A stretch of 64,000 nucleotides of DNA from Microbacteriaceae bacterium (GTDB lineage Bacteria > Actinomycetota > Actinomycetes > Actinomycetales > Microbacteriaceae), in assembly GCA_025464995.1 (NCBI GenBank), contig JAODMO010000006.1, positions 1-64,000 of the forward strand. The letters run 5' to 3'. A program made the position numbers and the translations under genes. This document shows, in pieces, positions 1 to 64,000 of the stretch (positions are counted from its first letter, which is position 1; every line of letters starts with the position of its first letter). The notes below the pieces were generated by a model. That model was not told the DNA's origin. It was given only the letters and a program-made list of their open reading frames with translations, and searched no databases.

Positions 1-1149
1 ACCGAGAAGCAGGCCGCCACCTGGGAGGACCTCCCCGAGGACATCCGGAACACGTACGAGAAGCTGGGCATCCCGGAGGCCGAGAAGCAGCGGCTCGTCT
101 CCGGTGTGGCCGCCCAGTACGAGTCCGAGGTGGTCTACCACCAGATCCGCGAGGACCTGGAGAAGCAGGGCGTCATCTTCCTCGACACCGACACCGCGCT
201 GCGCGAGCACCCGGAGTTCTTCGAGGAGTACTTCGGCTCCGTCATCCCGGCCGGCGACAACAAGTTCTCCGCGCTGAACGCGGCCGTCTGGTCGGGTGGC
301 TCGTTCGTCTACGTGCCGCCGGGGGTCCACGTGGACATCCCGCTGCAGGCCTACTTCCGGATCAACACCGAGAACATGGGCCAGTTCGAGCGGACGCTGA
401 TCATCGTCGACGAAGGTGCCTACGTGCACTACGTCGAGGGCTGCACCGCGCCGATCTACAAGTCGGACTCGCTGCACTCCGCGGTCGTGGAGATCATCGT
501 CAAGAAGGGCGGCCGCTGCCGCTACACGACCATCCAGAACTGGTCGAACAACGTCTACAACCTGGTCACCAAGCGGGCCGTGGCCCACGAGGGCGCTACC
601 ATGGAGTGGGTCGACGGCAACATCGGCTCCAAGGTGACGATGAAGTACCCGGCCGTGTGGATGACCGGCGAGCACGCCAAGGGCGAGGTGCTCTCCATCG
701 CCTTCGCCGGTGAGGGCCAGCACCAGGACGCCGGCGCGAAGATGGTGCACGCCGCGCCGCACACCTCGTCGAACATCATCAGCAAGTCCGTGGCGCGCGG
801 CGGTGGGCGTACGTCCTACCGCGGCCTGGTGCAGATCGACGAGGGCGCCTACGGCTCGAAGTCGACGGTCAAGTGCGACGCGCTGCTGGTCGACACGATC
901 AGCCGGTCGGACACCTACCCCTATGTCGACGTCCGCGAGGACGACGTGTCCATGGGCCACGAGGCCACCGTGTCCCGCGTGAGCGAGGACCAGCTCTTCT
1001 ACCTGATGAGCCGCGGCATGTCCGAGGACGAGGCGATGGCGATGGTCGTGCGCGGCTTCGTCGAGCCGATCGCCCGGGAGCTGCCGATGGAGTACGCCCT
1101 CGAGCTCAACCGCCTGATCGAGCTGCAGATGGAAGGTGCCGTCGGCTGA
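1..1149 (+). CDS. sufB: Fe-S cluster assembly protein SufB (5' end truncated by window edge)
   Basis: Frame +1 is open from base 1 ([47 protein letters not shown]...). Highly conserved SufB motifs include [27 protein letters not shown] and [28 protein letters not shown]. Confidence 0.95.
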
Positions 1150-2477
1150 TGTCGGCAAGCAACGAGAACACGAGAACCGCCGACCTGGCACACGAGGAGA
1201 AGGTCGCCCTCGCCGCGGAGCTCTTCGCTCCCGGCGTGGGCGCCCAGGCCGGGCCGCCGACCACCCCGGCGGCCGGCACCGGCACCGCCGGCGAGGCGAC
1301 CCCCGGGTCGCACTCGCACGGTGGACCGGCCCCGACCGGTTCGCCGGCCGAGCGACTCACCTCCACCGACCCGGACGTCTTCGGCGCGCCGACCGGCCGT
1401 GAGGAGGAGTGGCGGTTCACCCCGATGCGCCGCGTCCGCGCGCTGCTGGACGGCGCCCCGTCCGACGCTTCCCTCCAGTGGGAGACCGACCTGCCCGAGG
1501 GCGTCGAGCTGACCTCCGTCGAGCCCGGTGACCCGCTGCTCAAGGGCCTGCCCGAGCCGGTCGACCGGCTCGCCGCGCTCACCCGGCAGCGCAGCGGCGG
1601 CGCGGCCGTCGTGCGGATCGCCAAGGAGGCCGTGCTCGACCGCCCGGTCACCCTGCGGCTGTCCGGCACCGGGTCCGACGACGTCGTCTGGGGCCAGCTC
1701 GTCGTCGAGGTCGGGCAGTTCGCCCAGGCCACCGTCGTGCTCGACCACAGCGGCCTGGCCCGCTACTCCGGTGGCGTGGCCTTCCTGCTCGGCGACGGCG
1801 CGCAGCTCACCGTCGTCTCGGTGCAGGACTGGGCGCCGGGCACGGTGCACGGCGGGCAGCACGACGCCGTCGTCGGCCGGGACGCCAGCTTCAAGCAGGT
1901 CGTCGTCACCCTGGGCGGTGACCTCGTCCGGCTGGTCAACAACGTGCAGTACGCCGGCCCCGGCGGCTCCGCGGACCTCTTCGGCGTGTACTTCGCCGAT
2001 CAGACCCAGCACCAGGAGCACCGGCTCTGGGTCGACCACGCGACGCCGAACTGCCGCAGCAACGTCGTCTACAAGGGCGCGCTGCAGGGCGAGAAGGCGC
2101 ACACCGTCTGGGTCGGCGACGTCCGGATCCGCCCCGCGGCCACCGGCACCGACACCTACGAGCTCAACCGCAACCTGGTGCTCACCGACGGCGCCCGCGC
2201 CGACTCGGTGCCCAACCTGGAGATCGAGACCGGCGAGATCGTCGGCGCCGGCCACGCCAGTGCCACCGGCCGGTTCGACGACGAGCAGCTCTTCTACCTG
2301 TGCTCGCGTGGCATCGACGCCGAGACCGCGCGTCGCCTGGTCGTCCGCGGCTTCTTCGCCGACGTCGTCCAGCACATCGGCCTGCCCGACCTGCAGGACC
2401 GCCTGATGCGCACCATCGAGGCCCGGCTGGGTGCCCTGCCGGAGCTCGAGGAGCAGCCCGTCGAGGTCCCGGCATGA
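1149..2477 (+). CDS. sufD: Fe-S cluster assembly protein SufD
   Basis: ATGA overlap with sufB. SufD core HRLWVDHATPNCRSNVVYKGAL...NRNLVLTDGARADSVPNLEIETGEIVGAGHASATGRFDDEQLFYLCSRGI. Confidence 0.93.
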   Translation: MSASNENTRTADLAHEEKVALAAELFAPGVGAQAGPPTTPAAGTGTAGEATPGSHSHGGPAPTGSPAERLTSTDPDVFGAPTGREEEWRFTPMRRVRALLDGAPSDASLQWETDLPEGVELTSVEPGDPLLKGLPEPVDRLAALTRQRSGGAAVVRIAKEAVLDRPVTLRLSGTGSDDVVWGQLVVEVGQFAQATVVLDHSGLARYSGGVAFLLGDGAQLTVVSVQDWAPGTVHGGQHDAVVGRDASFKQVVVTLGGDLVRLVNNVQYAGPGGSADLFGVYFADQTQHQEHRLWVDHATPNCRSNVVYKGALQGEKAHTVWVGDVRIRPAATGTDTYELNRNLVLTDGARADSVPNLEIETGEIVGAGHASATGRFDDEQLFYLCSRGIDAETARRLVVRGFFADVVQHIGLPDLQDRLMRTIEARLGALPELEEQPVEVPA

Positions 2478-2830
2478 CGTTCGCCCGTGTCTGCTCGCTC
2501 CGCGAGGTCCCCGATGGCGGGTCCCTGCGGGTCGAGCTGCGCGACGTCGACATCGCCGTCGTCCGCTTCGACGACGAGGTCTACGCGATCGAGGACCTCT
2601 GCTCGCACGCCGACGTCGCGCTCAGTGACGGCGACGTCGACGAGCTCGACGGCGCACCGACCATCGAGTGCGCGATGCACGGCTCCTGCTTCGACCTGCG
2701 CACCGGCGAGCCCACCACCCTCCCGGCCACCGAGCCGGTTCCTGTCTACCCGGTCCGGGTGGAGGGTGACGACGTCTTCGTGGACCTGTCCGCAGACGCC
2801 GTCACCCCTCTCGCCGCGGCCAGCATCTGA
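2474..2830 (+). CDS. Rieske-type non-heme iron ferredoxin subunit of suf operon
   Basis: ATGA overlap with sufD. Rieske motifs CSHADV ... CAMHGSCFD. Confidence 0.9.
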   Translation: MTFARVCSLREVPDGGSLRVELRDVDIAVVRFDDEVYAIEDLCSHADVALSDGDVDELDGAPTIECAMHGSCFDLRTGEPTTLPATEPVPVYPVRVEGDDVFVDLSADAVTPLAAASI

Positions 2831-2843
2831 GGAGCGAGACCCC

Positions 2844-3665
2844 GTGACCAGCCCCACTGCCACCCCCACCACCGCCGGCACCGTCACCGGCAGCGTGCTC
2901 GAGATCCGCGACCTGCACGTGACCGTCGGCGAGGGCGACGATGCCAAGGAGATCCTCCGCGGTGTCGACCTGACCGTCCGCGGCGGCGAGACCCACGCGA
3001 TCATGGGCCCCAACGGCTCGGGCAAGTCGACGCTGGCCTACTCCATCGCCGGCCACCCCAAGTACACGATCACCAGCGGCACGGTGACCCTCGACGGCGA
3101 GGACGTGCTCGCGATGACCGTCGACGAACGCGCCCGGGCCGGCCTCTTCCTGGCCATGCAGTACCCGGTCGAGGTCCCCGGCGTCTCGGTGTCGAACTTC
3201 CTGCGCACCGCGGCCACCGCGGTGACCGGCCAGGCGCCGAAGCTGCGTACCTGGGTCAAGGACGTCAAGACCGAGATGGACGCCCTCGAGATGGACTCGG
3301 CCTTCGCCGAGCGCAACGTCAACGAGGGCTTCTCCGGTGGTGAGAAGAAGCGCCTCGAGATCCTGCTGATGCGCATCCTCAAGCGGCGCATAGCAATCCT
3401 CGTCGATACCGACTCCGGCCTGGACGTCGACGCGCTGCGGATCGTGTCCGAGGGGGTCAACCGGACCCGCGCCGAGGGCTCCGGGGACGACGCCGTCGGC
3501 GTCCTGCTGATCACCCACTACACGCGGATCCTGCGCTACATCAAGCCGGACTTCGTGCACGTGTTCGTCGACGGTCGCGTCGCCGAGGAGGGCGGGCCCG
3601 AGCTGGCCGACCGCCTCGAAGACGAAGGATATGATCGCTTCGTGTCCGCGGCGGGCGTAGCGTAA
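2844..3665 (+). CDS. sufC: Fe-S cluster assembly ATPase SufC (Walker B region atypical)
   Basis: GTG start. Walker A GPNGSGKSTL; signature NEGFSGGEKKRLEI; C-terminus HYTRILRYIKPDFVHVFVDGRVAEEGGPELADRLEDEGYDRF. Confidence 0.92.
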   Translation: MTSPTATPTTAGTVTGSVLEIRDLHVTVGEGDDAKEILRGVDLTVRGGETHAIMGPNGSGKSTLAYSIAGHPKYTITSGTVTLDGEDVLAMTVDERARAGLFLAMQYPVEVPGVSVSNFLRTAATAVTGQAPKLRTWVKDVKTEMDALEMDSAFAERNVNEGFSGGEKKRLEILLMRILKRRIAILVDTDSGLDVDALRIVSEGVNRTRAEGSGDDAVGVLLITHYTRILRYIKPDFVHVFVDGRVAEEGGPELADRLEDEGYDRFVSAAGVA

Positions 3666-3669
3666 AGCC

Positions 3670-3999
3670 ATGGCCACAGCACTAGCACCGGCGCTCTTCG
3701 ATCAGGTCGAGGAGGCGCTCAAGGATGTCGTCGACCCCGAGCTGGGGGTGAACATCGTCGACCTCGGTCTCATTTACGACCTGACCTGGGACGAGGAGAA
3801 CGACGCGCTCATCATCAGCATGACGCTCACGAGCGCCGGCTGCCCGTTGACGGACGTGCTCGAGGAGCAGACCGCTCAAGCGCTCGACGACGTCGTGGAT
3901 GCCTTCCGCATCAACTGGGTGTGGATGCCGCCGTGGGGTCCCGAGAAGATCACCGACGACGGTCGCGACATGATGCGGGCGCTCGGCTTCGCGATGTAG
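3670..3999 (+). CDS. Metal-sulfur cluster assembly factor (MIP18/DUF59, SufT-like)
   Basis: VEEALKDVVDPELGVNIVDLGLIYDL...MTLTSAGCPLTDVLEEQ; downstream of sufC. Confidence 0.9.
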   Translation: MATALAPALFDQVEEALKDVVDPELGVNIVDLGLIYDLTWDEENDALIISMTLTSAGCPLTDVLEEQTAQALDDVVDAFRINWVWMPPWGPEKITDDGRDMMRALGFAM

Positions 4000-4012
4000 C
4001 TCGCCCGTTCGT

Positions 4013-4056
4013 ACGACGAAGGCCCCCACCGATTCGGTGGGGGCCTCCTTCGTCGT
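4013..4056. terminator. Bidirectional intrinsic terminator between sufT-like gene and bioY
   Basis: acgacgaaggcccccaccgattcggtgggggcctccttcgtcgt: long inverted repeat between convergent genes. Confidence 0.85.
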
Positions 4057-4100
4057 CGGGCGCCTGGTGGAATCAGCGCGGGCTCGTCGAACGACCCCGG

Positions 4101-4718
4101 CTACGCGGCGTCGCGCGAGGCCGACCGGCCGTCGGCATCCGACCGGTTCAGACGGAACCAGATGAGACGGACGACCGACGCCGCGAACACGGCCTTGACG
4201 ATCCCGCCGATGATGAAGGGGTACAGCCCACCCTGGAGCGTCTGCTCGAGGTTCAGGCCGAGGGCGAACGCGAGCCACGGCAGGCCGACGGCGAAGGTCG
4301 CGATGGTTCCGACGAGGAACGCCGCGATGCCGCCGAGCAGCGTATGGTCCCACCGGCGCTGTGAGAGGTAGCCGGTGATCGCGGCGGCGAGGATGAAGCC
4401 GATGATGTAGCCGCCGGTGGGGCCGAGCAGAGTGCCGACGCCGTGCGCACCCTCGCTGTAGACGGGGAGGAAGAGGCCCAGCACCGCGTACAGCGCCATG
4501 GCGAGCGCGCCGCGCGATGCGCCGAGTGCCGCGCCGACGATGAGCACCGCCGCGGTCTGGCCGGTGATCGGCACCGGGTAGAGGGGAACGACGACCTGAG
4601 CGGAGATGGCGGTGATGCCCGCTCCGGCGGCAATGAGCAGGGCATCGGTGGCGAGGCTGCGGCTGAACACGCGGTCAGCAAGAGTCGGGCCCCCAGCGGC
4701 CAGGGTCAGTGTCGTCAT
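4101..4718 (-). CDS. bioY: Biotin transporter BioY
   Basis: BioY-type membrane protein: QVVVPLYPVPITGQTAAVLIVGAALGASRGALAMALYAVLGLFLPVYSEG...GPTGGYIIGFILAA. Confidence 0.9.
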   Translation of the reverse strand: MTTLTLAAGGPTLADRVFSRSLATDALLIAAGAGITAISAQVVVPLYPVPITGQTAAVLIVGAALGASRGALAMALYAVLGLFLPVYSEGAHGVGTLLGPTGGYIIGFILAAAITGYLSQRRWDHTLLGGIAAFLVGTIATFAVGLPWLAFALGLNLEQTLQGGLYPFIIGGIVKAVFAASVVRLIWFRLNRSDADGRSASRDAA

Positions 4719-4843
4719 TGCGCTCCTTGGGGTGCATGCGCGGGCGCAGGGGCAGGGGCAGAAAGATTCTCGGTCTGCACAAGTAGACTATCTGTCTCAC
4801 CCCCTTCTTCTGCGTTGTAGAAACGCGCCCAAACAATTGGACT

Positions 4844-6448
4844 TTGCCTGTGCTTGCCGTTCATGATCTCGAACTACGAGTGGGCGCCCGCGTGCTCATG
4901 GATGAGGTCAACTTCCGCGTTGACAAGGGAGACAAGATCGGTCTCGTCGGGCGCAACGGCGCGGGCAAGACGACGCTGACCAAGACCCTCGCGGGTGAGC
5001 TGCAGCCTTCCGGCGGTCGAATCGAGCGCTCCGGCGAGATCGGCTACCTCCCGCAAGACCCGCGGTCCGGCAATCCCGAAGACCTCGCCCGCACGCGCAT
5101 CCTCGACGCACGCGGCCTCGGCCAGTTGCTCATCGGCATGAACACGACCATGACAGACATGGCGAGTCCGGATGCCGCGGTCAGCGCCGCCGCAATGAAG
5201 AAGTACGGCAACCTCGAGGAGCGGTTCACCGCGCTCGGCGGCTACGCGGCCGAGGCCGAGGCTGCCTCCATCGCGAGCAACCTGAGCTTGCCCGACCGCA
5301 TCCTCGATCAGCCGCTCTCGACCCTGTCGGGCGGCCAGCGCCGGCGCATCGAGCTCGCCCGCATCCTCTTCTCGGGTGCCGACACGATGCTGCTCGACGA
5401 ACCGACGAACCACCTCGACGCCGACTCCGTCGTGTGGTTGCGCGACTACCTCAAGGGATTCCAGGGCGGGCTGATCGTGATCACCCATGATATTGCCCTC
5501 GTCGAGGAGACCGTCAACAAGGTGTTCTACCTCGACGGCAACCGTCAGGCCATCGACGTCTACAACATGGGCTGGAAGAACTACCTCCGCCAGCGCGCCT
5601 CAGACGAGGAGCGACGCAAGAAGGAGCGCGCGAACGCCGAGAAGAAGGCGTCCGTGCTGCAGACCCAGGCCGCGAAGTTCGGCGCCAAGGCGTCGAAGGC
5701 GGCCGCGGCGCACCAGATGGTCGCGCGGGCGGAGAAGCTGCTCGCGGGGCTCGACGAGGTGCGTTCCGTCGAGCGCGTCGCCAAGCTGCGGTTCCCGGAG
5801 CCGGCGCCGTGCGGCCGCACCCCGCTCATGGCGTCGAATCTCAGCAAGAGCTACGGCTCACTCGAGATCTTCACGTCGGTCGACCTCGCGATCGATCGCG
5901 GGTCGAAGGTGGTCATCCTCGGCCTCAACGGTGCGGGGAAGACGACGCTGTTGCGGATGCTCGCGGGCGTCGACAAGCCCGACACGGGGCAGATCGAGCC
6001 GGGCCACGGGCTCCGCGTCGGCTATTACGCCCAGGAGCACGAGACCATCGACGTCAAGCGCACCGTGCTGCAGAACATGGTCTCCTCGTCTCCGAGCATC
6101 ACGGAGATGGAGGCGCGCCGGGTTCTCGGTTCGTTCCTGTTCACCGGCGACGACGGCCACAAGCTCGCCGGTGTGCTCTCCGGTGGCGAGAAGACACGTC
6201 TCGCACTCGCGATGATCGTCGTCTCGGGCGCCAACGTGCTGCTGCTCGACGAACCGACCAACAACCTCGACCCCGCGAGCCGCTTCGAGATCCTCGACGC
6301 CCTCGCGAACTACTCGGGCGCCGTGGTGCTCGTGAGCCATGACGAGGGTGCCGTCGAGGCGCTGAACCCGGAGCGCGTCCTCATTCTGCCCGACGGCGTC
6401 GAAGACCATTGGAACGCCGACTACCTCGACCTGATCACACTCGCGTAG
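4844..6448 (+). CDS. ABC-F family ATP-binding cassette protein (start TTG 4844 or GTG 4850)
   Basis: Two ABC domains (GRNGAGKTTL, LSGGQRRRIELARIL, GLNGAGKTTLLRML, LSGGEKTRLALAMI) with no transmembrane segments. Confidence 0.92.
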   Translation: MPVLAVHDLELRVGARVLMDEVNFRVDKGDKIGLVGRNGAGKTTLTKTLAGELQPSGGRIERSGEIGYLPQDPRSGNPEDLARTRILDARGLGQLLIGMNTTMTDMASPDAAVSAAAMKKYGNLEERFTALGGYAAEAEAASIASNLSLPDRILDQPLSTLSGGQRRRIELARILFSGADTMLLDEPTNHLDADSVVWLRDYLKGFQGGLIVITHDIALVEETVNKVFYLDGNRQAIDVYNMGWKNYLRQRASDEERRKKERANAEKKASVLQTQAAKFGAKASKAAAAHQMVARAEKLLAGLDEVRSVERVAKLRFPEPAPCGRTPLMASNLSKSYGSLEIFTSVDLAIDRGSKVVILGLNGAGKTTLLRMLAGVDKPDTGQIEPGHGLRVGYYAQEHETIDVKRTVLQNMVSSSPSITEMEARRVLGSFLFTGDDGHKLAGVLSGGEKTRLALAMIVVSGANVLLLDEPTNNLDPASRFEILDALANYSGAVVLVSHDEGAVEALNPERVLILPDGVEDHWNADYLDLITLA

Positions 6449-7294
6449 CTAGCGTCGGGAGTTCTCGATCAAGGCATCCTCGATCTCGGCGTCCGTGCGC
6501 GTGCGCGCCGCATCCTTGACCCGGCGGGCCTCGGCCCTCGTCATCTCCTCCGGGTCGTCCTCGTTGACGAGACGGTATTCCTGGCGCAGGGCGTAGCCGA
6601 GGCCGAGGAAGCCGAAGACGGCGAACACCAGCCACTGGAAGGCGTAGGAGAGGTGCGGCCCCTCGTCACGCGCCGGCTTCGCGGCTGCGACGGGACGCTC
6701 GTCGGGCGCGGGGTCCTCCGTGACCATGAGCCCGTAGGCGCCCGTGTAGGTGGGGCGGTCGAGTGCCTTCTGAATGTCGGCCAGCTGGATCGTGGCTACC
6801 TGGCCGGCGGGGGCCGAGCGTCCGGGAAGCGTCGGCTCGCCGGGCTTCAATCGGGCCTCGACGGTCACCTCTCCAGCCGGGGCCGCGGGCACCGTGTCGG
6901 GCGTGTCCTGGCTCGTACCCGTCGGGAGCCAGCCGCGGTCGACGACGAAGATCGAGCCGTCGGCCAGCTGCAACGGGGTGAGCACCTCGAAGCCCGGACT
7001 GCCGTCGTAGGGCCGATTGCGCACGAGAAGCTGCTCGTCGCGGAGGTAGGTGCCGGTGACGGTCACCGGCTGCCACTTGTCGTCGATGTCGAACGCCGCG
7101 AGGCTGGGCAGCACGTCGCTGAGCGATCGCGGCTCGCTCGAATAGTTCCTGTCGATGCGGTCGAGCTCCTCGAGCGCGGTGTTGCGACGGTCGAGCTGCC
7201 AGAGGCACAGCAGCACGCAGGCGATGGCGAACGCGATGGCGAGAATGAGATACCTCGCCCATCGCCAGGTCAGCGCGAAGCGCCAGGCGTTCAC
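6449..7294 (-). CDS. SURF1 family cytochrome oxidase biogenesis protein
   Basis: N- and C-terminal TM segments; QPVTVTGTYLRDEQLLVRNRPYDGSPGFEVLTPLQLADGSIFVVDRGWLP. Confidence 0.9.
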   Translation of the reverse strand: MNAWRFALTWRWARYLILAIAFAIACVLLCLWQLDRRNTALEELDRIDRNYSSEPRSLSDVLPSLAAFDIDDKWQPVTVTGTYLRDEQLLVRNRPYDGSPGFEVLTPLQLADGSIFVVDRGWLPTGTSQDTPDTVPAAPAGEVTVEARLKPGEPTLPGRSAPAGQVATIQLADIQKALDRPTYTGAYGLMVTEDPAPDERPVAAAKPARDEGPHLSYAFQWLVFAVFGFLGLGYALRQEYRLVNEDDPEEMTRAEARRVKDAARTRTDAEIEDALIENSRR

Positions 7295-7533
7295 GAGGCG
7301 ACCACGGTGAGCGTGGACGGGTCGACCGGGGCGCCGAGCGGCGTGAGCAGCACCGGGAAGCCGCGCGTCGCGAGGTAGTCACGGAGGTACTCACCGTGCT
7401 CGTCGCAGGCGAGCCAGACTTTGACCCGATCGGCGCTGTGGATCCGCGGATTGCGCCAGTTGACGGCCGAGGAGGCATCCGCACGGCACCCGGCCCGGGA
7501 GCAGCGCAGTTCGTCGGAGGATCCCCCGATCAC
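7291..7533 (-). CDS. Small conserved Cys/His actinobacterial protein (often mis-annotated 'acetone carboxylase')
   Basis: GTG start overlapping the stop of the upstream gene. CSRAGCRADASSAVNWRNPRIHSADRVKVWLACDEHGEYLRDYLATRGFPV; CxxxxC...CxxH motif. Confidence 0.7.
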   Translation of the reverse strand: MIGGSSDELRCSRAGCRADASSAVNWRNPRIHSADRVKVWLACDEHGEYLRDYLATRGFPVLLTPLGAPVDPSTLTVVAS

Positions 7534-7832
7534 TCGCCGTTCTCCTGCGGAATGTACGGCGCCTGCGTCGGTCGAGCGACGGGCACGATGGCCCCGGGCC
7601 GTTCGACACGCGTGGCGGAGCCGCCCCTGACGTTGTTCGCGAGCACGACCGCCACGTAGGGGAGGACGAGTGCACCGATGAGAGCGACGAGCAGCCACCA
7701 GCCGTGCACGACGAAGAGAAGGAGAACGCACACGACACGTACCGTCATCGCCACGGTGTACTTGATCATGCGCTTGCGGCGGTCGTCGGCAGGCGACGCC
7801 GGAAGGGTCGTGATTGACTGTTGGGTCTTCAT
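7530..7832 (-). CDS. DUF3099-like small membrane protein
   Basis: MKTQQSITTLPASPADDRRKRMIKYTVAMTVRVVCVLLLFVVHGWWLLVALIGALVLPYVAVVLANN. Confidence 0.75.
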   Translation of the reverse strand: MKTQQSITTLPASPADDRRKRMIKYTVAMTVRVVCVLLLFVVHGWWLLVALIGALVLPYVAVVLANNVRGGSATRVERPGAIVPVARPTQAPYIPQENGE

Positions 7833-7911
7833 TGCCTGAGCTCTCGTGGAGCCGTCTTGGCCCCTCTGCGTCAATCTTAAGTCCATCGGCGCTGACAGTA
7901 GGCTGGTGTGC

Positions 7912-8634
7912 ATGACTTTCGCAGCCCCGACTCCACGTACCGTTCTCATCACCGGCGGCAACCGCGGAATCGGCCTCGCAATCGCCGAGGAGTTCGTCGC
8001 GCTCGGGCACCGTGTGGCGGTCACCGCCCGCTCGGGCGAGGGCCCACAGGGCACCATGACGGTGCGAGCGGATGTCACGGACACCGCGAGCCTGGACGCC
8101 GCCTTCACGGAGGTCGAGGCCGAATTCGGCCCGGTCGAGGTCGTCGTCGCGAACGCCGGCGTCACGCGCGACCTGCTGCTCATGCGCATGAACGAGGACG
8201 ACTTCGAATCGGTCATCGACACCAACCTCACCGGCGCCTTCCGGGTCGTCAAGCGAGCGTCGAAGGGGATGATGAAGGCGCGCTTCGGGCGCATCATCCT
8301 CGTCTCCAGCGTTGTCGGGATGCTCGGCTCCGCGGGACAGGTCAACTATGCCGCGTCGAAGAGCGGCCTCATCGGCATGGCACGCTCGCTCACGCGTGAG
8401 CTGGGTTCCCGCGGCATCACCGCGAACGTCGTCGCGCCAGGATTCATCGAGACCGATATGACGGGGGAGTTGCCCGCCGAGACGCAGGCCGACTACAAGA
8501 AGTCGATCCCGGTCGGCCGGTTCGCGACACCCTCCGAGGTGGCGAAGGTCATCGCGTGGCTCGCGAGCGACGACGCCGCCTACATCTCGGGAGCGGTCAT
8601 CCCGGTCGATGGCGGACTCGGCATGGGGCATTAG
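7912..8634 (+). CDS. fabG: 3-oxoacyl-ACP reductase FabG-like SDR
   Basis: TGGNRGIG, NAG, YAASKSG motifs; C-terminal GAVIPVDGGLGMGH. Confidence 0.87.
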   Translation: MTFAAPTPRTVLITGGNRGIGLAIAEEFVALGHRVAVTARSGEGPQGTMTVRADVTDTASLDAAFTEVEAEFGPVEVVVANAGVTRDLLLMRMNEDDFESVIDTNLTGAFRVVKRASKGMMKARFGRIILVSSVVGMLGSAGQVNYAASKSGLIGMARSLTRELGSRGITANVVAPGFIETDMTGELPAETQADYKKSIPVGRFATPSEVAKVIAWLASDDAAYISGAVIPVDGGLGMGH

Positions 8635-8638
8635 GAGA

Positions 8639-9277
8639 TCAGCCTCTCAGCCCCAGGAGCGGCAGCAGCTGGCTCAGGTCGCGCACGTCGATGAGCACGT
8701 GCGCCTCGTCGCGCACGGGTGCCTTGGCGTCGAAGCCGACGGAGAGTCCGGTGATGGCCATCATCTCGAGGTCGTTCGCGCCGTCGCCGACCGCGACGGT
8801 GTGGCTGAGGGGGATGCCGAAGTCGTCCGCCCACTCGCGGAGGGTCGCTGCCTTCGCGGCGGCGTCGATGATCGGCCCGCTCAGCCCGCCCGTCAGCACG
8901 CCGTCCTCGACCTCGAGACGGTTGGCGCGCCAGTCGTCGAGTCCGAGGCGTTCGGCGACGGGGTCGAGCAGCTCGTGAAATCCACCGGACACCACGGAGA
9001 CCCGTCCGCCGGCGCCCTGCACGGCCGCAACCATCTCGGGCACGCCCGCGGTCACGGCAATGCGGGGAGCGACATCGGCGAAGACGCTGACCGGCAGGCC
9101 GCGCAGCGTGGCGACCCGCGACCGGAGGCTCTGCTCGAAGTCGAGCTCGCCATTCATAGCGCTGAGGGTGATCTCGGCGACTTCTTCGAGGGTGCCCGCC
9201 CGTTCGGCGAGAAGCTCGATCACCTCGTTCTCGATCAGGGTGGAGTCGACGTCGAGCACTACGAGAAACCGGGCCAT
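8639..9277 (-). CDS. serB: Phosphoserine phosphatase
   Basis: HAD motifs VVLDVDSTLIENEVIELLAERAG, VSGGFHELLDPVAERLGLD, VGDGANDLEMM. Confidence 0.92.
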   Translation of the reverse strand: MARFLVVLDVDSTLIENEVIELLAERAGTLEEVAEITLSAMNGELDFEQSLRSRVATLRGLPVSVFADVAPRIAVTAGVPEMVAAVQGAGGRVSVVSGGFHELLDPVAERLGLDDWRANRLEVEDGVLTGGLSGPIIDAAAKAATLREWADDFGIPLSHTVAVGDGANDLEMMAITGLSVGFDAKAPVRDEAHVLIDVRDLSQLLPLLGLRG

Positions 9278-9344
9278 GGGCGCGCTGTAGCCTTCCTGAA
9301 TCTGAGCGGGGTCCACCGGCGAGGCTTGTACGAGGAGAAAGCCC

Positions 9345-10586
9345 CTACGGCGAGACGTGCACGCCCTTGCCCACGATGGTGATTCCCGATTCGGTGACGG
9401 TGAGGCCCCTTGCACGGTCGGCGACCGGATCGACGCCCACGTGAGCGCCGGCTTCGATGACCACGTCCTTATCGAGAATAGCGCGTCGCACAACCGCGTT
9501 CGGTTCGATCCTGGCCCGCTCGAAGACGATCGAGTCGACAACCATGGCGCCCGACTCGACGGTCGTCCAGGGTCCGAGCACGCTGCGCTCGATGTGCGCG
9601 CCCGAGAGCAGCGACCCGAGCGAGACGATCGAGTCGATCGTGGTGCCGAGGTAGCCGCGCGCGTCCCGCACGAACTTCGCGGGCGGCGAGTTGAGCTGTT
9701 GGCTGAAGATCGGCCACTCGCGGTTGTACAGGTTGAAAATCGGCAAGGCAGAAATCAGGTCCTGGTGCGCCTCGAAGAACGAGTCGATCGTACCGACGTC
9801 GCGCCAGTAGAAACGGTCGCGGTCGGTCGACCCGGGCACGTCGTTCTGGTTGAGGTCGTAGACACCGGCGGCGCCTCGGGACACGAAGTCGGGAACGATG
9901 TCCCCGCCCATGTCGTGGTTCGAGTCGCTGCGTTCCCCGTCGCGCAGCACCGCGTCGATGAGGATGTCGGCGTCGAAGACGTAGTTGCCCATGGAGGCGA
10001 GCACCTCGTTCGGCGAGTCGGCGAGCCCCGTTGCATCCTGCGGTTTCTCGAGGAAGGCGTGGATCTTGGTCGGGTCGTTCTCGTCGAGCTCGATGACGCC
10101 GAACTGGTCGGCGAGACTGAGCGGCTGGCGGATGGCGGCGACGGTGAGCCCACGACCTGACGCGATGTGCGCCTCGATCATCTGGCTGAAGTCCATGCGG
10201 TAGACGTGGTCGGCGCCGACGACCACGACGATGTCGGGCTTCTCGTCGCGCAGAAGGTTGAGGCTCTGCAGGATGGCGTCGGCCGATCCGCTGAACCATC
10301 GCTTGCCGAGGCGCTGCTGCGCGGGCACGGATGCGACGTAGGCGTCGAGCAGCCCGGAGAGCCGCCACGTCTGCGAGATGTGGCGGTCGAGGCTGTGCGA
10401 CTTGTACTGCGTGAGCACCACGATCTTGGTGAGACCCGAGTTGATGAGGTTGCTGAGTGCGAAGTCGATCAGCCGGTAGCCGCCGCCGAAGGGCACCGCG
10501 GGCTTTGCCCGGTCGGCAGTGAGCGGCATGAGCCGCTTGCCCTCTCCGCCTGCGAGAACAATTCCAAAGATCTTCTTCGATGCCAT
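9345..10586 (-). CDS. glgC: Glucose-1-phosphate adenylyltransferase
   Basis: [44 protein letters not shown]; divergent from the glycogen synthase-like gene. Confidence 0.95.
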
Positions 10587-10632
10587 GGCTACAGAGTATG
10601 CGAGCGAGCGGGGCTGTACTAGCGTCAGTGGA

Positions 10633-11814
10633 ATGCGAGTCGATCTGATAACGAGAGAATTTCCGCCCGAGGTTTACGGGGGAGCCGGCGTGCACGTGAC
10701 CGAGCTCGTGCGGGCTCTACGCGGTGATATCGACGTGAAGGTGCGTGCCTTCGGGCGTCCGCGCGACGAGGCCGACGTCTTCTCCTATCTCGTTCCCGCC
10801 GAGCTCACCCACGCCAATCCCGCGCTCGCGACGCTCGGGGTCGATCTCCAGATCGCCCAGGATGTCGCCGGTGCAGACCTTGTGCACTCCCACACGTGGT
10901 ACGCGAACGCCGCCGGCCATCTCGCGTCCATGCTGCACGGCATCCCGCACGTCGTCACCGCACACAGCCTCGAGCCCCTCCGCCCCTGGAAGGCCGAACA
11001 GCTGGGCGGCGGCTACCGGGTCTCGAGCTGGATCGAGAGCACGGCGTTCGGCGGTGCCGCGACGGTGATCGCCGTGAGCCACGGCATGCGCCGCGACATC
11101 CTGCGCTCCTACCCCTTCCTCGACGAGGAGAAGGTGACGGTTGTGCACAACGGCATCGACCTCGAGCAGTGGAAGCCCGTGGATGACGCGGAGCTGGTGC
11201 GCTCGCTCGGCATCGATCCAGACCGCCCGTCTGTCGTCTTCGTCGGTCGCATCACGAGGCAGAAGGGGCTGCCCTACCTGCTGCGCGCCGCGGCGATGCT
11301 GCCGAAGGACGTGCAACTCATCCTCTGCGCGGGTGCACCCGACACCCCGGAGATCCTCGCCGAGGTACAGTCGGGCGTCGCGGCGCTCCAGGAGGAGCGC
11401 ACCGGCGTCGTCTGGATCGACCGGATGCTGAGCCAGCACGAGCTCTCCGCCGTGCTCACGAGCGCCACGACCTTCGTGTGCCCGTCGGTGTACGAGCCGC
11501 TCGGCATCGTCAACCTCGAGGCGATGGCCTGCGGCGCCCCCGTCGTCGGCACCGCGACGGGCGGTATCCCCGAGGTCATCGATGACGGGGTCACCGGGCG
11601 CCTCGTGCCCATCGACCAGCTCGACGACGGCACGGGCACCCCGATCGACCCCGATCGCTTCGTGCGCGACCTCGCGGCCGCGCTCACCGAGGTGGTGTCC
11701 GACCCGGAGACGGCCAAGCGGATGGGGGCCGCCGGTCGTCGTCGCGCCGAATCCGAGTTCGGCTGGGATCGCATCGCGACGCGGACGCGTGAGATCTACG
11801 CGTCGCTCACCTGA
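10633..11814 (+). CDS. glgA: GT4 glycogen synthase-like / maltose-1-phosphate synthase (GlgA/GlgM type)
   Basis: [26 protein letters not shown]..., [51 protein letters not shown]. Confidence 0.9.
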
Positions 11815-11847
11815 CCACCGCCCGCACGCGTCTAAGCTGGAAGCATC

Positions 11848-12630
11848 ATGGCAAGCGTTCTAGAGCTCTCCGACGTCTCCGTTGTCCGCGACGGCAACCG
11901 CATCCTCGATTCGATCACCTGGGCGGTGGATAGTGAAGAGCGCTGGGTCGTGCTCGGCCCGAACGGCGCAGGCAAGACGACGCTGCTGTCGATCGCCTCG
12001 GCCTCGATCCACCCCAGTTCCGGAACGGCCAAGGTTCTCGACGACACCCTCGGCAAGGTCGACCTCTTCGAGCTGCGTCCGCGCATCGGCTTCGCGTCCA
12101 CAGCGCTCGCCCGTCGGGTTCCCGCGGGGGAGACGGTGCTCGATGTCGTCCTCACCGCCGCCTACTCCGTGACCGGGCGATGGAACGAGCAGTACGACGA
12201 CATCGACACTCGTCGCGCCCGCCGCGTGCTCGCCGAGTGGAAGCTCGACCACCTCGAACAGCGCCGTTTCGGTAGCCTCAGCGACGGCGAGCAGAAGCGT
12301 GTGCAGATCGCCCGTGCCGTCATGACCGATCCGGAACTCCTGCTGCTCGACGAGCCGGCAGCGAGCCTCGACCTCGGCGCCCGCGAGGAGCTGCTCCAGC
12401 TGCTCGGGGGATACGCCAGCTCGGAGTTCGCTCCCGGCATCATCATGGTGACGCACCACGTGGAGGAGATCCCTCGCGCGTTCAGCCACGCGTTGCTGCT
12501 CAAGCGGGGCCGCATCCAGGCCTCGGGGCCGCTCGACGAGGTCATCACGGCCGAGCACCTGAGCGCGACGTTCGACATGGACATCACCGTTGAGCGCCGC
12601 GAGGGTCGTTTCGCGGCACGCGCGGTCTGA
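11848..12630 (+). CDS. ABC transporter ATP-binding protein
   Basis: GPNGAGKTTLL, LSDGEQKRVQIARAV, LLLLDEPAASLDLGAR. Confidence 0.85.
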   Translation: MASVLELSDVSVVRDGNRILDSITWAVDSEERWVVLGPNGAGKTTLLSIASASIHPSSGTAKVLDDTLGKVDLFELRPRIGFASTALARRVPAGETVLDVVLTAAYSVTGRWNEQYDDIDTRRARRVLAEWKLDHLEQRRFGSLSDGEQKRVQIARAVMTDPELLLLDEPAASLDLGAREELLQLLGGYASSEFAPGIIMVTHHVEEIPRAFSHALLLKRGRIQASGPLDEVITAEHLSATFDMDITVERREGRFAARAV

Positions 12631-12654
12631 TCTCACACGAGCCCTCTCGTCTGG

Positions 12655-12774
12655 TAGGCTTGACCCTTGGTTCAGGGTCTCGTGTGCCAGCACGCCACCC
12701 GCCACGCAAACTTCAGTCTCAGCACGTATCTCCACGTTCGAGAGAACGCACTTAGTGAAAAACAGGGAAAATCC
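12655..12774 (+). promoter_or_regulatory. Promoter and candidate structured 5' leader of rpmE2
   Basis: TAGGCT -10-like box, then hairpins gacccttggttcagggtc (12662-12679) and cgttc-GAGA-gaacg (12735-12748) ahead of the L31 start. Confidence 0.35.
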
Positions 12775-13023
12775 ATGAAGACCGACATCCACCCCACGTA
12801 CAACGCGGTTGTGTTCCGCGACCTCGCCTCCGGTGAGACCTTCCTCACCCGTTCGACGGTGTCGAGCGACAAGACGATCGAGCTCGACGGCGAGACCTAC
12901 CCGGTCATCGACGTGGAGATCTCGTCCGCCTCGCACCCGTTCTACACGGGCAAGCAGCGCATCATGGACTCGGCGGGTCGCGTCGAGAAGTTCAACTCGC
13001 GCTACAAGGGCTTCAACAAGTAG
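12775..13023 (+). CDS. rpmE2: 50S ribosomal protein L31 type B
   Basis: [29 protein letters not shown]...[32 protein letters not shown]; no zinc CXXC motifs. Confidence 0.95.
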
Positions 13024-13040
13024 GTTTTTGCCTCTACGGA

Positions 13041-13078
13041 AAGAGGGCGGTGAGCTTCGGCTCACCGCCCTCTTTCTT
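13041..13078 (+). terminator. Intrinsic terminator after rpmE2
   Basis: aaagagggcggtgagc-ttcg-gctcaccgccctcttt hairpin. Confidence 0.88.
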
Positions 13079-13132
13079 CGTGCCAGGCGCTGTGCTGGCC
13101 CGCGCGCGGTCGCGCAGACGGCCCCGTGCACG

Positions 13133-13822
13133 CTAGCGCTGCGGCCAGGCTCCGGAACTCGTGAAGGTCGGGTCTCTCGTGCGGCGCATGTAGTCCTGGA
13201 AGCTCGCGGACTGCTCGGCGCACCATCCCACCTGCAGGGCATGCAGGTCGGCACCGCTGACGGCGAGCTGCTCGCCATACCTGCCGGCGAGAGCCTGGGC
13301 GACCCTGCCCGCTGCCACGGCGTCGGCTCCGGCGTCGTGCGCGTCAGCGAGGTCTACGCCGTAGAACAGCGCGGCGGCCTCGAGCGTGCGCTTGCCCTTG
13401 CGGTACTTGTCGACGGCGCGGTCGAGCACGAGCGGGTCGATGATCGGCACCGGCTCGTGCAGAGGCGTCACGCCGTGGCGCACCGCCTCGTGGTGGAGCA
13501 ACGAGAGGTCGTACGGCGCGTTGTAGATCGTGATGGCGAGCCCGCGAGCCACGAGGTCTTCGAGTGCCGCGATGATCTCGGCCACCACCTCGCGCGCCGG
13601 GCGTCCCTCCGCGCGGGCGCGCTCGGTGGAGATGCCGTGCACCGCGGTGGCCTGCGGGGGGATATCGACGCCGGGATCGGCGAGCCACGCGCGCTCTTCC
13701 ACGACGTTGCCAGCGGGGCCGATGACACCGACGTGGGCCGAGACGATGCGGCTCGTCTCCACGTCGATGCCCGTCGTCTCGAGGTCGAAGACGCCGAGAT
13801 TGTGAAACCAGGAGTTGCTCAT
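13133..13822 (-). CDS. 3'-5' exonuclease (DnaQ-like/DNA polymerase III epsilon-like)
   Basis: GVFDLETTGIDVETSRIVSAHVGVI ... YNAPYDLSLLHHEA ... AHDAGADAVAAGRV: DEDDh exonuclease motifs. Confidence 0.88.
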   Translation of the reverse strand: MSNSWFHNLGVFDLETTGIDVETSRIVSAHVGVIGPAGNVVEERAWLADPGVDIPPQATAVHGISTERARAEGRPAREVVAEIIAALEDLVARGLAITIYNAPYDLSLLHHEAVRHGVTPLHEPVPIIDPLVLDRAVDKYRKGKRTLEAAALFYGVDLADAHDAGADAVAAGRVAQALAGRYGEQLAVSGADLHALQVGWCAEQSASFQDYMRRTRDPTFTSSGAWPQR

Positions 13823-13831
13823 GCCTGCACT

Positions 13832-15556
<1,725 letters not shown>

Positions 15557-15660
15557 CAGGGCTCCTTGGAGGATGGGAGGCTAGGCTCGAGATGCGTGCG
15601 AATCGAGTCTAGGCGGGCTCCTAGCCCGTTGTCGCGAACGCCGTGCCTAGACTGGGAGCG

Positions 15661-16578
15661 ATGTCAGTCCATTCGCCCTTCGCCGCCCTGCTCGCCGAAC
15701 TGCCCATCCGTCACGGCGTCGTCTCCGTGCTCGGCAGTTCCACCCACTACTGGGTCTACGGACCCGAGGATGCGGCGACGACGATCGTCATCTCGCACGG
15801 CTACCGGGGTGAGCATCACGGCCTCGAGCCGGTGATCGCGCAACTCCGCGACGTGCGGATCATCGGCCCCGACCTGCCGGGCTTCGGCGAGTCGTCGCCC
15901 ATGACGGAGGCCGACCACAACGTGCCCGGCTATGCGGCCTGGTACGGCGCCTTCCTCGACGCCCTCGGGATCAACGGCACCGCGGTCGTGCTCGGGCACT
16001 CGTTCGGGTCGATGGTCACCTCCTACGCCGTGGCGAAGGGCATCGTCACCACCCCGAAGCTCGTGCTCGTGAACCCGATAGCCGCCTCCGCCCTCGACGG
16101 ACCGAGCAAGGTGCGCACCCAGGGCACCGTCGCCTATTACCGGCTCGCGATGCTGCTGCCCGAGCGCGCCGGGCAGTGGTTGCTCGACAACTGGCTCGTC
16201 ATCCGGTTCATGAGCCTGTCGCTCGCCAAGACGCGCGACAAGACCCTCCGTCGCTTCATCCACGACCAGCACCACACCTACTTCGGTCGCTTCTCCGACC
16301 GGCGCACCGTGGTCGAGGGTTTCGAGGCGTCGATCAGCACCGATGTGAGTGCCGTGGCCGCCGAGATCACCGTACCCACGCTGCTCATCGGCGCCCAGCA
16401 CGACCTCATCACCACCGTGCCGCAGCTCGAGGCGCTGCGGGCGAAGATGGCGGATGCGACACTCCACGTCGTGCCCGACGTCGGGCACCTCATCCACTAC
16501 GAGAAGTCTCGCGAGGCGGCCGCGCTCATCGTCGAGTTCCTGGGCGCCGGGCGGCTCACGGAGGCGCAGCCCGCCTGA
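15661..16578 (+). CDS. Alpha/beta hydrolase
   Basis: SHGYRGEHHGLEPVIAQL, GPDLPGFGESS, LGHSFGSMV nucleophile elbow, DVGHLIHYEK. Confidence 0.85.
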   Translation: MSVHSPFAALLAELPIRHGVVSVLGSSTHYWVYGPEDAATTIVISHGYRGEHHGLEPVIAQLRDVRIIGPDLPGFGESSPMTEADHNVPGYAAWYGAFLDALGINGTAVVLGHSFGSMVTSYAVAKGIVTTPKLVLVNPIAASALDGPSKVRTQGTVAYYRLAMLLPERAGQWLLDNWLVIRFMSLSLAKTRDKTLRRFIHDQHHTYFGRFSDRRTVVEGFEASISTDVSAVAAEITVPTLLIGAQHDLITTVPQLEALRAKMADATLHVVPDVGHLIHYEKSREAAALIVEFLGAGRLTEAQPA

Positions 16579-16594
16579 CCCACGGCCGCGCGCT

Positions 16595-17248
16595 TCAGAG
16601 CGAGCGCGCCCCCGAGTCGCGTCGCTCGACGGCGTTCTGCTCCTCGATGTCGTCGGTCGCCCCGGGCATGCGCTCGTGCTCGATCGGGTCGTCGAACGCG
16701 ATGAGGTCGAGGGTGCCGTCGGTGTGGCGGAAGCTGTGGATGGACCCGTTGCGGATCGGCCCGGTGGTGATCGGATCGGATTCGGGCGCGACCTCTCCGA
16801 GCACGGTGCGGATGACGCCGCCGTGGCTCACGATCACGATCGACTCGCCGGGGTGGCTCTCGGCGAGGGCGATGATGGCCGGGATGGCGCGGGCCGCGAC
16901 CTCATCGCGGGTCTCCCGTCCGGGGATGGGGCCGGTGAAGCGCGCGTCGATGTCGTCGCCCGTCATGCCCTCGGCCTCGCCGTAGTTGCGCTCGACCAGG
17001 TCGGGGGCTGGCGACGGCGCAGGGAGGCCGAGGCGGGCGGCGATGATCTCCGCCGTCTCGAAGGCACGGGAGAGCGGGCTCGCGTACACGCCGTCCCACT
17101 CGCGTCGCGCGAGCAGCTCGCCGGCAGCGGCAGCCTGCGCCCGCCCGGTGTCGTTGAGCGGGATGTCGGTGCTGCCCTGGATGCGGCGTTCCCGGTTCCA
17201 GTCCGTCTCGCCGTGACGGACGAGGTAGATGGTGGTCATGCGTGGCAC
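16595..17248 (-). CDS. Histidine phosphatase family protein
   Basis: IYLVRHGETDWNRERRIQGSTDIPLNDTGRAQA ... VSHGGVIRTVL. Confidence 0.9.
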   Translation of the reverse strand: MPRMTTIYLVRHGETDWNRERRIQGSTDIPLNDTGRAQAAAAGELLARREWDGVYASPLSRAFETAEIIAARLGLPAPSPAPDLVERNYGEAEGMTGDDIDARFTGPIPGRETRDEVAARAIPAIIALAESHPGESIVIVSHGGVIRTVLGEVAPESDPITTGPIRNGSIHSFRHTDGTLDLIAFDDPIEHERMPGATDDIEEQNAVERRDSGARSL

Positions 17249-17291
17249 CCCTGTTCGGGAACCGCCTCGGTGGCGCTGGTGCCGCGCCGGG

Positions 17292-18155
17292 TCAGTCGCC
17301 GAGCCGCGCCAGGAGGGAGACGAGCGTCTCCGAAGTTCCTGCCTCGATCTTAACCGCAGCGCGGGAGTCGCCCTTGGTCGCGCCGCGGTTGATCACCACG
17401 ACCGGCAGCCTCTTCTTGACGGCCTGGTCGAGCAGGCGGATTCCGGAATTCACCATGAGCGAGGAGCCGGCGACGATGAACGCGTCCGCCGTCTGCACGA
17501 GGGCGGAGGCCTCGGTGAACTTCTCGAGAGGAACGTATTCGCCGAAGAAGACGACGTCGGGCTTGAGGAGTCCGCCGCACACGCTGCAGTCGGGAACGAC
17601 GAACTCGTCGACCGACTCGATCTGCACGTCTCCGTCGGGCGACAATTCGACGCTCGCCTCGTCGTCGAGCCACGAGTTGGCGGCCGCGAGGCGCGCCGCG
17701 ATGTCGCTTCGTGCGTAGTACTGGCCGCAGGTCAGGCAGCGCACGCGGTCCATCGATCCGTGCAGGTCGACGACGCGTTGGGAGCCGGCGCGGAGATGCA
17801 GCCCGTCGACATTCTGGGTTATGACGCCGTTGATGATGCCCGACGACTCGAGATCGGCGACCGCGACATGGCCTCGGTTGGGCGCGGCCGCGGCGAACCG
17901 CTTCCAGCCGAGGTGGCTGCCTGCCCAGTAGCGCTTGCGATAGTTCTCGTCGCCGAGGAACTGGGCGAACTTCATCGGCGAGCGCACCGGTGCGCCTTCG
18001 CCGCGGTAGTCGGGGATGCCGGAGTCGGTGCTGACGCCCGCGCCGGTGAGGAGAGCGATGCGGTGCCCACGCAGCAGGTCGACCGCCGCGTCGAGCTGGG
18101 GCTCGGTGCGCGAGTCGGCATCCGGCACGGGAGAATGGAGTTTCGGCATGATCAT
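17292..18155 (-). CDS. Sir2 family NAD-dependent protein deacetylase
   Basis: TGAGVSTDSGIPDYRG, TQNVDGLHLRAG, zinc CxxC...CxxC (CLTCGQYY, CSVCGG). Confidence 0.92.
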   Translation of the reverse strand: MIMPKLHSPVPDADSRTEPQLDAAVDLLRGHRIALLTGAGVSTDSGIPDYRGEGAPVRSPMKFAQFLGDENYRKRYWAGSHLGWKRFAAAAPNRGHVAVADLESSGIINGVITQNVDGLHLRAGSQRVVDLHGSMDRVRCLTCGQYYARSDIAARLAAANSWLDDEASVELSPDGDVQIESVDEFVVPDCSVCGGLLKPDVVFFGEYVPLEKFTEASALVQTADAFIVAGSSLMVNSGIRLLDQAVKKRLPVVVINRGATKGDSRAAVKIEAGTSETLVSLLARLGD

Positions 18156-18289
18156 GCGTGTTCCCCTCGCTCGTGACCCTGTCTTCAGACTAAACGTCTT
18201 CCTTTACCGTTGTGTTTCCGATCGCTGGCAGTGTTCGCTCTCGGCCGCATCCGGCGGTGGGCAGCAATCGAGAGAATCGGACCGGCACC

Positions 18290-19102
18290 ATGCGCATCGA
18301 GCGGATCACAGACCTCGAACGCGACGAGCTGCGCGACTTCACCTCGCTCACCGACGTGGCCCTCCGCCGGGTAAGCGAGCCGGCGGGCGGTCTCTACCTC
18401 GCCGAGTCGACGAAGGTGATCGAGCGTGCTCTCGCGGCAGGGCATCGCCCGCGGGCCTTCCTGCTCATCGAGCAGTGGCTTCCCGACGTCGAACGGATGC
18501 TCGCCCGGTACGACTATCCCGACGTTCCCGTCTTCGTCGGCGCGCCGGAGCTGCTCAAACGGCTCACCGGCTTCGACATGCACCGGGGTGCGATCGCGTC
18601 GATGAACCGGCCGGAGCTCGTGCCCGTCGATCGCCTCCTCGCCGGGGCGCGCCGCGTCGTCGTGCTCGAGGACATCGTCGACCACACGAATGTCGGGGCG
18701 ATTTTCCGCTCCGTCGCCGGGCTGGGTGCCGACGCCGTGCTCATCACGCCGAGGTGCGCCGACCCGCTGTACCGTCGGAGCGTTCGCGTGAGCATGGGCA
18801 CCGTGCTGCAGGTGCCGTGGACCCGGTTGCCGGAGTGGCCGGAGGGTGCGGATGTGCTCAGGGCGGCCGGCTTCCACATCGCGGCGCTCGCCCTCGCCGA
18901 CGACGCCGTCGAACTCGACGCTTTCGCCGCATCCGCACCACGGAAGGTCGCGGTGCTGCTCGGTTCGGAGGGCGACGGGCTGAGCCGGGCAGCCCTCGAC
19001 AACGCCGACACGGTGGTCACCATCCCCATGATGCACGGCGTCGACTCGCTCAACGTCGCCGCGGCGAGCGCGGTCGCCCTCTACACCCTGCGGTCCCGCT
19101 GA
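18290..19102 (+). CDS. TrmH/SpoU family RNA methyltransferase
   Basis: VVLEDIVDHTNVGAIFRSVAGLGADAVLITPRCADPLYRRSVRVSMGTVL...LLGSEGDGLSRAAL...IPMMHGVDSLNVAAASAV. Confidence 0.9.
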   Translation: MRIERITDLERDELRDFTSLTDVALRRVSEPAGGLYLAESTKVIERALAAGHRPRAFLLIEQWLPDVERMLARYDYPDVPVFVGAPELLKRLTGFDMHRGAIASMNRPELVPVDRLLAGARRVVVLEDIVDHTNVGAIFRSVAGLGADAVLITPRCADPLYRRSVRVSMGTVLQVPWTRLPEWPEGADVLRAAGFHIAALALADDAVELDAFAASAPRKVAVLLGSEGDGLSRAALDNADTVVTIPMMHGVDSLNVAAASAVALYTLRSR

Positions 19103-19172
19103 ACCGCGGCGCCGAACCGCGGCGCTGAACGGCACCATTTCGGGCTCCGATGGCGCGTTGTACGCTGCCCGT

Positions 19173-19391
19173 GTGCCACCAAAGGACGACGATGTGCGAG
19201 CATGACAAGCACGCCCAGGCGTCGCCCGCACCGGCTCGCTCGCCCTGGGCGTCGTGCTCGTGGTGACCTGGTTCTTCCTTCCCGGCTCCACGCCCGTCAT
19301 CCGCGGCGAGAGCCTCAACCGCGAGCCGGGCATCCTCCTCCCCGATGCCGAGCACCCGCCGGTGCGTTCAGTGGATGGCGGGCATGTCTGA
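19173..19391 (+). pseudogene. Small membrane/secreted ORF interrupted by one in-frame TGA
   Basis: GTG-start frame VPPKDDDVRA*QARPGVARTGSLALGVVLVVTWFFLPGSTPVIRGESLNREPGILLPDAEHPPVRSVDGGHV*; the only interruption is the TGA at 19203-19205. Confidence 0.35.
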
Positions 19392-19405
19392 CCTACGATG
19401 AACGG

Positions 19406-20632
19406 ATGCTGCTCTCGCGTCGACAGATCCTGCGCCGCCGCCGCATGGCGGTCTTCGGTGCACTCGGCGTAGTGCTCGGCACAGTCTTCTACCTTCCGAT
19501 GACGCTGCTCGCGCCGCTCGGCTCGGTGCCGGCGACCATCTCCGCCGCCGACTCGGCACCGCTGCCGGCCGCGGCGCTCGAGTGGCCGGCACTCGGCGGC
19601 AGCGCCGTCGGCGCCGTCGGCTACGACGGGATGCTGGGAACCGGTGGGTCGGACAAGCCAGCCCCCATCGCCTCGATCACCAAGATCATCACGGCACTCG
19701 TCGTGCTCGACGCGAAACCGCTCGCCCTCGCCGACACCGGGCCCGACGTGGCGTTCACGGCGAAGGATGTCGCCATCCGCGCCGCCTACCAGTCGGTCAA
19801 CGGCAAGACCGAGCCGGTGTCTGCGGGAATGGTGCTGAGTCAGCGCCAGGTCATGGACGTCATGCTCGTCGAGTCGGCGAACAACTATGCGGAGTCCCTC
19901 GTCACCTGGGCGTTCGGGTCGGTCGACGAGTTCCTGCCCGTCGCCAACGACTGGCTCGCCACCAATGGCCTGACCTCGACGAGCATCAGCGACCCGACCG
20001 GCATGTCGCCGCGCAACGTGAGCACGGCGAGCGATCTCGTCGCCCTCGGCAAGCTGGCTCTCGCCGACCCCGTCGTCAACGCGATCGTCGGCACCCCCGT
20101 GGAGCAGATCCCCGTCGTGGGTGAGATCAAGAACAGCAACAACCTCCTCGGCGTCGACGGTATCCGCGGCATCAAGACCGGCACCCTCGACGAGGCTGGC
20201 GCGTGCCTGCTCTTCGCCGCCGACTATCCCGTCGGCGGGCAGACCGTCACCATCGTCGGCGCGGTGCTCGGGGGCACCGACCACACGGCGCTCAACGCCA
20301 CGGTCCGCACGCTGCTCGCCGACGTGGAGGACGGCTTCCAGGAGGTCACGTTGACGACGACCGGTGAGAGCTTCGGGTCGTACTCCACGGCGTGGGGTGA
20401 GTCGTCGAGACTCGTCGCGACCGAGGACTCGTCCGTCGTCGTCTGGTCGAACACCCCCATCGACGCGACCGTGACCGCCCACGACATCGGCGTCGCGGAG
20501 AAGGGGGCGGATGTCGGCCAGGTCTCGTTCACCGTGGGCGACGAGGTCATCACCGTGCCGCTCGAGCTCGCATCGGGCATCGAGGATCCTGGACCGTGGT
20601 GGCGCCTCACCAATCCCGGCGCACTGTTCTGA
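19406..20632 (+). CDS. D-alanyl-D-alanine carboxypeptidase (S11 family)
   Basis: N-terminal TM; SITKIITALVVLD, SANNYAESL (SxN), GIKTGTLDEAG (KTG) motifs. Confidence 0.9.
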   Translation: MLLSRRQILRRRRMAVFGALGVVLGTVFYLPMTLLAPLGSVPATISAADSAPLPAAALEWPALGGSAVGAVGYDGMLGTGGSDKPAPIASITKIITALVVLDAKPLALADTGPDVAFTAKDVAIRAAYQSVNGKTEPVSAGMVLSQRQVMDVMLVESANNYAESLVTWAFGSVDEFLPVANDWLATNGLTSTSISDPTGMSPRNVSTASDLVALGKLALADPVVNAIVGTPVEQIPVVGEIKNSNNLLGVDGIRGIKTGTLDEAGACLLFAADYPVGGQTVTIVGAVLGGTDHTALNATVRTLLADVEDGFQEVTLTTTGESFGSYSTAWGESSRLVATEDSSVVVWSNTPIDATVTAHDIGVAEKGADVGQVSFTVGDEVITVPLELASGIEDPGPWWRLTNPGALF

Positions 20633-20818
20633 CATCACGGTGTTCCCACCTTCGCCGTTCTGAGTGCACCTCGGCGGCCCCTCGCGGCGCCACGACACGA
20701 ACTGAAACCCGTTCGGCTCGTCCATTGCTTTCCCAGTGTTCATGCTTAGACTGACCAGCATCCGCCAGAGCTCAAGCTCGCCTCCGTGACTGGGAAGTCT
20801 TTAGACCATCGAGGTCAC

Positions 20819-21919
20819 GTGACGAATTCAGCCGTACAACCGACTGCCCGCATCATCAAAACGGGGCAGCGCGGTTTGAACAACCCAGTGTCGGAGTTCT
20901 CCGCGCTGCTGCACACCATCCGCGACGGGGGCCTCCTCCACCGCAAGCGCACGTTCTACATCCTGACCTTCGCGGTCATTACGTTGCTGATGGCAGCGTC
21001 TTGGTACGGCGTCGTCGCATTCAACGGCACGTGGTACACACTCATCTTCGCCGGCGCCATGGGCGTGCTCTTCACCCAGTACGCGTTCCTCGCGCACGAG
21101 GCATCCCACCGACAGGTGTTCGAGTCGGGCAAGGCCAACGACCTCGCCGGTCGCATCCTCGCCGACCTCTTCGTCGGCATCAGCTACTCGTGGTGGATGA
21201 GCAAGCACTCCCGCCATCACGCCAACCCGAACACGGCCGGCAAAGACCCCGACATCGAGCCCGACTTCATCATCTTCCAGAAGGAGCACGCGGCTGAGGT
21301 GAAGGGGCGCTTCGCCACCTTCTTCGCGCGTCGCCAGGGCTGGCTCTTCTTCCCCGTGCTGATCTTCGAAGGCATCAATCTTCACGCACAGGCGTTCAAG
21401 ACCGTCTTCTCGCCCGGCAAGGTCGACAAGCGCGCGCTCGAAATCGTCCTGCTCGCCGTGCGCAACCTCGGCTTCATCGCAGCGGTGTTCCTCCTCATGC
21501 CCCTCGGCATGGCGTTCGCGTTCATCGGGGTGCAGCTCGCCATCTTCGGCCTCTACATGGGAGCGTCGTTCGCACCAAACCACAAGGGGATGCCCGTGCT
21601 GCCGAAAGACAGCAAGGTCGACTTCCTGCGACGCCAAGTGCTCACGAGCCGCAACATCCGTGGTGGCTGGGCCATGAACATCTTCATGGGCGGTCTCAAC
21701 TACCAGATCGAGCACCACCTCTTCCCGAGCATGCCGCGCCCGCACCTCAAGCGCGCCAGGGAGATCACGAAGGAGTACTGCGAGAGCAAGGGGATCCTCT
21801 ACACCGAGGCAAACGTGCTCGAGTCGTACCGCATCGTCATCGCCTACCTGAACCGCGTCGGGCTCTCCGCCGGGGGAGACCCCTTCGACTGCCCCGCAGC
21901 CATGCGTTACGGTCGCTAG
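20819..21919 (+). CDS. Fatty acid (acyl-CoA) desaturase
   Basis: Histidine boxes HEASH, HSRHHA, YQIEHHLFPSMPRPHL; multiple TM segments. Confidence 0.92.
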   Translation: MTNSAVQPTARIIKTGQRGLNNPVSEFSALLHTIRDGGLLHRKRTFYILTFAVITLLMAASWYGVVAFNGTWYTLIFAGAMGVLFTQYAFLAHEASHRQVFESGKANDLAGRILADLFVGISYSWWMSKHSRHHANPNTAGKDPDIEPDFIIFQKEHAAEVKGRFATFFARRQGWLFFPVLIFEGINLHAQAFKTVFSPGKVDKRALEIVLLAVRNLGFIAAVFLLMPLGMAFAFIGVQLAIFGLYMGASFAPNHKGMPVLPKDSKVDFLRRQVLTSRNIRGGWAMNIFMGGLNYQIEHHLFPSMPRPHLKRAREITKEYCESKGILYTEANVLESYRIVIAYLNRVGLSAGGDPFDCPAAMRYGR

Positions 21920-21929
21920 ACACGGTTTT

Positions 21930-21967
21930 GCGGAGAAGGCCCGGACGAGAGTCCGGGCCTTCTCTGC
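21930..21967. terminator. Intrinsic terminator between convergent genes
   Basis: gcggagaaggcccggac-gaga-gtccgggccttctctgc hairpin. Confidence 0.85.
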
Positions 21968-21979
21968 GTACGGTCGCGC

Positions 21980-22768
21980 CTAGATGTCGAGGGGCGTCTC
22001 GCGATCCGGCCAGGCGGGGCGCTTCGCGGTGATGTTGTCCCCAGACGACTGGTGGCGCATCCGTCGCAGCACCCACGGCACGAGGTGCTCGCGGGCCCAC
22101 CCGAGGTCGTCGACGCGAGCCCTGCGCCACGTCGAGGTCGGCAACGGCTCCGGCGCGTACGGTTCGAGATCGTTCTCCACCTCGAGGGCAGCCAGCACCA
22201 TGCGTGCGATCGTGTGATGACCGACTTCGGAGAAGTGCAGGCGATCGGGAGCCCACATCCGCGGATCCTTCAATTCGCGGAGCGACCACATGTCTGCCAC
22301 GACGGCGCCGTTGCGCTGCGCGATGCCCCTCACGTTCTCGTTGTAGACGGCGACCTTGCCGCGGTGCCGCCCGAGCACGGGCGTGGTGCCGATGTCGGGC
22401 CCGTTGAAGAGCACGATGGTCGCCCCGCCCGACGCGAGGCGCTCCACCGCACCCTCGAGTCGCGCAGAGATGTCGTCGGGATCGGTGCCGGGGCGGATGA
22501 TGTCATTGCCTCCAGCCGAGATGGAGATGAGATCGGGATGCAGTTCGAGGGCGGGTTCCACCTGCTCGTCGATGATCTGCTGCAGCAGGCGTCCGCGAAT
22601 CGCGAGGTTCGCATAGGCGAAGTCGTCGGTACCCTTCGCGAGCACCTCGGCGACGCGATCGGCCCAGCCGCGGAATCCGCCCGGACTCTTCGGCTCCGGA
22701 TCGCCGATTCCCTCCGTGAAAGAGTCGCCGATTGCCACATATCGTGCCCACGGGTGCTGCTGTGTCAT
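21980..22768 (-). CDS. SGNH/GDSL hydrolase family protein
   Basis: VAIGDSFTEGIGDP, SISAGGNDI, RLHFSEVGHHTIA: SGNH blocks. Confidence 0.9.
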   Translation of the reverse strand: MTQQHPWARYVAIGDSFTEGIGDPEPKSPGGFRGWADRVAEVLAKGTDDFAYANLAIRGRLLQQIIDEQVEPALELHPDLISISAGGNDIIRPGTDPDDISARLEGAVERLASGGATIVLFNGPDIGTTPVLGRHRGKVAVYNENVRGIAQRNGAVVADMWSLRELKDPRMWAPDRLHFSEVGHHTIARMVLAALEVENDLEPYAPEPLPTSTWRRARVDDLGWAREHLVPWVLRRMRHQSSGDNITAKRPAWPDRETPLDI

Positions 22769-22887
22769 TACTCAAGAGTGCCTCAGCGCCTACGCAACCG
22801 CCAGTCGCCTAGCACAAAGCCAGATAGTGAATCAATCTCTTTGCAGGAATTTGCCCCTGTTTTACGGCTCATGCCAAGCTATCTGCT

Positions 22888-22960
22888 GGTTCCGAGACCC
22901 GGAACCGCGCCAGCCCCGAGACTCGGGGCCGGCTTTGGCTCCGAGACTCGGGGCCGAATA
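22888..22960. repeat. Three iterated ~24-25 bp palindromic units (core CCGAGACTCGG)
   Basis: ggttccgagacccggaac...ccccgagactcggggccggctttggctccgagactcggggcc; CCGAGAC cores at 22892, 22916 and 22941. Confidence 0.75.
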
Positions 22961-22981
22961 ATGACCGACTGGGAGGTCGTC

Positions 22982-23251
22982 ATGGGAATCATTGGCTGGA
23001 TAGTATTGGGCCTTATTGCTGGAGCAATCGCGAAGGCAATTCTGCCGGGTCGCCAGGGTGGTGGATGGCTCATCACGCTCATTCTCGGTGTAGTCGGGGC
23101 GCTCCTCGGCGGATTCATCGGAGGCGCCATCTTCAACGTGGACCTCGGCGGATTCTTCGACCTCCGTACCTGGCTTCTCGCCATCGGCGGATCGATCATC
23201 GTCCTTCTCATCTACGGGCTCGTCACCCGCGGCAGCAGCCGTCGCGCGTAA
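22982..23251 (+). CDS. GlsB/YeaQ/YmgE family stress response membrane protein
   Basis: MGIIGWIVLGLIAGAIAKAILPGRQGGGWLITLILGVVGALLGGFIGGAIF. Confidence 0.92.
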   Translation: MGIIGWIVLGLIAGAIAKAILPGRQGGGWLITLILGVVGALLGGFIGGAIFNVDLGGFFDLRTWLLAIGGSIIVLLIYGLVTRGSSRRA

Positions 23252-23356
23252 GCACGACTCACTGACCAACAGCGCCCCGGCGTCCTCGCGGACACCGGGG
23301 CGCTGTCTCGTTAACGCGACGCGGCGCATGTCGGCCGAGACTGTAATGATGGGTGC

Positions 23357-24613
23357 ATGAGCAAGCAGGACGGCAGCGGCCGGCAGGTCAGTGCCGCCGA
23401 CGTCGACGACAGCACCGCCACGGTGCTGCACGTCGACATGGACGCCTTCTTCGCGTCGGTCGAGCTTCTCGAGCGTCCCGACCTTCGAGGCAGGCCCGTC
23501 ATCGTCGCCCACGACTCCGCGCGGTCGGTCGTCACGGCTGCGACGTACGAGGCCCGCAAGTTCGGAGTCAACTCAGCCATGCCGCTCGCCATCGCGAAGC
23601 GCCGCTGCCCGCAGGCGATCGTGCTCGAGCCGCACTTCGAGCGCTACTCGCACTACTCCGGTCTCGTCATGGGCATCTGCGACGAGCTGACGCCGTCGGT
23701 CGAGCGTCTCGGAATCGACGAGGCGTTCCTCGACGTCGCGGGCTCCGGGAAGCACATCGGTTCGCCCATCGTCGTCGCGACCCTCCTGCGCCAGCGGGTG
23801 CTCGCCGAGACCGGCCTCGTCTGCAGCGTCGGCGCCGCTGCGACGAAGTTCGTGGCCAAGCTCGCCTCGAGCCGGGCCAAGCCCGACGGGCTGCTCGTCA
23901 TCCCGAGGGAGGGCACGCTCGACTTTCTCCACCCCCTGCCCATCAGTGGGCTGTGGGGTGTCGGCGGCAAGACCGAGGAGACACTGCGCAACCGTGGCGT
24001 GCACACGATCGGGGATCTCGCGAACACCCCGGTCGACGTGCTCCGACGTATCGTCGGTGACGCGGCGGGCGCGAAGCTGCACGAACTCGCTTGGGGCATA
24101 GACGCGCGCACCGTGCAGCCGCGCGCCGAGGAGAAGAGCATCGGCCACGAGGTCACATTCGAGACGGATGTCACCGACCCCGCCGTCATCCGTCGTGAGC
24201 TCCTGCGGCTGTCGGGCATGGTGGCCGTGCGATTGCGCGGCGGCGGCGCTGTCGGACGCACCGTCGTGCTCAAGCTCCGTTTCGGTGACTTCACGACCAT
24301 CACCCGGTCGCGCACGCTCGGGGAGGCGACCGACCTCGGCCGTCGCATCTACGACGAGGTGAGCGAGGTGTACGCGGCGGTCGGAAAGCCGAACGCGCGC
24401 GTTCGGCTCGTGGGAGTGCGCATGGAGCAGCTGTCGGAGGCGGGCGGCGGCCAGATGAGCCTGTGGGACGACGACGACGGATGGCGCGAGGCGGAAGACG
24501 TGATGGATGCCGTGAGCGCGCGGTTCGGTCGCGGAAGCGTCACGCAGGCGTCGCTGCTCGGCAACAGGCGCGGGCGGGGCTCCGAGGCGAAGGGCTTCGC
24601 GAGGGATGGCTGA
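23357..24613 (+). CDS. dinB: DNA polymerase IV (Y family)
   Basis: HVDMDAFFASVELLERPDLRGRPVIVAH, SIDEAFLD-type motif (GIDEAFLDV), C-terminal QMSLWDDD (clamp-binding-like). Confidence 0.92.
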   Translation: MSKQDGSGRQVSAADVDDSTATVLHVDMDAFFASVELLERPDLRGRPVIVAHDSARSVVTAATYEARKFGVNSAMPLAIAKRRCPQAIVLEPHFERYSHYSGLVMGICDELTPSVERLGIDEAFLDVAGSGKHIGSPIVVATLLRQRVLAETGLVCSVGAAATKFVAKLASSRAKPDGLLVIPREGTLDFLHPLPISGLWGVGGKTEETLRNRGVHTIGDLANTPVDVLRRIVGDAAGAKLHELAWGIDARTVQPRAEEKSIGHEVTFETDVTDPAVIRRELLRLSGMVAVRLRGGGAVGRTVVLKLRFGDFTTITRSRTLGEATDLGRRIYDEVSEVYAAVGKPNARVRLVGVRMEQLSEAGGGQMSLWDDDDGWREAEDVMDAVSARFGRGSVTQASLLGNRRGRGSEAKGFARDG

Positions 24614-24651
24614 GTCGTCGCCGTTCGCACCGGCGGGTAAGATTTCATCAA

Positions 24652-26550
24652 GTGAGTACTCCGTCTGCGCCTTCCCCTTCGGCGCCCGAACACCCGCTCG
24701 ACGACGGCCCGCGGCGGCATCCCGTGACGTCGGGAACTCCCGTCATGCCCGGGACTTCCGTGGCTGACAGCGGGTTCCACCCGCACGTCGGCACGTTCGC
24801 GGCCGAACACCTCTCGCCCTCGTACCCCGAGCGCGCTGCCCGGGGCACCGCGAGCGCCCTACGAGCCTGGCAGGCCGAGGCTCTCGACGCCTACTTCGAC
24901 AGGGAGCCGCGCGACTTCCTCGCCGCCGCGACGCCTGGGGCAGGGAAGACGACGTTCGCGCTGCGCCTCGCGACCGAGCTCATCGCGCGCCGCGAGGTCG
25001 ACCGCATCACCGTGGTGGCGCCGACCGAGCACCTCAAGCGGCAGTGGGCGGAGGCAGCGCACCGCGTCGGCATCCGGCTCGACCCCGCCTATGCCAACGG
25101 CCAGGCCTTCGGGGGTCGGCGCTTTCACGGCATCGCCGTGACCTACGCGCAGGTCGCGGTGAAGCCGCTGCTGCACCGCACGATCACCGAATCGGCGCGC
25201 ACCCTCGTCATCCTCGACGAGATCCACCACGGCGGAGACGCTCTCAGTTGGGGCGACGCCATCCGCGACGCCTTCGGGCCGGCGACCCGGCGGTTGTCGC
25301 TCACCGGCACGCCGTTCCGCAGTGACACCGCGCCCATCCCGTTCGTGACCTACGCGCCCGACAACAAGGGCATCCGTACATCCATCACCGACTACAACTA
25401 CGGGTACGGCCGCGCCCTCGCCGACGGCGTCGTCCGTCCGGTCATCTTCATGGCCTACGCGGGCAAGATGCGCTGGCGCACCAAGATGGGCGACGAGATG
25501 GAGGCGCGATTGGGGGAGGGCGACACCAAGGACGTCACGTCGCAGGCCTGGCGCACCGCCCTCGCACCGGAGGGCGACTGGATTCCCGCCGTGCTCACCG
25601 CCGCGAACCGGCGTCTCACCGAGGTTCGCCAGTCGGTACCTGACGCGGGCGGACTCGTCATCGCCACCGACCAGAGCACGGCGCGCGCCTACGCCACAGT
25701 GCTGCAGGGGATCACCGGGGAGAAGCCCACCGTGGTGCTCTCCGACGAGAAGGAGTCGAGCGAGCGTATCGACCTGTTCTCGAAGGGCACACAACGCTGG
25801 ATGGTGGCGGTGCGGATGGTGTCGGAGGGAGTCGACGTTCCGCGGCTCGCGGTCGGGGTCTACGCGACATCCGCGTCGACGCCGCTGTACTTCGCCCAGG
25901 CGGTGGGGCGATTCGTGCGGACACGCCGCCGCGGGGAGACCGCGACCATCTTCCTGCCGAGCGTACCCAGCCTCATGGCCCTCGCCGCCACGCTGGAGCT
26001 GGAGAGGGATCACGCCCTCGACCGGGAGACGACCGACGACGGCCTGCTCGACGACGGGCTGCTCGACGCGGAGAACCGCGAGGAGAAGGCGTCGGAGGAC
26101 ACGCTCCAGGACGAGTTCACCTGGGAGGCGCTCGAGTCGGAGGCCAACTTCGACAAGGTGCTCTACGAGGGCGGCGAGTTCGGGTTCTCGGCGGAGATGG
26201 GGAGCGACGAGGAACTCGACTTCATCGGCATCCCCGGGCTACTCGAGCCCGACCAGGTGCGCGAGTTGCTCAAGCAGCGGCAGGCGCGGCAGTCGAAGCG
26301 ATCGAGCGAGCGCCAGCGTGCTCTGCCGCCCGACGAGCGCGACGCACCCGCGCTCTTCCGCACGCTCAAGGAGCAGCGGACGCTGTTGAACAGCCTCGTC
26401 GGAATCCGATCGAAGATGTCGGGCGAGCCGCACGGCATCATCCACGCCGAACTGCGGCGGGTGCTCGGGGGCCCCGCGGTGGCCCAGGCGAGTGTCGCGC
26501 AGTTGCAGGCGCGCATCGACTATCTGCGCAAGCGGGTTCGCGGGCAGTGA
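24652..26550 (+). CDS. DEAD/DEAH box helicase
   Basis: GTG start; ATPGAGKTTFALRLATEL (Walker A), ILDEIHHGGD (Walker B), SLTGTPFRSD, AVGRFVRTRR. Confidence 0.88.
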   Translation: MSTPSAPSPSAPEHPLDDGPRRHPVTSGTPVMPGTSVADSGFHPHVGTFAAEHLSPSYPERAARGTASALRAWQAEALDAYFDREPRDFLAAATPGAGKTTFALRLATELIARREVDRITVVAPTEHLKRQWAEAAHRVGIRLDPAYANGQAFGGRRFHGIAVTYAQVAVKPLLHRTITESARTLVILDEIHHGGDALSWGDAIRDAFGPATRRLSLTGTPFRSDTAPIPFVTYAPDNKGIRTSITDYNYGYGRALADGVVRPVIFMAYAGKMRWRTKMGDEMEARLGEGDTKDVTSQAWRTALAPEGDWIPAVLTAANRRLTEVRQSVPDAGGLVIATDQSTARAYATVLQGITGEKPTVVLSDEKESSERIDLFSKGTQRWMVAVRMVSEGVDVPRLAVGVYATSASTPLYFAQAVGRFVRTRRRGETATIFLPSVPSLMALAATLELERDHALDRETTDDGLLDDGLLDAENREEKASEDTLQDEFTWEALESEANFDKVLYEGGEFGFSAEMGSDEELDFIGIPGLLEPDQVRELLKQRQARQSKRSSERQRALPPDERDAPALFRTLKEQRTLLNSLVGIRSKMSGEPHGIIHAELRRVLGGPAVAQASVAQLQARIDYLRKRVRGQ

Positions 26551-26610
26551 CTTCGTCTCCTCGCGGAGCACGCTCGACCTTTCGCTGAAGCAGGCGTTCG
26601 TTAACGCAAG

Positions 26611-26640
26611 AATGGCCCCGGCATAGGACCGGGGCCATTC
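26611..26640 (+). terminator. Intrinsic terminator
   Basis: aatggccccggcataggaccggggccatt hairpin downstream of the helicase gene. Confidence 0.75.
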
Positions 26641-26736
26641 CTGTAAGGCCGAACTACTGTTTGCGATCAACTACATGTGTGATCAACCGCTGGGTAGTTC
26701 TTCTGCTATCTTGCCTGTGCTTCTTTAATGCAAAGA

Positions 26737-26940
26737 CTAGAGGGAGCGGATGTTCTCCGCCTGGGGACCCTTGGGTCCCTGGGTGATGTCGAACTCAACC
26801 TTCTGGTTCTCATCGAGGGACTTGTAGCCGCCGCTCGCGATGGCTGAGTAGTGGGCGAAAACGTCCGGGCTACCATCCTCGGGAGCAATGAAGCCGAAGC
26901 CTTTTTCTGCGTTAAACCACTTTACGGTGCCAATTGCCAT
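26737..26940 (-). CDS. Cold shock protein (CspA family)
   Basis: [34 protein letters not shown]...; RNP1/RNP2 motifs. Confidence 0.96.
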
Positions 26941-27095
26941 GTAAAACTCCTCCAGGAGCGTTCTTCTTGGTTCCGATTGTCGGAACCTTGCCGACAAGCC
27001 CGAGTGGGCCTGCCAGTTCCCGCTAAGGGTATATGAGTTCTTGGGCAGAATGGGGGAAATCTGGCAAAACTCGATGAGAAAAGTTTCGGAGCGGG

Positions 27096-30000
27096 TCAGC
27101 GGAAGTCGCGCGAGCTCGTCTGCTGGCCGAGGGTGAGAGCCTCGATGCGGTCGGCGACGAGGTTGATGACCCCTTCGTCGGAACGCTCGAGGATGCCCCG
27201 CACGATCATCGCCGGGGCCTCCCGCGCGACGCGTCGGTAGCGGCTCCAGACGCCCACCGAGCAGATGACGTTGAGCAGGCCCGTCTCGTCTTCGAGGTTG
27301 ACGAAGGTGATGCCGCTCGCGGTCGCCGGTCGCTGGCGGTGCGTCACAACTCCCGCGACCTCGATGCGGCGGCCCGACTCCGCCGTGAGCAGCGAGCCGG
27401 CCGAGAACACCCCGCGGGCGTCGAGCTGCGACCGAACGTGACGGATGGGGTGGTCGTTGGTCGAGATGCCCGTGGCCCACAGGTCGGAGCTGAGCTGCTC
27501 TGCCTCGGTCGGCATCGCGAACAGCGGTGGTTGCACCGTGACGGTCGACTCGGGGAGGAACTCGGCGCGATCCTGGGCCGCGCTGCCCGCGGTCCACAGG
27601 GCCTCGCGCTGGCCGAGCCCGAGGGAGTCGAAGGCGCCGGCCGCCGCGAGCATCTCGAGCTGGGCGGTCGTGACGCCGACGCGGCGCACGAGGTCGGACA
27701 TGGTGGTGAAGTCGCCGCCTCGCTCGCGTTCGGCGACGATGCGTTCGGCGAGGGGCGTGCCGATGCCCTTCACCTCGTCGAGGCCGAGGCGCACCGCGAA
27801 GGCACCGTCGCGACGGTGGGCGGAGAAGTCGAGCGGGATGCTGCGGTCGAAGAGGGGCACGGGCGGCTGGTGCGGGTCGAGGCAGGAGTCGGAGCCCGTG
27901 GCGCGCGCCTCGACAGGCTCGCCTCCTTCATGCAGCAGCTCGAGCCCCGCCATCACCCCGGAACGCAGGATGTCGGGACGCAGCACCCGCACGCCGTGTC
28001 GCCTGGCATCCGCGACGAGGCTCTGCGGCGAGTAGAAGCCCATCGGCTGCGCCCGCAACAGCGAGGCGAGGAAGGCGGCGGGGTAGTGCAGCTTCATCCA
28101 CGCGCTCGCGTAGACGAGCAGCGCGAAGCTCAGCGAGTGGCTCTCGGCGAATCCGAAGCTCGCGAACGCCTGGATCTTGCCGTAGATCTCGTCGGCGACG
28201 GCACCCGTGATGCCGTTGCCCGCCATGCCGATGTAGAGCTTCTCGCGCAGCGACTCGATGCGCTCGATGCCCCGCTTGGAACCCATGGCCCGACGCAGCA
28301 GGTCGGCGTCCTCCCCGGTGCATCCGCCGACCGCCATCGCGACCTGCATGAGCTGCTCCTGGAAGACAGGCACCCCGAGGGTGCGCTCGAGCGGCCCTTT
28401 GAGCTTGGGGTGGAGGTAGGTGACCGGTTCGGTGCCGAGCTTGCGCCGTACGAACGGATGCACCGCGCCGCCCTGGATCGGACCGGGGCGCACGAGGGCG
28501 ATCTCGACGACGAGGTCGTAGAAGCGGCGCGGCTGCAGTCGGGGGAGCAGGCCCATCTGGGCGCGTGACTCGACCTGGAACACCCCGACGGCGTCGGCGC
28601 GGCAGAGCATGTCGTAGACCCCCGCCTCCTCCTTCGGGATCTCGTCGAGCCCGATGTGCTCGCCGAGCGAGTCGCGCACGATGTCGAAGCCGTGCTGCAG
28701 TGCGGAGAGCATGCCGAGGCCGAGCAGGTCGAACTTCACGAGCCCCATCCACGCGCAGTCCTCCTTGTCCCACTGCACGACGGTGCGGCCCTCCATGCGC
28801 CCGCGCTCGATCGGCACGACCTCGCCCACGGGCCGGTCGGTGAGCACCATGCCTCCCGAGTGGATACCCATGTGCCGGGGGAACTTCATCACCTCGAGCG
28901 CGAGCTCGACGACGGCGTCGGGGATGTCGTGCTCCTCGCTCGAGGTGAGGGCCCCATGCCGCTCGACCTGCTTCGACCAGGCGTCCTGTTGCCCCGGACT
29001 GTGCCCGAGCGCCTTCGCCATGTCGCGCACCGCGAACTTCGGCCGGTACTGGATGACGTTGGCGACCTGCGCGGCGTTGAGTCTGCCGTACTTCGCATAG
29101 ACCCACTGAATGACCTCCTCGCGACGGTCGGAGTCGAAGTCGACGTCGATGTCGGGCTCCTCGTCGCGCATGCTCGAGAGGAAACGCTCGAAGGGCAGCT
29201 TGTAGAAGATCGGATCGACGGCGGTGATCATGAGCAGGTAGCAGACGGCCGAGTTGGCAGCCGAGCCGCGGCCCTGGCACAGGATGCCGCGGCTGCGCGC
29301 GAAGGCGACGATGTCGTGCACGATCAGGAAGTAGCCGGGGAAGTCCTTCTGCTCGATCACCGCGAGCTCGCGCTCGATGCGCGCGCGGTTGTCTTCGGTC
29401 AGCTCGAGTCCGCGCTTGTCGACGCCCCGCCAGACGAGCTCGCGTAGCCAGCTCATCGGCGTGTGGCCCTCGGGAACCTCCTGTCTCGGCAGCCCGGGCT
29501 TGGCCCGCCGCAGCTCGAAGCTGAGGTCGTCGGCGACTTCGACGGTGCGCTCGACGGCGCCGGGGTAGCGTGCGAACCTCGCCGCCATCTCCGCCCCCGA
29601 GCGCAGGTGTGCCGAACCGGATGCCGGCAGCCAGGCGTCCATCTCGTCGAGGCTGCGGCGCGCACGGACGGCGGCGATGGCGGTCGCGAGGTGGTGCTGG
29701 GCGGGGGTGGCGAAGTGCACGTTGCCGGTTGCCACCACGCCGAGCCCGCGTGTCGCCGCGATGGCGGCCAGTGCGTCGTTGTGGGTGCTGTCGAGCGCGC
29801 CGCCCTGGTCGATCAGCTCGACGAGCACGTTGTCGCGGCCGAACCGGGCGACGAGGCGGTCGACCTCGGCCGCGGCATCCCCCTCCCGGTCACTGCGGTT
29901 GACACCCGCCGCGGTGAGGGCTGTGCGCACCGTGCCCTTTCGGCACCCGGTGAGGATCGTCCACTCGCCGGCGGCGCGGTCGGCGAGCTCGTCGAGGTCG

Positions 30001-30545
30001 TAGAGCGGGCGCCCCTTCTCGTCTCCCGTCAGCTGGCCGCTCGTGAGAGCCGACGCGAGCCGGTGGTATCCGCTCTTCTGGCGGGCGAGCACCACGAGAT
30101 GGGTGCCTTCCGGGTCGGCGATGCCGTTCTGCGGTGTGCGCAGGCCGAGGGAGAGTTCGGCGCCGAAGACGGTCGCCGCGGAGGTGGGGTCGTCGACCCT
30201 CGCCGCGCCCGCGGCCTCGGCGAGGCGCACGATTCCGTAGAGGCCGTCGTGATCGGTGAGCGCAAGGGCATGCAGTCCGAGGCGGTTTGCCTCCTCGACG
30301 AGGTGCTCGGGCGAGGAGGCGCCGTCGAGGAAGCTGAAGTTGGAGTGGGCGTGCAGCTCGGCGTAGGGCACGCGACCGGCGTCCGCGGTGCGCTCGACCC
30401 TCGGTGCGAGGTAGGCGTGGCGCTTCGCCGACCACGCAGGGCTGTCGCCGCCGTCGGCTCCCGTGGGCGGTGAACCCGGGCGTGACGCATCCGAGAGCCT
30501 GCGTTCGAACTCAGACCAGGGCACCGGGGGGTTGTTCCAGCCCAT
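27096..30545 (-). CDS. dnaE2: Error-prone DNA polymerase DnaE2 (ImuC)
   Basis: PHP and C-family polymerase motifs: [65 protein letters not shown]. Confidence 0.95.
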
Positions 30546-30558
30546 CAGCTCGACTCCA

Positions 30559-32106
30559 TCAGTCGTACCTCGCCTCGGCGACCCAGTGCGCGCCCTGGCC
30601 GCGCCCGGCGTACACGAGCAGCCAGGCGATGCCGGCCTCGTCGACCACCTGGAACCGGCTCGCGCGCAGGCTCGTCTTCGCGTCCCACCAGCGTTCGTCG
30701 AGCGTCCACGGGCCGGCCCACGCGGTGACGCGCCGCATCCGGCCGCCCGACTCCGCGCTGAACTCGACCGGGGCCGCCGAGAGCACCCCCCGGTCGTCGA
30801 CGCTCACGACAGCACCGCCGGCGCCGAACACGTGCACCGGATGCCCCGCCGGAAACACCGTCGCGGGTGCGGGCTGCGGCAACTGGCCGGGCCACGGACG
30901 GGTATCGGGCGCGGGGGCGCGATCGCCCCACGCCACGAGCCGCGCGCGGTCGGAGAGGGTGCGACCGCCGCCGATCGCGGCCGTGAGCACTCCCTCATGG
31001 CCGAGCATGCCCTGCACCCGGGAGAGTCCGTGGTGGATGCGTTCGTCGGGCCCGCTGCCCCAGAGCCCCTCCTCGTGGTTGCCGATCGAGTCGACGTTCT
31101 CGGGTGTCACGGTGACGCGCGTGATGCCGGCGCTGAGCCCCGTCTCCGCTGCACCGCCCTGCAACTGCCAGCGCACCCGGTCGACGACCTCGCTCGCGGT
31201 GAACGACCGCGGGTGGAGCCAGCTGCGAACGGACGACTCCCCGGCATCCGAATCGATGTCGATGCGGATGCCAGTGCAGACGAGTCTCGCCGCGATGAGA
31301 CCGGCGATGAGGGCGTCGGCTATGGCGAGCACGCCGAAGGCCACCTGGTCGATGCGGTCGAGGGCCGGCTCGAAGTCGACGACCTGTTCGAGCTGCCGCG
31401 GAGGTACCCGGGGCGACACGAGCCGCGCGTCGAGACCACGGGCGAGCGTGTGGGCACGGAGGCCCGGCTCTCCGAAGCGGTCGCGCACATCGGCGGGGTC
31501 GAGCGCGGCGAAGCCGCCGAGTGTGCGGATGCCGAGCCGCTGCAGCAGCACGGCGAGCTGTGGCTCGCCGACGACCGAGAGCGGCAGCGGGTCGAGAAAC
31601 CGGGGCGAGTCGCCGGGAGGCACGATCTGCACGGGCGAGCCGCCGCGCCGCGCCGCCTGTTCCGCGGTGAACGGCCCGTCGGCGATTCCCACCCGTGCGC
31701 CCATGATGCCCAGGTCGGCGAGCACGCCGATGAGCGCGAGGGCCGCGGGCTTCTCTCCGCCGTAGTAGCGTGCCGGGCCGCGGGCACGGATCGCGAGGCT
31801 GCCGGGGCGCAGCAGCTGCACGCCGGGAGTCATCCGTTCGATCTCGGCGATGACCGGCTCGAAGACCCGGTTGTCGATGTCGGCATGGTGGGGCAACACG
31901 GTGAGTGCCGTACAGCGCGCTTGCGCCTCGCGCACCCTGATGCCCCGCGAGACGCCCTCGGCCCGGGCGCTGGCGGAACAGGCGAAGACGAGCCCCTTGT
32001 CGATGAGCGCGATCGGGGCATCGGCATCGAGGCCCAGCTCGCGCACCGCGGCGGTCACGGGCCAGTCGGGGCTCCACAGCACCATCGTGCGGGTCGCGGT
32101 GGTCAT
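30559..32106 (-). CDS. imuB: DNA polymerase Y family protein, ImuB-like
   Basis: VLWSPDWPVTAAVRELGLDADAPIALIDKGLVFACSASARAEGVSRGIRVREAQARCTALTVL; catalytic acidic motifs not evident; located between imuA-like gene and dnaE2. Confidence 0.88.
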   Translation of the reverse strand: MTTATRTMVLWSPDWPVTAAVRELGLDADAPIALIDKGLVFACSASARAEGVSRGIRVREAQARCTALTVLPHHADIDNRVFEPVIAEIERMTPGVQLLRPGSLAIRARGPARYYGGEKPAALALIGVLADLGIMGARVGIADGPFTAEQAARRGGSPVQIVPPGDSPRFLDPLPLSVVGEPQLAVLLQRLGIRTLGGFAALDPADVRDRFGEPGLRAHTLARGLDARLVSPRVPPRQLEQVVDFEPALDRIDQVAFGVLAIADALIAGLIAARLVCTGIRIDIDSDAGESSVRSWLHPRSFTASEVVDRVRWQLQGGAAETGLSAGITRVTVTPENVDSIGNHEEGLWGSGPDERIHHGLSRVQGMLGHEGVLTAAIGGGRTLSDRARLVAWGDRAPAPDTRPWPGQLPQPAPATVFPAGHPVHVFGAGGAVVSVDDRGVLSAAPVEFSAESGGRMRRVTAWAGPWTLDERWWDAKTSLRASRFQVVDEAGIAWLLVYAGRGQGAHWVAEARYD

Positions 32107-32960
32107 CCCGTCGCCGCCCGTCGCTCGTGACGGGGTTCGGACTCACGGGGTGCGGATTCACGGGGTGCGGATTCGGGCGACGCGCCTCGTGCGTAGAGCG
32201 GCGTGACCTCCCGGAACTGCTCCTCCTGGTCGGGGAGCCACAACCGGGCGCTGCGTGGCCTGCCCCCAGTGCTCGTGACGGTGACCGTCGCCTGGCGCGC
32301 CTCGAGGTAGCCGTTGCCGTTGCCAATGCCGCTCCAGTCGCTCTGCGAGAGGGTCAGGATCGCTTCGCTCTGCGGCCAGGCTCCCAGCACGATGAGGGTC
32401 GAGCCGCGTTGGCGCAGGCGTGCCGCGAGCCGGGTGACGGCGCCGTCGCTCGCGCGCTTGGGGGGCCGGGCGACCACGACACCCATTACGTCGGCGATCG
32501 CCGAGGTGACGCCCAGCCACTGGTCGCCGGGATGCGGCACGAGCACGAGTCGATCGAGGTCTATGCCGAAGCGGGCGGCCGCCTCGATGCCGAACTCCGG
32601 AACGCCGACGACGCCGCACCACGACCCGGCGGCACTCGGACCGGCAAGGAGCGCCATGAGGAGGGTGGTCGAACCCACGACCGAGTAGACGGAACCCTCC
32701 TGCAGCCCGCCGCCGGGCAACAGGCGGGCGATGGCGGGATGGGTGGGGAGGCTGCGGGTGTCGAGCTTCGTCGACTGCATCGATCGGATGCGCGACTGAA
32801 GCTCGAGCACCTTCTGCGACTTGGCATCGGGTGCCGCATCCGCCCCCGCCCCTGCTTCGGCTCCAAGGCGCGCCGGAGCCACGGGGGAGAGGAGGGACAC
32901 TGCCGGGGGCATCTCCTCATATTCGAACATACGTTCGAATATGTCAATTGCCACCGACAT
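32103..32960 (-). CDS. imuA: ImuA-like (RecA-related) mutasome accessory protein; true start may be internal (32930 or 32912)
   Basis: LPTHPAIARLLPGGGLQEGSVYSVVGSTTLLMALLAGPSAAGSWCGVVGVPEFGIEAAARFGIDLDRLVLVPHPGDQWLGV; overlaps imuB by 4 bp. Confidence 0.8.
   Translation of the reverse strand: MSVAIDIFERMFEYEEMPPAVSLLSPVAPARLGAEAGAGADAAPDAKSQKVLELQSRIRSMQSTKLDTRSLPTHPAIARLLPGGGLQEGSVYSVVGSTTLLMALLAGPSAAGSWCGVVGVPEFGIEAAARFGIDLDRLVLVPHPGDQWLGVTSAIADVMGVVVARPPKRASDGAVTRLAARLRQRGSTLIVLGAWPQSEAILTLSQSDWSGIGNGNGYLEARQATVTVTSTGGRPRSARLWLPDQEEQFREVTPLYARGASPESAPRESAPRESEPRHERRAATG
32923..32938. promoter_or_regulatory. LexA/SOS box controlling imuA-imuB-dnaE2
   Basis: TCGAAC-ATAC-GTTCGA inside an extended palindrome atatTCGAACatacGTTCGAatat; exact actinobacterial SOS consensus at the imuA 5' end. 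Confidence 0.88.
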
Positions 32961-33066
32961 TGAGCGGCGTGTCGCAGACGAGCCCGTCGGGACGCAGAGG
33001 GACGCCTCCGAATCGTACCGCCTAGCTTCGTCTGCGTCCTTCCTGTCTCCTTCTCTCTGTTCTTCT

Positions 33067-33903
33067 CTAGCGAAGCGATCCGTCCGAACGGTTGTCCCTG
33101 GTGGAGCTGCCGTCGCCCTCGAGCTCGATCTCCTCCTTGCGCACCTGCTCGTTGACCTGCTGCTGCTCTGTCACCGTCTCCGTGCCGAGGCTCACCCGCT
33201 CCACGGGCACCGCCTCCTTGTCCACGATCACGCGCTCCTCGGTGAGCACGACCTCGTGCTCCTCTTCGCTTATCGCCGGTCCGTCGTAGGCGGCGTCGGC
33301 ATTGGCGTCGGTGATCGGTTCGCGCTCGAGACGCACCTCTTCATGGCTCACCGGCACGGTCACCGTCTGGTTCTCCGTGACGACGTGCTTGCGCAACCGG
33401 GCACGACCGCTCTCCACCTTCTCGGTACCGACGTGGAGCTGCTCCTCCGACCGCGTCATGGCCGAGTCGGTCGTCGGACCGGACGTGTCGTACCCGACCG
33501 ACGTGTCGGTACCGGTCGTGGCGCCCACACCGGCACCGGTGCCGTGGCCGCTGCTCGTGCCACCGCTCGTGTCGCTCACGCCAGTCTCCGTGCCGCCCAT
33601 GCCGTAGTAGGAGTACAGGGTGTTCTCCTCCTCGACGCTCAGGTCGGACTCGGGGCTGACCCGGGGGGCGTCCTTCACGAAATCCTTGTCGAAGTCCACG
33701 CGGAGGCCGCCGGAATCGGCGTTCGCACTGTTCAAGGGGACGAACGACTCCGACATGCCGAAGAGGCCGGTCTTCACGCTGACCCACGAGGGGGAACCCG
33801 TCGAGGTGTCCACGTAGACCTGGCCGACCGAGCCGATCTTGTCGCCGTTGCGGTCGATGACGTCGGCGCCGATGAGGGAGTCGAGGTTGGAGTTGTCGAT
33901 CAT
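33067..33903 (-). CDS. PRC-barrel and DUF2382 domain stress protein
   Basis: N-terminal LIGADVIDRNGDKIGSVGQVYVDTSTGSPSWVSVKTGLFG; C-terminal RSEEQLHVGTEKVESGRARLRKHVVTENQTVTVPVSHEEVRLEREPI. Confidence 0.9.
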   Translation of the reverse strand: MIDNSNLDSLIGADVIDRNGDKIGSVGQVYVDTSTGSPSWVSVKTGLFGMSESFVPLNSANADSGGLRVDFDKDFVKDAPRVSPESDLSVEEENTLYSYYGMGGTETGVSDTSGGTSSGHGTGAGVGATTGTDTSVGYDTSGPTTDSAMTRSEEQLHVGTEKVESGRARLRKHVVTENQTVTVPVSHEEVRLEREPITDANADAAYDGPAISEEEHEVVLTEERVIVDKEAVPVERVSLGTETVTEQQQVNEQVRKEEIELEGDGSSTRDNRSDGSLR

Positions 33904-33992
33904 GGTATTGCCTTTCGTGATCTTGCCCGCGAACCGGGTTGCTCGTGGGCGTGTGGGGGTGAAAGCCGTGGGGGTGGGAGGGTGGGAGCCGA

Positions 33993-34658
33993 TCACCGGC
34001 CGAGGCCGACGCGATCGACCTTGCGGTGGTACCGCATGCCGGCGAGACCGCCGAGTATCGCGCCGCCGAGGCTCACGACGAGAGCGAGGACCGCCGTGAT
34101 GATGCCGGCGGTCGTGAGACTGCCCTCGTCGATGGGCAGCCGTGGGAAGCCATTGAGGGCCGAGAGCACATCGAACTGGCTGCCGGCGATCGCCCCGATG
34201 ATCGCGACGACGATCGCGATGACGATGGCCCACAGCCACACCGCGAACCCCTGCTTGGCTCCGCTGAACCGCGCCATCCTGCCCGCGACGTACCCCCCGC
34301 AGTAGTAGGCGATGAGCAGCACGATGAGCACGAGTACGGCCCCGACGATGCCGATGGTGTCGGCGTTCTCCGCCGCGGCGCCTGCAGCGCCATCCGCCGT
34401 CCCGGTGTTTCCGAGGCCGATCGCGGCGCCGGTTCCGGCCACGAGAGCCGTGAGGAGAACAGTCGTTCCCATTGCCGTGAGCCAGCCGAAGAAGGCAGAG
34501 CCGAACTTGAAGCCGCCGAACTCCTCCTTCTCGCGAGCGACGACATTCTGCCGCACAGTGTTGCCGTTGCCGACGGGGTGCGAACCGGCGGGCTCCGCGG
34601 CAGCGCCTGTCGAATCGTTCCCGCCTCTGCGCGGGCCTGTCTCGGGTGAATCTGCCAT
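33993..34658 (-). CDS. Four-TM-type hydrophobic membrane protein
   Basis: MADSPETGPRRGG... then GSAFFGWLTAMGTTVLLTALVAGTGAAIGL and further TM stretches; adjacent to the PRC-barrel gene. Confidence 0.75.
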   Translation of the reverse strand: MADSPETGPRRGGNDSTGAAAEPAGSHPVGNGNTVRQNVVAREKEEFGGFKFGSAFFGWLTAMGTTVLLTALVAGTGAAIGLGNTGTADGAAGAAAENADTIGIVGAVLVLIVLLIAYYCGGYVAGRMARFSGAKQGFAVWLWAIVIAIVVAIIGAIAGSQFDVLSALNGFPRLPIDEGSLTTAGIITAVLALVVSLGGAILGGLAGMRYHRKVDRVGLGR

Positions 34659-34997
34659 GACGGTCTCCCTTTTCACGCGTGGGGTTGTCGCAGCAGTAAA
34701 CGTGACGGTCGGCCCCCAAACAAGGGGTAAAGGAAACTTTTTCGCCGGGGTGAGAATGGAGAGGATCGGGATGCGTCCACCCGGAATGCCAGACGGGGGA
34801 GCGTGGCCGCGACATCCCTACGCGGACGGCGAGGACGTCGGAAACGCCGGTCGGCAGGCTCTCCGGCGGCGGCGTACCGGCGCCCTTCCTCCGGATGGAC
34901 CGGCTGATCGGTCATGCCCCATCGTTGCTCCGGCCCACACCCGGCTGTAGGAGATGTGGCGGACGGGATGTGGCCGAAACGGATGCTTCCGTCGGCT

Positions 34998-35936
34998 CTA
35001 GCGGCGGAGCCCCAGCTCGCGCGTCCAGTGCGCGAGGAAGGCCGCGCCGGCCTCATCGTGGATCAGGTCGCCCTCAGTGATGATGGCGTATGGACGGTTG
35101 AGGATTCCGTCGGCGGGGCGCACGTCGACGTGCGCGACGTCGTAGCCGGCCGAATGGAGATGGTCGGCCATGAGGTAGTCGCTTCGCGAATCGCCAACCG
35201 AGCGCCAGAGTCCGGGCAGCGGTCCGCTCGCCGCGAAGTACTCGAGCGCCCGCTCGGCGCCGCGATCCTTGTCGAGCAGCACCGATTCGATGTCGGTCGA
35301 GATGATGGTGGGGTCGAGGCGGAACGGCACGTGGCCCGCGGCATCCGGTGTCTCGCGTTCGCCGTGACGCACACCGAGCCCGTGCCTGGCGACCACCGCG
35401 AACGAGGCGTCGTTGAAGTGCCGCTGCGCCTCGACGTACAGCTCGTGCGAGACGTCGGTGCGCTGCTCGACCGAGATCATGGCGCGCTTCGTCTCGTCAT
35501 AGAACATCGAGTCGGAGAAATCGGATGCCACGAGGGCACGGATCTCGTCGGCGACGGCACGCGGCAGCGCGACGCTCTCGTCGACGACGACCTCGCCGAG
35601 TCCGGCAGGCGTCACCGGCGCCCAGGATGCGCCCTTCTCGAAGACGCCGAACATCCGGCTGCCCGCCGTCGCGAGGGCGTCGGCGAGACCCGCGGCGATC
35701 AGCGGAGCGATGACCTCGTCGCGGATGAAGGCGTCGGAGCGCCCGGTGATGAAGGCGATCGGAACCCCGGCCCCGGTGAGCAGCACGAGGTCGTCGATGA
35801 TGCTCGGGATGGCGATGCGGCGGCTCACGGGGCTCGCGATGGGACCATCGACGTCGAAGAGGAGCCCGAGCGCGGCGGGCGCGGCGGAGGACACGGTCGT
35901 GGGGGAGACGTTAGTGGTCACGCCCCATTCTCGCAT
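34998..35936 (-). CDS. HAD superfamily hydrolase
   Basis: LGLLFDVDGPIASPVSRRIA...PIAFITGRSDAFI...LWRSVGDSRSDYLMAD. Confidence 0.75.
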   Translation of the reverse strand: MREWGVTTNVSPTTVSSAAPAALGLLFDVDGPIASPVSRRIAIPSIIDDLVLLTGAGVPIAFITGRSDAFIRDEVIAPLIAAGLADALATAGSRMFGVFEKGASWAPVTPAGLGEVVVDESVALPRAVADEIRALVASDFSDSMFYDETKRAMISVEQRTDVSHELYVEAQRHFNDASFAVVARHGLGVRHGERETPDAAGHVPFRLDPTIISTDIESVLLDKDRGAERALEYFAASGPLPGLWRSVGDSRSDYLMADHLHSAGYDVAHVDVRPADGILNRPYAIITEGDLIHDEAGAAFLAHWTRELGLRR

Positions 35937-35963
35937 CGCAGCCCCGGCAGGCCCAGCACCGCG

Positions 35964-37070
35964 TCAGCGCTCCCTCGCGCCCACGATGACCTCGCGCACG
36001 CGACGCAGGTCTTCGAGCAGGGAGCCGATGAGGATCCAGTGGAACGTGCTGGGTGCGAGCACGGTGAACGGCTGGGTCAGTGCCGGCTGGTCGTCGTGCG
36101 CGGGCGTCTCGGCCACGGCATCCTGCATCACCAACCGGAGGTCGTGCGCCGCCCTGCCCACCTCCATCGCCAACCCGGTCGCCGTCGGCTCGGTGTGGAT
36201 GGACTCGTCATAGCGATCGTCGAGGGCGCGGATCATGCCGGGCACGCGCAGCACGAGCACGTGGAGCATGTCGAGCAGGCGCTCGTCGAGCACGAGGCGG
36301 GAACGGTGCACGGATCGCCGCGGGTTGAACCGCAGGCTCTCCTCGGCGCTCGTCACCGCGGCGATCGCCTTGAGCTCCATGGGGCGCAGCAGGCGGGCGT
36401 TGACGAGCGCCGTCGTGCGCTCGGTGGCCGTGGACGGCTGGGCGATGAGTCGGGCCAGGTCGTCGAGGCTGCGCGCCACCTCGGCGCCGAGGCGGGCGAC
36501 GGCGTCGCGGGCCGGCCCGAGCCGCACCGGCGGGACGACGATGACGTTGACCACGACGGCCACGACGGCGCCCAGCATTGTCTCGACGATCCGCTCGACG
36601 GCATATCCGGGCGTCTGGGCGCCGAGGGTGAGCACAAGCAGGGTGCTGATCGGAATCTGGGCCGTCGTCGACTGGCTGAGCCGGAAGACCCACCCGATGA
36701 GCAGCGCGACCACGATGGAGGCGAGGATGAGCCACGTCGTGACGCCGAAGACCGCTCCGGCGAGCGATGCCACGATGACGCCGGCGACGACGCCCACGGT
36801 GCGTTCGAGGGCGCGCGAGAACGACTGGTTGATGCTCGGCTGCACCACGAGGATCGCGGCGATCGTGCCGAAGATGGGAAGCACGCCGGGGAAGACGAGC
36901 AGGCACAGCAGCCACGCGAGCGAGGCGGCGATCGCCGTCTTCCCCACCTGCAGCAGCGGCGCGCGGTCGCTGACCTGGATGACTCTGGCGTACCGAGCGG
37001 GCGCAAGTCCGAGGTCGGCGAGCCGCCGCAAGCGCGAGCGCACGGGGCTGGTCCCGTTTCCGGCCGGCAC
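35964..37070 (-). CDS. FUSC family membrane protein
   Basis: GKTAIAASLAWLLCLLVFPGVLPIFGTIAAILVVQPSINQSFSRALERTVGVVAGVIVASLAG; aromatic acid exporter-like fold. Confidence 0.85.
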   Translation of the reverse strand: MPAGNGTSPVRSRLRRLADLGLAPARYARVIQVSDRAPLLQVGKTAIAASLAWLLCLLVFPGVLPIFGTIAAILVVQPSINQSFSRALERTVGVVAGVIVASLAGAVFGVTTWLILASIVVALLIGWVFRLSQSTTAQIPISTLLVLTLGAQTPGYAVERIVETMLGAVVAVVVNVIVVPPVRLGPARDAVARLGAEVARSLDDLARLIAQPSTATERTTALVNARLLRPMELKAIAAVTSAEESLRFNPRRSVHRSRLVLDERLLDMLHVLVLRVPGMIRALDDRYDESIHTEPTATGLAMEVGRAAHDLRLVMQDAVAETPAHDDQPALTQPFTVLAPSTFHWILIGSLLEDLRRVREVIVGARER

Positions 37071-37072
37071 CG

Positions 37073-37762
37073 CTACCGCCCCTGTCGCCTGCGTTTGCCC
37101 TGCGGGCGTGCGGTCGAGCGGTGCACGTACTTGCCGCGCGGCTTCTCCGCCTTCTTCCGCGGGTGCTTCTCCTTGGCGACCTGCAGGTCGGGGTCGATCT
37201 TCTCCCGCGCCGGCGACGATGGCCCCCGTGAGCTGTTGGCCGACCTTCCACGCACGATGCCGACGAACTCCTCGATGTCGGGTGTCTCCTCCTCCGCGAG
37301 CCACGCGACCGCGATCCACGTCTCCTCGGCGTCGGTCACGTCGCGCAGCACGACGTCCTTGCGGTTGTGTTGGCGCGCGAGGGCGTGCGGCACGACGACC
37401 GCTCCCACCCCCGCGGCGACGAGCTCGACGGCCTCCCGCAGCGAGCCGCGGTTGTCGTGCAGCTGCAGCCCGTCCAGGTCGGCGAGCGTGACCGAGTCCT
37501 CGTCGGCGAGCGGGTGGTCTTCGGGCAGGATCGCCACGACCACTTCGCTGTAGAGGCGGATGACGCTGAGCCTCGCCTCCTCGGACGCCTCGAGCGGCAG
37601 GCGCACGAAGCCGACCTGCGCGCTGCCGTCGATGAGCACGCGCGCCTGGTTCTCGTCGGTGACGGGAAGGAATCCGAGAGCGGCGTCCGGTCGTCGTTCC
37701 TCCCAGAGTCTGGTCCACTTGGTGAGGGTGACGCCGGGCGCGAATCCGATGGTGAAGGTCAC
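37073..37762 (-). CDS. LysR substrate-binding-domain protein lacking the HTH, with basic C-terminal tail
   Basis: MTFTIGFAPGVTLTKWTRLWEERRPDAALGFLPVTDENQARVLIDGSAQVGFVRLPL...; tail AKEKHPRKKAEKPRGKYVHRSTARPQGKRRRQGR. Confidence 0.82.
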   Translation of the reverse strand: MTFTIGFAPGVTLTKWTRLWEERRPDAALGFLPVTDENQARVLIDGSAQVGFVRLPLEASEEARLSVIRLYSEVVVAILPEDHPLADEDSVTLADLDGLQLHDNRGSLREAVELVAAGVGAVVVPHALARQHNRKDVVLRDVTDAEETWIAVAWLAEEETPDIEEFVGIVRGRSANSSRGPSSPAREKIDPDLQVAKEKHPRKKAEKPRGKYVHRSTARPQGKRRRQGR

Positions 37763-37834
37763 GTTGTCCCTTCGGTAGTGATCGCTGCGGGCACGCCAAA
37801 CCGACGAGTGCCACGCTCAGGCTACGCTCTAGGG

Positions 37835-38302
37835 ATGAGTACCGAGCGTTCCCCGCAGACCATGAAGCCCTCGACTGCGGCGCAGAAGCTGGGCATCTAC
37901 CTGCCGGCTGCGCCGGAGGAGTTCCAGAACAACGACATCACCCGCACCGAGTTGAACGAGCTGCTGGCCAATCCGCCGGAGTGGGTCGTGCAGCTGCGCC
38001 TCAACGGGCCTCACCCCCGACCCATCGTGGCAGGCAAGCTCGGCATCTCCAACGCCGGCCTCGCGAGAGGCGGTGTCGAGGAGGCGCTCACGACCGTGCA
38101 GATCCAGGAGCTGCTCGCCGCGCCGCCCCGTTGGCTCGTGACGGAGCGCCGTACCCAGGCCGACGTGCGCGAGGAGAACGCGCGTCTCAAGCAGCGCGAC
38201 AAGGAGCGGGTCGAGTGGGCCGCGAAGCAGGAGCGCATCGCGGAACGCGCCGAGAGCGACGCCCGTAATCGCGAGGCCCGCGAGGCGCGCGAAGGGAAAT
38301 AG
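37835..38302 (+). CDS. DUF5997 family protein
   Basis: MKPSTAAQKLGIYLPAAPEEFQNNDITRTELNELLANPPEWVVQLRLNGPHPRPIVAGKLGISNAGLARGGV; divergent from the LysR-domain gene. Confidence 0.82.
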   Translation: MSTERSPQTMKPSTAAQKLGIYLPAAPEEFQNNDITRTELNELLANPPEWVVQLRLNGPHPRPIVAGKLGISNAGLARGGVEEALTTVQIQELLAAPPRWLVTERRTQADVREENARLKQRDKERVEWAAKQERIAERAESDARNREAREAREGK

Positions 38303-38319
38303 CCCGCGTGGTCCGCTGA

Positions 38320-38785
38320 CTACGCGCGCGACCCGGTGTTCCGCGCGTTGTAGACGGTCGAGTTCGATCGTCCGTATTCGGCGAACACCGCGATCGCCTC
38401 GTCGCGCCGCACGCCCGTCGTGACGGCGATGCCGCGAGACTCGAGCTCGTCGCGCCAGTCGGGCGGCATCGGGCCCTCGTCGAATCCGGTGAGCGACTCC
38501 AGCTCAGGGCCGTCGCCCGGGATGACGAGGTGTTTGACGCCCCGACCAGATGAGCGATCCGTAACACATGATGCACGGGCGCCAATTGACGACGAGCTCG
38601 AGGTCGTCCGCGTCCGAGGCGCCGAGATCCCAGCGGCCGAGCCGCGCCTGGGCGAGCGACAGCGCCATGAATTCCGCGTGGCCCGCGCTGAGCGGTGTGA
38701 TCGTGCAGTTCCGCTTCTAGCCATCTGGCAGGTGGGCCTCGATGCTCGTGACGAAATCGCCGCTGGTCGGCCGTTGCGTCATGCG
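38320..38785 (-). pseudogene. Decayed nucleoside deaminase (CDA superfamily): frameshift plus likely internal deletion
   Basis: Frame 1: NCTITPLSAGHAEFMALSLAQARLGRWDLGASDADDLELVVNWRPCIMCYGSLIWSG. It shifts at tcggggcg to GVKHLVIPGDGPELESLTGFDEGPMPPDWRDELESRGIAVTTGVRRDEAIAVFAEYGRSNSTVYNARNTGSRA*. Confidence 0.75.
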
Positions 38786-39078
38786 TGAGCGAGCCGTCCT
38801 CCCTCGTTTAGACCCAGTGCCCGTGCATCGCGCCCTCGACGGAGTCGCCGGTACCCTTGAGGGCACCACTGCGGTGGAAGAAGCTCCACCTGCCGACCTG
38901 CCGACCTTCCGGCCGGAGGCATCCACCGGTCCGCGTCCCGAAAGAGTTCCGTCACCGAAGGTCTCCTCCATGTCGCTCATCGTCGTCTCACTTCCGTGAT
39001 CACCTGCGGACGGTGCTTCGGGCGCGTTTCACAACGCCCGGAGCTCGTTCGTATCATTATCCGGGTGAAGGCTTCACG

Positions 39079-39762
39079 GTGACCGCTCGAGTTGGCGTCG
39101 GTTGCGCCCGGCTCGTGTTCGCCGTGGTCTGCCTGGTCTCGCTCATCTCCCGCTTCATCTGGGGGCTCGGATCGTCCACCTTCACCGCGGGCAACTTCTT
39201 CGCGTACCTGACGATGCAGAGCAACATCGCGTTTCTCGTCGTCTGCGTCGTCGGCGGGCTCGTCGCGGTGCGTTCGAGATCGGATCCGCCGTGGCTCACC
39301 AACCTGCACGCCGTCGTATTGAGCTGGACCGTCGTCGCGGGCGTGGTCTTCGCCATCCTCGTCCAGCAGGCGGGTGAGCGGTCGTTCCACATCGACGTGC
39401 CCTGGTCTGACCAGGTGCTGCACTTCTGGTTGCCCGCCTTCGCATTGCTCGAGTGGATGATCGCGCCCGGGCGTGGCCGCGCACAGTGGCGGATCCTCTA
39501 TCTCGTGCTGGGCTACCCGGTCGTCTGGGGCGTGCTCACGCTCATCCGGGGCGCGAGCGTCGGGTGGTACCCGTACTTCTTCCTCGACCCGGGCCAGGTA
39601 CGCGATCCGTTCGAGTTCACCCTCTACTCGAGCCTCGCCCTCGCGACCTTCGGGGTGATCGGCTCGCTCGTCATCAGTGCGGCGAAGGCGCAACCGTTGG
39701 GCGAGCGGTATGGCCGCGGGAGGGTCGCCCCGGGGCGCCCGCGCGGTTCGCGCGTGCACTGA
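39079..39762 (+). CDS. Pr6Pr family membrane protein
   Basis: GTG start; six-TM pattern, ISRFIWGLGSSTFTAGNFFAYLTMQSNIAF...GWYPYFFLDPGQV. Confidence 0.82.
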   Translation: MTARVGVGCARLVFAVVCLVSLISRFIWGLGSSTFTAGNFFAYLTMQSNIAFLVVCVVGGLVAVRSRSDPPWLTNLHAVVLSWTVVAGVVFAILVQQAGERSFHIDVPWSDQVLHFWLPAFALLEWMIAPGRGRAQWRILYLVLGYPVVWGVLTLIRGASVGWYPYFFLDPGQVRDPFEFTLYSSLALATFGVIGSLVISAAKAQPLGERYGRGRVAPGRPRGSRVH

Positions 39763-39794
39763 GCCTGCGCCGCTCGGAGCCCAGCTCGCGGGTC

Positions 39795-41195
39795 TCAGCT
39801 CGCGAACGGCGCGAGCGTCTGCCTGAGGCTGGCGACGAGCTCGTCGTCGTCGAGTGCCTCCATCCGCCTCGCCGCCTCGCCGCCTACGATGCCGACCAGG
39901 ACCGCCTCGCCGGTCAGCGGCTCGAGGTTGAACCAGGTGGTGATGTCGTCGTCGGTTCCGACGAGGCTCCAGGCCGTGGCATCCGTCGTCCAGAATGGCT
40001 CTTCGAACCTCAGCCAGACGGTGTCGATGGTGCCCATGCCGAGCGCCGCGATGGCGGTGCGGTGGGCGAACGGGAGGATGGGGTCGAACTCCATGCCCTC
40101 GTCCTGCAGCACACCGAGGGGAACCGTCACGATGACGCGATCGACGGTGAGCGACTCGCCCGTGCCGAGCCTCAGGCTGACGCTCCGGTCGTTGTAGGAG
40201 ACGCCGAGCACGGTCGTGGAGAGGAACGTCTCGACGCCGTCGAGCGCGTCGGTGATCACCGCCGTGAACCCGCCGGTGACGAGTATCGGAGGTGCGCCGT
40301 CGTCGGTCGTGAACCAGCTCGAGAGGTCGGATGCCTCGGCGCCGTACAACGTCGACAGCCGGTGCAGGTACTGCTCGAGCAGTTCGGCGCCCGAAACCTC
40401 GCCCGTGTCGCTGCCGGCTGCCGCCGCGGCGGCGCCCGAGGCATCGAGCGACGACTCGAGCGACTGGTCGCGGGGCTGTGCACGGGCCCAACCGAGGGCC
40501 GTCGCGACCGCGGGCGCGCCCACCGGATCGGCCTCGATCTCGGCCGAAGGGGAGCGGAAGATCGATTCCCCCGTCGCCCCCTCGAGGGCGACACTCGATA
40601 TGTCCAGCCGCGCGAGCTCGGAGAGGATGTCGCCGTCGCTCGCGGGGGAGAGGCGCCACGCCCCCAACTCGACGGGCAGCGGCCAGGAGTCGTCGGTGCG
40701 CGAGTGGATGCGTCCGCCCACGCGATTGCGCGCCTCGATGACGACGACGTCGTAGCCTCGCAGGGAGAGAACGCGCGCGGCCTCACCGCCCGCCGCGCCG
40801 GCGCCGATGACGGCGACACGTTCGGCCGAGCTGCCGGCGTCGGCGAGGGTCGTCGCGGCGCGGTTGCCCGAGAGCTGAGCGCCGATGACGGTGCCAGGAT
40901 GGTCGGCGGATGTCGCCTCGCCGGCGAAGAACACCCGGTCGAGGAGCGGCTGACCGAGCGCATCACGATGCTCGACGGTGGAGCCGACGGCCATGTAGCT
41001 CACCGATCCGCGGGCGAACGAGTCGGACGACCAGGCGCTGCGGGCCATGCCTGCCGGTGCGGGGACGGAGCCGCTCGGGGTATTCGTCGGAGTGGCGGTC
41101 GGGGCCGGTCCGGCGTCGACCGTGCAGGCCGTCACGACGAGAACGGAGGCACCGGACGCCGCTCCGAGCAGGAAGGTGCGGCGGGTGAAAGACAT
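39795..41195 (-). CDS. FAD-dependent flavin monoamine oxidase-like lipoprotein with circularly permuted domain order
   Basis: Tat-like RRTFLLGAASGASVLVVTAC; then WSSDSFARGSVSYMAVGST...RVFFAGEATSADHPGTVIGAQLSGNRAA; only then VAVIGAGAAGGEAARVLSLRGYDVVVIEARNRVGGRIHS. Confidence 0.88.
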   Translation of the reverse strand: MSFTRRTFLLGAASGASVLVVTACTVDAGPAPTATPTNTPSGSVPAPAGMARSAWSSDSFARGSVSYMAVGSTVEHRDALGQPLLDRVFFAGEATSADHPGTVIGAQLSGNRAATTLADAGSSAERVAVIGAGAAGGEAARVLSLRGYDVVVIEARNRVGGRIHSRTDDSWPLPVELGAWRLSPASDGDILSELARLDISSVALEGATGESIFRSPSAEIEADPVGAPAVATALGWARAQPRDQSLESSLDASGAAAAAAGSDTGEVSGAELLEQYLHRLSTLYGAEASDLSSWFTTDDGAPPILVTGGFTAVITDALDGVETFLSTTVLGVSYNDRSVSLRLGTGESLTVDRVIVTVPLGVLQDEGMEFDPILPFAHRTAIAALGMGTIDTVWLRFEEPFWTTDATAWSLVGTDDDITTWFNLEPLTGEAVLVGIVGGEAARRMEALDDDELVASLRQTLAPFAS

Positions 41196-41320
41196 CTCAG
41201 CGCCACTGTACCTCGATCGCCCGTCCGGAGACAGCGGCTGCGCTTTCGCACGCGGCGCGCGGATGACGCAAGCATCCACGGCGGATTGCCCGCGAATCAC
41301 GCGCGGCGTAGCGTCGAGGA

Positions 41321-41566
41321 ATGGCAAACCTCGAGAAGCACAACGAAGAAGAGATCGTCCGCAAAGACACCAACGAGTCTCCGACGAGCGAGAGCGACAC
41401 GTCGGTGAAACAGACCGAGACGGTCGAGACGAGCGCTAGGGAGGACGGCGACGTCGACGAGGACGACGTGAACCTGCTTCCGGGAACCGGCGGGCCGGAC
41501 GACTTCGGCGACGTCGAGGTCGACCCGGAGGATCTCAACCTCTCGGGCGACCCCGCCAACCTCTGA
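41321..41566 (+). CDS. Small acidic, probably disordered hypothetical protein
   Basis: 81 aa, MANLEKHNEEEIVRKDTNESPTSESDTSVKQTETVETSAREDGDVDEDDVNLLPGTGGPDDFGDVEVDPEDLNLSGDPANL. Confidence 0.65.
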   Translation: MANLEKHNEEEIVRKDTNESPTSESDTSVKQTETVETSAREDGDVDEDDVNLLPGTGGPDDFGDVEVDPEDLNLSGDPANL

Positions 41567-41593
41567 GCCGACGCTAGCTGCGCGGCCGCGGAA

Positions 41594-42892
41594 CTACGCC
41601 GTGCGCTCGGTCCGATGCGCAAGCAGCTGCTCGATGCCGCGCAGCGGGATGCCCAGCCAGTCGGGACGGTTGCGCGCCTCGTAGATCGCCTCGTACACCG
41701 CCTTGTCGAGCTCGAACGCCATGAGGAGCGCGTCGTAGTCGCCGAGATCGACCCCGGATGCCCCGCGGTAGCCGTCGAGGAAGGCCTCCCGGCACGCGGT
41801 GGCCCACTCGGTGGGCCACCCGTCCGTCGATCCGGCGGCGTAGTCGAACGACCTGAGTGCTCCCGCGACGTCGCGGAGCGCGACGTCCGGACGGTCGCGC
41901 TCGTTCATCGGGCGTAGCGGCTCTCCTTCGAAGTCGACAAGCACCCAGCCGCGATTCGGCACGAGGAGCGCCTGGCCCAGGTGGAAGTCGCCGTGGATGC
42001 GCTGCAGGCGCGGCCATGAGCCCCCGAGGGCCGCCTCGTACACGGCCGCGATGGCGTCGCGGTGGCCGAGGAGTGCGGGCACCTCCTGGGTGGCGAGCGT
42101 CAGGCGGCGAGTCCAGGAGACGGAGAATCCGTCGAGGTCGGCCGGGGTGGTGTCTGCGGTGGGAAGCACTCGGCCGAGGGTTTCGTGCACCTCGGCGGTG
42201 CGGGCGCCGAGCGCTGACGCGAGCTCGGTGAAGTCGTCGCCCGCCGCGGCGTACTCGAGCGCGACGCGCCAGCCGTCGTCGGCTCCCGTGAGGAACTCCT
42301 GGGCGAAGGCGACGTGGCCGGATGCCCGGCCTCCCGGGCGCCCCACGTCGTCCCACTCGCTGTGCAACTGCCCGATGAAGCGGGGCACGGCGGTCGAGCC
42401 CGCCTCGCTCAGCGCGGCCTGGAGGGTCACGTCGGGGTTGTCGCCGTGGTGCAGCGCCCGGAAGACCTTGCAGATGACGGCGGGGACGCCGTCGATGTCG
42501 TAGATGATCGACGTGTTCGACTGCTCGGCGCTGAGCACACGGCTGCCGGTGATCGACGCGCTCGCGACGAGGTCGGGCGCGAGCATCCGGAGCAGGGCTC
42601 CCGCATAGGCGGCATCGTGGGGGCCGTCGTACAGGTAGCGGTCCTCGTCCTCGGCGATGAGGTGCTGGCGGTCGCCCGAGTGCAGTTCGGACCGGATGAC
42701 GACGGGTACCTGGTAGAGAGTCGGAACGTGGCCCTCGTCGTCCATGACGAGCAGCACCTCGATGGTGGTTCCCGGCTCCCCGGTCTCGATGCTCTCGCTC
42801 GACAGCTCCCGAAGGCGTGGAACATGGCCTTTGCCGGCATACCAGCGCTGCTGGCCGATCCATTCGCTGATGTGTCCAAGCGTTCTACTCAT
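41594..42892 (-). CDS. mak: Maltokinase (Mak/Pep2-type)
   Basis: N-cap LGHISEWIGQQRWYAGKG; kinase RIHGDFHLGQALLVPNRGWVLVDFEGEPLRP. Confidence 0.85.
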   Translation of the reverse strand: MSRTLGHISEWIGQQRWYAGKGHVPRLRELSSESIETGEPGTTIEVLLVMDDEGHVPTLYQVPVVIRSELHSGDRQHLIAEDEDRYLYDGPHDAAYAGALLRMLAPDLVASASITGSRVLSAEQSNTSIIYDIDGVPAVICKVFRALHHGDNPDVTLQAALSEAGSTAVPRFIGQLHSEWDDVGRPGGRASGHVAFAQEFLTGADDGWRVALEYAAAGDDFTELASALGARTAEVHETLGRVLPTADTTPADLDGFSVSWTRRLTLATQEVPALLGHRDAIAAVYEAALGGSWPRLQRIHGDFHLGQALLVPNRGWVLVDFEGEPLRPMNERDRPDVALRDVAGALRSFDYAAGSTDGWPTEWATACREAFLDGYRGASGVDLGDYDALLMAFELDKAVYEAIYEARNRPDWLGIPLRGIEQLLAHRTERTA

Positions 42893-43046
42893 GTCTCCAG
42901 TCTCACCTTTCAGAACGTGCGTCAGCCGTGAGCCACGGTGCGCACCCTCCTCAGGTTTAGCGCGTGAGGCGCGCGAAGGCGAGGCCCGGCGGTCGTTGGG
43001 CGAATTGGTGTCCGAGCGGCTATGGTGCTGCCTCGACGGAGGAATC

Positions 43047-43394
43047 ATGGCCATCACCCTGAACAAAGACGCGCTCGCCAACGCCGCGTCATTGCTCGCC
43101 GACAAGAAGGTCGCCCGGGACGCGCGCGACGACTGGAGCGAGCACGCGCCCAGCAGCGCGGAGGAGAACGCGTTCATCGAGAAGCACGGCTACGGCGAGT
43201 ACGCGAAGTGGCACCTCGGGGTCGATCGATCGAAGTCGGAGGATACGAAGGGGCGCTACAGCTTTCCCTTCGGCGACTTCACCCGACTGCACCGGTGCGC
43301 GGTGATCGCGCTGGAGAGTCGAGCCGCACAGAACGACCACGGGTCGATAGCCAAGGCGGCGAAGTCGCTGCTCGATTCGATGGACGGCGACTGA
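43047..43394 (+). CDS. Conserved hypothetical protein
   Basis: MAITLNKDALANAASLLADKKVARDARDDWSEHAPSSAEENAFIEKHGYGEYAKWHLGVD; GGAGGAAT RBS upstream. Confidence 0.7.
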   Translation: MAITLNKDALANAASLLADKKVARDARDDWSEHAPSSAEENAFIEKHGYGEYAKWHLGVDRSKSEDTKGRYSFPFGDFTRLHRCAVIALESRAAQNDHGSIAKAAKSLLDSMDGD

Positions 43395-43445
43395 GCACGC
43401 TCGAGTCGGCCGGTGTCGCAGCAGCCCGGTTCGAATCAGCCCGCG

Positions 43446-43670
43446 TCAGTCGGCGAAGTCGCCCCAACGACCCCACTCGAAGTCGCACTCGGGCTGTCGA
43501 CAGCGGTATGCGGGGCTGTCATCGGTGAACTGGCAGCCGCCGAGGGCGATCAGGCCGGCGAGGGCCGAGTCGAACATCTCGGCGCTCGCCACCCCGTAGA
43601 CGATCTCGAGCGGATTGGTCGTGTCGCAGAATGGGCAGGTCTCCTCGAGCACCTGCTGCGGGACTCGCAT
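43446..43670 (-). CDS. Small two-zinc-knuckle-like hypothetical protein
   Basis: MRVPQQVLEETCPFCDTTNPLEIVYG...YRCRQPECDFEWGRWGDFAD; CxxC...CxxxxC. Confidence 0.6.
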   Translation of the reverse strand: MRVPQQVLEETCPFCDTTNPLEIVYGVASAEMFDSALAGLIALGGCQFTDDSPAYRCRQPECDFEWGRWGDFAD

Positions 43671-43885
43671 CGTATTTCCTCCGGCTGTGGTCAGTGGAGC
43701 ATCTCCACCGACCACACGCCGATATCGTTCCCCCTAGCGCTTACTGTATCCCTCAGGATGCGCGGTTGGGAATGGCGCCCCAGCGCGTCGAAGGTGAACA
43801 ATTTCCGCTATCTGTCGCGGAAGTATGCGTTTTCCCGCCGGACCCGGCCCCCGGAGCCGGCGGCGCAAGCCGCTCCGAGATTTTA

Positions 43886-43899
43886 GTTGTCCTGTCAAC
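43886..43899. promoter_or_regulatory. Candidate MarR operator
   Basis: GTTG-TCCTGT-CAAC inverted repeat immediately upstream of the MarR gene; TATGCT -10-like box at 43907. Confidence 0.35.
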
Positions 43900-43918
43900 C
43901 AAGAGGTATGCTCCGGGG

Positions 43919-44401
43919 ATGGACGACACACGGTGGCTGACGCCCGACCAGCTCGGCGCGTGGAAGAAGTTCGTGGCGGTCGTCGAGATCCTCCCCGGCG
44001 CTCTCGACTCGCAGTTGCAGCGCGATGCCGGACTCACCCACTTCGAGTACTTCACCATGGCCATGCTCTCCGAGGCGCCCCAACGGACCCTGCGCATGAC
44101 CTCGCTCGCGTCGGCGACCAACTCCACGCTCCCGCGACTCTCGCACGTCGTCTCGCGGCTCGAGGGCCGCGGGTACATCGAGCGCACGCCGTGCCCCGAA
44201 GACCGCCGTGCCACGAACGCGAAGCTGAGCGGGACCGGCTGGCAGAAGGTGGTCGAGACCGCACCCGGCCACGTCGCCACCGTTCGCGGGAACGTGATCG
44301 AGCCGCTCAGCGCGGATGACGTCGCGGACCTCGACCGCATCATGGGCCGGATGCTGCGTCACCTCGACCCCGACAACCGGTTCCGGGCCAACGGCGACTA
44401 G
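43919..44401 (+). CDS. MarR family transcriptional regulator
   Basis: LTHFEYFTMAMLSEAPQRTLRMTSLASATNSTLPRLSHVVSRLEGRGYIERTPCPEDRRATNAKLSGTG. Confidence 0.92.
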   Translation: MDDTRWLTPDQLGAWKKFVAVVEILPGALDSQLQRDAGLTHFEYFTMAMLSEAPQRTLRMTSLASATNSTLPRLSHVVSRLEGRGYIERTPCPEDRRATNAKLSGTGWQKVVETAPGHVATVRGNVIEPLSADDVADLDRIMGRMLRHLDPDNRFRANGD

Positions 44402-46518
44402 GCCTCGCGCAGCCCCATCACGTCGAGCACCCAGGCCAGCTCGAACGCCCGCTTGCGCCACGCCTCGTAACGCCCGCTCACGCCGCCGTGACCAGCACTC
44501 ATCTCGGTCTTGAGCAGCACGGACGCCCCCACCTCACGCAGTCGCGCCACCCACTTCGCCGGCTCGACGTAGAGCACGCGCGTGTCGTTGATGCTCGTGA
44601 TGGCGAGGATGCGCGGGTACCGCACCTTCCGCACGTTCTCGTAGGGCGAGTACGACTTCATCAAGCGGTACACCTCCTCGTCTTCGAGAGGGTTCCCCCA
44701 CTCGTCCCACTCGATGACCGTGAGCGGGAGCGAGGGGTCGAGGATGCTCGTGAGCGGGTCGACGAACGGCACGACCGCGAGGATGCCCGCGAACGCGTCG
44801 GGTGCGAGGTTGGCGACGGCGCCCATGAGGAGCCCACCCGCGCTCCCACCCTCGGCGACCAGCAGGTCCGGCGTGGTGACGCCGGTCGCGGTGAGGTGCC
44901 TCGCGCTCGCCACGAAGTCGGTGAACGTGTTGCGCTTGGTGAGCGTCTTGCCATTCTCGTACCACGCCCGCCCGAGCTCCCCGCCACCGCGCACGTGCGC
45001 CACCGCGAAGATGACGCCGCGGTCGAGAAGACTGAGACGCGAGATGGTGAATCCCGGGTCGATGCTGTGTTCGTACGATCCGTAGCCGTAGAGCAGTGTC
45101 GGGGCCGCGGCGCCAGGGGAGACGAGGTCGCCGCGGTAGACGAGGGAGATGGGTACGCGCGTGCCGTCGTCCGCCGTCGCCCACTCGCGGCGCTGGACGA
45201 ACACCGCGGGGTCGTAGCCGCCGAGCACCTCCTGCTGCTTCAGCGTGCGGAGCTCGCCTGTGGCCACCTCGAGGTCGTACACCGTCGCGGGCGTCACGAA
45301 GCTCCCGTAGTGCAACCGCACGACGGGCTGCGACCAGTCGGGGTTGCCGCCCGCGCCGACGCTGAAGAGGGTCTCCGCGAACGGGATCTCCACGAAGCTC
45401 GCGCCGGCCTCGTCGGAACTCGTGTCACCGAGTCGGAGCACGGCGACGCGGGGGAGCGCGTCGCGGCGGTACTCGAGAACGAGGTGGTGGGCGAAGGCGT
45501 CGACGCTCTCGATTCGGGTGCCGGCCTCGTGGGGCACGAGAGTGCGACGGGGCCCGCGCGGATCGGCGGCAGCCACATCCGTCACCTCGAAGTCGACCGC
45601 TCCGTCGTTATGAACGATGAGCAGCCGGTCGTCGCCGTCGATCACGGCGTGCTCGACAGAGTACTCGACGCCCTCGCGCCTCGGCCAGACGACCGCGAAT
45701 TCTCCGGTCGGGTCGGATGCGTCGAGCAGGTGCGCCTCGCTGGTGATCTTCGATCCCAGCTCGATCTCGAGGTAGCGGCGGCTGCGGGTGAGGCCGACGC
45801 CGACCCAATACCGCTCGTCGGGCTCGTGGAAGACCGAGGCATCGGATGCCGCGGGGGTGCCGACCTCGTGGCGCCACACCGTGTCCGGGCGCCAGGCCTC
45901 GTCGACCGTCGTGTAGAAGACGAACGAGCCCGTGGCGTCGAAGGTCGCGCCGCCAGCCGTGCCGGAGATCTCGTCCTCGAGGTTCGCGCCGGTGGCCAGG
46001 TCGCGGATGCGGAGCGTGTAACGCTCGTCGCCCTCGGTGTCGACCGCGTAGAGGAGGCGCGATCCGTCACCGCTGATGTCGAAGCTGCCGAGAGAATAGA
46101 AGTCGAGCCCGGCCGCCTCGACGTTGTCGTCGAGCAGCACCTGCTCGCCGGGCAGGGGCTCTCCGGCGTCGGAGGGGCGGGGCGGCGTCCAGTCGGAGGT
46201 GTCGGCGATGGGCGCGCGGCAGTGGATGCCGTACTGCTGTCCCTCGGCCGTGCGTGTGTAGTACCACCATCCGCCGTTGCGGACGGGCACGCTGAGGTCG
46301 GTCTCCCGCGTGCGCTTCTTGATCTCCGAGAACAGCCGCTCGCGCAGTTCCGCGAGGCCGCCGGTCTGAGCGTCGGCGAAGATGTTCTCGGCCTCGAGAT
46401 GTGCGACGACCTCGGGGTCCTCCTTGTCGCGCATCCACTCGTAGTCGTCGACGAACACGTCTCCGTGGTGGACTCGATCGACGGGGGCTCGGCGGGCTAC
46501 CGGGGGCTGAGGAGACAT
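44398..46518 (-). CDS. ptrB: S9 family peptidase (oligopeptidase B-like)
   Basis: VFVDDYEWMRDKEDPEVVAHLEAEN, YGSYEHSIDPGFTISRLSLLDRGVIFAVAHVRGGGELGR, VAEGGSAGGLLMGAVANLAPD, SAGHGGVSGRYE. Confidence 0.92.
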   Translation of the reverse strand: MSPQPPVARRAPVDRVHHGDVFVDDYEWMRDKEDPEVVAHLEAENIFADAQTGGLAELRERLFSEIKKRTRETDLSVPVRNGGWWYYTRTAEGQQYGIHCRAPIADTSDWTPPRPSDAGEPLPGEQVLLDDNVEAAGLDFYSLGSFDISGDGSRLLYAVDTEGDERYTLRIRDLATGANLEDEISGTAGGATFDATGSFVFYTTVDEAWRPDTVWRHEVGTPAASDASVFHEPDERYWVGVGLTRSRRYLEIELGSKITSEAHLLDASDPTGEFAVVWPRREGVEYSVEHAVIDGDDRLLIVHNDGAVDFEVTDVAAADPRGPRRTLVPHEAGTRIESVDAFAHHLVLEYRRDALPRVAVLRLGDTSSDEAGASFVEIPFAETLFSVGAGGNPDWSQPVVRLHYGSFVTPATVYDLEVATGELRTLKQQEVLGGYDPAVFVQRREWATADDGTRVPISLVYRGDLVSPGAAAPTLLYGYGSYEHSIDPGFTISRLSLLDRGVIFAVAHVRGGGELGRAWYENGKTLTKRNTFTDFVASARHLTATGVTTPDLLVAEGGSAGGLLMGAVANLAPDAFAGILAVVPFVDPLTSILDPSLPLTVIEWDEWGNPLEDEEVYRLMKSYSPYENVRKVRYPRILAITSINDTRVLYVEPAKWVARLREVGASVLLKTEMSAGHGGVSGRYEAWRKRAFELAWVLDVMGLREA

Positions 46519-46670
46519 GGATCCAAGGGTAGCCGAGCGTCGTCGGAGCTCCGGCGCGCGCAGGAGCGGATCGCGACACGGGCGCTTGAAGCGCCTTCTC
46601 AGCCCTACACTGATCGTGGGTGCGGCTGGCGTGCCCACGGCGCGGTCGTGAACCCGACGAGGATGCCCGA

Positions 46671-47873
46671 ATGTTCGACGGAGTCGTGAGACTGCTTGGC
46701 CGGCCGGGGGTGCGGTTCTGGTTGTCGTCGACCTCCTTGGCCCGAGCCGCGATCCCCCAGCCCGAGGGTGTCGCGGCGGTACACACCGTCGGCACGAACC
46801 CGGCTCGCATCCTCGTCATCGGCGGCGGCGCGGCCATCGGCTTCGGGGTCTTCTCCCACGAGCTCGCGCTGGCCGGACACATCGGACGGCAGCTGTCGGT
46901 CCTCACCGGGCGGGCGATGGATGTCGACATCCTGGTCGAACGCGAGATGACGATCGCCTCGATCCGCGGGTGGCTCTCCCGACAGCCGATCGGGCGCTAC
47001 GAGGCGATCGTCATAACGGTCGGCCTCATCGAGGCGCTCACCTTCACCCGTGTCTCGGCGTGGCGGCGGGAACTGGACTCCACGATCGACTACCTCCAGT
47101 CGCTCGGCCACGCCGAGCAACAGGTCTTCGTCGTGGCCGTGCCGCCGCTCGGCGCCCTGCAGAAGTACCCCGCTCCGATCCGGCTCTTCGCGGGGCGACA
47201 CGCGCGGCTCGTCAACGAGGCGACCCGCGAGCAGTGCGCACGACGTGCGCGAGTCACGTTCCTCCCGTTCGAGGCGTCGCCGTCGCAAGAGGCCGACCGC
47301 TTCCGCGGCTCGGCGACCTATTCGCGGTGGGCGGAACTGCTCGTCCCCCCGATCGCGGCGAAGCTCACCTCATTCGTCAGGCAGACACGGCCAACCTCCG
47401 TCGACCCCGACGACGAGCTCGACCGGCAGGCCTCCTTAGACGCGCTGAACATCCTGGACACGGAGGCGGAGGAGCGCTTCGACCGCATCGCGATCACCGC
47501 CAGGGATCTCCTCGGCACCGCGTCGGCCGCAATCGTCTTCATCGACCAGGACCGGCACTGGTTCAAGTCGTGCATCGGCGTCGACATGGAGCAAATGCCC
47601 CGTCTCTCCTCGCTGTGTGACATCACGATCCAGCGACGCGAGCACTTCGCCGTCGACGACGCGACGCTCGACCCGCGTTTCGCGGCGAACCCGATGGTGG
47701 TCGGTGAGCCGCACATGCGCTTCTATGCCGGCTACCCCATCGAGGCGCCCAACGGGATCAGGGTGGGCACCCTGAGCGTCTTCGACCCGTATCCACGCAG
47801 TTTCACGGATGCCGACGCGGCACTCCTGCGTGGGCTCGCCCTCATGGTGCAGAACGAGTTGCGCACGGCCTAG
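46671..47873 (+). CDS. SGNH-like hydrolase domain fused to C-terminal GAF domain
   Basis: N-half ARILVIGGGAAIGFGVFSHELALAGHIGRQLS...VITVGLIEALTF; C-half LDTEAEERFDRIAITARDLLGTASAAIVFIDQDRHWFKSCIGVD...MRFYAGYPIEAPNGIRVGTLSVFDPYPR. Confidence 0.8.
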   Translation: MFDGVVRLLGRPGVRFWLSSTSLARAAIPQPEGVAAVHTVGTNPARILVIGGGAAIGFGVFSHELALAGHIGRQLSVLTGRAMDVDILVEREMTIASIRGWLSRQPIGRYEAIVITVGLIEALTFTRVSAWRRELDSTIDYLQSLGHAEQQVFVVAVPPLGALQKYPAPIRLFAGRHARLVNEATREQCARRARVTFLPFEASPSQEADRFRGSATYSRWAELLVPPIAAKLTSFVRQTRPTSVDPDDELDRQASLDALNILDTEAEERFDRIAITARDLLGTASAAIVFIDQDRHWFKSCIGVDMEQMPRLSSLCDITIQRREHFAVDDATLDPRFAANPMVVGEPHMRFYAGYPIEAPNGIRVGTLSVFDPYPRSFTDADAALLRGLALMVQNELRTA

Positions 47874-47916
47874 CCGGACGCACCAGGCCGGTCGGGCCGC
47901 CGACTCGCCAACGGGC

Positions 47917-48711
47917 CTACCGGCCGCCCGATCCGGTTCGACGAGAACCCTGCAGGCGCTCGAGTACGTCGCGCTCGCGCTCCGCCCGCTCGCGTTCGTC
48001 GCGCTCGTCTCTCTTACGGTCGCGTTCGGCGAGCACGCTCGGGCCCACGCGACTCACCGCGATCGCGATGCACGCGATCGCGATGATGAAGAGGGAGATC
48101 GCGACGATGTATGCGATGACACTCACGGGCCCTTCCGGTGCGTCGGGGTCGAGGAAGGGGTACGGGTACCAGCCCGTCACGACCCCGCGCACGAGCGTGA
48201 AGGCGACCCAGACGATCGGGAAGGAGATCGCATACCAGACGCGGCCCCACCCGAGTGCTGGACGGCCGGGTGCGAAGAGCCAGTCGAGCACGATGAAGAT
48301 CGGGATCCACACGTGCAGGAGATCGCCCGGCCAGGTGATGCCGACGAAGCCGTCGCTCGGCAGGTTGCGGAGCAACAGGTGGTACACCACCGCGGTGACG
48401 GCGGCATACGCGACGGTCGACATGCGCACCGCCGTGAACATCCCGGCGTCGCGGCGCCAACGCAACGCGATGACACCGCCGGCCACGAGCACGGCGATGT
48501 TGATGAGGCTCGACAGCACGGTGAAGTAGCTGAAGTACCTCGTCGGCTGGAAGGCGCCGTTGAGTACCTGGTCGGTGATCTGGGAGGTCACCGCGACGAC
48601 CACGAGGAGTCCGGCGGTGATCCGGAGGACTCCCGTGATTCGCCGCGCGGGAGAGGCGGTGTCGCGAGGCGCTAGGGACGCATCGCGGTTCGGGTACGAC
48701 GTCGCTGTCAT
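47917..48711 (-). CDS. Pr6Pr family membrane protein (second paralogue)
   Basis: TRYFSYFTVLSSLINIAVLVAGGVIAL...GVVTGWYPYPFLDPDAPEG; charged C-terminal tail. Confidence 0.82.
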   Translation of the reverse strand: MTATSYPNRDASLAPRDTASPARRITGVLRITAGLLVVVAVTSQITDQVLNGAFQPTRYFSYFTVLSSLINIAVLVAGGVIALRWRRDAGMFTAVRMSTVAYAAVTAVVYHLLLRNLPSDGFVGITWPGDLLHVWIPIFIVLDWLFAPGRPALGWGRVWYAISFPIVWVAFTLVRGVVTGWYPYPFLDPDAPEGPVSVIAYIVAISLFIIAIACIAIAVSRVGPSVLAERDRKRDERDERERAERERDVLERLQGSRRTGSGGR

Positions 48712-48897
48712 TGCATCAGGCTAAGACGGAAGCGGTTCTGCGCCAATAGTGATGAGGAATGTTTTCTACGGCCGCCCATCGCGTGAGGAGATCGAGTATG
48801 CACCGCACCGCCCGTCACGGTGCCCCGGTGAGCGGCGCAGCGGAATTCCGCGTAACGTTGACAGGTGGACTGTTCCACGACGACGAAAGGTTTTGAT

Positions 48898-49731
48898 TTG
48901 GGCGAGGAATGCATCCACGGGCTCGATTACGGGCTCTGTGACGCCTGCTTCCCCAAGGCGGCACCCGAGATTCCGGTCGCCGTAGCGAAGCCCCGTGTGT
49001 CGAGGCCGCGTGCCTCGTCGCTCACCGCACCACGCAAGCCCGCGCCCGCCGGCTCGCTGCGCAACCCGCCCGTCGAGGTCGGCGACCAGCGCATCTACCA
49101 CGTGACGCACGTGAGCAACCTCCCCGACATCCTGAGCTCCGGCCGGCTGCTCGCCGACGCCAGCGACGCGTGGGCGAAGCGCCCCGTCGTCGACATCTCG
49201 GCGGCCGAGACGCGCGAGTCTCGCCGCACGATCGTCGTCTCGGACGACCAGGGAGCGAGCGTCGCGAGCTACGTGCCGTTCTTCCTCAGCCCCACCTCGA
49301 GCCTGTGGGTGAGCGTTCGAGAGAACGTGGCAGACCCACGGCTCTCCATCGACATCCGTGACTCCGTGGCATCCGACTACGTCATTCTCGTCAGCTCGGT
49401 GCAGAGCGTCATCGACGCGCACGCAGCGGAGGAGACCGAGCGCGACGCCGCGGTCGTCGTCACCGACGGGGATGCCGCACACAACCTGACCCGTTTCGCG
49501 ACCACTCGCGAGGCCGGCGACCGCGTGCTGCGCAAGCTGCGTGCGGAGGAGGACTCGGTGCAGATCCTCGCCGCCGAATACCTCGTGCGCGACGAGTTCC
49601 CCTTCGACCTCGTCTCGTTGATCGGCGTCGCGAACGACAAGGCGCGCGATGCCGTGAAGGCCATCGTCAAGGCGTCGGACTTCAGCACCCGGGTCGCGGT
49701 CTACCCGCCGTGGTTCATGCGCGCCGAGTAG
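48898..49731 (+). CDS. DarT-like (DUF4433) ADP-ribosyltransferase with N-terminal Cys/His zinc-knuckle-like motif
   Basis: TTG start with AAAGG RBS. CIHGLDYGLCDACFPK; IYHVTHVSNLPDILSSGRLLAD; SYVPFFLSPTSSLW; VVTDGDAAHNLTRF; ILAAEYLVRDEFPFDLVS. Confidence 0.8.
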   Translation: MGEECIHGLDYGLCDACFPKAAPEIPVAVAKPRVSRPRASSLTAPRKPAPAGSLRNPPVEVGDQRIYHVTHVSNLPDILSSGRLLADASDAWAKRPVVDISAAETRESRRTIVVSDDQGASVASYVPFFLSPTSSLWVSVRENVADPRLSIDIRDSVASDYVILVSSVQSVIDAHAAEETERDAAVVVTDGDAAHNLTRFATTREAGDRVLRKLRAEEDSVQILAAEYLVRDEFPFDLVSLIGVANDKARDAVKAIVKASDFSTRVAVYPPWFMRAE

Positions 49732-49738
49732 CCCGGCA

Positions 49739-49772
49739 GCTCAGAACCAGATGCTCAGAACCAGATGCTCAG
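49739..49772. repeat. 14-bp tandem duplication (about 2.4 copies) spanning the GNAT stop codon
   Basis: gctcagaaccagat gctcagaaccagat gctcag. Confidence 0.9.
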
Positions 49773-51074
49773 CCACGGCGTGATCGCAGAGCGGAATGAC
49801 GCGTCGACGGCACTCGCCGAACCCTCGCGCAACTCGGTGATGCGGCCCGCGCGCGTGAGCGTCACCGCCGACACCCCGCCGAGGTAGAGGGCGCCGAGCT
49901 CGTTCACGCTGAGCGCGATGTGGGCCGCGTTTTCGGGCACGTCGCCGATGAGGGGCTTGACGGTGGCGCTGCCGTCGTCGGCGATCTCGAGCAGGAAACC
50001 CCCGTCCGCGTAGCCCAGCGCGTCGGTGACCTCGAGCGCGATGGTGCCGTGCGCGCTGTAGAGGCGAGCTTCGAGGGCCTTCTCGACGTCGAGGATGCGG
50101 GTCCAGAGGTGGTCGCGCTGCGTGGTCTTGCGTGCCGCGCGGAAGTCCGAGATCTGCCACGCGAACGCCTCATCGACCGAGCGCAGTTTCGCGGTGACCT
50201 CGCCGACGAGGTCCATCTCGAAGATGAACCGCCACAGTCCCGAGTATGCGTCGTCGGTCGCCGAGGTCTGGAAGACGACGTCGAGCGTGTGTCCGAACAT
50301 CTCCGATTCGTTCTCGGTCACGCGGTAGAGCGCGAATCCCTGCGCCGTTCCCGCGACGTCGTCGTAGCGGACGACGCGCAGCGTCTTCGACTCCTTGCCG
50401 TCGCCAAGCAGGCCGAGCAGCCGGCGCAAGAGCAGCGGCCACGGCTCGATCTGGCCGGGCGACGCGAGCCGCACCCGCTCGATGAGAGCGGGGGCCTGGT
50501 CGAGCAGCTCGTCGATCGTGATGAAGTGGAGGCGCCCGTGCGCGGCCGGGCCCGACCAGGTTGCGCGGCGGGTCGCGATCGTCCAGTCGGCCGCCATGAC
50601 CGACGGGGCGAAGCCGAAGCGGCCGTAGATGGTCGCCTCCGAGACGGTGAGCGCTGCGACCGGCACGCCGAGCGAGTGGGCGGTACGGAGCTCCGCCTCG
50701 AGGAGGTTGCGCGCAATGCCGCGCCTGCGGTGAGTCGGTGACACCGTGACGGCACTGATCGCCCACGCGTCGACGGTGCGGTCGCCCGGCACGGTGAGCG
50801 GGGCAGACCACGAGCTCACGGTGGCGACGGGAGCCGCGGCATCCGCCGCCTGCTCGTCCCACACCCCGGTGGTGCGGCGGTAGGAGAGCCCCTCGACCCA
50901 CGCGGCGATGATGTCGGCGCCCTCGACGCCGTCATGGAACCCGCGTGCCTCGGCCTGGAGCCAGGCCTCGAACGCCGCGGCGTCGCTCGTGTCGACGAGT
51001 TCGAAGCGCAGTCCCTGCGTCGCCAGCGACTCGGCGGATTGGCGGTCGATGGGTGCGTCGAGATAGTGGGTCAC
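49755..51074 (-). CDS. GNAT family N-acetyltransferase (Eis-like)
   Basis: AVTVSPTHRRRGIARNLLEAELRTAHSLGVPVAALTVSEATIYGRFGFAPS; sterol-carrier-like C-terminal region. Confidence 0.9.
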   Translation of the reverse strand: MTHYLDAPIDRQSAESLATQGLRFELVDTSDAAAFEAWLQAEARGFHDGVEGADIIAAWVEGLSYRRTTGVWDEQAADAAAPVATVSSWSAPLTVPGDRTVDAWAISAVTVSPTHRRRGIARNLLEAELRTAHSLGVPVAALTVSEATIYGRFGFAPSVMAADWTIATRRATWSGPAAHGRLHFITIDELLDQAPALIERVRLASPGQIEPWPLLLRRLLGLLGDGKESKTLRVVRYDDVAGTAQGFALYRVTENESEMFGHTLDVVFQTSATDDAYSGLWRFIFEMDLVGEVTAKLRSVDEAFAWQISDFRAARKTTQRDHLWTRILDVEKALEARLYSAHGTIALEVTDALGYADGGFLLEIADDGSATVKPLIGDVPENAAHIALSVNELGALYLGGVSAVTLTRAGRITELREGSASAVDASFRSAITPWLSIWF

Positions 51075-51098
51075 TGATTCAGGCTAGTGGAGGTCACG

Positions 51099-54554
<3,456 letters not shown>

Positions 54555-54629
54555 GAACCCATCGTCCCATGGGCGTGCGACAGGGAGCGCCCGTTCGAAT
54601 CACCAGCGTCGGCGCTCGGGCCGGCCCCG

Positions 54630-54956
54630 TCACCAGTACTGGCGCGCGAGCGGTCCGTTGTCGCCGAGCAGTCGCCAGACCGTGCGGGTGAGGTCGGGGT
54701 GCTCGAGCGCGATCTGGCGGAGCACCCGGTACTCGCGCGTGGCCGACGGCTGGCGCCCGTCATTGGCGTCGATGGCGTCGGCGCGCAGGAGATAGACGAC
54801 GAGTTCGTCGACCGTCGGAAGCTCCTCCATGAACGCCCAGGGGTCTTCGCCACCGAGCAGGCGTTCCTCGACGATCGTCTCGAGTTCCTGGTGGGCCTCG
54901 GCGCGGAGCACCTCGAGGCTCGCACGGCCGCGGGGCAGGTGGTTGTTCGCGGGCAT
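54630..54956 (-). CDS. Conserved hypothetical protein
   Basis: 108 aa, MPANNHLPRGRASLEVLRAEAHQELETIVEERLLGGEDPWAFMEELPTVDELVVYLLRADAIDAND. Confidence 0.6.
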   Translation of the reverse strand: MPANNHLPRGRASLEVLRAEAHQELETIVEERLLGGEDPWAFMEELPTVDELVVYLLRADAIDANDGRQPSATREYRVLRQIALEHPDLTRTVWRLLGDNGPLARQYW

Positions 54957-55104
54957 CCATTCACCCTACGCGCGCACGGCCCGACCGTCATCTCGAGCGC
55001 GACTCACGGTGGGCCGGCACGCAACCCCTTGCGTGCGCGCCCCCGCCGTCGAAGGCTGGAGCGACGGAACGACACCGCCGACACCGCACAGGAAGGGCAT
55101 CCCC

Positions 55105-55920
55105 ATGACCGACTCACCGGCCGCCACCTTCGAACCCCGCTACGCCATCGTCACCGGCTCCGACTCGGGCATCGGCCGCGAGACCGCCGTCGTACTGGCC
55201 GAGGACGGCATGGACGTCGGTGTCACGTGGCACTCCGACGAGGATGGCGCGGAGGAGACCGCCCGCCTCGTGCGCGCCGCGGGCCGTCGCGCCGTCGTGA
55301 CGCGACTCGACACAGCGGATGTCGGGGCCTGCGGCGACGTGATCGACGCGCTGGCCGACGACCTGGGTGGGCTCGACGTCTTCGTCAACAACGCGGGCCT
55401 CGGCCAGTCGACCCGGTTTCTCGAGATGGACCTCGAGGAGTGGCGCGCGGTGATCGCGACCGATCTCGACGGCGCCTTCGTCTGCCTTCAGCGGGCCGCC
55501 AAGCGCATGGTGAATGCCGGCGTAGGAGGGCGTCTCATCGCTGTGACGAGCGTGCACGAGCACCAGCCGCGGGTCGGCTCGAGCGCCTACGTCGCCGCGA
55601 AGCACGGACTCGGCGGCCTCGTCAAGACGCTCGCCCAGGAGCTCGGGGAGTTTGGCATCACGGCGAACACCGTCGGGCCGGGGGAGATCTCGACCCCCAT
55701 GAACGACGCCGATGCGGATGACGCGATGAAGACTCATCGCCCTGGCGTTCCGCTCGGGCGCCCCGGACACCCGCGGGAGATCGCCGACGTGATCGCTTTC
55801 CTGGCCTCCGCGAAGTCGAGTTACGTGACGGGGGCTTCCTTCATCGCCGACGGCGGCATGCTGCAGATGGGGCCGCAGGCGGGTTCGCACCTGACCACGG
55901 ACGACTGGCGCCAGGGCTGA
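55105..55920 (+). CDS. SDR family oxidoreductase
   Basis: TGSDSGIGRETAVVLAEDG, NNAGLG, YVAAKHGLGG. Confidence 0.9.
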   Translation: MTDSPAATFEPRYAIVTGSDSGIGRETAVVLAEDGMDVGVTWHSDEDGAEETARLVRAAGRRAVVTRLDTADVGACGDVIDALADDLGGLDVFVNNAGLGQSTRFLEMDLEEWRAVIATDLDGAFVCLQRAAKRMVNAGVGGRLIAVTSVHEHQPRVGSSAYVAAKHGLGGLVKTLAQELGEFGITANTVGPGEISTPMNDADADDAMKTHRPGVPLGRPGHPREIADVIAFLASAKSSYVTGASFIADGGMLQMGPQAGSHLTTDDWRQG

Positions 55921-55936
55921 ATAGCACCCGCTCCTG

Positions 55937-56551
55937 TCAGCGGGCCGAGCGCGGCCGTACCGCCTGCTTCCTGCCCTGGACGACGAGTCCGATGACGGGA
56001 ACGAGCAGCAGCGCGAGCGCGACGAGCGAGCCGAAGGTGGCGAACAGGAGTGTGACGAGCACGCTCACCGCGAGTAGGGCGATCGTCGCGGTGTAGAACG
56101 CCCGCCGCCCGCTCAGCGCGAATGCCGTCGCGACGGCCGCGAGTGGAATGAGCCGCAGCAGGATGTCGCCCGCCCAGTAAGGAAAGGCGCCACCGTAGAA
56201 CGAGATGACTCCGGCGACGAACAGCACCGCGAGCCACCCGAGCACGATCCAGCGGCTGGTGCGCCGCGGCTGCTCCGTCGCGTATGACGTGGCCACCGGA
56301 CGCTGCCCGACCTGCCTGGCCATCACGTCGCGCGCGAGGGTCACCCGGGCGAACTCCGCCCCTGCCGCGGCAACGCGTTCGCGCGAGGCGCCGGCGAGGC
56401 GGTCGGGATGCACCGCGCGGGCGAGTCGGCGATAGGCGCGTTCGACGTCCGACGTGGTCGCGTCGAGCCCCACGTCGAGGATCGCCGCAGCCTCCTCGGG
56501 CGTCATCCACGCCCCGTGCGTGCCTCCGCCGTTCGGCTGGCCTGTGTGCAT
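55937..56551 (-). CDS. J domain-containing membrane protein
   Basis: MTPEEAAAILDVGLDATTSDVERAYRRLARAVHPDRLAG (HPD), followed by TM helices. Confidence 0.85.
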   Translation of the reverse strand: MHTGQPNGGGTHGAWMTPEEAAAILDVGLDATTSDVERAYRRLARAVHPDRLAGASRERVAAAGAEFARVTLARDVMARQVGQRPVATSYATEQPRRTSRWIVLGWLAVLFVAGVISFYGGAFPYWAGDILLRLIPLAAVATAFALSGRRAFYTATIALLAVSVLVTLLFATFGSLVALALLLVPVIGLVVQGRKQAVRPRSAR

Positions 56552-56650
56552 AGACCCACTGTGCGCCGCCGAGGGGGCGGTGTCGAGTGCCGGGTCGGGA
56601 CACGCCCGGTCCATGGGGCAGGCCGCCGGGCCTTCGGCGGCAGTTCCCGC

Positions 56651-57199
56651 CTAGACCACGCCGAGGGCCACGTGTTCCCCCTCGGGCAGTTCGACGCGCA
56701 CCGTGTCGCCGGGCGACACCACCCCGCCCGCGACGACGATACCCATGATGCCGGACTTGCGGATGATGCTTCCGTCGTCGTCCTTCGCCACGAGTGCCTT
56801 CATCAGGCCGTCCTGATAGGTGTTGATCTTGGAGCACGGGCTGCGGAGCCCGGTGACCTCGACGATCGCCTCCCGGCCGAGGTGGAGGCGGGTTCCGAGC
56901 GGAAGCGCCAGCAGATCGACCCCGCGCGTCGTGACATTCTCGCCGAGCTCACCCGGCAGGACGGCGAAGCGCCCGTCGAGCTCGTCGAACAGCTCGGCCT
57001 GGAGGAGATGCACCTGCGTCAGGTTCGCCCGCGTCGGGTCCTTCTTCACCACATAGAGGTGTTGCGCCGTCGCACCCGCGTGCGCGTCTCCCTCGACGCC
57101 CCAGCCCTCGATGAGTGTGATGGCGTCGACCGTCGGCTTGCTGAAGCTGTGAGAGGCCGCGCGACTCACGGCAGCGACGGTTCCGGGTGTCCGAGTCAT
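56651..57199 (-). CDS. MOSC domain-containing protein
   Basis: VEGDAHAG...LLQAELFDEL...LPGELGENVTTRGVDLLALPLGTRLHLG...EVTGLRSPCSKINTY. Confidence 0.88.
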   Translation of the reverse strand: MTRTPGTVAAVSRAASHSFSKPTVDAITLIEGWGVEGDAHAGATAQHLYVVKKDPTRANLTQVHLLQAELFDELDGRFAVLPGELGENVTTRGVDLLALPLGTRLHLGREAIVEVTGLRSPCSKINTYQDGLMKALVAKDDDGSIIRKSGIMGIVVAGGVVSPGDTVRVELPEGEHVALGVV

Positions 57200-57678
57200 C
57201 CTGCGATTCTGTCAGGTCGTCACGGTCGCGACCGCGCGACCATCCGCCACGCGGCACTCGACCGGGCGGCGGAAGACGAATACGCGAGCGTCAGCACGGT
57301 CGCCGTGCGCACGGGCGCCCCGCCATTGTCGTCTGACCGGCCACCACGCGGCACACCGCCGAGACGGTGCGCAGCTTCGCTTTCGCGCTGACGTCGGGTG
57401 ACGCGTCGTCGCCCGCGCCTCGAACCGGCTGCTGTCACCGGAAACACGGTCGAGCGCACGGCGTACGCGGAGATCCTCGTCGGGTCGCAGCATCCGCCGG
57501 AGGGAATCCGATCCGGATGCGACGGCCTTCGCCCTGCGCGACAGCGAGGGGTTGATCATCTCGGCTGCGTTCTTCCCGCCGGACGACCCCGACGAGGTGA
57601 TGCAGCACCACCCACCAACCTGTTCGCTCAGAGTCACAACAACCCGCCGCCGGCACTCGCGCACTGAGCATTCGACCG

Positions 57679-58269
57679 CTACCTGCGGGGCAGCACCGTC
57701 AGTACGCGCGTCACGAACTCGTAGTAGGAGGTCATGTACTGCCGGAGGAAGTCGGCCGTGCCCGCATTGGTGACCTCGCCGGAGTCGGTGATGAGCCCGG
57801 GTGTCATCTGGATGTAGGCCTCGGGAGAGCTCATCTGTCGCGAGTTGCAGAAGGCGAGCACGCTTCGGAGGTTCTGCTGCGCCACCGCCGTGCCGATGGC
57901 GCCGATCGAGGCACCGATGATGGCCGACGGCTTGTCGGAGAAGGAATTGTCACCCCACGGCCTGCTCGCCCAGTCGATTGCGTTTTTGAGCGCACCCGGG
58001 ATGGCGCGGTTGTACTCGGGCGTCACGAACAGCACGGCATCGACCGACGCGATCGCTTCCTTGAGGGCGAGGCCCTCCGGCGGATAGTCCGCGTCGTAGT
58101 CGGGGCTGTACAGCGGCAGGTCGCCGATGGGGATCTCGACGAATTCGAACTCGTCGGGCGCGAGGCGTATCAACGCCTTGGACAGTGTGCGGTTGATGGA
58201 CGTCGTCGAGAGACTGCCGACGAAGTAGCCGACGGTGTACGGCGGTTCGTGCTCATGGATGGTGGTCAT
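57679..58269 (-). CDS. NADPH-dependent FMN reductase
   Basis: VGYFVGSLSTTSINRTLSKALIRLA...VLFVTPEYNRAIPGALKNAIDWASRP. Confidence 0.92.
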   Translation of the reverse strand: MTTIHEHEPPYTVGYFVGSLSTTSINRTLSKALIRLAPDEFEFVEIPIGDLPLYSPDYDADYPPEGLALKEAIASVDAVLFVTPEYNRAIPGALKNAIDWASRPWGDNSFSDKPSAIIGASIGAIGTAVAQQNLRSVLAFCNSRQMSSPEAYIQMTPGLITDSGEVTNAGTADFLRQYMTSYYEFVTRVLTVLPRR

Positions 58270-58592
58270 GATGCCCCTTCTGGTTGCCTCCACGCTAGGA
58301 CACGCGAGCGGTTGTTTCCAGACCGGGATCGCGGGTATCGACCGCGCTCCTCTCCGGGCCCGTCGGCCAAGCCCACAGGCACAGACGCCTCCGACGTCGA
58401 TTCCTCACCGTTCGACGACGTAGTCGAGCCACGACTCGAGCTGCGCGAGACGGTGCACGCTGGCAGGATCTGGGTGAGACGCTGCCTCGCTCGTGTCCGC
58501 CCCCACGACGCCGAGGGGAGAGACGCGCCACCGGCTGACGTGTTTGGTCCATTCGGGCAGGGAGGCACCCTGCCCGTCGACGGGTGTGAGAC

Positions 58593-59696
58593 CTACTTGA
58601 GCAACACCGGCCCCGCGTCGACGGGGGTGCGGAAGATCGAATACGGGTACATCCGCAGGTCTCGGCCGCCCTGGTACTTGTCCTGCCGGTGCAACTGGTT
58701 CGCGGTGACGTAGAGGTAGCCGTCGGTCGCGAGTGCCATCGTGTCGGGCCACATCAGTCTGGGATCGTGGACGACGGTCTCCAACTGCCCGTCGGGCAGT
58801 CGACGCACGATCGCGTTGTGCTCGTAGCTGGTGGCGTACAGCCGGCCGGCGTCGTCGGATTCGAGCCCGTCGGCGCCGCCGCCCTTATCGCCTTCGTCGA
58901 CGACCGTGGCTGCGACATCCGCGTCGGAGACGGCCCTGTCGATGAGAGCGTCGGTCGACACGCTGTACCACCGGCGCGACAGCAGCGGGCAGTACCAGAG
59001 GCGCGATCCGTCGCTCGAGATGGCGACGCCGTCGCTGCCCATCGTGACGGGGGACACGTCGCCGTCGGGGGAGCGCTCCGCGAATACACGACCCTCGACG
59101 ATGGCAACGAGTTCGGGCGGAACCCGCGCCTTGGTCGACGCGTGGTCGTGCAGGCGACGCCACGACTCGCCGGAGTTGATGTCGACGACGATGATGCCGT
59201 TCGGGCCGCCGTCTGCTGAGTCGGTGATGAAAGCGACGTTGCGGCGGAGGTCGAACCGCACGTCGTTGAGGTAGGTGGTGGGCAGGGCGACCTCGGCGGG
59301 AAACGTGATGGTCTTCATCACCGTGTCGGTGGCGAGGTCGACGCACACGAGCTTCGGACCGCCCGGCTCTGTCGGTGCGAACATCGGAGACCCGGTGTCG
59401 AGGATCCAGAGCCTGTCTTTCGGGTCGACCACGATGTTCTGCACAGACACCAGTGCATCCGCGTCGTCGTTTCCGGACGGGCGGTTCCACGCGTTGTCGG
59501 GGTATGGAACCGTCGTGCCGTTGACCAGCTCGACGACCGATGCGGTCACGTCGTCACCCCACTTCGGGAAGTTCACGAAGATGCGTCCGCTGTGCGAGAC
59601 ACCCACGCCCGTCGGCATGGGTCCGTCGTCGAAGCTGTGCACGCGTTCGAGGTCGCCCAAGGGTGCGTCCTGAGGTGTGGGGTTCGAAGAGTTCAT
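58593..59696 (-). CDS. Major royal jelly protein/Yellow-like family protein
   Basis: GVGVSHSGRIFVNFPKWGDDVTASVVELVNGTTVPYPDNAWN...VVDPKDRLWILDTGSPMF...YLNDVRFDLRRNVAFITDSADGGPNGIIVVD. Confidence 0.85.
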   Translation of the reverse strand: MNSSNPTPQDAPLGDLERVHSFDDGPMPTGVGVSHSGRIFVNFPKWGDDVTASVVELVNGTTVPYPDNAWNRPSGNDDADALVSVQNIVVDPKDRLWILDTGSPMFAPTEPGGPKLVCVDLATDTVMKTITFPAEVALPTTYLNDVRFDLRRNVAFITDSADGGPNGIIVVDINSGESWRRLHDHASTKARVPPELVAIVEGRVFAERSPDGDVSPVTMGSDGVAISSDGSRLWYCPLLSRRWYSVSTDALIDRAVSDADVAATVVDEGDKGGGADGLESDDAGRLYATSYEHNAIVRRLPDGQLETVVHDPRLMWPDTMALATDGYLYVTANQLHRQDKYQGGRDLRMYPYSIFRTPVDAGPVLLK

Positions 59697-59807
59697 CGCT
59701 CAACTCAACGCCGCGGGACCGGACCGGTGCAACCCCTTGCGGCGGCCACGGCTTCCACCGAGTGTGGACACCGATCTCTACCCGTCGATACCTATGAAAG
59801 GAACGCC

Positions 59808-59984
59808 ATGTCTGACAACTCGTCGACCACACCCACCCCCTCCGAGGACGACGGCCGCGTGGCCGAGAACCCGTCGAACGACACGTCGGTCGGGGAGAAC
59901 CCGGCGGCCTCCCACGACGAGTCGCAGGAGATCGCGGCAACCGGCAAGCCCTCGAAGGCGGAGGGCGACGACGGCGACGCGTAG
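59808..59984 (+). CDS. Small acidic disordered hypothetical protein
   Basis: 58 aa, MSDNSSTTPTPSEDDGRVAENPSNDTSVGENPAASHDESQEIAATGKPSKAEGDDGDA; GAAAGGA RBS upstream. Confidence 0.55.
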   Translation: MSDNSSTTPTPSEDDGRVAENPSNDTSVGENPAASHDESQEIAATGKPSKAEGDDGDA

Positions 59985-60024
59985 CTGTCCGGCCCGGTCA
60001 AGCCACGCGGGGCGCATCTCAGCG

Positions 60025-63000
60025 CTACTGCCGCGCGCCCGCAGCTAGAGGCACAAAGGGCAGCACGACGGGCGCCGCGGCCTCCCCGTCGAGCACGTGC
60101 GCCTGCTGCGACCCCTCCGGCACCAGGATGTCGAGCACGTTCGCATCGCTCGAGTCGGTGTCGCGTGCGGGGTTCGCGTCGGTGTACTCTCCCGCGCCGC
60201 CGCCGAAGCGGTACTCCGTGATCCACGACATGCTCGTGCCCGCCGACGCGTCCCAGTATTCCCGCGAGTAGACGGGGCGGATGCCGCCCTGCCCCTCGTT
60301 CTCATCGGCGTGCGACATCACCGTCGCCTGGTATCCCGCGCTCGCCAGATCGATGGCGCCGAGAGCCGATTTCGGCACGGTCAGCGCGATCTGCCCCGCC
60401 TCGGGCAGCACGAGCAGGGTCGCATCGGCCAGCACCGCACCGCTCGCGTCGCGCACGGCGGGAGTGGCGAAACCGGAACCGGAGATGACGACGTCGAACG
60501 GTCTCTCGAGCCGCGCGTTCGTGCCGAGCCGGGCATCGACCGGATCGCCGGCCGCACTCGCGGGGCTCACGTAGAGATCCACTCGCTGGACCGAGAGCTG
60601 ATCGCCGCCCCACGGGTTGCCGATGACGCCGTCGAGCGAGACCACGAAGTTGACGGTGTCGCCCGCGTCGTAGACGTCGAGCGCGGTGATGTCGAACGCC
60701 CCGGCGGTGAAGGCACCGTTGGTCGGATACACGTAGGTGCCGGGTCCATTGTCATCGCCGACCGGGTCGCTGATCGATCCCAGCCGCGTGCCGAAGTTGA
60801 CCGACGTGAGGGTGCGACGCTCGAGCGTCGTGCCTCCGTCCGCTCCGACGGCGACGGCGGTGACGGCGTTCGGACCGAGCACGAGCGGTACGGTCGCGCT
60901 GAACGCTCCGTCCGTCACATCGGCCCTGATCGCCGTACCGTTGGCACCCAGCCAGACCGTCGGTGCCGTGGTCGTGCCCGACACTGTGACGGTCGCCTGG
61001 TCAGTCGTGGTGCCCTGCTCGGGCACCGCCACCTCGAGGGTCGGACCGACGGGGCGCGATCCGGTCGCGTAGCGGTCGGCGACGACGGCGGGCGTCTCGA
61101 CGGGGGCCCCTTCGCCGATGGAGACGGCGAGGCGCACGAATTGCGCCATCGACCACGCCAGCGGGGTTGCGGAGCCGGTACCCTCGCCGAACGCGAACCC
61201 GTGAGTCGTCGCATCCGTCTCGTCCCAGACCTGTTCGGGAATCAGGTAGCCCTCGTTGGCCGCATTCGCCATCGTTCGCAGGTAGGCGGAGGCGTCGCCG
61301 CCCTTGGCGAGCTCGTACTCGCCTCGCTCACCCGTGAGCAGCGGCCACAGGCGCCCGACGCCGGTGCCGTCATAGGGGGAGCCATCCGCCTTCTCGCCGT
61401 AGCCGTCGTGGTTGTACCGGTACCACATGGGTCCGTTCGGCGTCTCGACGCGGATGGTGGAGTCGATCTCGGGCAGCGAGGCGGCCACGGCCGGGTCGGT
61501 CGGCGGCTTGACCCCGAGTCGCACCAGCTCGAGAAACCCGCCGTCGACGATCGCGCGCTCGTCGAAGTCGCCTCCGCCGTTGTTGATGCTCAGGGTCGCC
61601 CCGTCGTCGGGGTCGCCGTTGTTGTCGATGCGCTCGAAGTATGAGCCGTCGCCGAGCGGTCCGGTCGTGGTGAACGTCCACGACTCGACGCGCCGCTGCC
61701 AGTCGTCAGCGACGCCAGCATAGATCGCTGCCGCGCCCTCGTCGCCGTTCGTCGCGGCAATGTCGGAAGCGGCGACGAGACCCGCGATCTCCGCCGCGAT
61801 CGTGCTCGGCGAGTAGCCGCCCTCCTCCTCCCAGCGCTCCTGTGGGGTGGATGGGCCGTGGGACACGAGGAAGTCGGCGGCCTTCTTCACGTGGTCGTTC
61901 CACGTGTCGGCGTCGGTGCGGCCGAGCTGCCACGCGAGCACGATCGGGAAGGCCACCTCGTCGAGCTGGAGTCCCGTCCAATACGGGGTCCCGTCGAGGA
62001 GGGTGTTCTGCGGGAATGAGCCGTCGGGCTTCTGCTGCACCGTGAAGAGGTAGTCGAGCGAACGGTTCGCTGCATCCGCATCGCCGATCGCCAGTTGTGC
62101 CGTGGCGACCTCGTACAGGTCGCGGGCCCAGACCAGGTGGTAGCCGCCGACGCCCGCCTCGTTCGCGTTCTGAGCTTCGCCCCACGGCACGGTGAGCGAC
62201 GCGATGTTCGCGCCGCGGTAGGTCTTGTCTTCGTGCGCCTTGAGCGTCATCGCCGCCACGGTGTACTGGGTCGACAAGGCGCGGTCGCGCCGCACGCTCT
62301 CGGGCAGGCGGTCGAGGCTGTCGAGGTAGCGGTGCCAGCCGCGCACATACGAGGCCCGTTCGCGATTCGTGCCGCCGCGGAGGCTCGCGCGCGCGGCATC
62401 CACTGCTTCATCCGTGGAGGCGCCGAAACCGAGGGCGATCGTGCCGCTGAGGGTACGCCGGGAGCCGTGCAGCTTCAGCCGGGCGGTCTGCACGACGTTT
62501 CCGTCGGCCGCGGCGGGATAGGTGTTGTCGAGGTCGAAGTCGTCGGCGAGATCGGTCCAGCCGTCGCTGACCCCGGAGAATCCGGTCGACGTCGCCGAGA
62601 AGGTGCGGTCGGCGATGAGGGCGCTCGCGACGGGCTCGGTGCCGCTGGTGTCTTCCGCGACGAGTGCGCCGCGCTCCGTGCGGCCGGAGTCGTGCATGCC
62701 GCTGTTGGCGAGGGACGGGTCGTACTGCGCATACACCGTGTAACGGCCGCCGTCGAGGGAACGAAGCTCGACGTCGATGAGCACGGTGGACCGGTCGGGG
62801 TCGGTGAAGTAGGTCTTGCTGATCTCATAGCGGCCGTCGGTGTCGGTGTTCACCTGCCGGTAGACGAGGGCCCGGGGGTCGACGAGCTCGACGCTGTGGG
62901 TGGTATCGGTCGACTCCCGGTCGGCGAAGGTGCGATTGTCGGTGACGATGAGCTCCAGGCTTCGCGAGTTGGCGACGTCGACACGTGGGTAGTAGATCTC

Positions 63001-63321
63001 GCCGAGCGTTCCCTCGGAGAGGGTGTACCAGACCTTCGAACTCGTGGATGCCGCGGTGCCGATGCCCTGCTTCGCGCCGGTCGTCCACGTGGCGTCGTTC
63101 CCCGGCGCCCCCGGCGCGGCGGAAGGCTGCGCGGTCGCTGCCGCCGAGAATGCGGGCGACGCGGGAACGACCGCGGCCCCGGCGGGCGCAGCGGTGCCGA
63201 CGACACCGAGAGCCGCGGAAAGGAGCGACGCGAGCGCGACGCTCGCGCGCCTGGACGAGACGCGGCGGAACCCCGCGTTCTCACGGACTTCGTATTCGGA
63301 TATTGCGCGCGAACGGGACAT
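60025..63321 (-). CDS. Secreted multidomain GH15 glucodextranase-like/glucan 1,4-alpha-glucosidase
   Basis: Signal peptide (RRASVALASLLSAALGVVGTAAPAGAA); GH15 core YHLVWARDLYEVATAQLAIGDADAANRSLDYLF...WPLLTGERGEYEL; C-terminal SISDPVGDDNGPGTYVYPTNGAFTAGAFDITALDVYDAGDTVNFVVSLD. Confidence 0.9.
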   Translation of the reverse strand: MSRSRAISEYEVRENAGFRRVSSRRASVALASLLSAALGVVGTAAPAGAAVVPASPAFSAAATAQPSAAPGAPGNDATWTTGAKQGIGTAASTSSKVWYTLSEGTLGEIYYPRVDVANSRSLELIVTDNRTFADRESTDTTHSVELVDPRALVYRQVNTDTDGRYEISKTYFTDPDRSTVLIDVELRSLDGGRYTVYAQYDPSLANSGMHDSGRTERGALVAEDTSGTEPVASALIADRTFSATSTGFSGVSDGWTDLADDFDLDNTYPAAADGNVVQTARLKLHGSRRTLSGTIALGFGASTDEAVDAARASLRGGTNRERASYVRGWHRYLDSLDRLPESVRRDRALSTQYTVAAMTLKAHEDKTYRGANIASLTVPWGEAQNANEAGVGGYHLVWARDLYEVATAQLAIGDADAANRSLDYLFTVQQKPDGSFPQNTLLDGTPYWTGLQLDEVAFPIVLAWQLGRTDADTWNDHVKKAADFLVSHGPSTPQERWEEEGGYSPSTIAAEIAGLVAASDIAATNGDEGAAAIYAGVADDWQRRVESWTFTTTGPLGDGSYFERIDNNGDPDDGATLSINNGGGDFDERAIVDGGFLELVRLGVKPPTDPAVAASLPEIDSTIRVETPNGPMWYRYNHDGYGEKADGSPYDGTGVGRLWPLLTGERGEYELAKGGDASAYLRTMANAANEGYLIPEQVWDETDATTHGFAFGEGTGSATPLAWSMAQFVRLAVSIGEGAPVETPAVVADRYATGSRPVGPTLEVAVPEQGTTTDQATVTVSGTTTAPTVWLGANGTAIRADVTDGAFSATVPLVLGPNAVTAVAVGADGGTTLERRTLTSVNFGTRLGSISDPVGDDNGPGTYVYPTNGAFTAGAFDITALDVYDAGDTVNFVVSLDGVIGNPWGGDQLSVQRVDLYVSPASAAGDPVDARLGTNARLERPFDVVISGSGFATPAVRDASGAVLADATLLVLPEAGQIALTVPKSALGAIDLASAGYQATVMSHADENEGQGGIRPVYSREYWDASAGTSMSWITEYRFGGGAGEYTDANPARDTDSSDANVLDILVPEGSQQAHVLDGEAAAPVVLPFVPLAAGARQ

Positions 63322-63522
63322 CTGTTCTCCATCGGACAGTGCGACCACGGATACACCAGGGTTGTCGGCAGGCCCAGTGAGACCTCGGCGGGTCGACGAA
63401 TCTGCCCGCGGTACCGGCTTTGCTCCATCCAACCCCGCAGACGCGATACCGGCAACCCCGTTGTGCGGGGTTGTGCAGTCGCAGAGGCTGGTGAGGCGAG
63501 AGCCCACCGAGGAGGAAATACC

Positions 63523-64000
63523 GTGTCAAAGAAGAACATCGTCGTCGTCATCACCGGAGCATCGAGCGGGGTCGGCCGGGCGACCGCCCTCCGATTCGCC
63601 CGCGGTGGCGCGAAATTGGTGCTCGCCGCTCGTCGAGGGGCGGCGCTGCGTGACGTCGTGGCCGAGTGTGAGGAGCTCGGAGCATCCGCCATTCCCGTCA
63701 TGACCGATGTGACGGATGCCGCCGCGGTCGAGGCAGTCGCCGTCGTCGCCGTCGCCAACTTCGGGGCCATCGACGTCTGGGTGAATTGCGCCGCGGTGGG
63801 TGTGTACGCCGACTTCAGCACCGTTCCGCTCGCCGACTTCCGTCGAGTGCTCGACGTCAACATCATGGGCTACGTCCACGGAGCGCGTTCAGCGCTCGAG
63901 GTGATGACCCAGCAGGGGTACGGCACGATCGTCAACGTGTCATCCATCGTCGGAGAGGTGACGCAGCCGTACGCGTCGTCGTACGGGATGTCGAAGGCCG
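63523..64000 (+). CDS. SDR family oxidoreductase (3' end cut by window edge; absent from the ORF track)
   Basis: GGAGGAA RBS and GTG start: VSKKNIVVVITGASSGVGRATALRFARGGAKLVLAARR...VNCAAVGVYADFSTVPLADFRRVLDVNIMGYVHGAR...SSIVGEVTQPYASSYGMSKA. Confidence 0.9.
   Translation, partial: MSKKNIVVVITGASSGVGRATALRFARGGAKLVLAARRGAALRDVVAECEELGASAIPVMTDVTDAAAVEAVAVVAVANFGAIDVWVNCAAVGVYADFSTVPLADFRRVLDVNIMGYVHGARSALEVMTQQGYGTIVNVSSIVGEVTQPYASSYGMSKA

Follow-up and report, generated by a model that had tools for sequence, protein, structure and literature searches.

An antitoxin-free DarT-derived ADP-ribosyltransferase of Microbacteriaceae, probably retargeted away from single-stranded DNA

The open reading frame (ORF) at positions 48898-49731 of the 64,000-nt stretch of Microbacteriaceae DNA analyzed here (the window) encodes an ADP-ribosyltransferase (ART) of DarT fold that, judging from the sequences of its family, is probably an antitoxin-free DarT derivative, retargeted away from single-stranded DNA (ssDNA) and fixed in the chromosome as a cellular enzyme of Microbacteriaceae. 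According to this hypothesis, a zinc-bound N-terminal motif and a basic, disordered linker would dock the enzyme on its target (a protein, an RNA, or a nucleoprotein complex), docking would compensate for a lost DNA-gripping loop, one ADP-ribose would be moved from NAD+ via R109 and E227, and D192 would position the acceptor, for which protein, RNA, and another base are candidates; in the absence of random ssDNA modification there would be no acute toxicity, and an antitoxin would be unneeded. We propose more tentatively, as a reading that falls somewhat short of probable, that a DNA toxin fold has become a lineage-core, antitoxin-free housekeeping enzyme with its own zinc docking module, whose regulatory role would be to ADP-ribosylate something other than DNA, namely protein, rRNA/tRNA, or nucleoprotein.

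Gene, fold, and N-terminal motif

The ORF, the sequence blocks quoted from it in the earlier note, and the identities given there for its neighbors, a Pr6Pr membrane protein and a GNAT acetyltransferase, were found as described. The features of the locus are as follows.

47917-48711, strand opposite to the DarT-like gene: Pr6Pr membrane protein, upstream neighbor, divergent
48852-48858, + strand: GTAACGT, possible −10 element; GTANCGT is enriched upstream of relatives
48886-48890, + strand: Shine-Dalgarno sequence AAAGG, 7 nt 5' of the TTG, recurring ahead of the zinc-type motif in most relatives
48898-49731, + strand: ORF for DarT-fold ART with N-terminal zinc-type motif, 277 aa, TTG start at 48898, stop at 49731
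48910-48948, + strand: zinc-type motif C5-x-H7-G8-x5-C14-x2-C17, invariant and of fixed spacing in 98 of 98 relatives
48955-49089, + strand: Arg/Pro/Ser-rich, basic, low-confidence linker, residues 20-64 (pLDDT below 50 at residues 26-56)
49090-49728, + strand: DarT-fold catalytic domain, residues 65-277 (Pfam, AlphaFold model, Foldseek)
49222-49224, + strand: R109, equivalent to catalytic Arg51 of Thermus DarT, kept in 108 of 111 members
49471-49473, + strand: D192, occupying the base-coordinating position (His119/Asn) of canonical DarT, Asp in 104 of 111 members
49576-49578, + strand: E227, equivalent to catalytic Glu160 of Thermus DarT, kept in 110 of 111 members
49755-51074, strand opposite to the DarT-like gene: Eis-like GNAT, downstream neighbor, convergent

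Because the upstream neighbor is divergent and the downstream neighbor is convergent, the DarT-like gene is very likely transcribed alone, and it is apparently monocistronic; its GC content (0.69) is that of the window (0.68). An in-frame GTG is also present upstream of the TTG, at 48865; assignment of the TTG as the start is supported by the recurrence, in most relatives, of an AAAGG-like Shine-Dalgarno sequence and a TTG or GTG just 5' of the zinc-type motif. The sequence GTANCGT occurs in 65 of 93 distinct upstream regions, as compared to 8.6 expected in shuffles, and is a possible conserved −10 element; in relatives, it often lies ~90 nt 5' of the first Cys codon. Neither SOS/LexA boxes nor RecA-NDp boxes were found above chance upstream, which argues mildly against a role in DNA damage.

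Profile and structure searches establish that the homology of the ORF to DarT far exceeds chance. Residues 67-274 match the Pfam DarT model PF14487 (E 1.7e-24; 87.1 bits vs. a cut-off of 22.5), and the protein matches the PADLOC DarT model (E 8.7e-30) and a PDB profile of Thermus DarT (E 8.3e-18). An AlphaFold2 model built from an 18-sequence alignment has a mean pLDDT of 83.7, with values mostly above 90 in the ART domain, and Foldseek ranks the DarTs of M. tuberculosis and Thermus as its top matches in the PDB (E 5e-17 to 6e-15; TM-score by target 0.73-0.81). Together with the alignment of E227 with E160 of Thermus DarT, these matches support the assignment of a DarT-like fold with a catalytic Glu and an NAD pocket. 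The match to the NCBIfam equivalog toxin_DarT (NF048013) scores 93.5 bits, below its cut-off of 150. We conclude that the label 'ART of DarT fold' is correct and that the label 'DarT toxin' fails on several tested features.

Scanning GTDB genome contigs with the C-terminal PPWF sequence as seed yielded 178 relatives, of which the best 80 are from Microbacteriaceae (a few being labeled merely 'Actinomycetota bacterium' or 'marine actinobacterium'). In a 98-sequence set comprising these 80, relatives from whole genomes, and the window protein, C-x-H-G-x5-C-x2-C is invariant, even though most of the sequences had been retrieved by the PPWF seed only. The N-terminal zinc motif proposed in the earlier note is thus present and conserved, but with six rather than seven residues between H7 and C14. 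Four potential zinc ligands (CxH..CxxC) are kept at fixed spacing, as in a zinc knuckle, and most likely bind zinc; regulation of the enzyme by the motif is possible. No Pfam domain covers residues 1-60. The linker that follows has a mean net charge of ~+7 across the family. No other protein bearing the motif signature was found in relatives, there being essentially one match per genome. One genome (G433) has two different motif-signature copies (C4:584379 and C5:337002), and one Lacisediminihabitans assembly has two equally matching copies with the same neighbors (L061 and L062).

Catalytic core and acceptor site

To compare the family with canonical DarT, we number residues from Thermus DarT to the window protein, take residue roles from published work (PMC9967889; PMC11543638), and give counts over 111 members, which are unevenly sampled (many are Cryobacterium), such that percentages are not independent observations. 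The NAD-contacting residues H13, T15, and N19 are retained as H68, T70, and N74, and the catalytic residues R51 and E160 are retained as R109 and E227; all five core residues (H68, T/S70, N74, R109, and E227) are intact in 107 of 111 members. Values of dN/dS within a genus are 0.13-0.23, indicating purifying selection.

The residues that recognize DNA show the opposite pattern. The base-coordinating residue, which is His119 in Thermus DarT and Asn in DarT1 and M. tuberculosis DarT, is Asp in 104 of 111 members vs. His or Asn in 19 of 19 intact canonical controls, and, despite the uneven sampling, the change to Asp spans the family tree. M78, an essential residue that stabilizes the oxocarbenium ion, is replaced by L136; the position is Val, Leu, Arg, or Ile in the family, with Met in only 5 of 111 members, whereas nearly all canonical DarTs have Met. 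The ARTT segment, from position 119 to the catalytic Glu, spans 32-35 aa in almost every member, as compared to 38-48 aa in canonical DarTs, is net acidic, and has lost its DW..YW element (DW in 0 of 93 members vs. 15 of 19 controls) and the basic residue four positions before the Glu (1 of 93 members vs. 14 of 18 controls). In DarT1, N104A and M71A are inactive (PMC11543638), and in EPEC DarT2, M84L and R166A abolish activity (PMC13368585); by numbering offset, we infer that EPEC M84 is M78 and that EPEC R166 is the residue four before the Glu. Of the other positions compared, Y71 is mostly Phe in the family; H65 is Ala in the window protein, a position that is variable in canonical DarTs too; and W137 (adjoining the M78 position), R65, and R106 are invariant or near-invariant in the family and absent at these positions from Thermus DarT. 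The replacements in the alignment, of residues and of the ARTT segment, point to loss of the DNA groove. We conclude that, at the level of sequence, the family keeps NAD+ chemistry and has lost ssDNA recognition, and that the identification of the protein as a DNA ADP-ribosyltransferase is not upheld, the recognition residues and loop being replaced family-wide.

A counterpoint to retargeting is that the basic linker could favor nucleic acid. It is conceivable, but unlikely, that the protein is a nucleic-acid ART of changed specificity, in which the zinc motif and linker replace the ARTT grip and D192 selects another base, such as guanine, or an RNA, such as tRNA or rRNA. The strongly basic linker, the location of D192 exactly at the base-coordinating site of canonical DarTs (together with its retention in 104 of 111 members), and the precedent that base choice already differs between DarT1 and DarT2 through this same residue (PMC11543638) are consistent with this proposal; however, two features needed on DNA, M78 and a basic side chain four positions ahead of the Glu, are not retained, the ARTT segment is net acidic, and neither NADAR nor DarG was found for repair of DNA adducts.

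A few members have a degraded catalytic core. Two members from genus g237 (L173 and L174) keep the motif and catalytic Glu and have a replacement of the catalytic Arg, R109; a third member (L018) keeps the motif and catalytic Glu and has replacements of the NAD-contacting His/Thr/Asn. Two members from genus g19, of 146-149 aa (L139 from G023 and L158 from G321), lack most of the ART core and retain the ECxHG..CxxCxP motif, the linker, and the C-terminal part; that this short form is shared by two species suggests a maintained, catalytically empty version. That a few lineages lack catalytic residues or the ART core and yet have the motif raises the possibility that catalysis may not be the sole role. 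Another member (L090) is probably frame-shifted. One relative also encodes a second, distant Pfam DarT match (L119; G001 C1:3347209-3347745), a different DarT-like protein in whose aligned sequence neither the catalytic Arg nor the His/Asn position is present.

The degraded members and the greater constancy of the motif than of the catalytic core would fit a pseudo-enzyme or binding protein, in which the zinc motif and C-terminal half are functional and the ART domain senses NAD+ or ADP-ribose. In particular, the g19 proteins keep the motif and C-terminus without an ART core, and L173 and L174 have lost R109. We consider this proposal slightly less likely still than a nucleic-acid ART, because 107 of 111 members have the complete five-residue core, in which the Glu and Arg would be dispensable for a protein that binds NAD without catalysis. 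Retention of catalysis with retargeting away from ssDNA remains our preferred reading.

Antitoxins, neighbors, and distribution

Canonical DarT genes have a readily detectable partner. On 10 of 10 plasmids with DarT homologues, a gene of DarG size lies downstream, and the ten partners form one alignable family, mostly annotated as macro domain-containing proteins. A profile made from these plasmid DarG proteins finds DarG in 5 of 5 genomes of the phylum that have a canonical DarT. The same profile finds no DarG in the window's genome or in 36 relatives; no macrodomain is encoded in the 64,000-nt window, in agreement with the earlier note; and no NADAR was found in the Microbacteriaceae genomes searched, including the window's. 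The window's assembly has 95.6% completeness and 5.8% contamination, and the picture does not change in near-complete genomes from its genus. If ssDNA is not indiscriminately modified, DarG would not be needed. The single macrodomain of the window's genome belongs to the MacroD type and is encoded on a different contig. As a hidden antitoxin, this macrodomain was rejected: it is of a different macrodomain class, and six gene-bearing genomes have no Pfam macrodomain of any kind.

Clustering of neighbor proteins over flanks of up to 10 kb at 80 loci revealed no constant neighbor or operon partner. A GNAT is present in 21 of 80 loci, in both orientations, 30 of 80 have an SNF2 helicase no more than 10 kb away, and 32 of 80 have a MOSC-like protein (identified by eye); these recurrent neighbors mostly reflect lineage synteny. 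The suggestion that the adjacent GNAT controls the enzyme is not supported, since the GNAT is convergent here, is absent from most of the 80 loci (present in 21), and is not fixed in orientation. The only defense-model matches among the neighbors are generic SNF2-helicase ones. In the window, an SNF2-family helicase with a weak SWIM-type match at its N-terminus lies two genes downstream (51099-54554, − strand); it scores on the DpdE, ZorD, and DrmD defense models, all of its NCBIfam equivalog matches are far below cut-off, and it is probably generic. On the other side, a protein encoded at 46620-47873 (+ strand) has a GAF domain at its C-terminus; its N-terminal part is SGNH-hydrolase-like by eye and has no Pfam match.

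The gene is chromosomal and, as far as searched, limited to the soil- and water-dwelling Microbacteriaceae. Prevalence was gauged from the motif's DNA signature, for which a reversed-pattern control was nearly always empty: 190 of 400 genomes from the family carry it, as do 44 of 85 genera. Genera sampled at least five times are nearly always all-present (e.g., g32, g201, g210, g223, g239, g243, g244, and g247, each 9 of 9) or all-absent (g8, 0 of 10; g12, 0 of 10; g15, 0 of 9; g200, 0 of 9; g220, 0 of 9), with few mixed (g233 and g240). The gene was not found in the genomes searched from other families of the order, DarTs found elsewhere in the phylum lack the zinc-type motif, no family member was found in phage or viral records, and plasmid matches are canonical DarTs rather than family members. 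In a maximum-likelihood tree, a branch supported at 100/100 separates the family, which has a long stem, from 17 canonical DarTs. The patchy, mobile distribution typical of DarTG defense islands and plasmids is not seen.

The results bear on the proposal that the protein is a solitary DarT-type DNA toxin or abortive-infection effector, kept in check either by its N-terminus or by an antitoxin encoded at a distance. The Pfam and PADLOC DarT matches, and the MacroD-type macrodomain encoded elsewhere in the genome, would be compatible with such a toxin; however, the DNA-recognition residues are lost, six gene-bearing genomes have no Pfam macrodomain, the gene has a genus-core rather than a patchy distribution, and there are no defense neighbors beyond the generic SNF2 matches, such that we regard it as quite improbable. 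The defense role raised in the earlier note is unsupported on the same grounds of neighbors and distribution, and no member was found in phage or viral records.

Comparison with known systems

The DarTs in the cited literature are toxins or defense enzymes restrained by DarG or NADAR, and we found no description in the open-access literature of an orphan or zinc-bearing DarT like this family. If the retargeting hypothesis is correct, the whole clade would exemplify, in nature, the redirection of a DNA-modifying toxin to a different role. Members pass the Pfam DarT cut-off and risk annotation as ssDNA thymidine ADP-ribosyltransferases or defense toxins, which their residues contradict. With the residue set and the zinc-type motif, a new target of ADP-ribosylation could be sought in environmental bacteria that can be cultured.

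The family resembles DarT2, the DarTG2 toxin (Thermus, 7OMV; M. tuberculosis, 7YK3), in fold, catalytic Glu and Arg, NAD-contacting His/Thr/Asn, and a W-aromatic C-terminal end. It differs from DarT2 in having no DarG, in having Asp in place of the base-coordinating His/Asn, in the loss of Met78 and of the ARTT DW..YW element, and in the addition of the N-terminal zinc-type motif and basic linker, and the structurally aligned residues are only ~24% identical. DarT1 (E. coli C7; guanine-specific, with a NADAR antitoxin; 8BAQ) is of the same fold class and is a weak match (TM-score by target 0.50). Like DarT1, the family has an acceptor-coordinating residue in the ARTT loop that departs from that of DarT2; unlike DarT1, it has no NADAR in the genome and does not retain the equivalents of N104 and M71. 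In Streptomyces, DarT marks are reversed by a stand-alone protein, one of the SCO6735/TARG1-type macrodomain hydrolases of Actinobacteria (PMC9411070); the macrodomain in the window's genome differs from these in being of the MacroD class.
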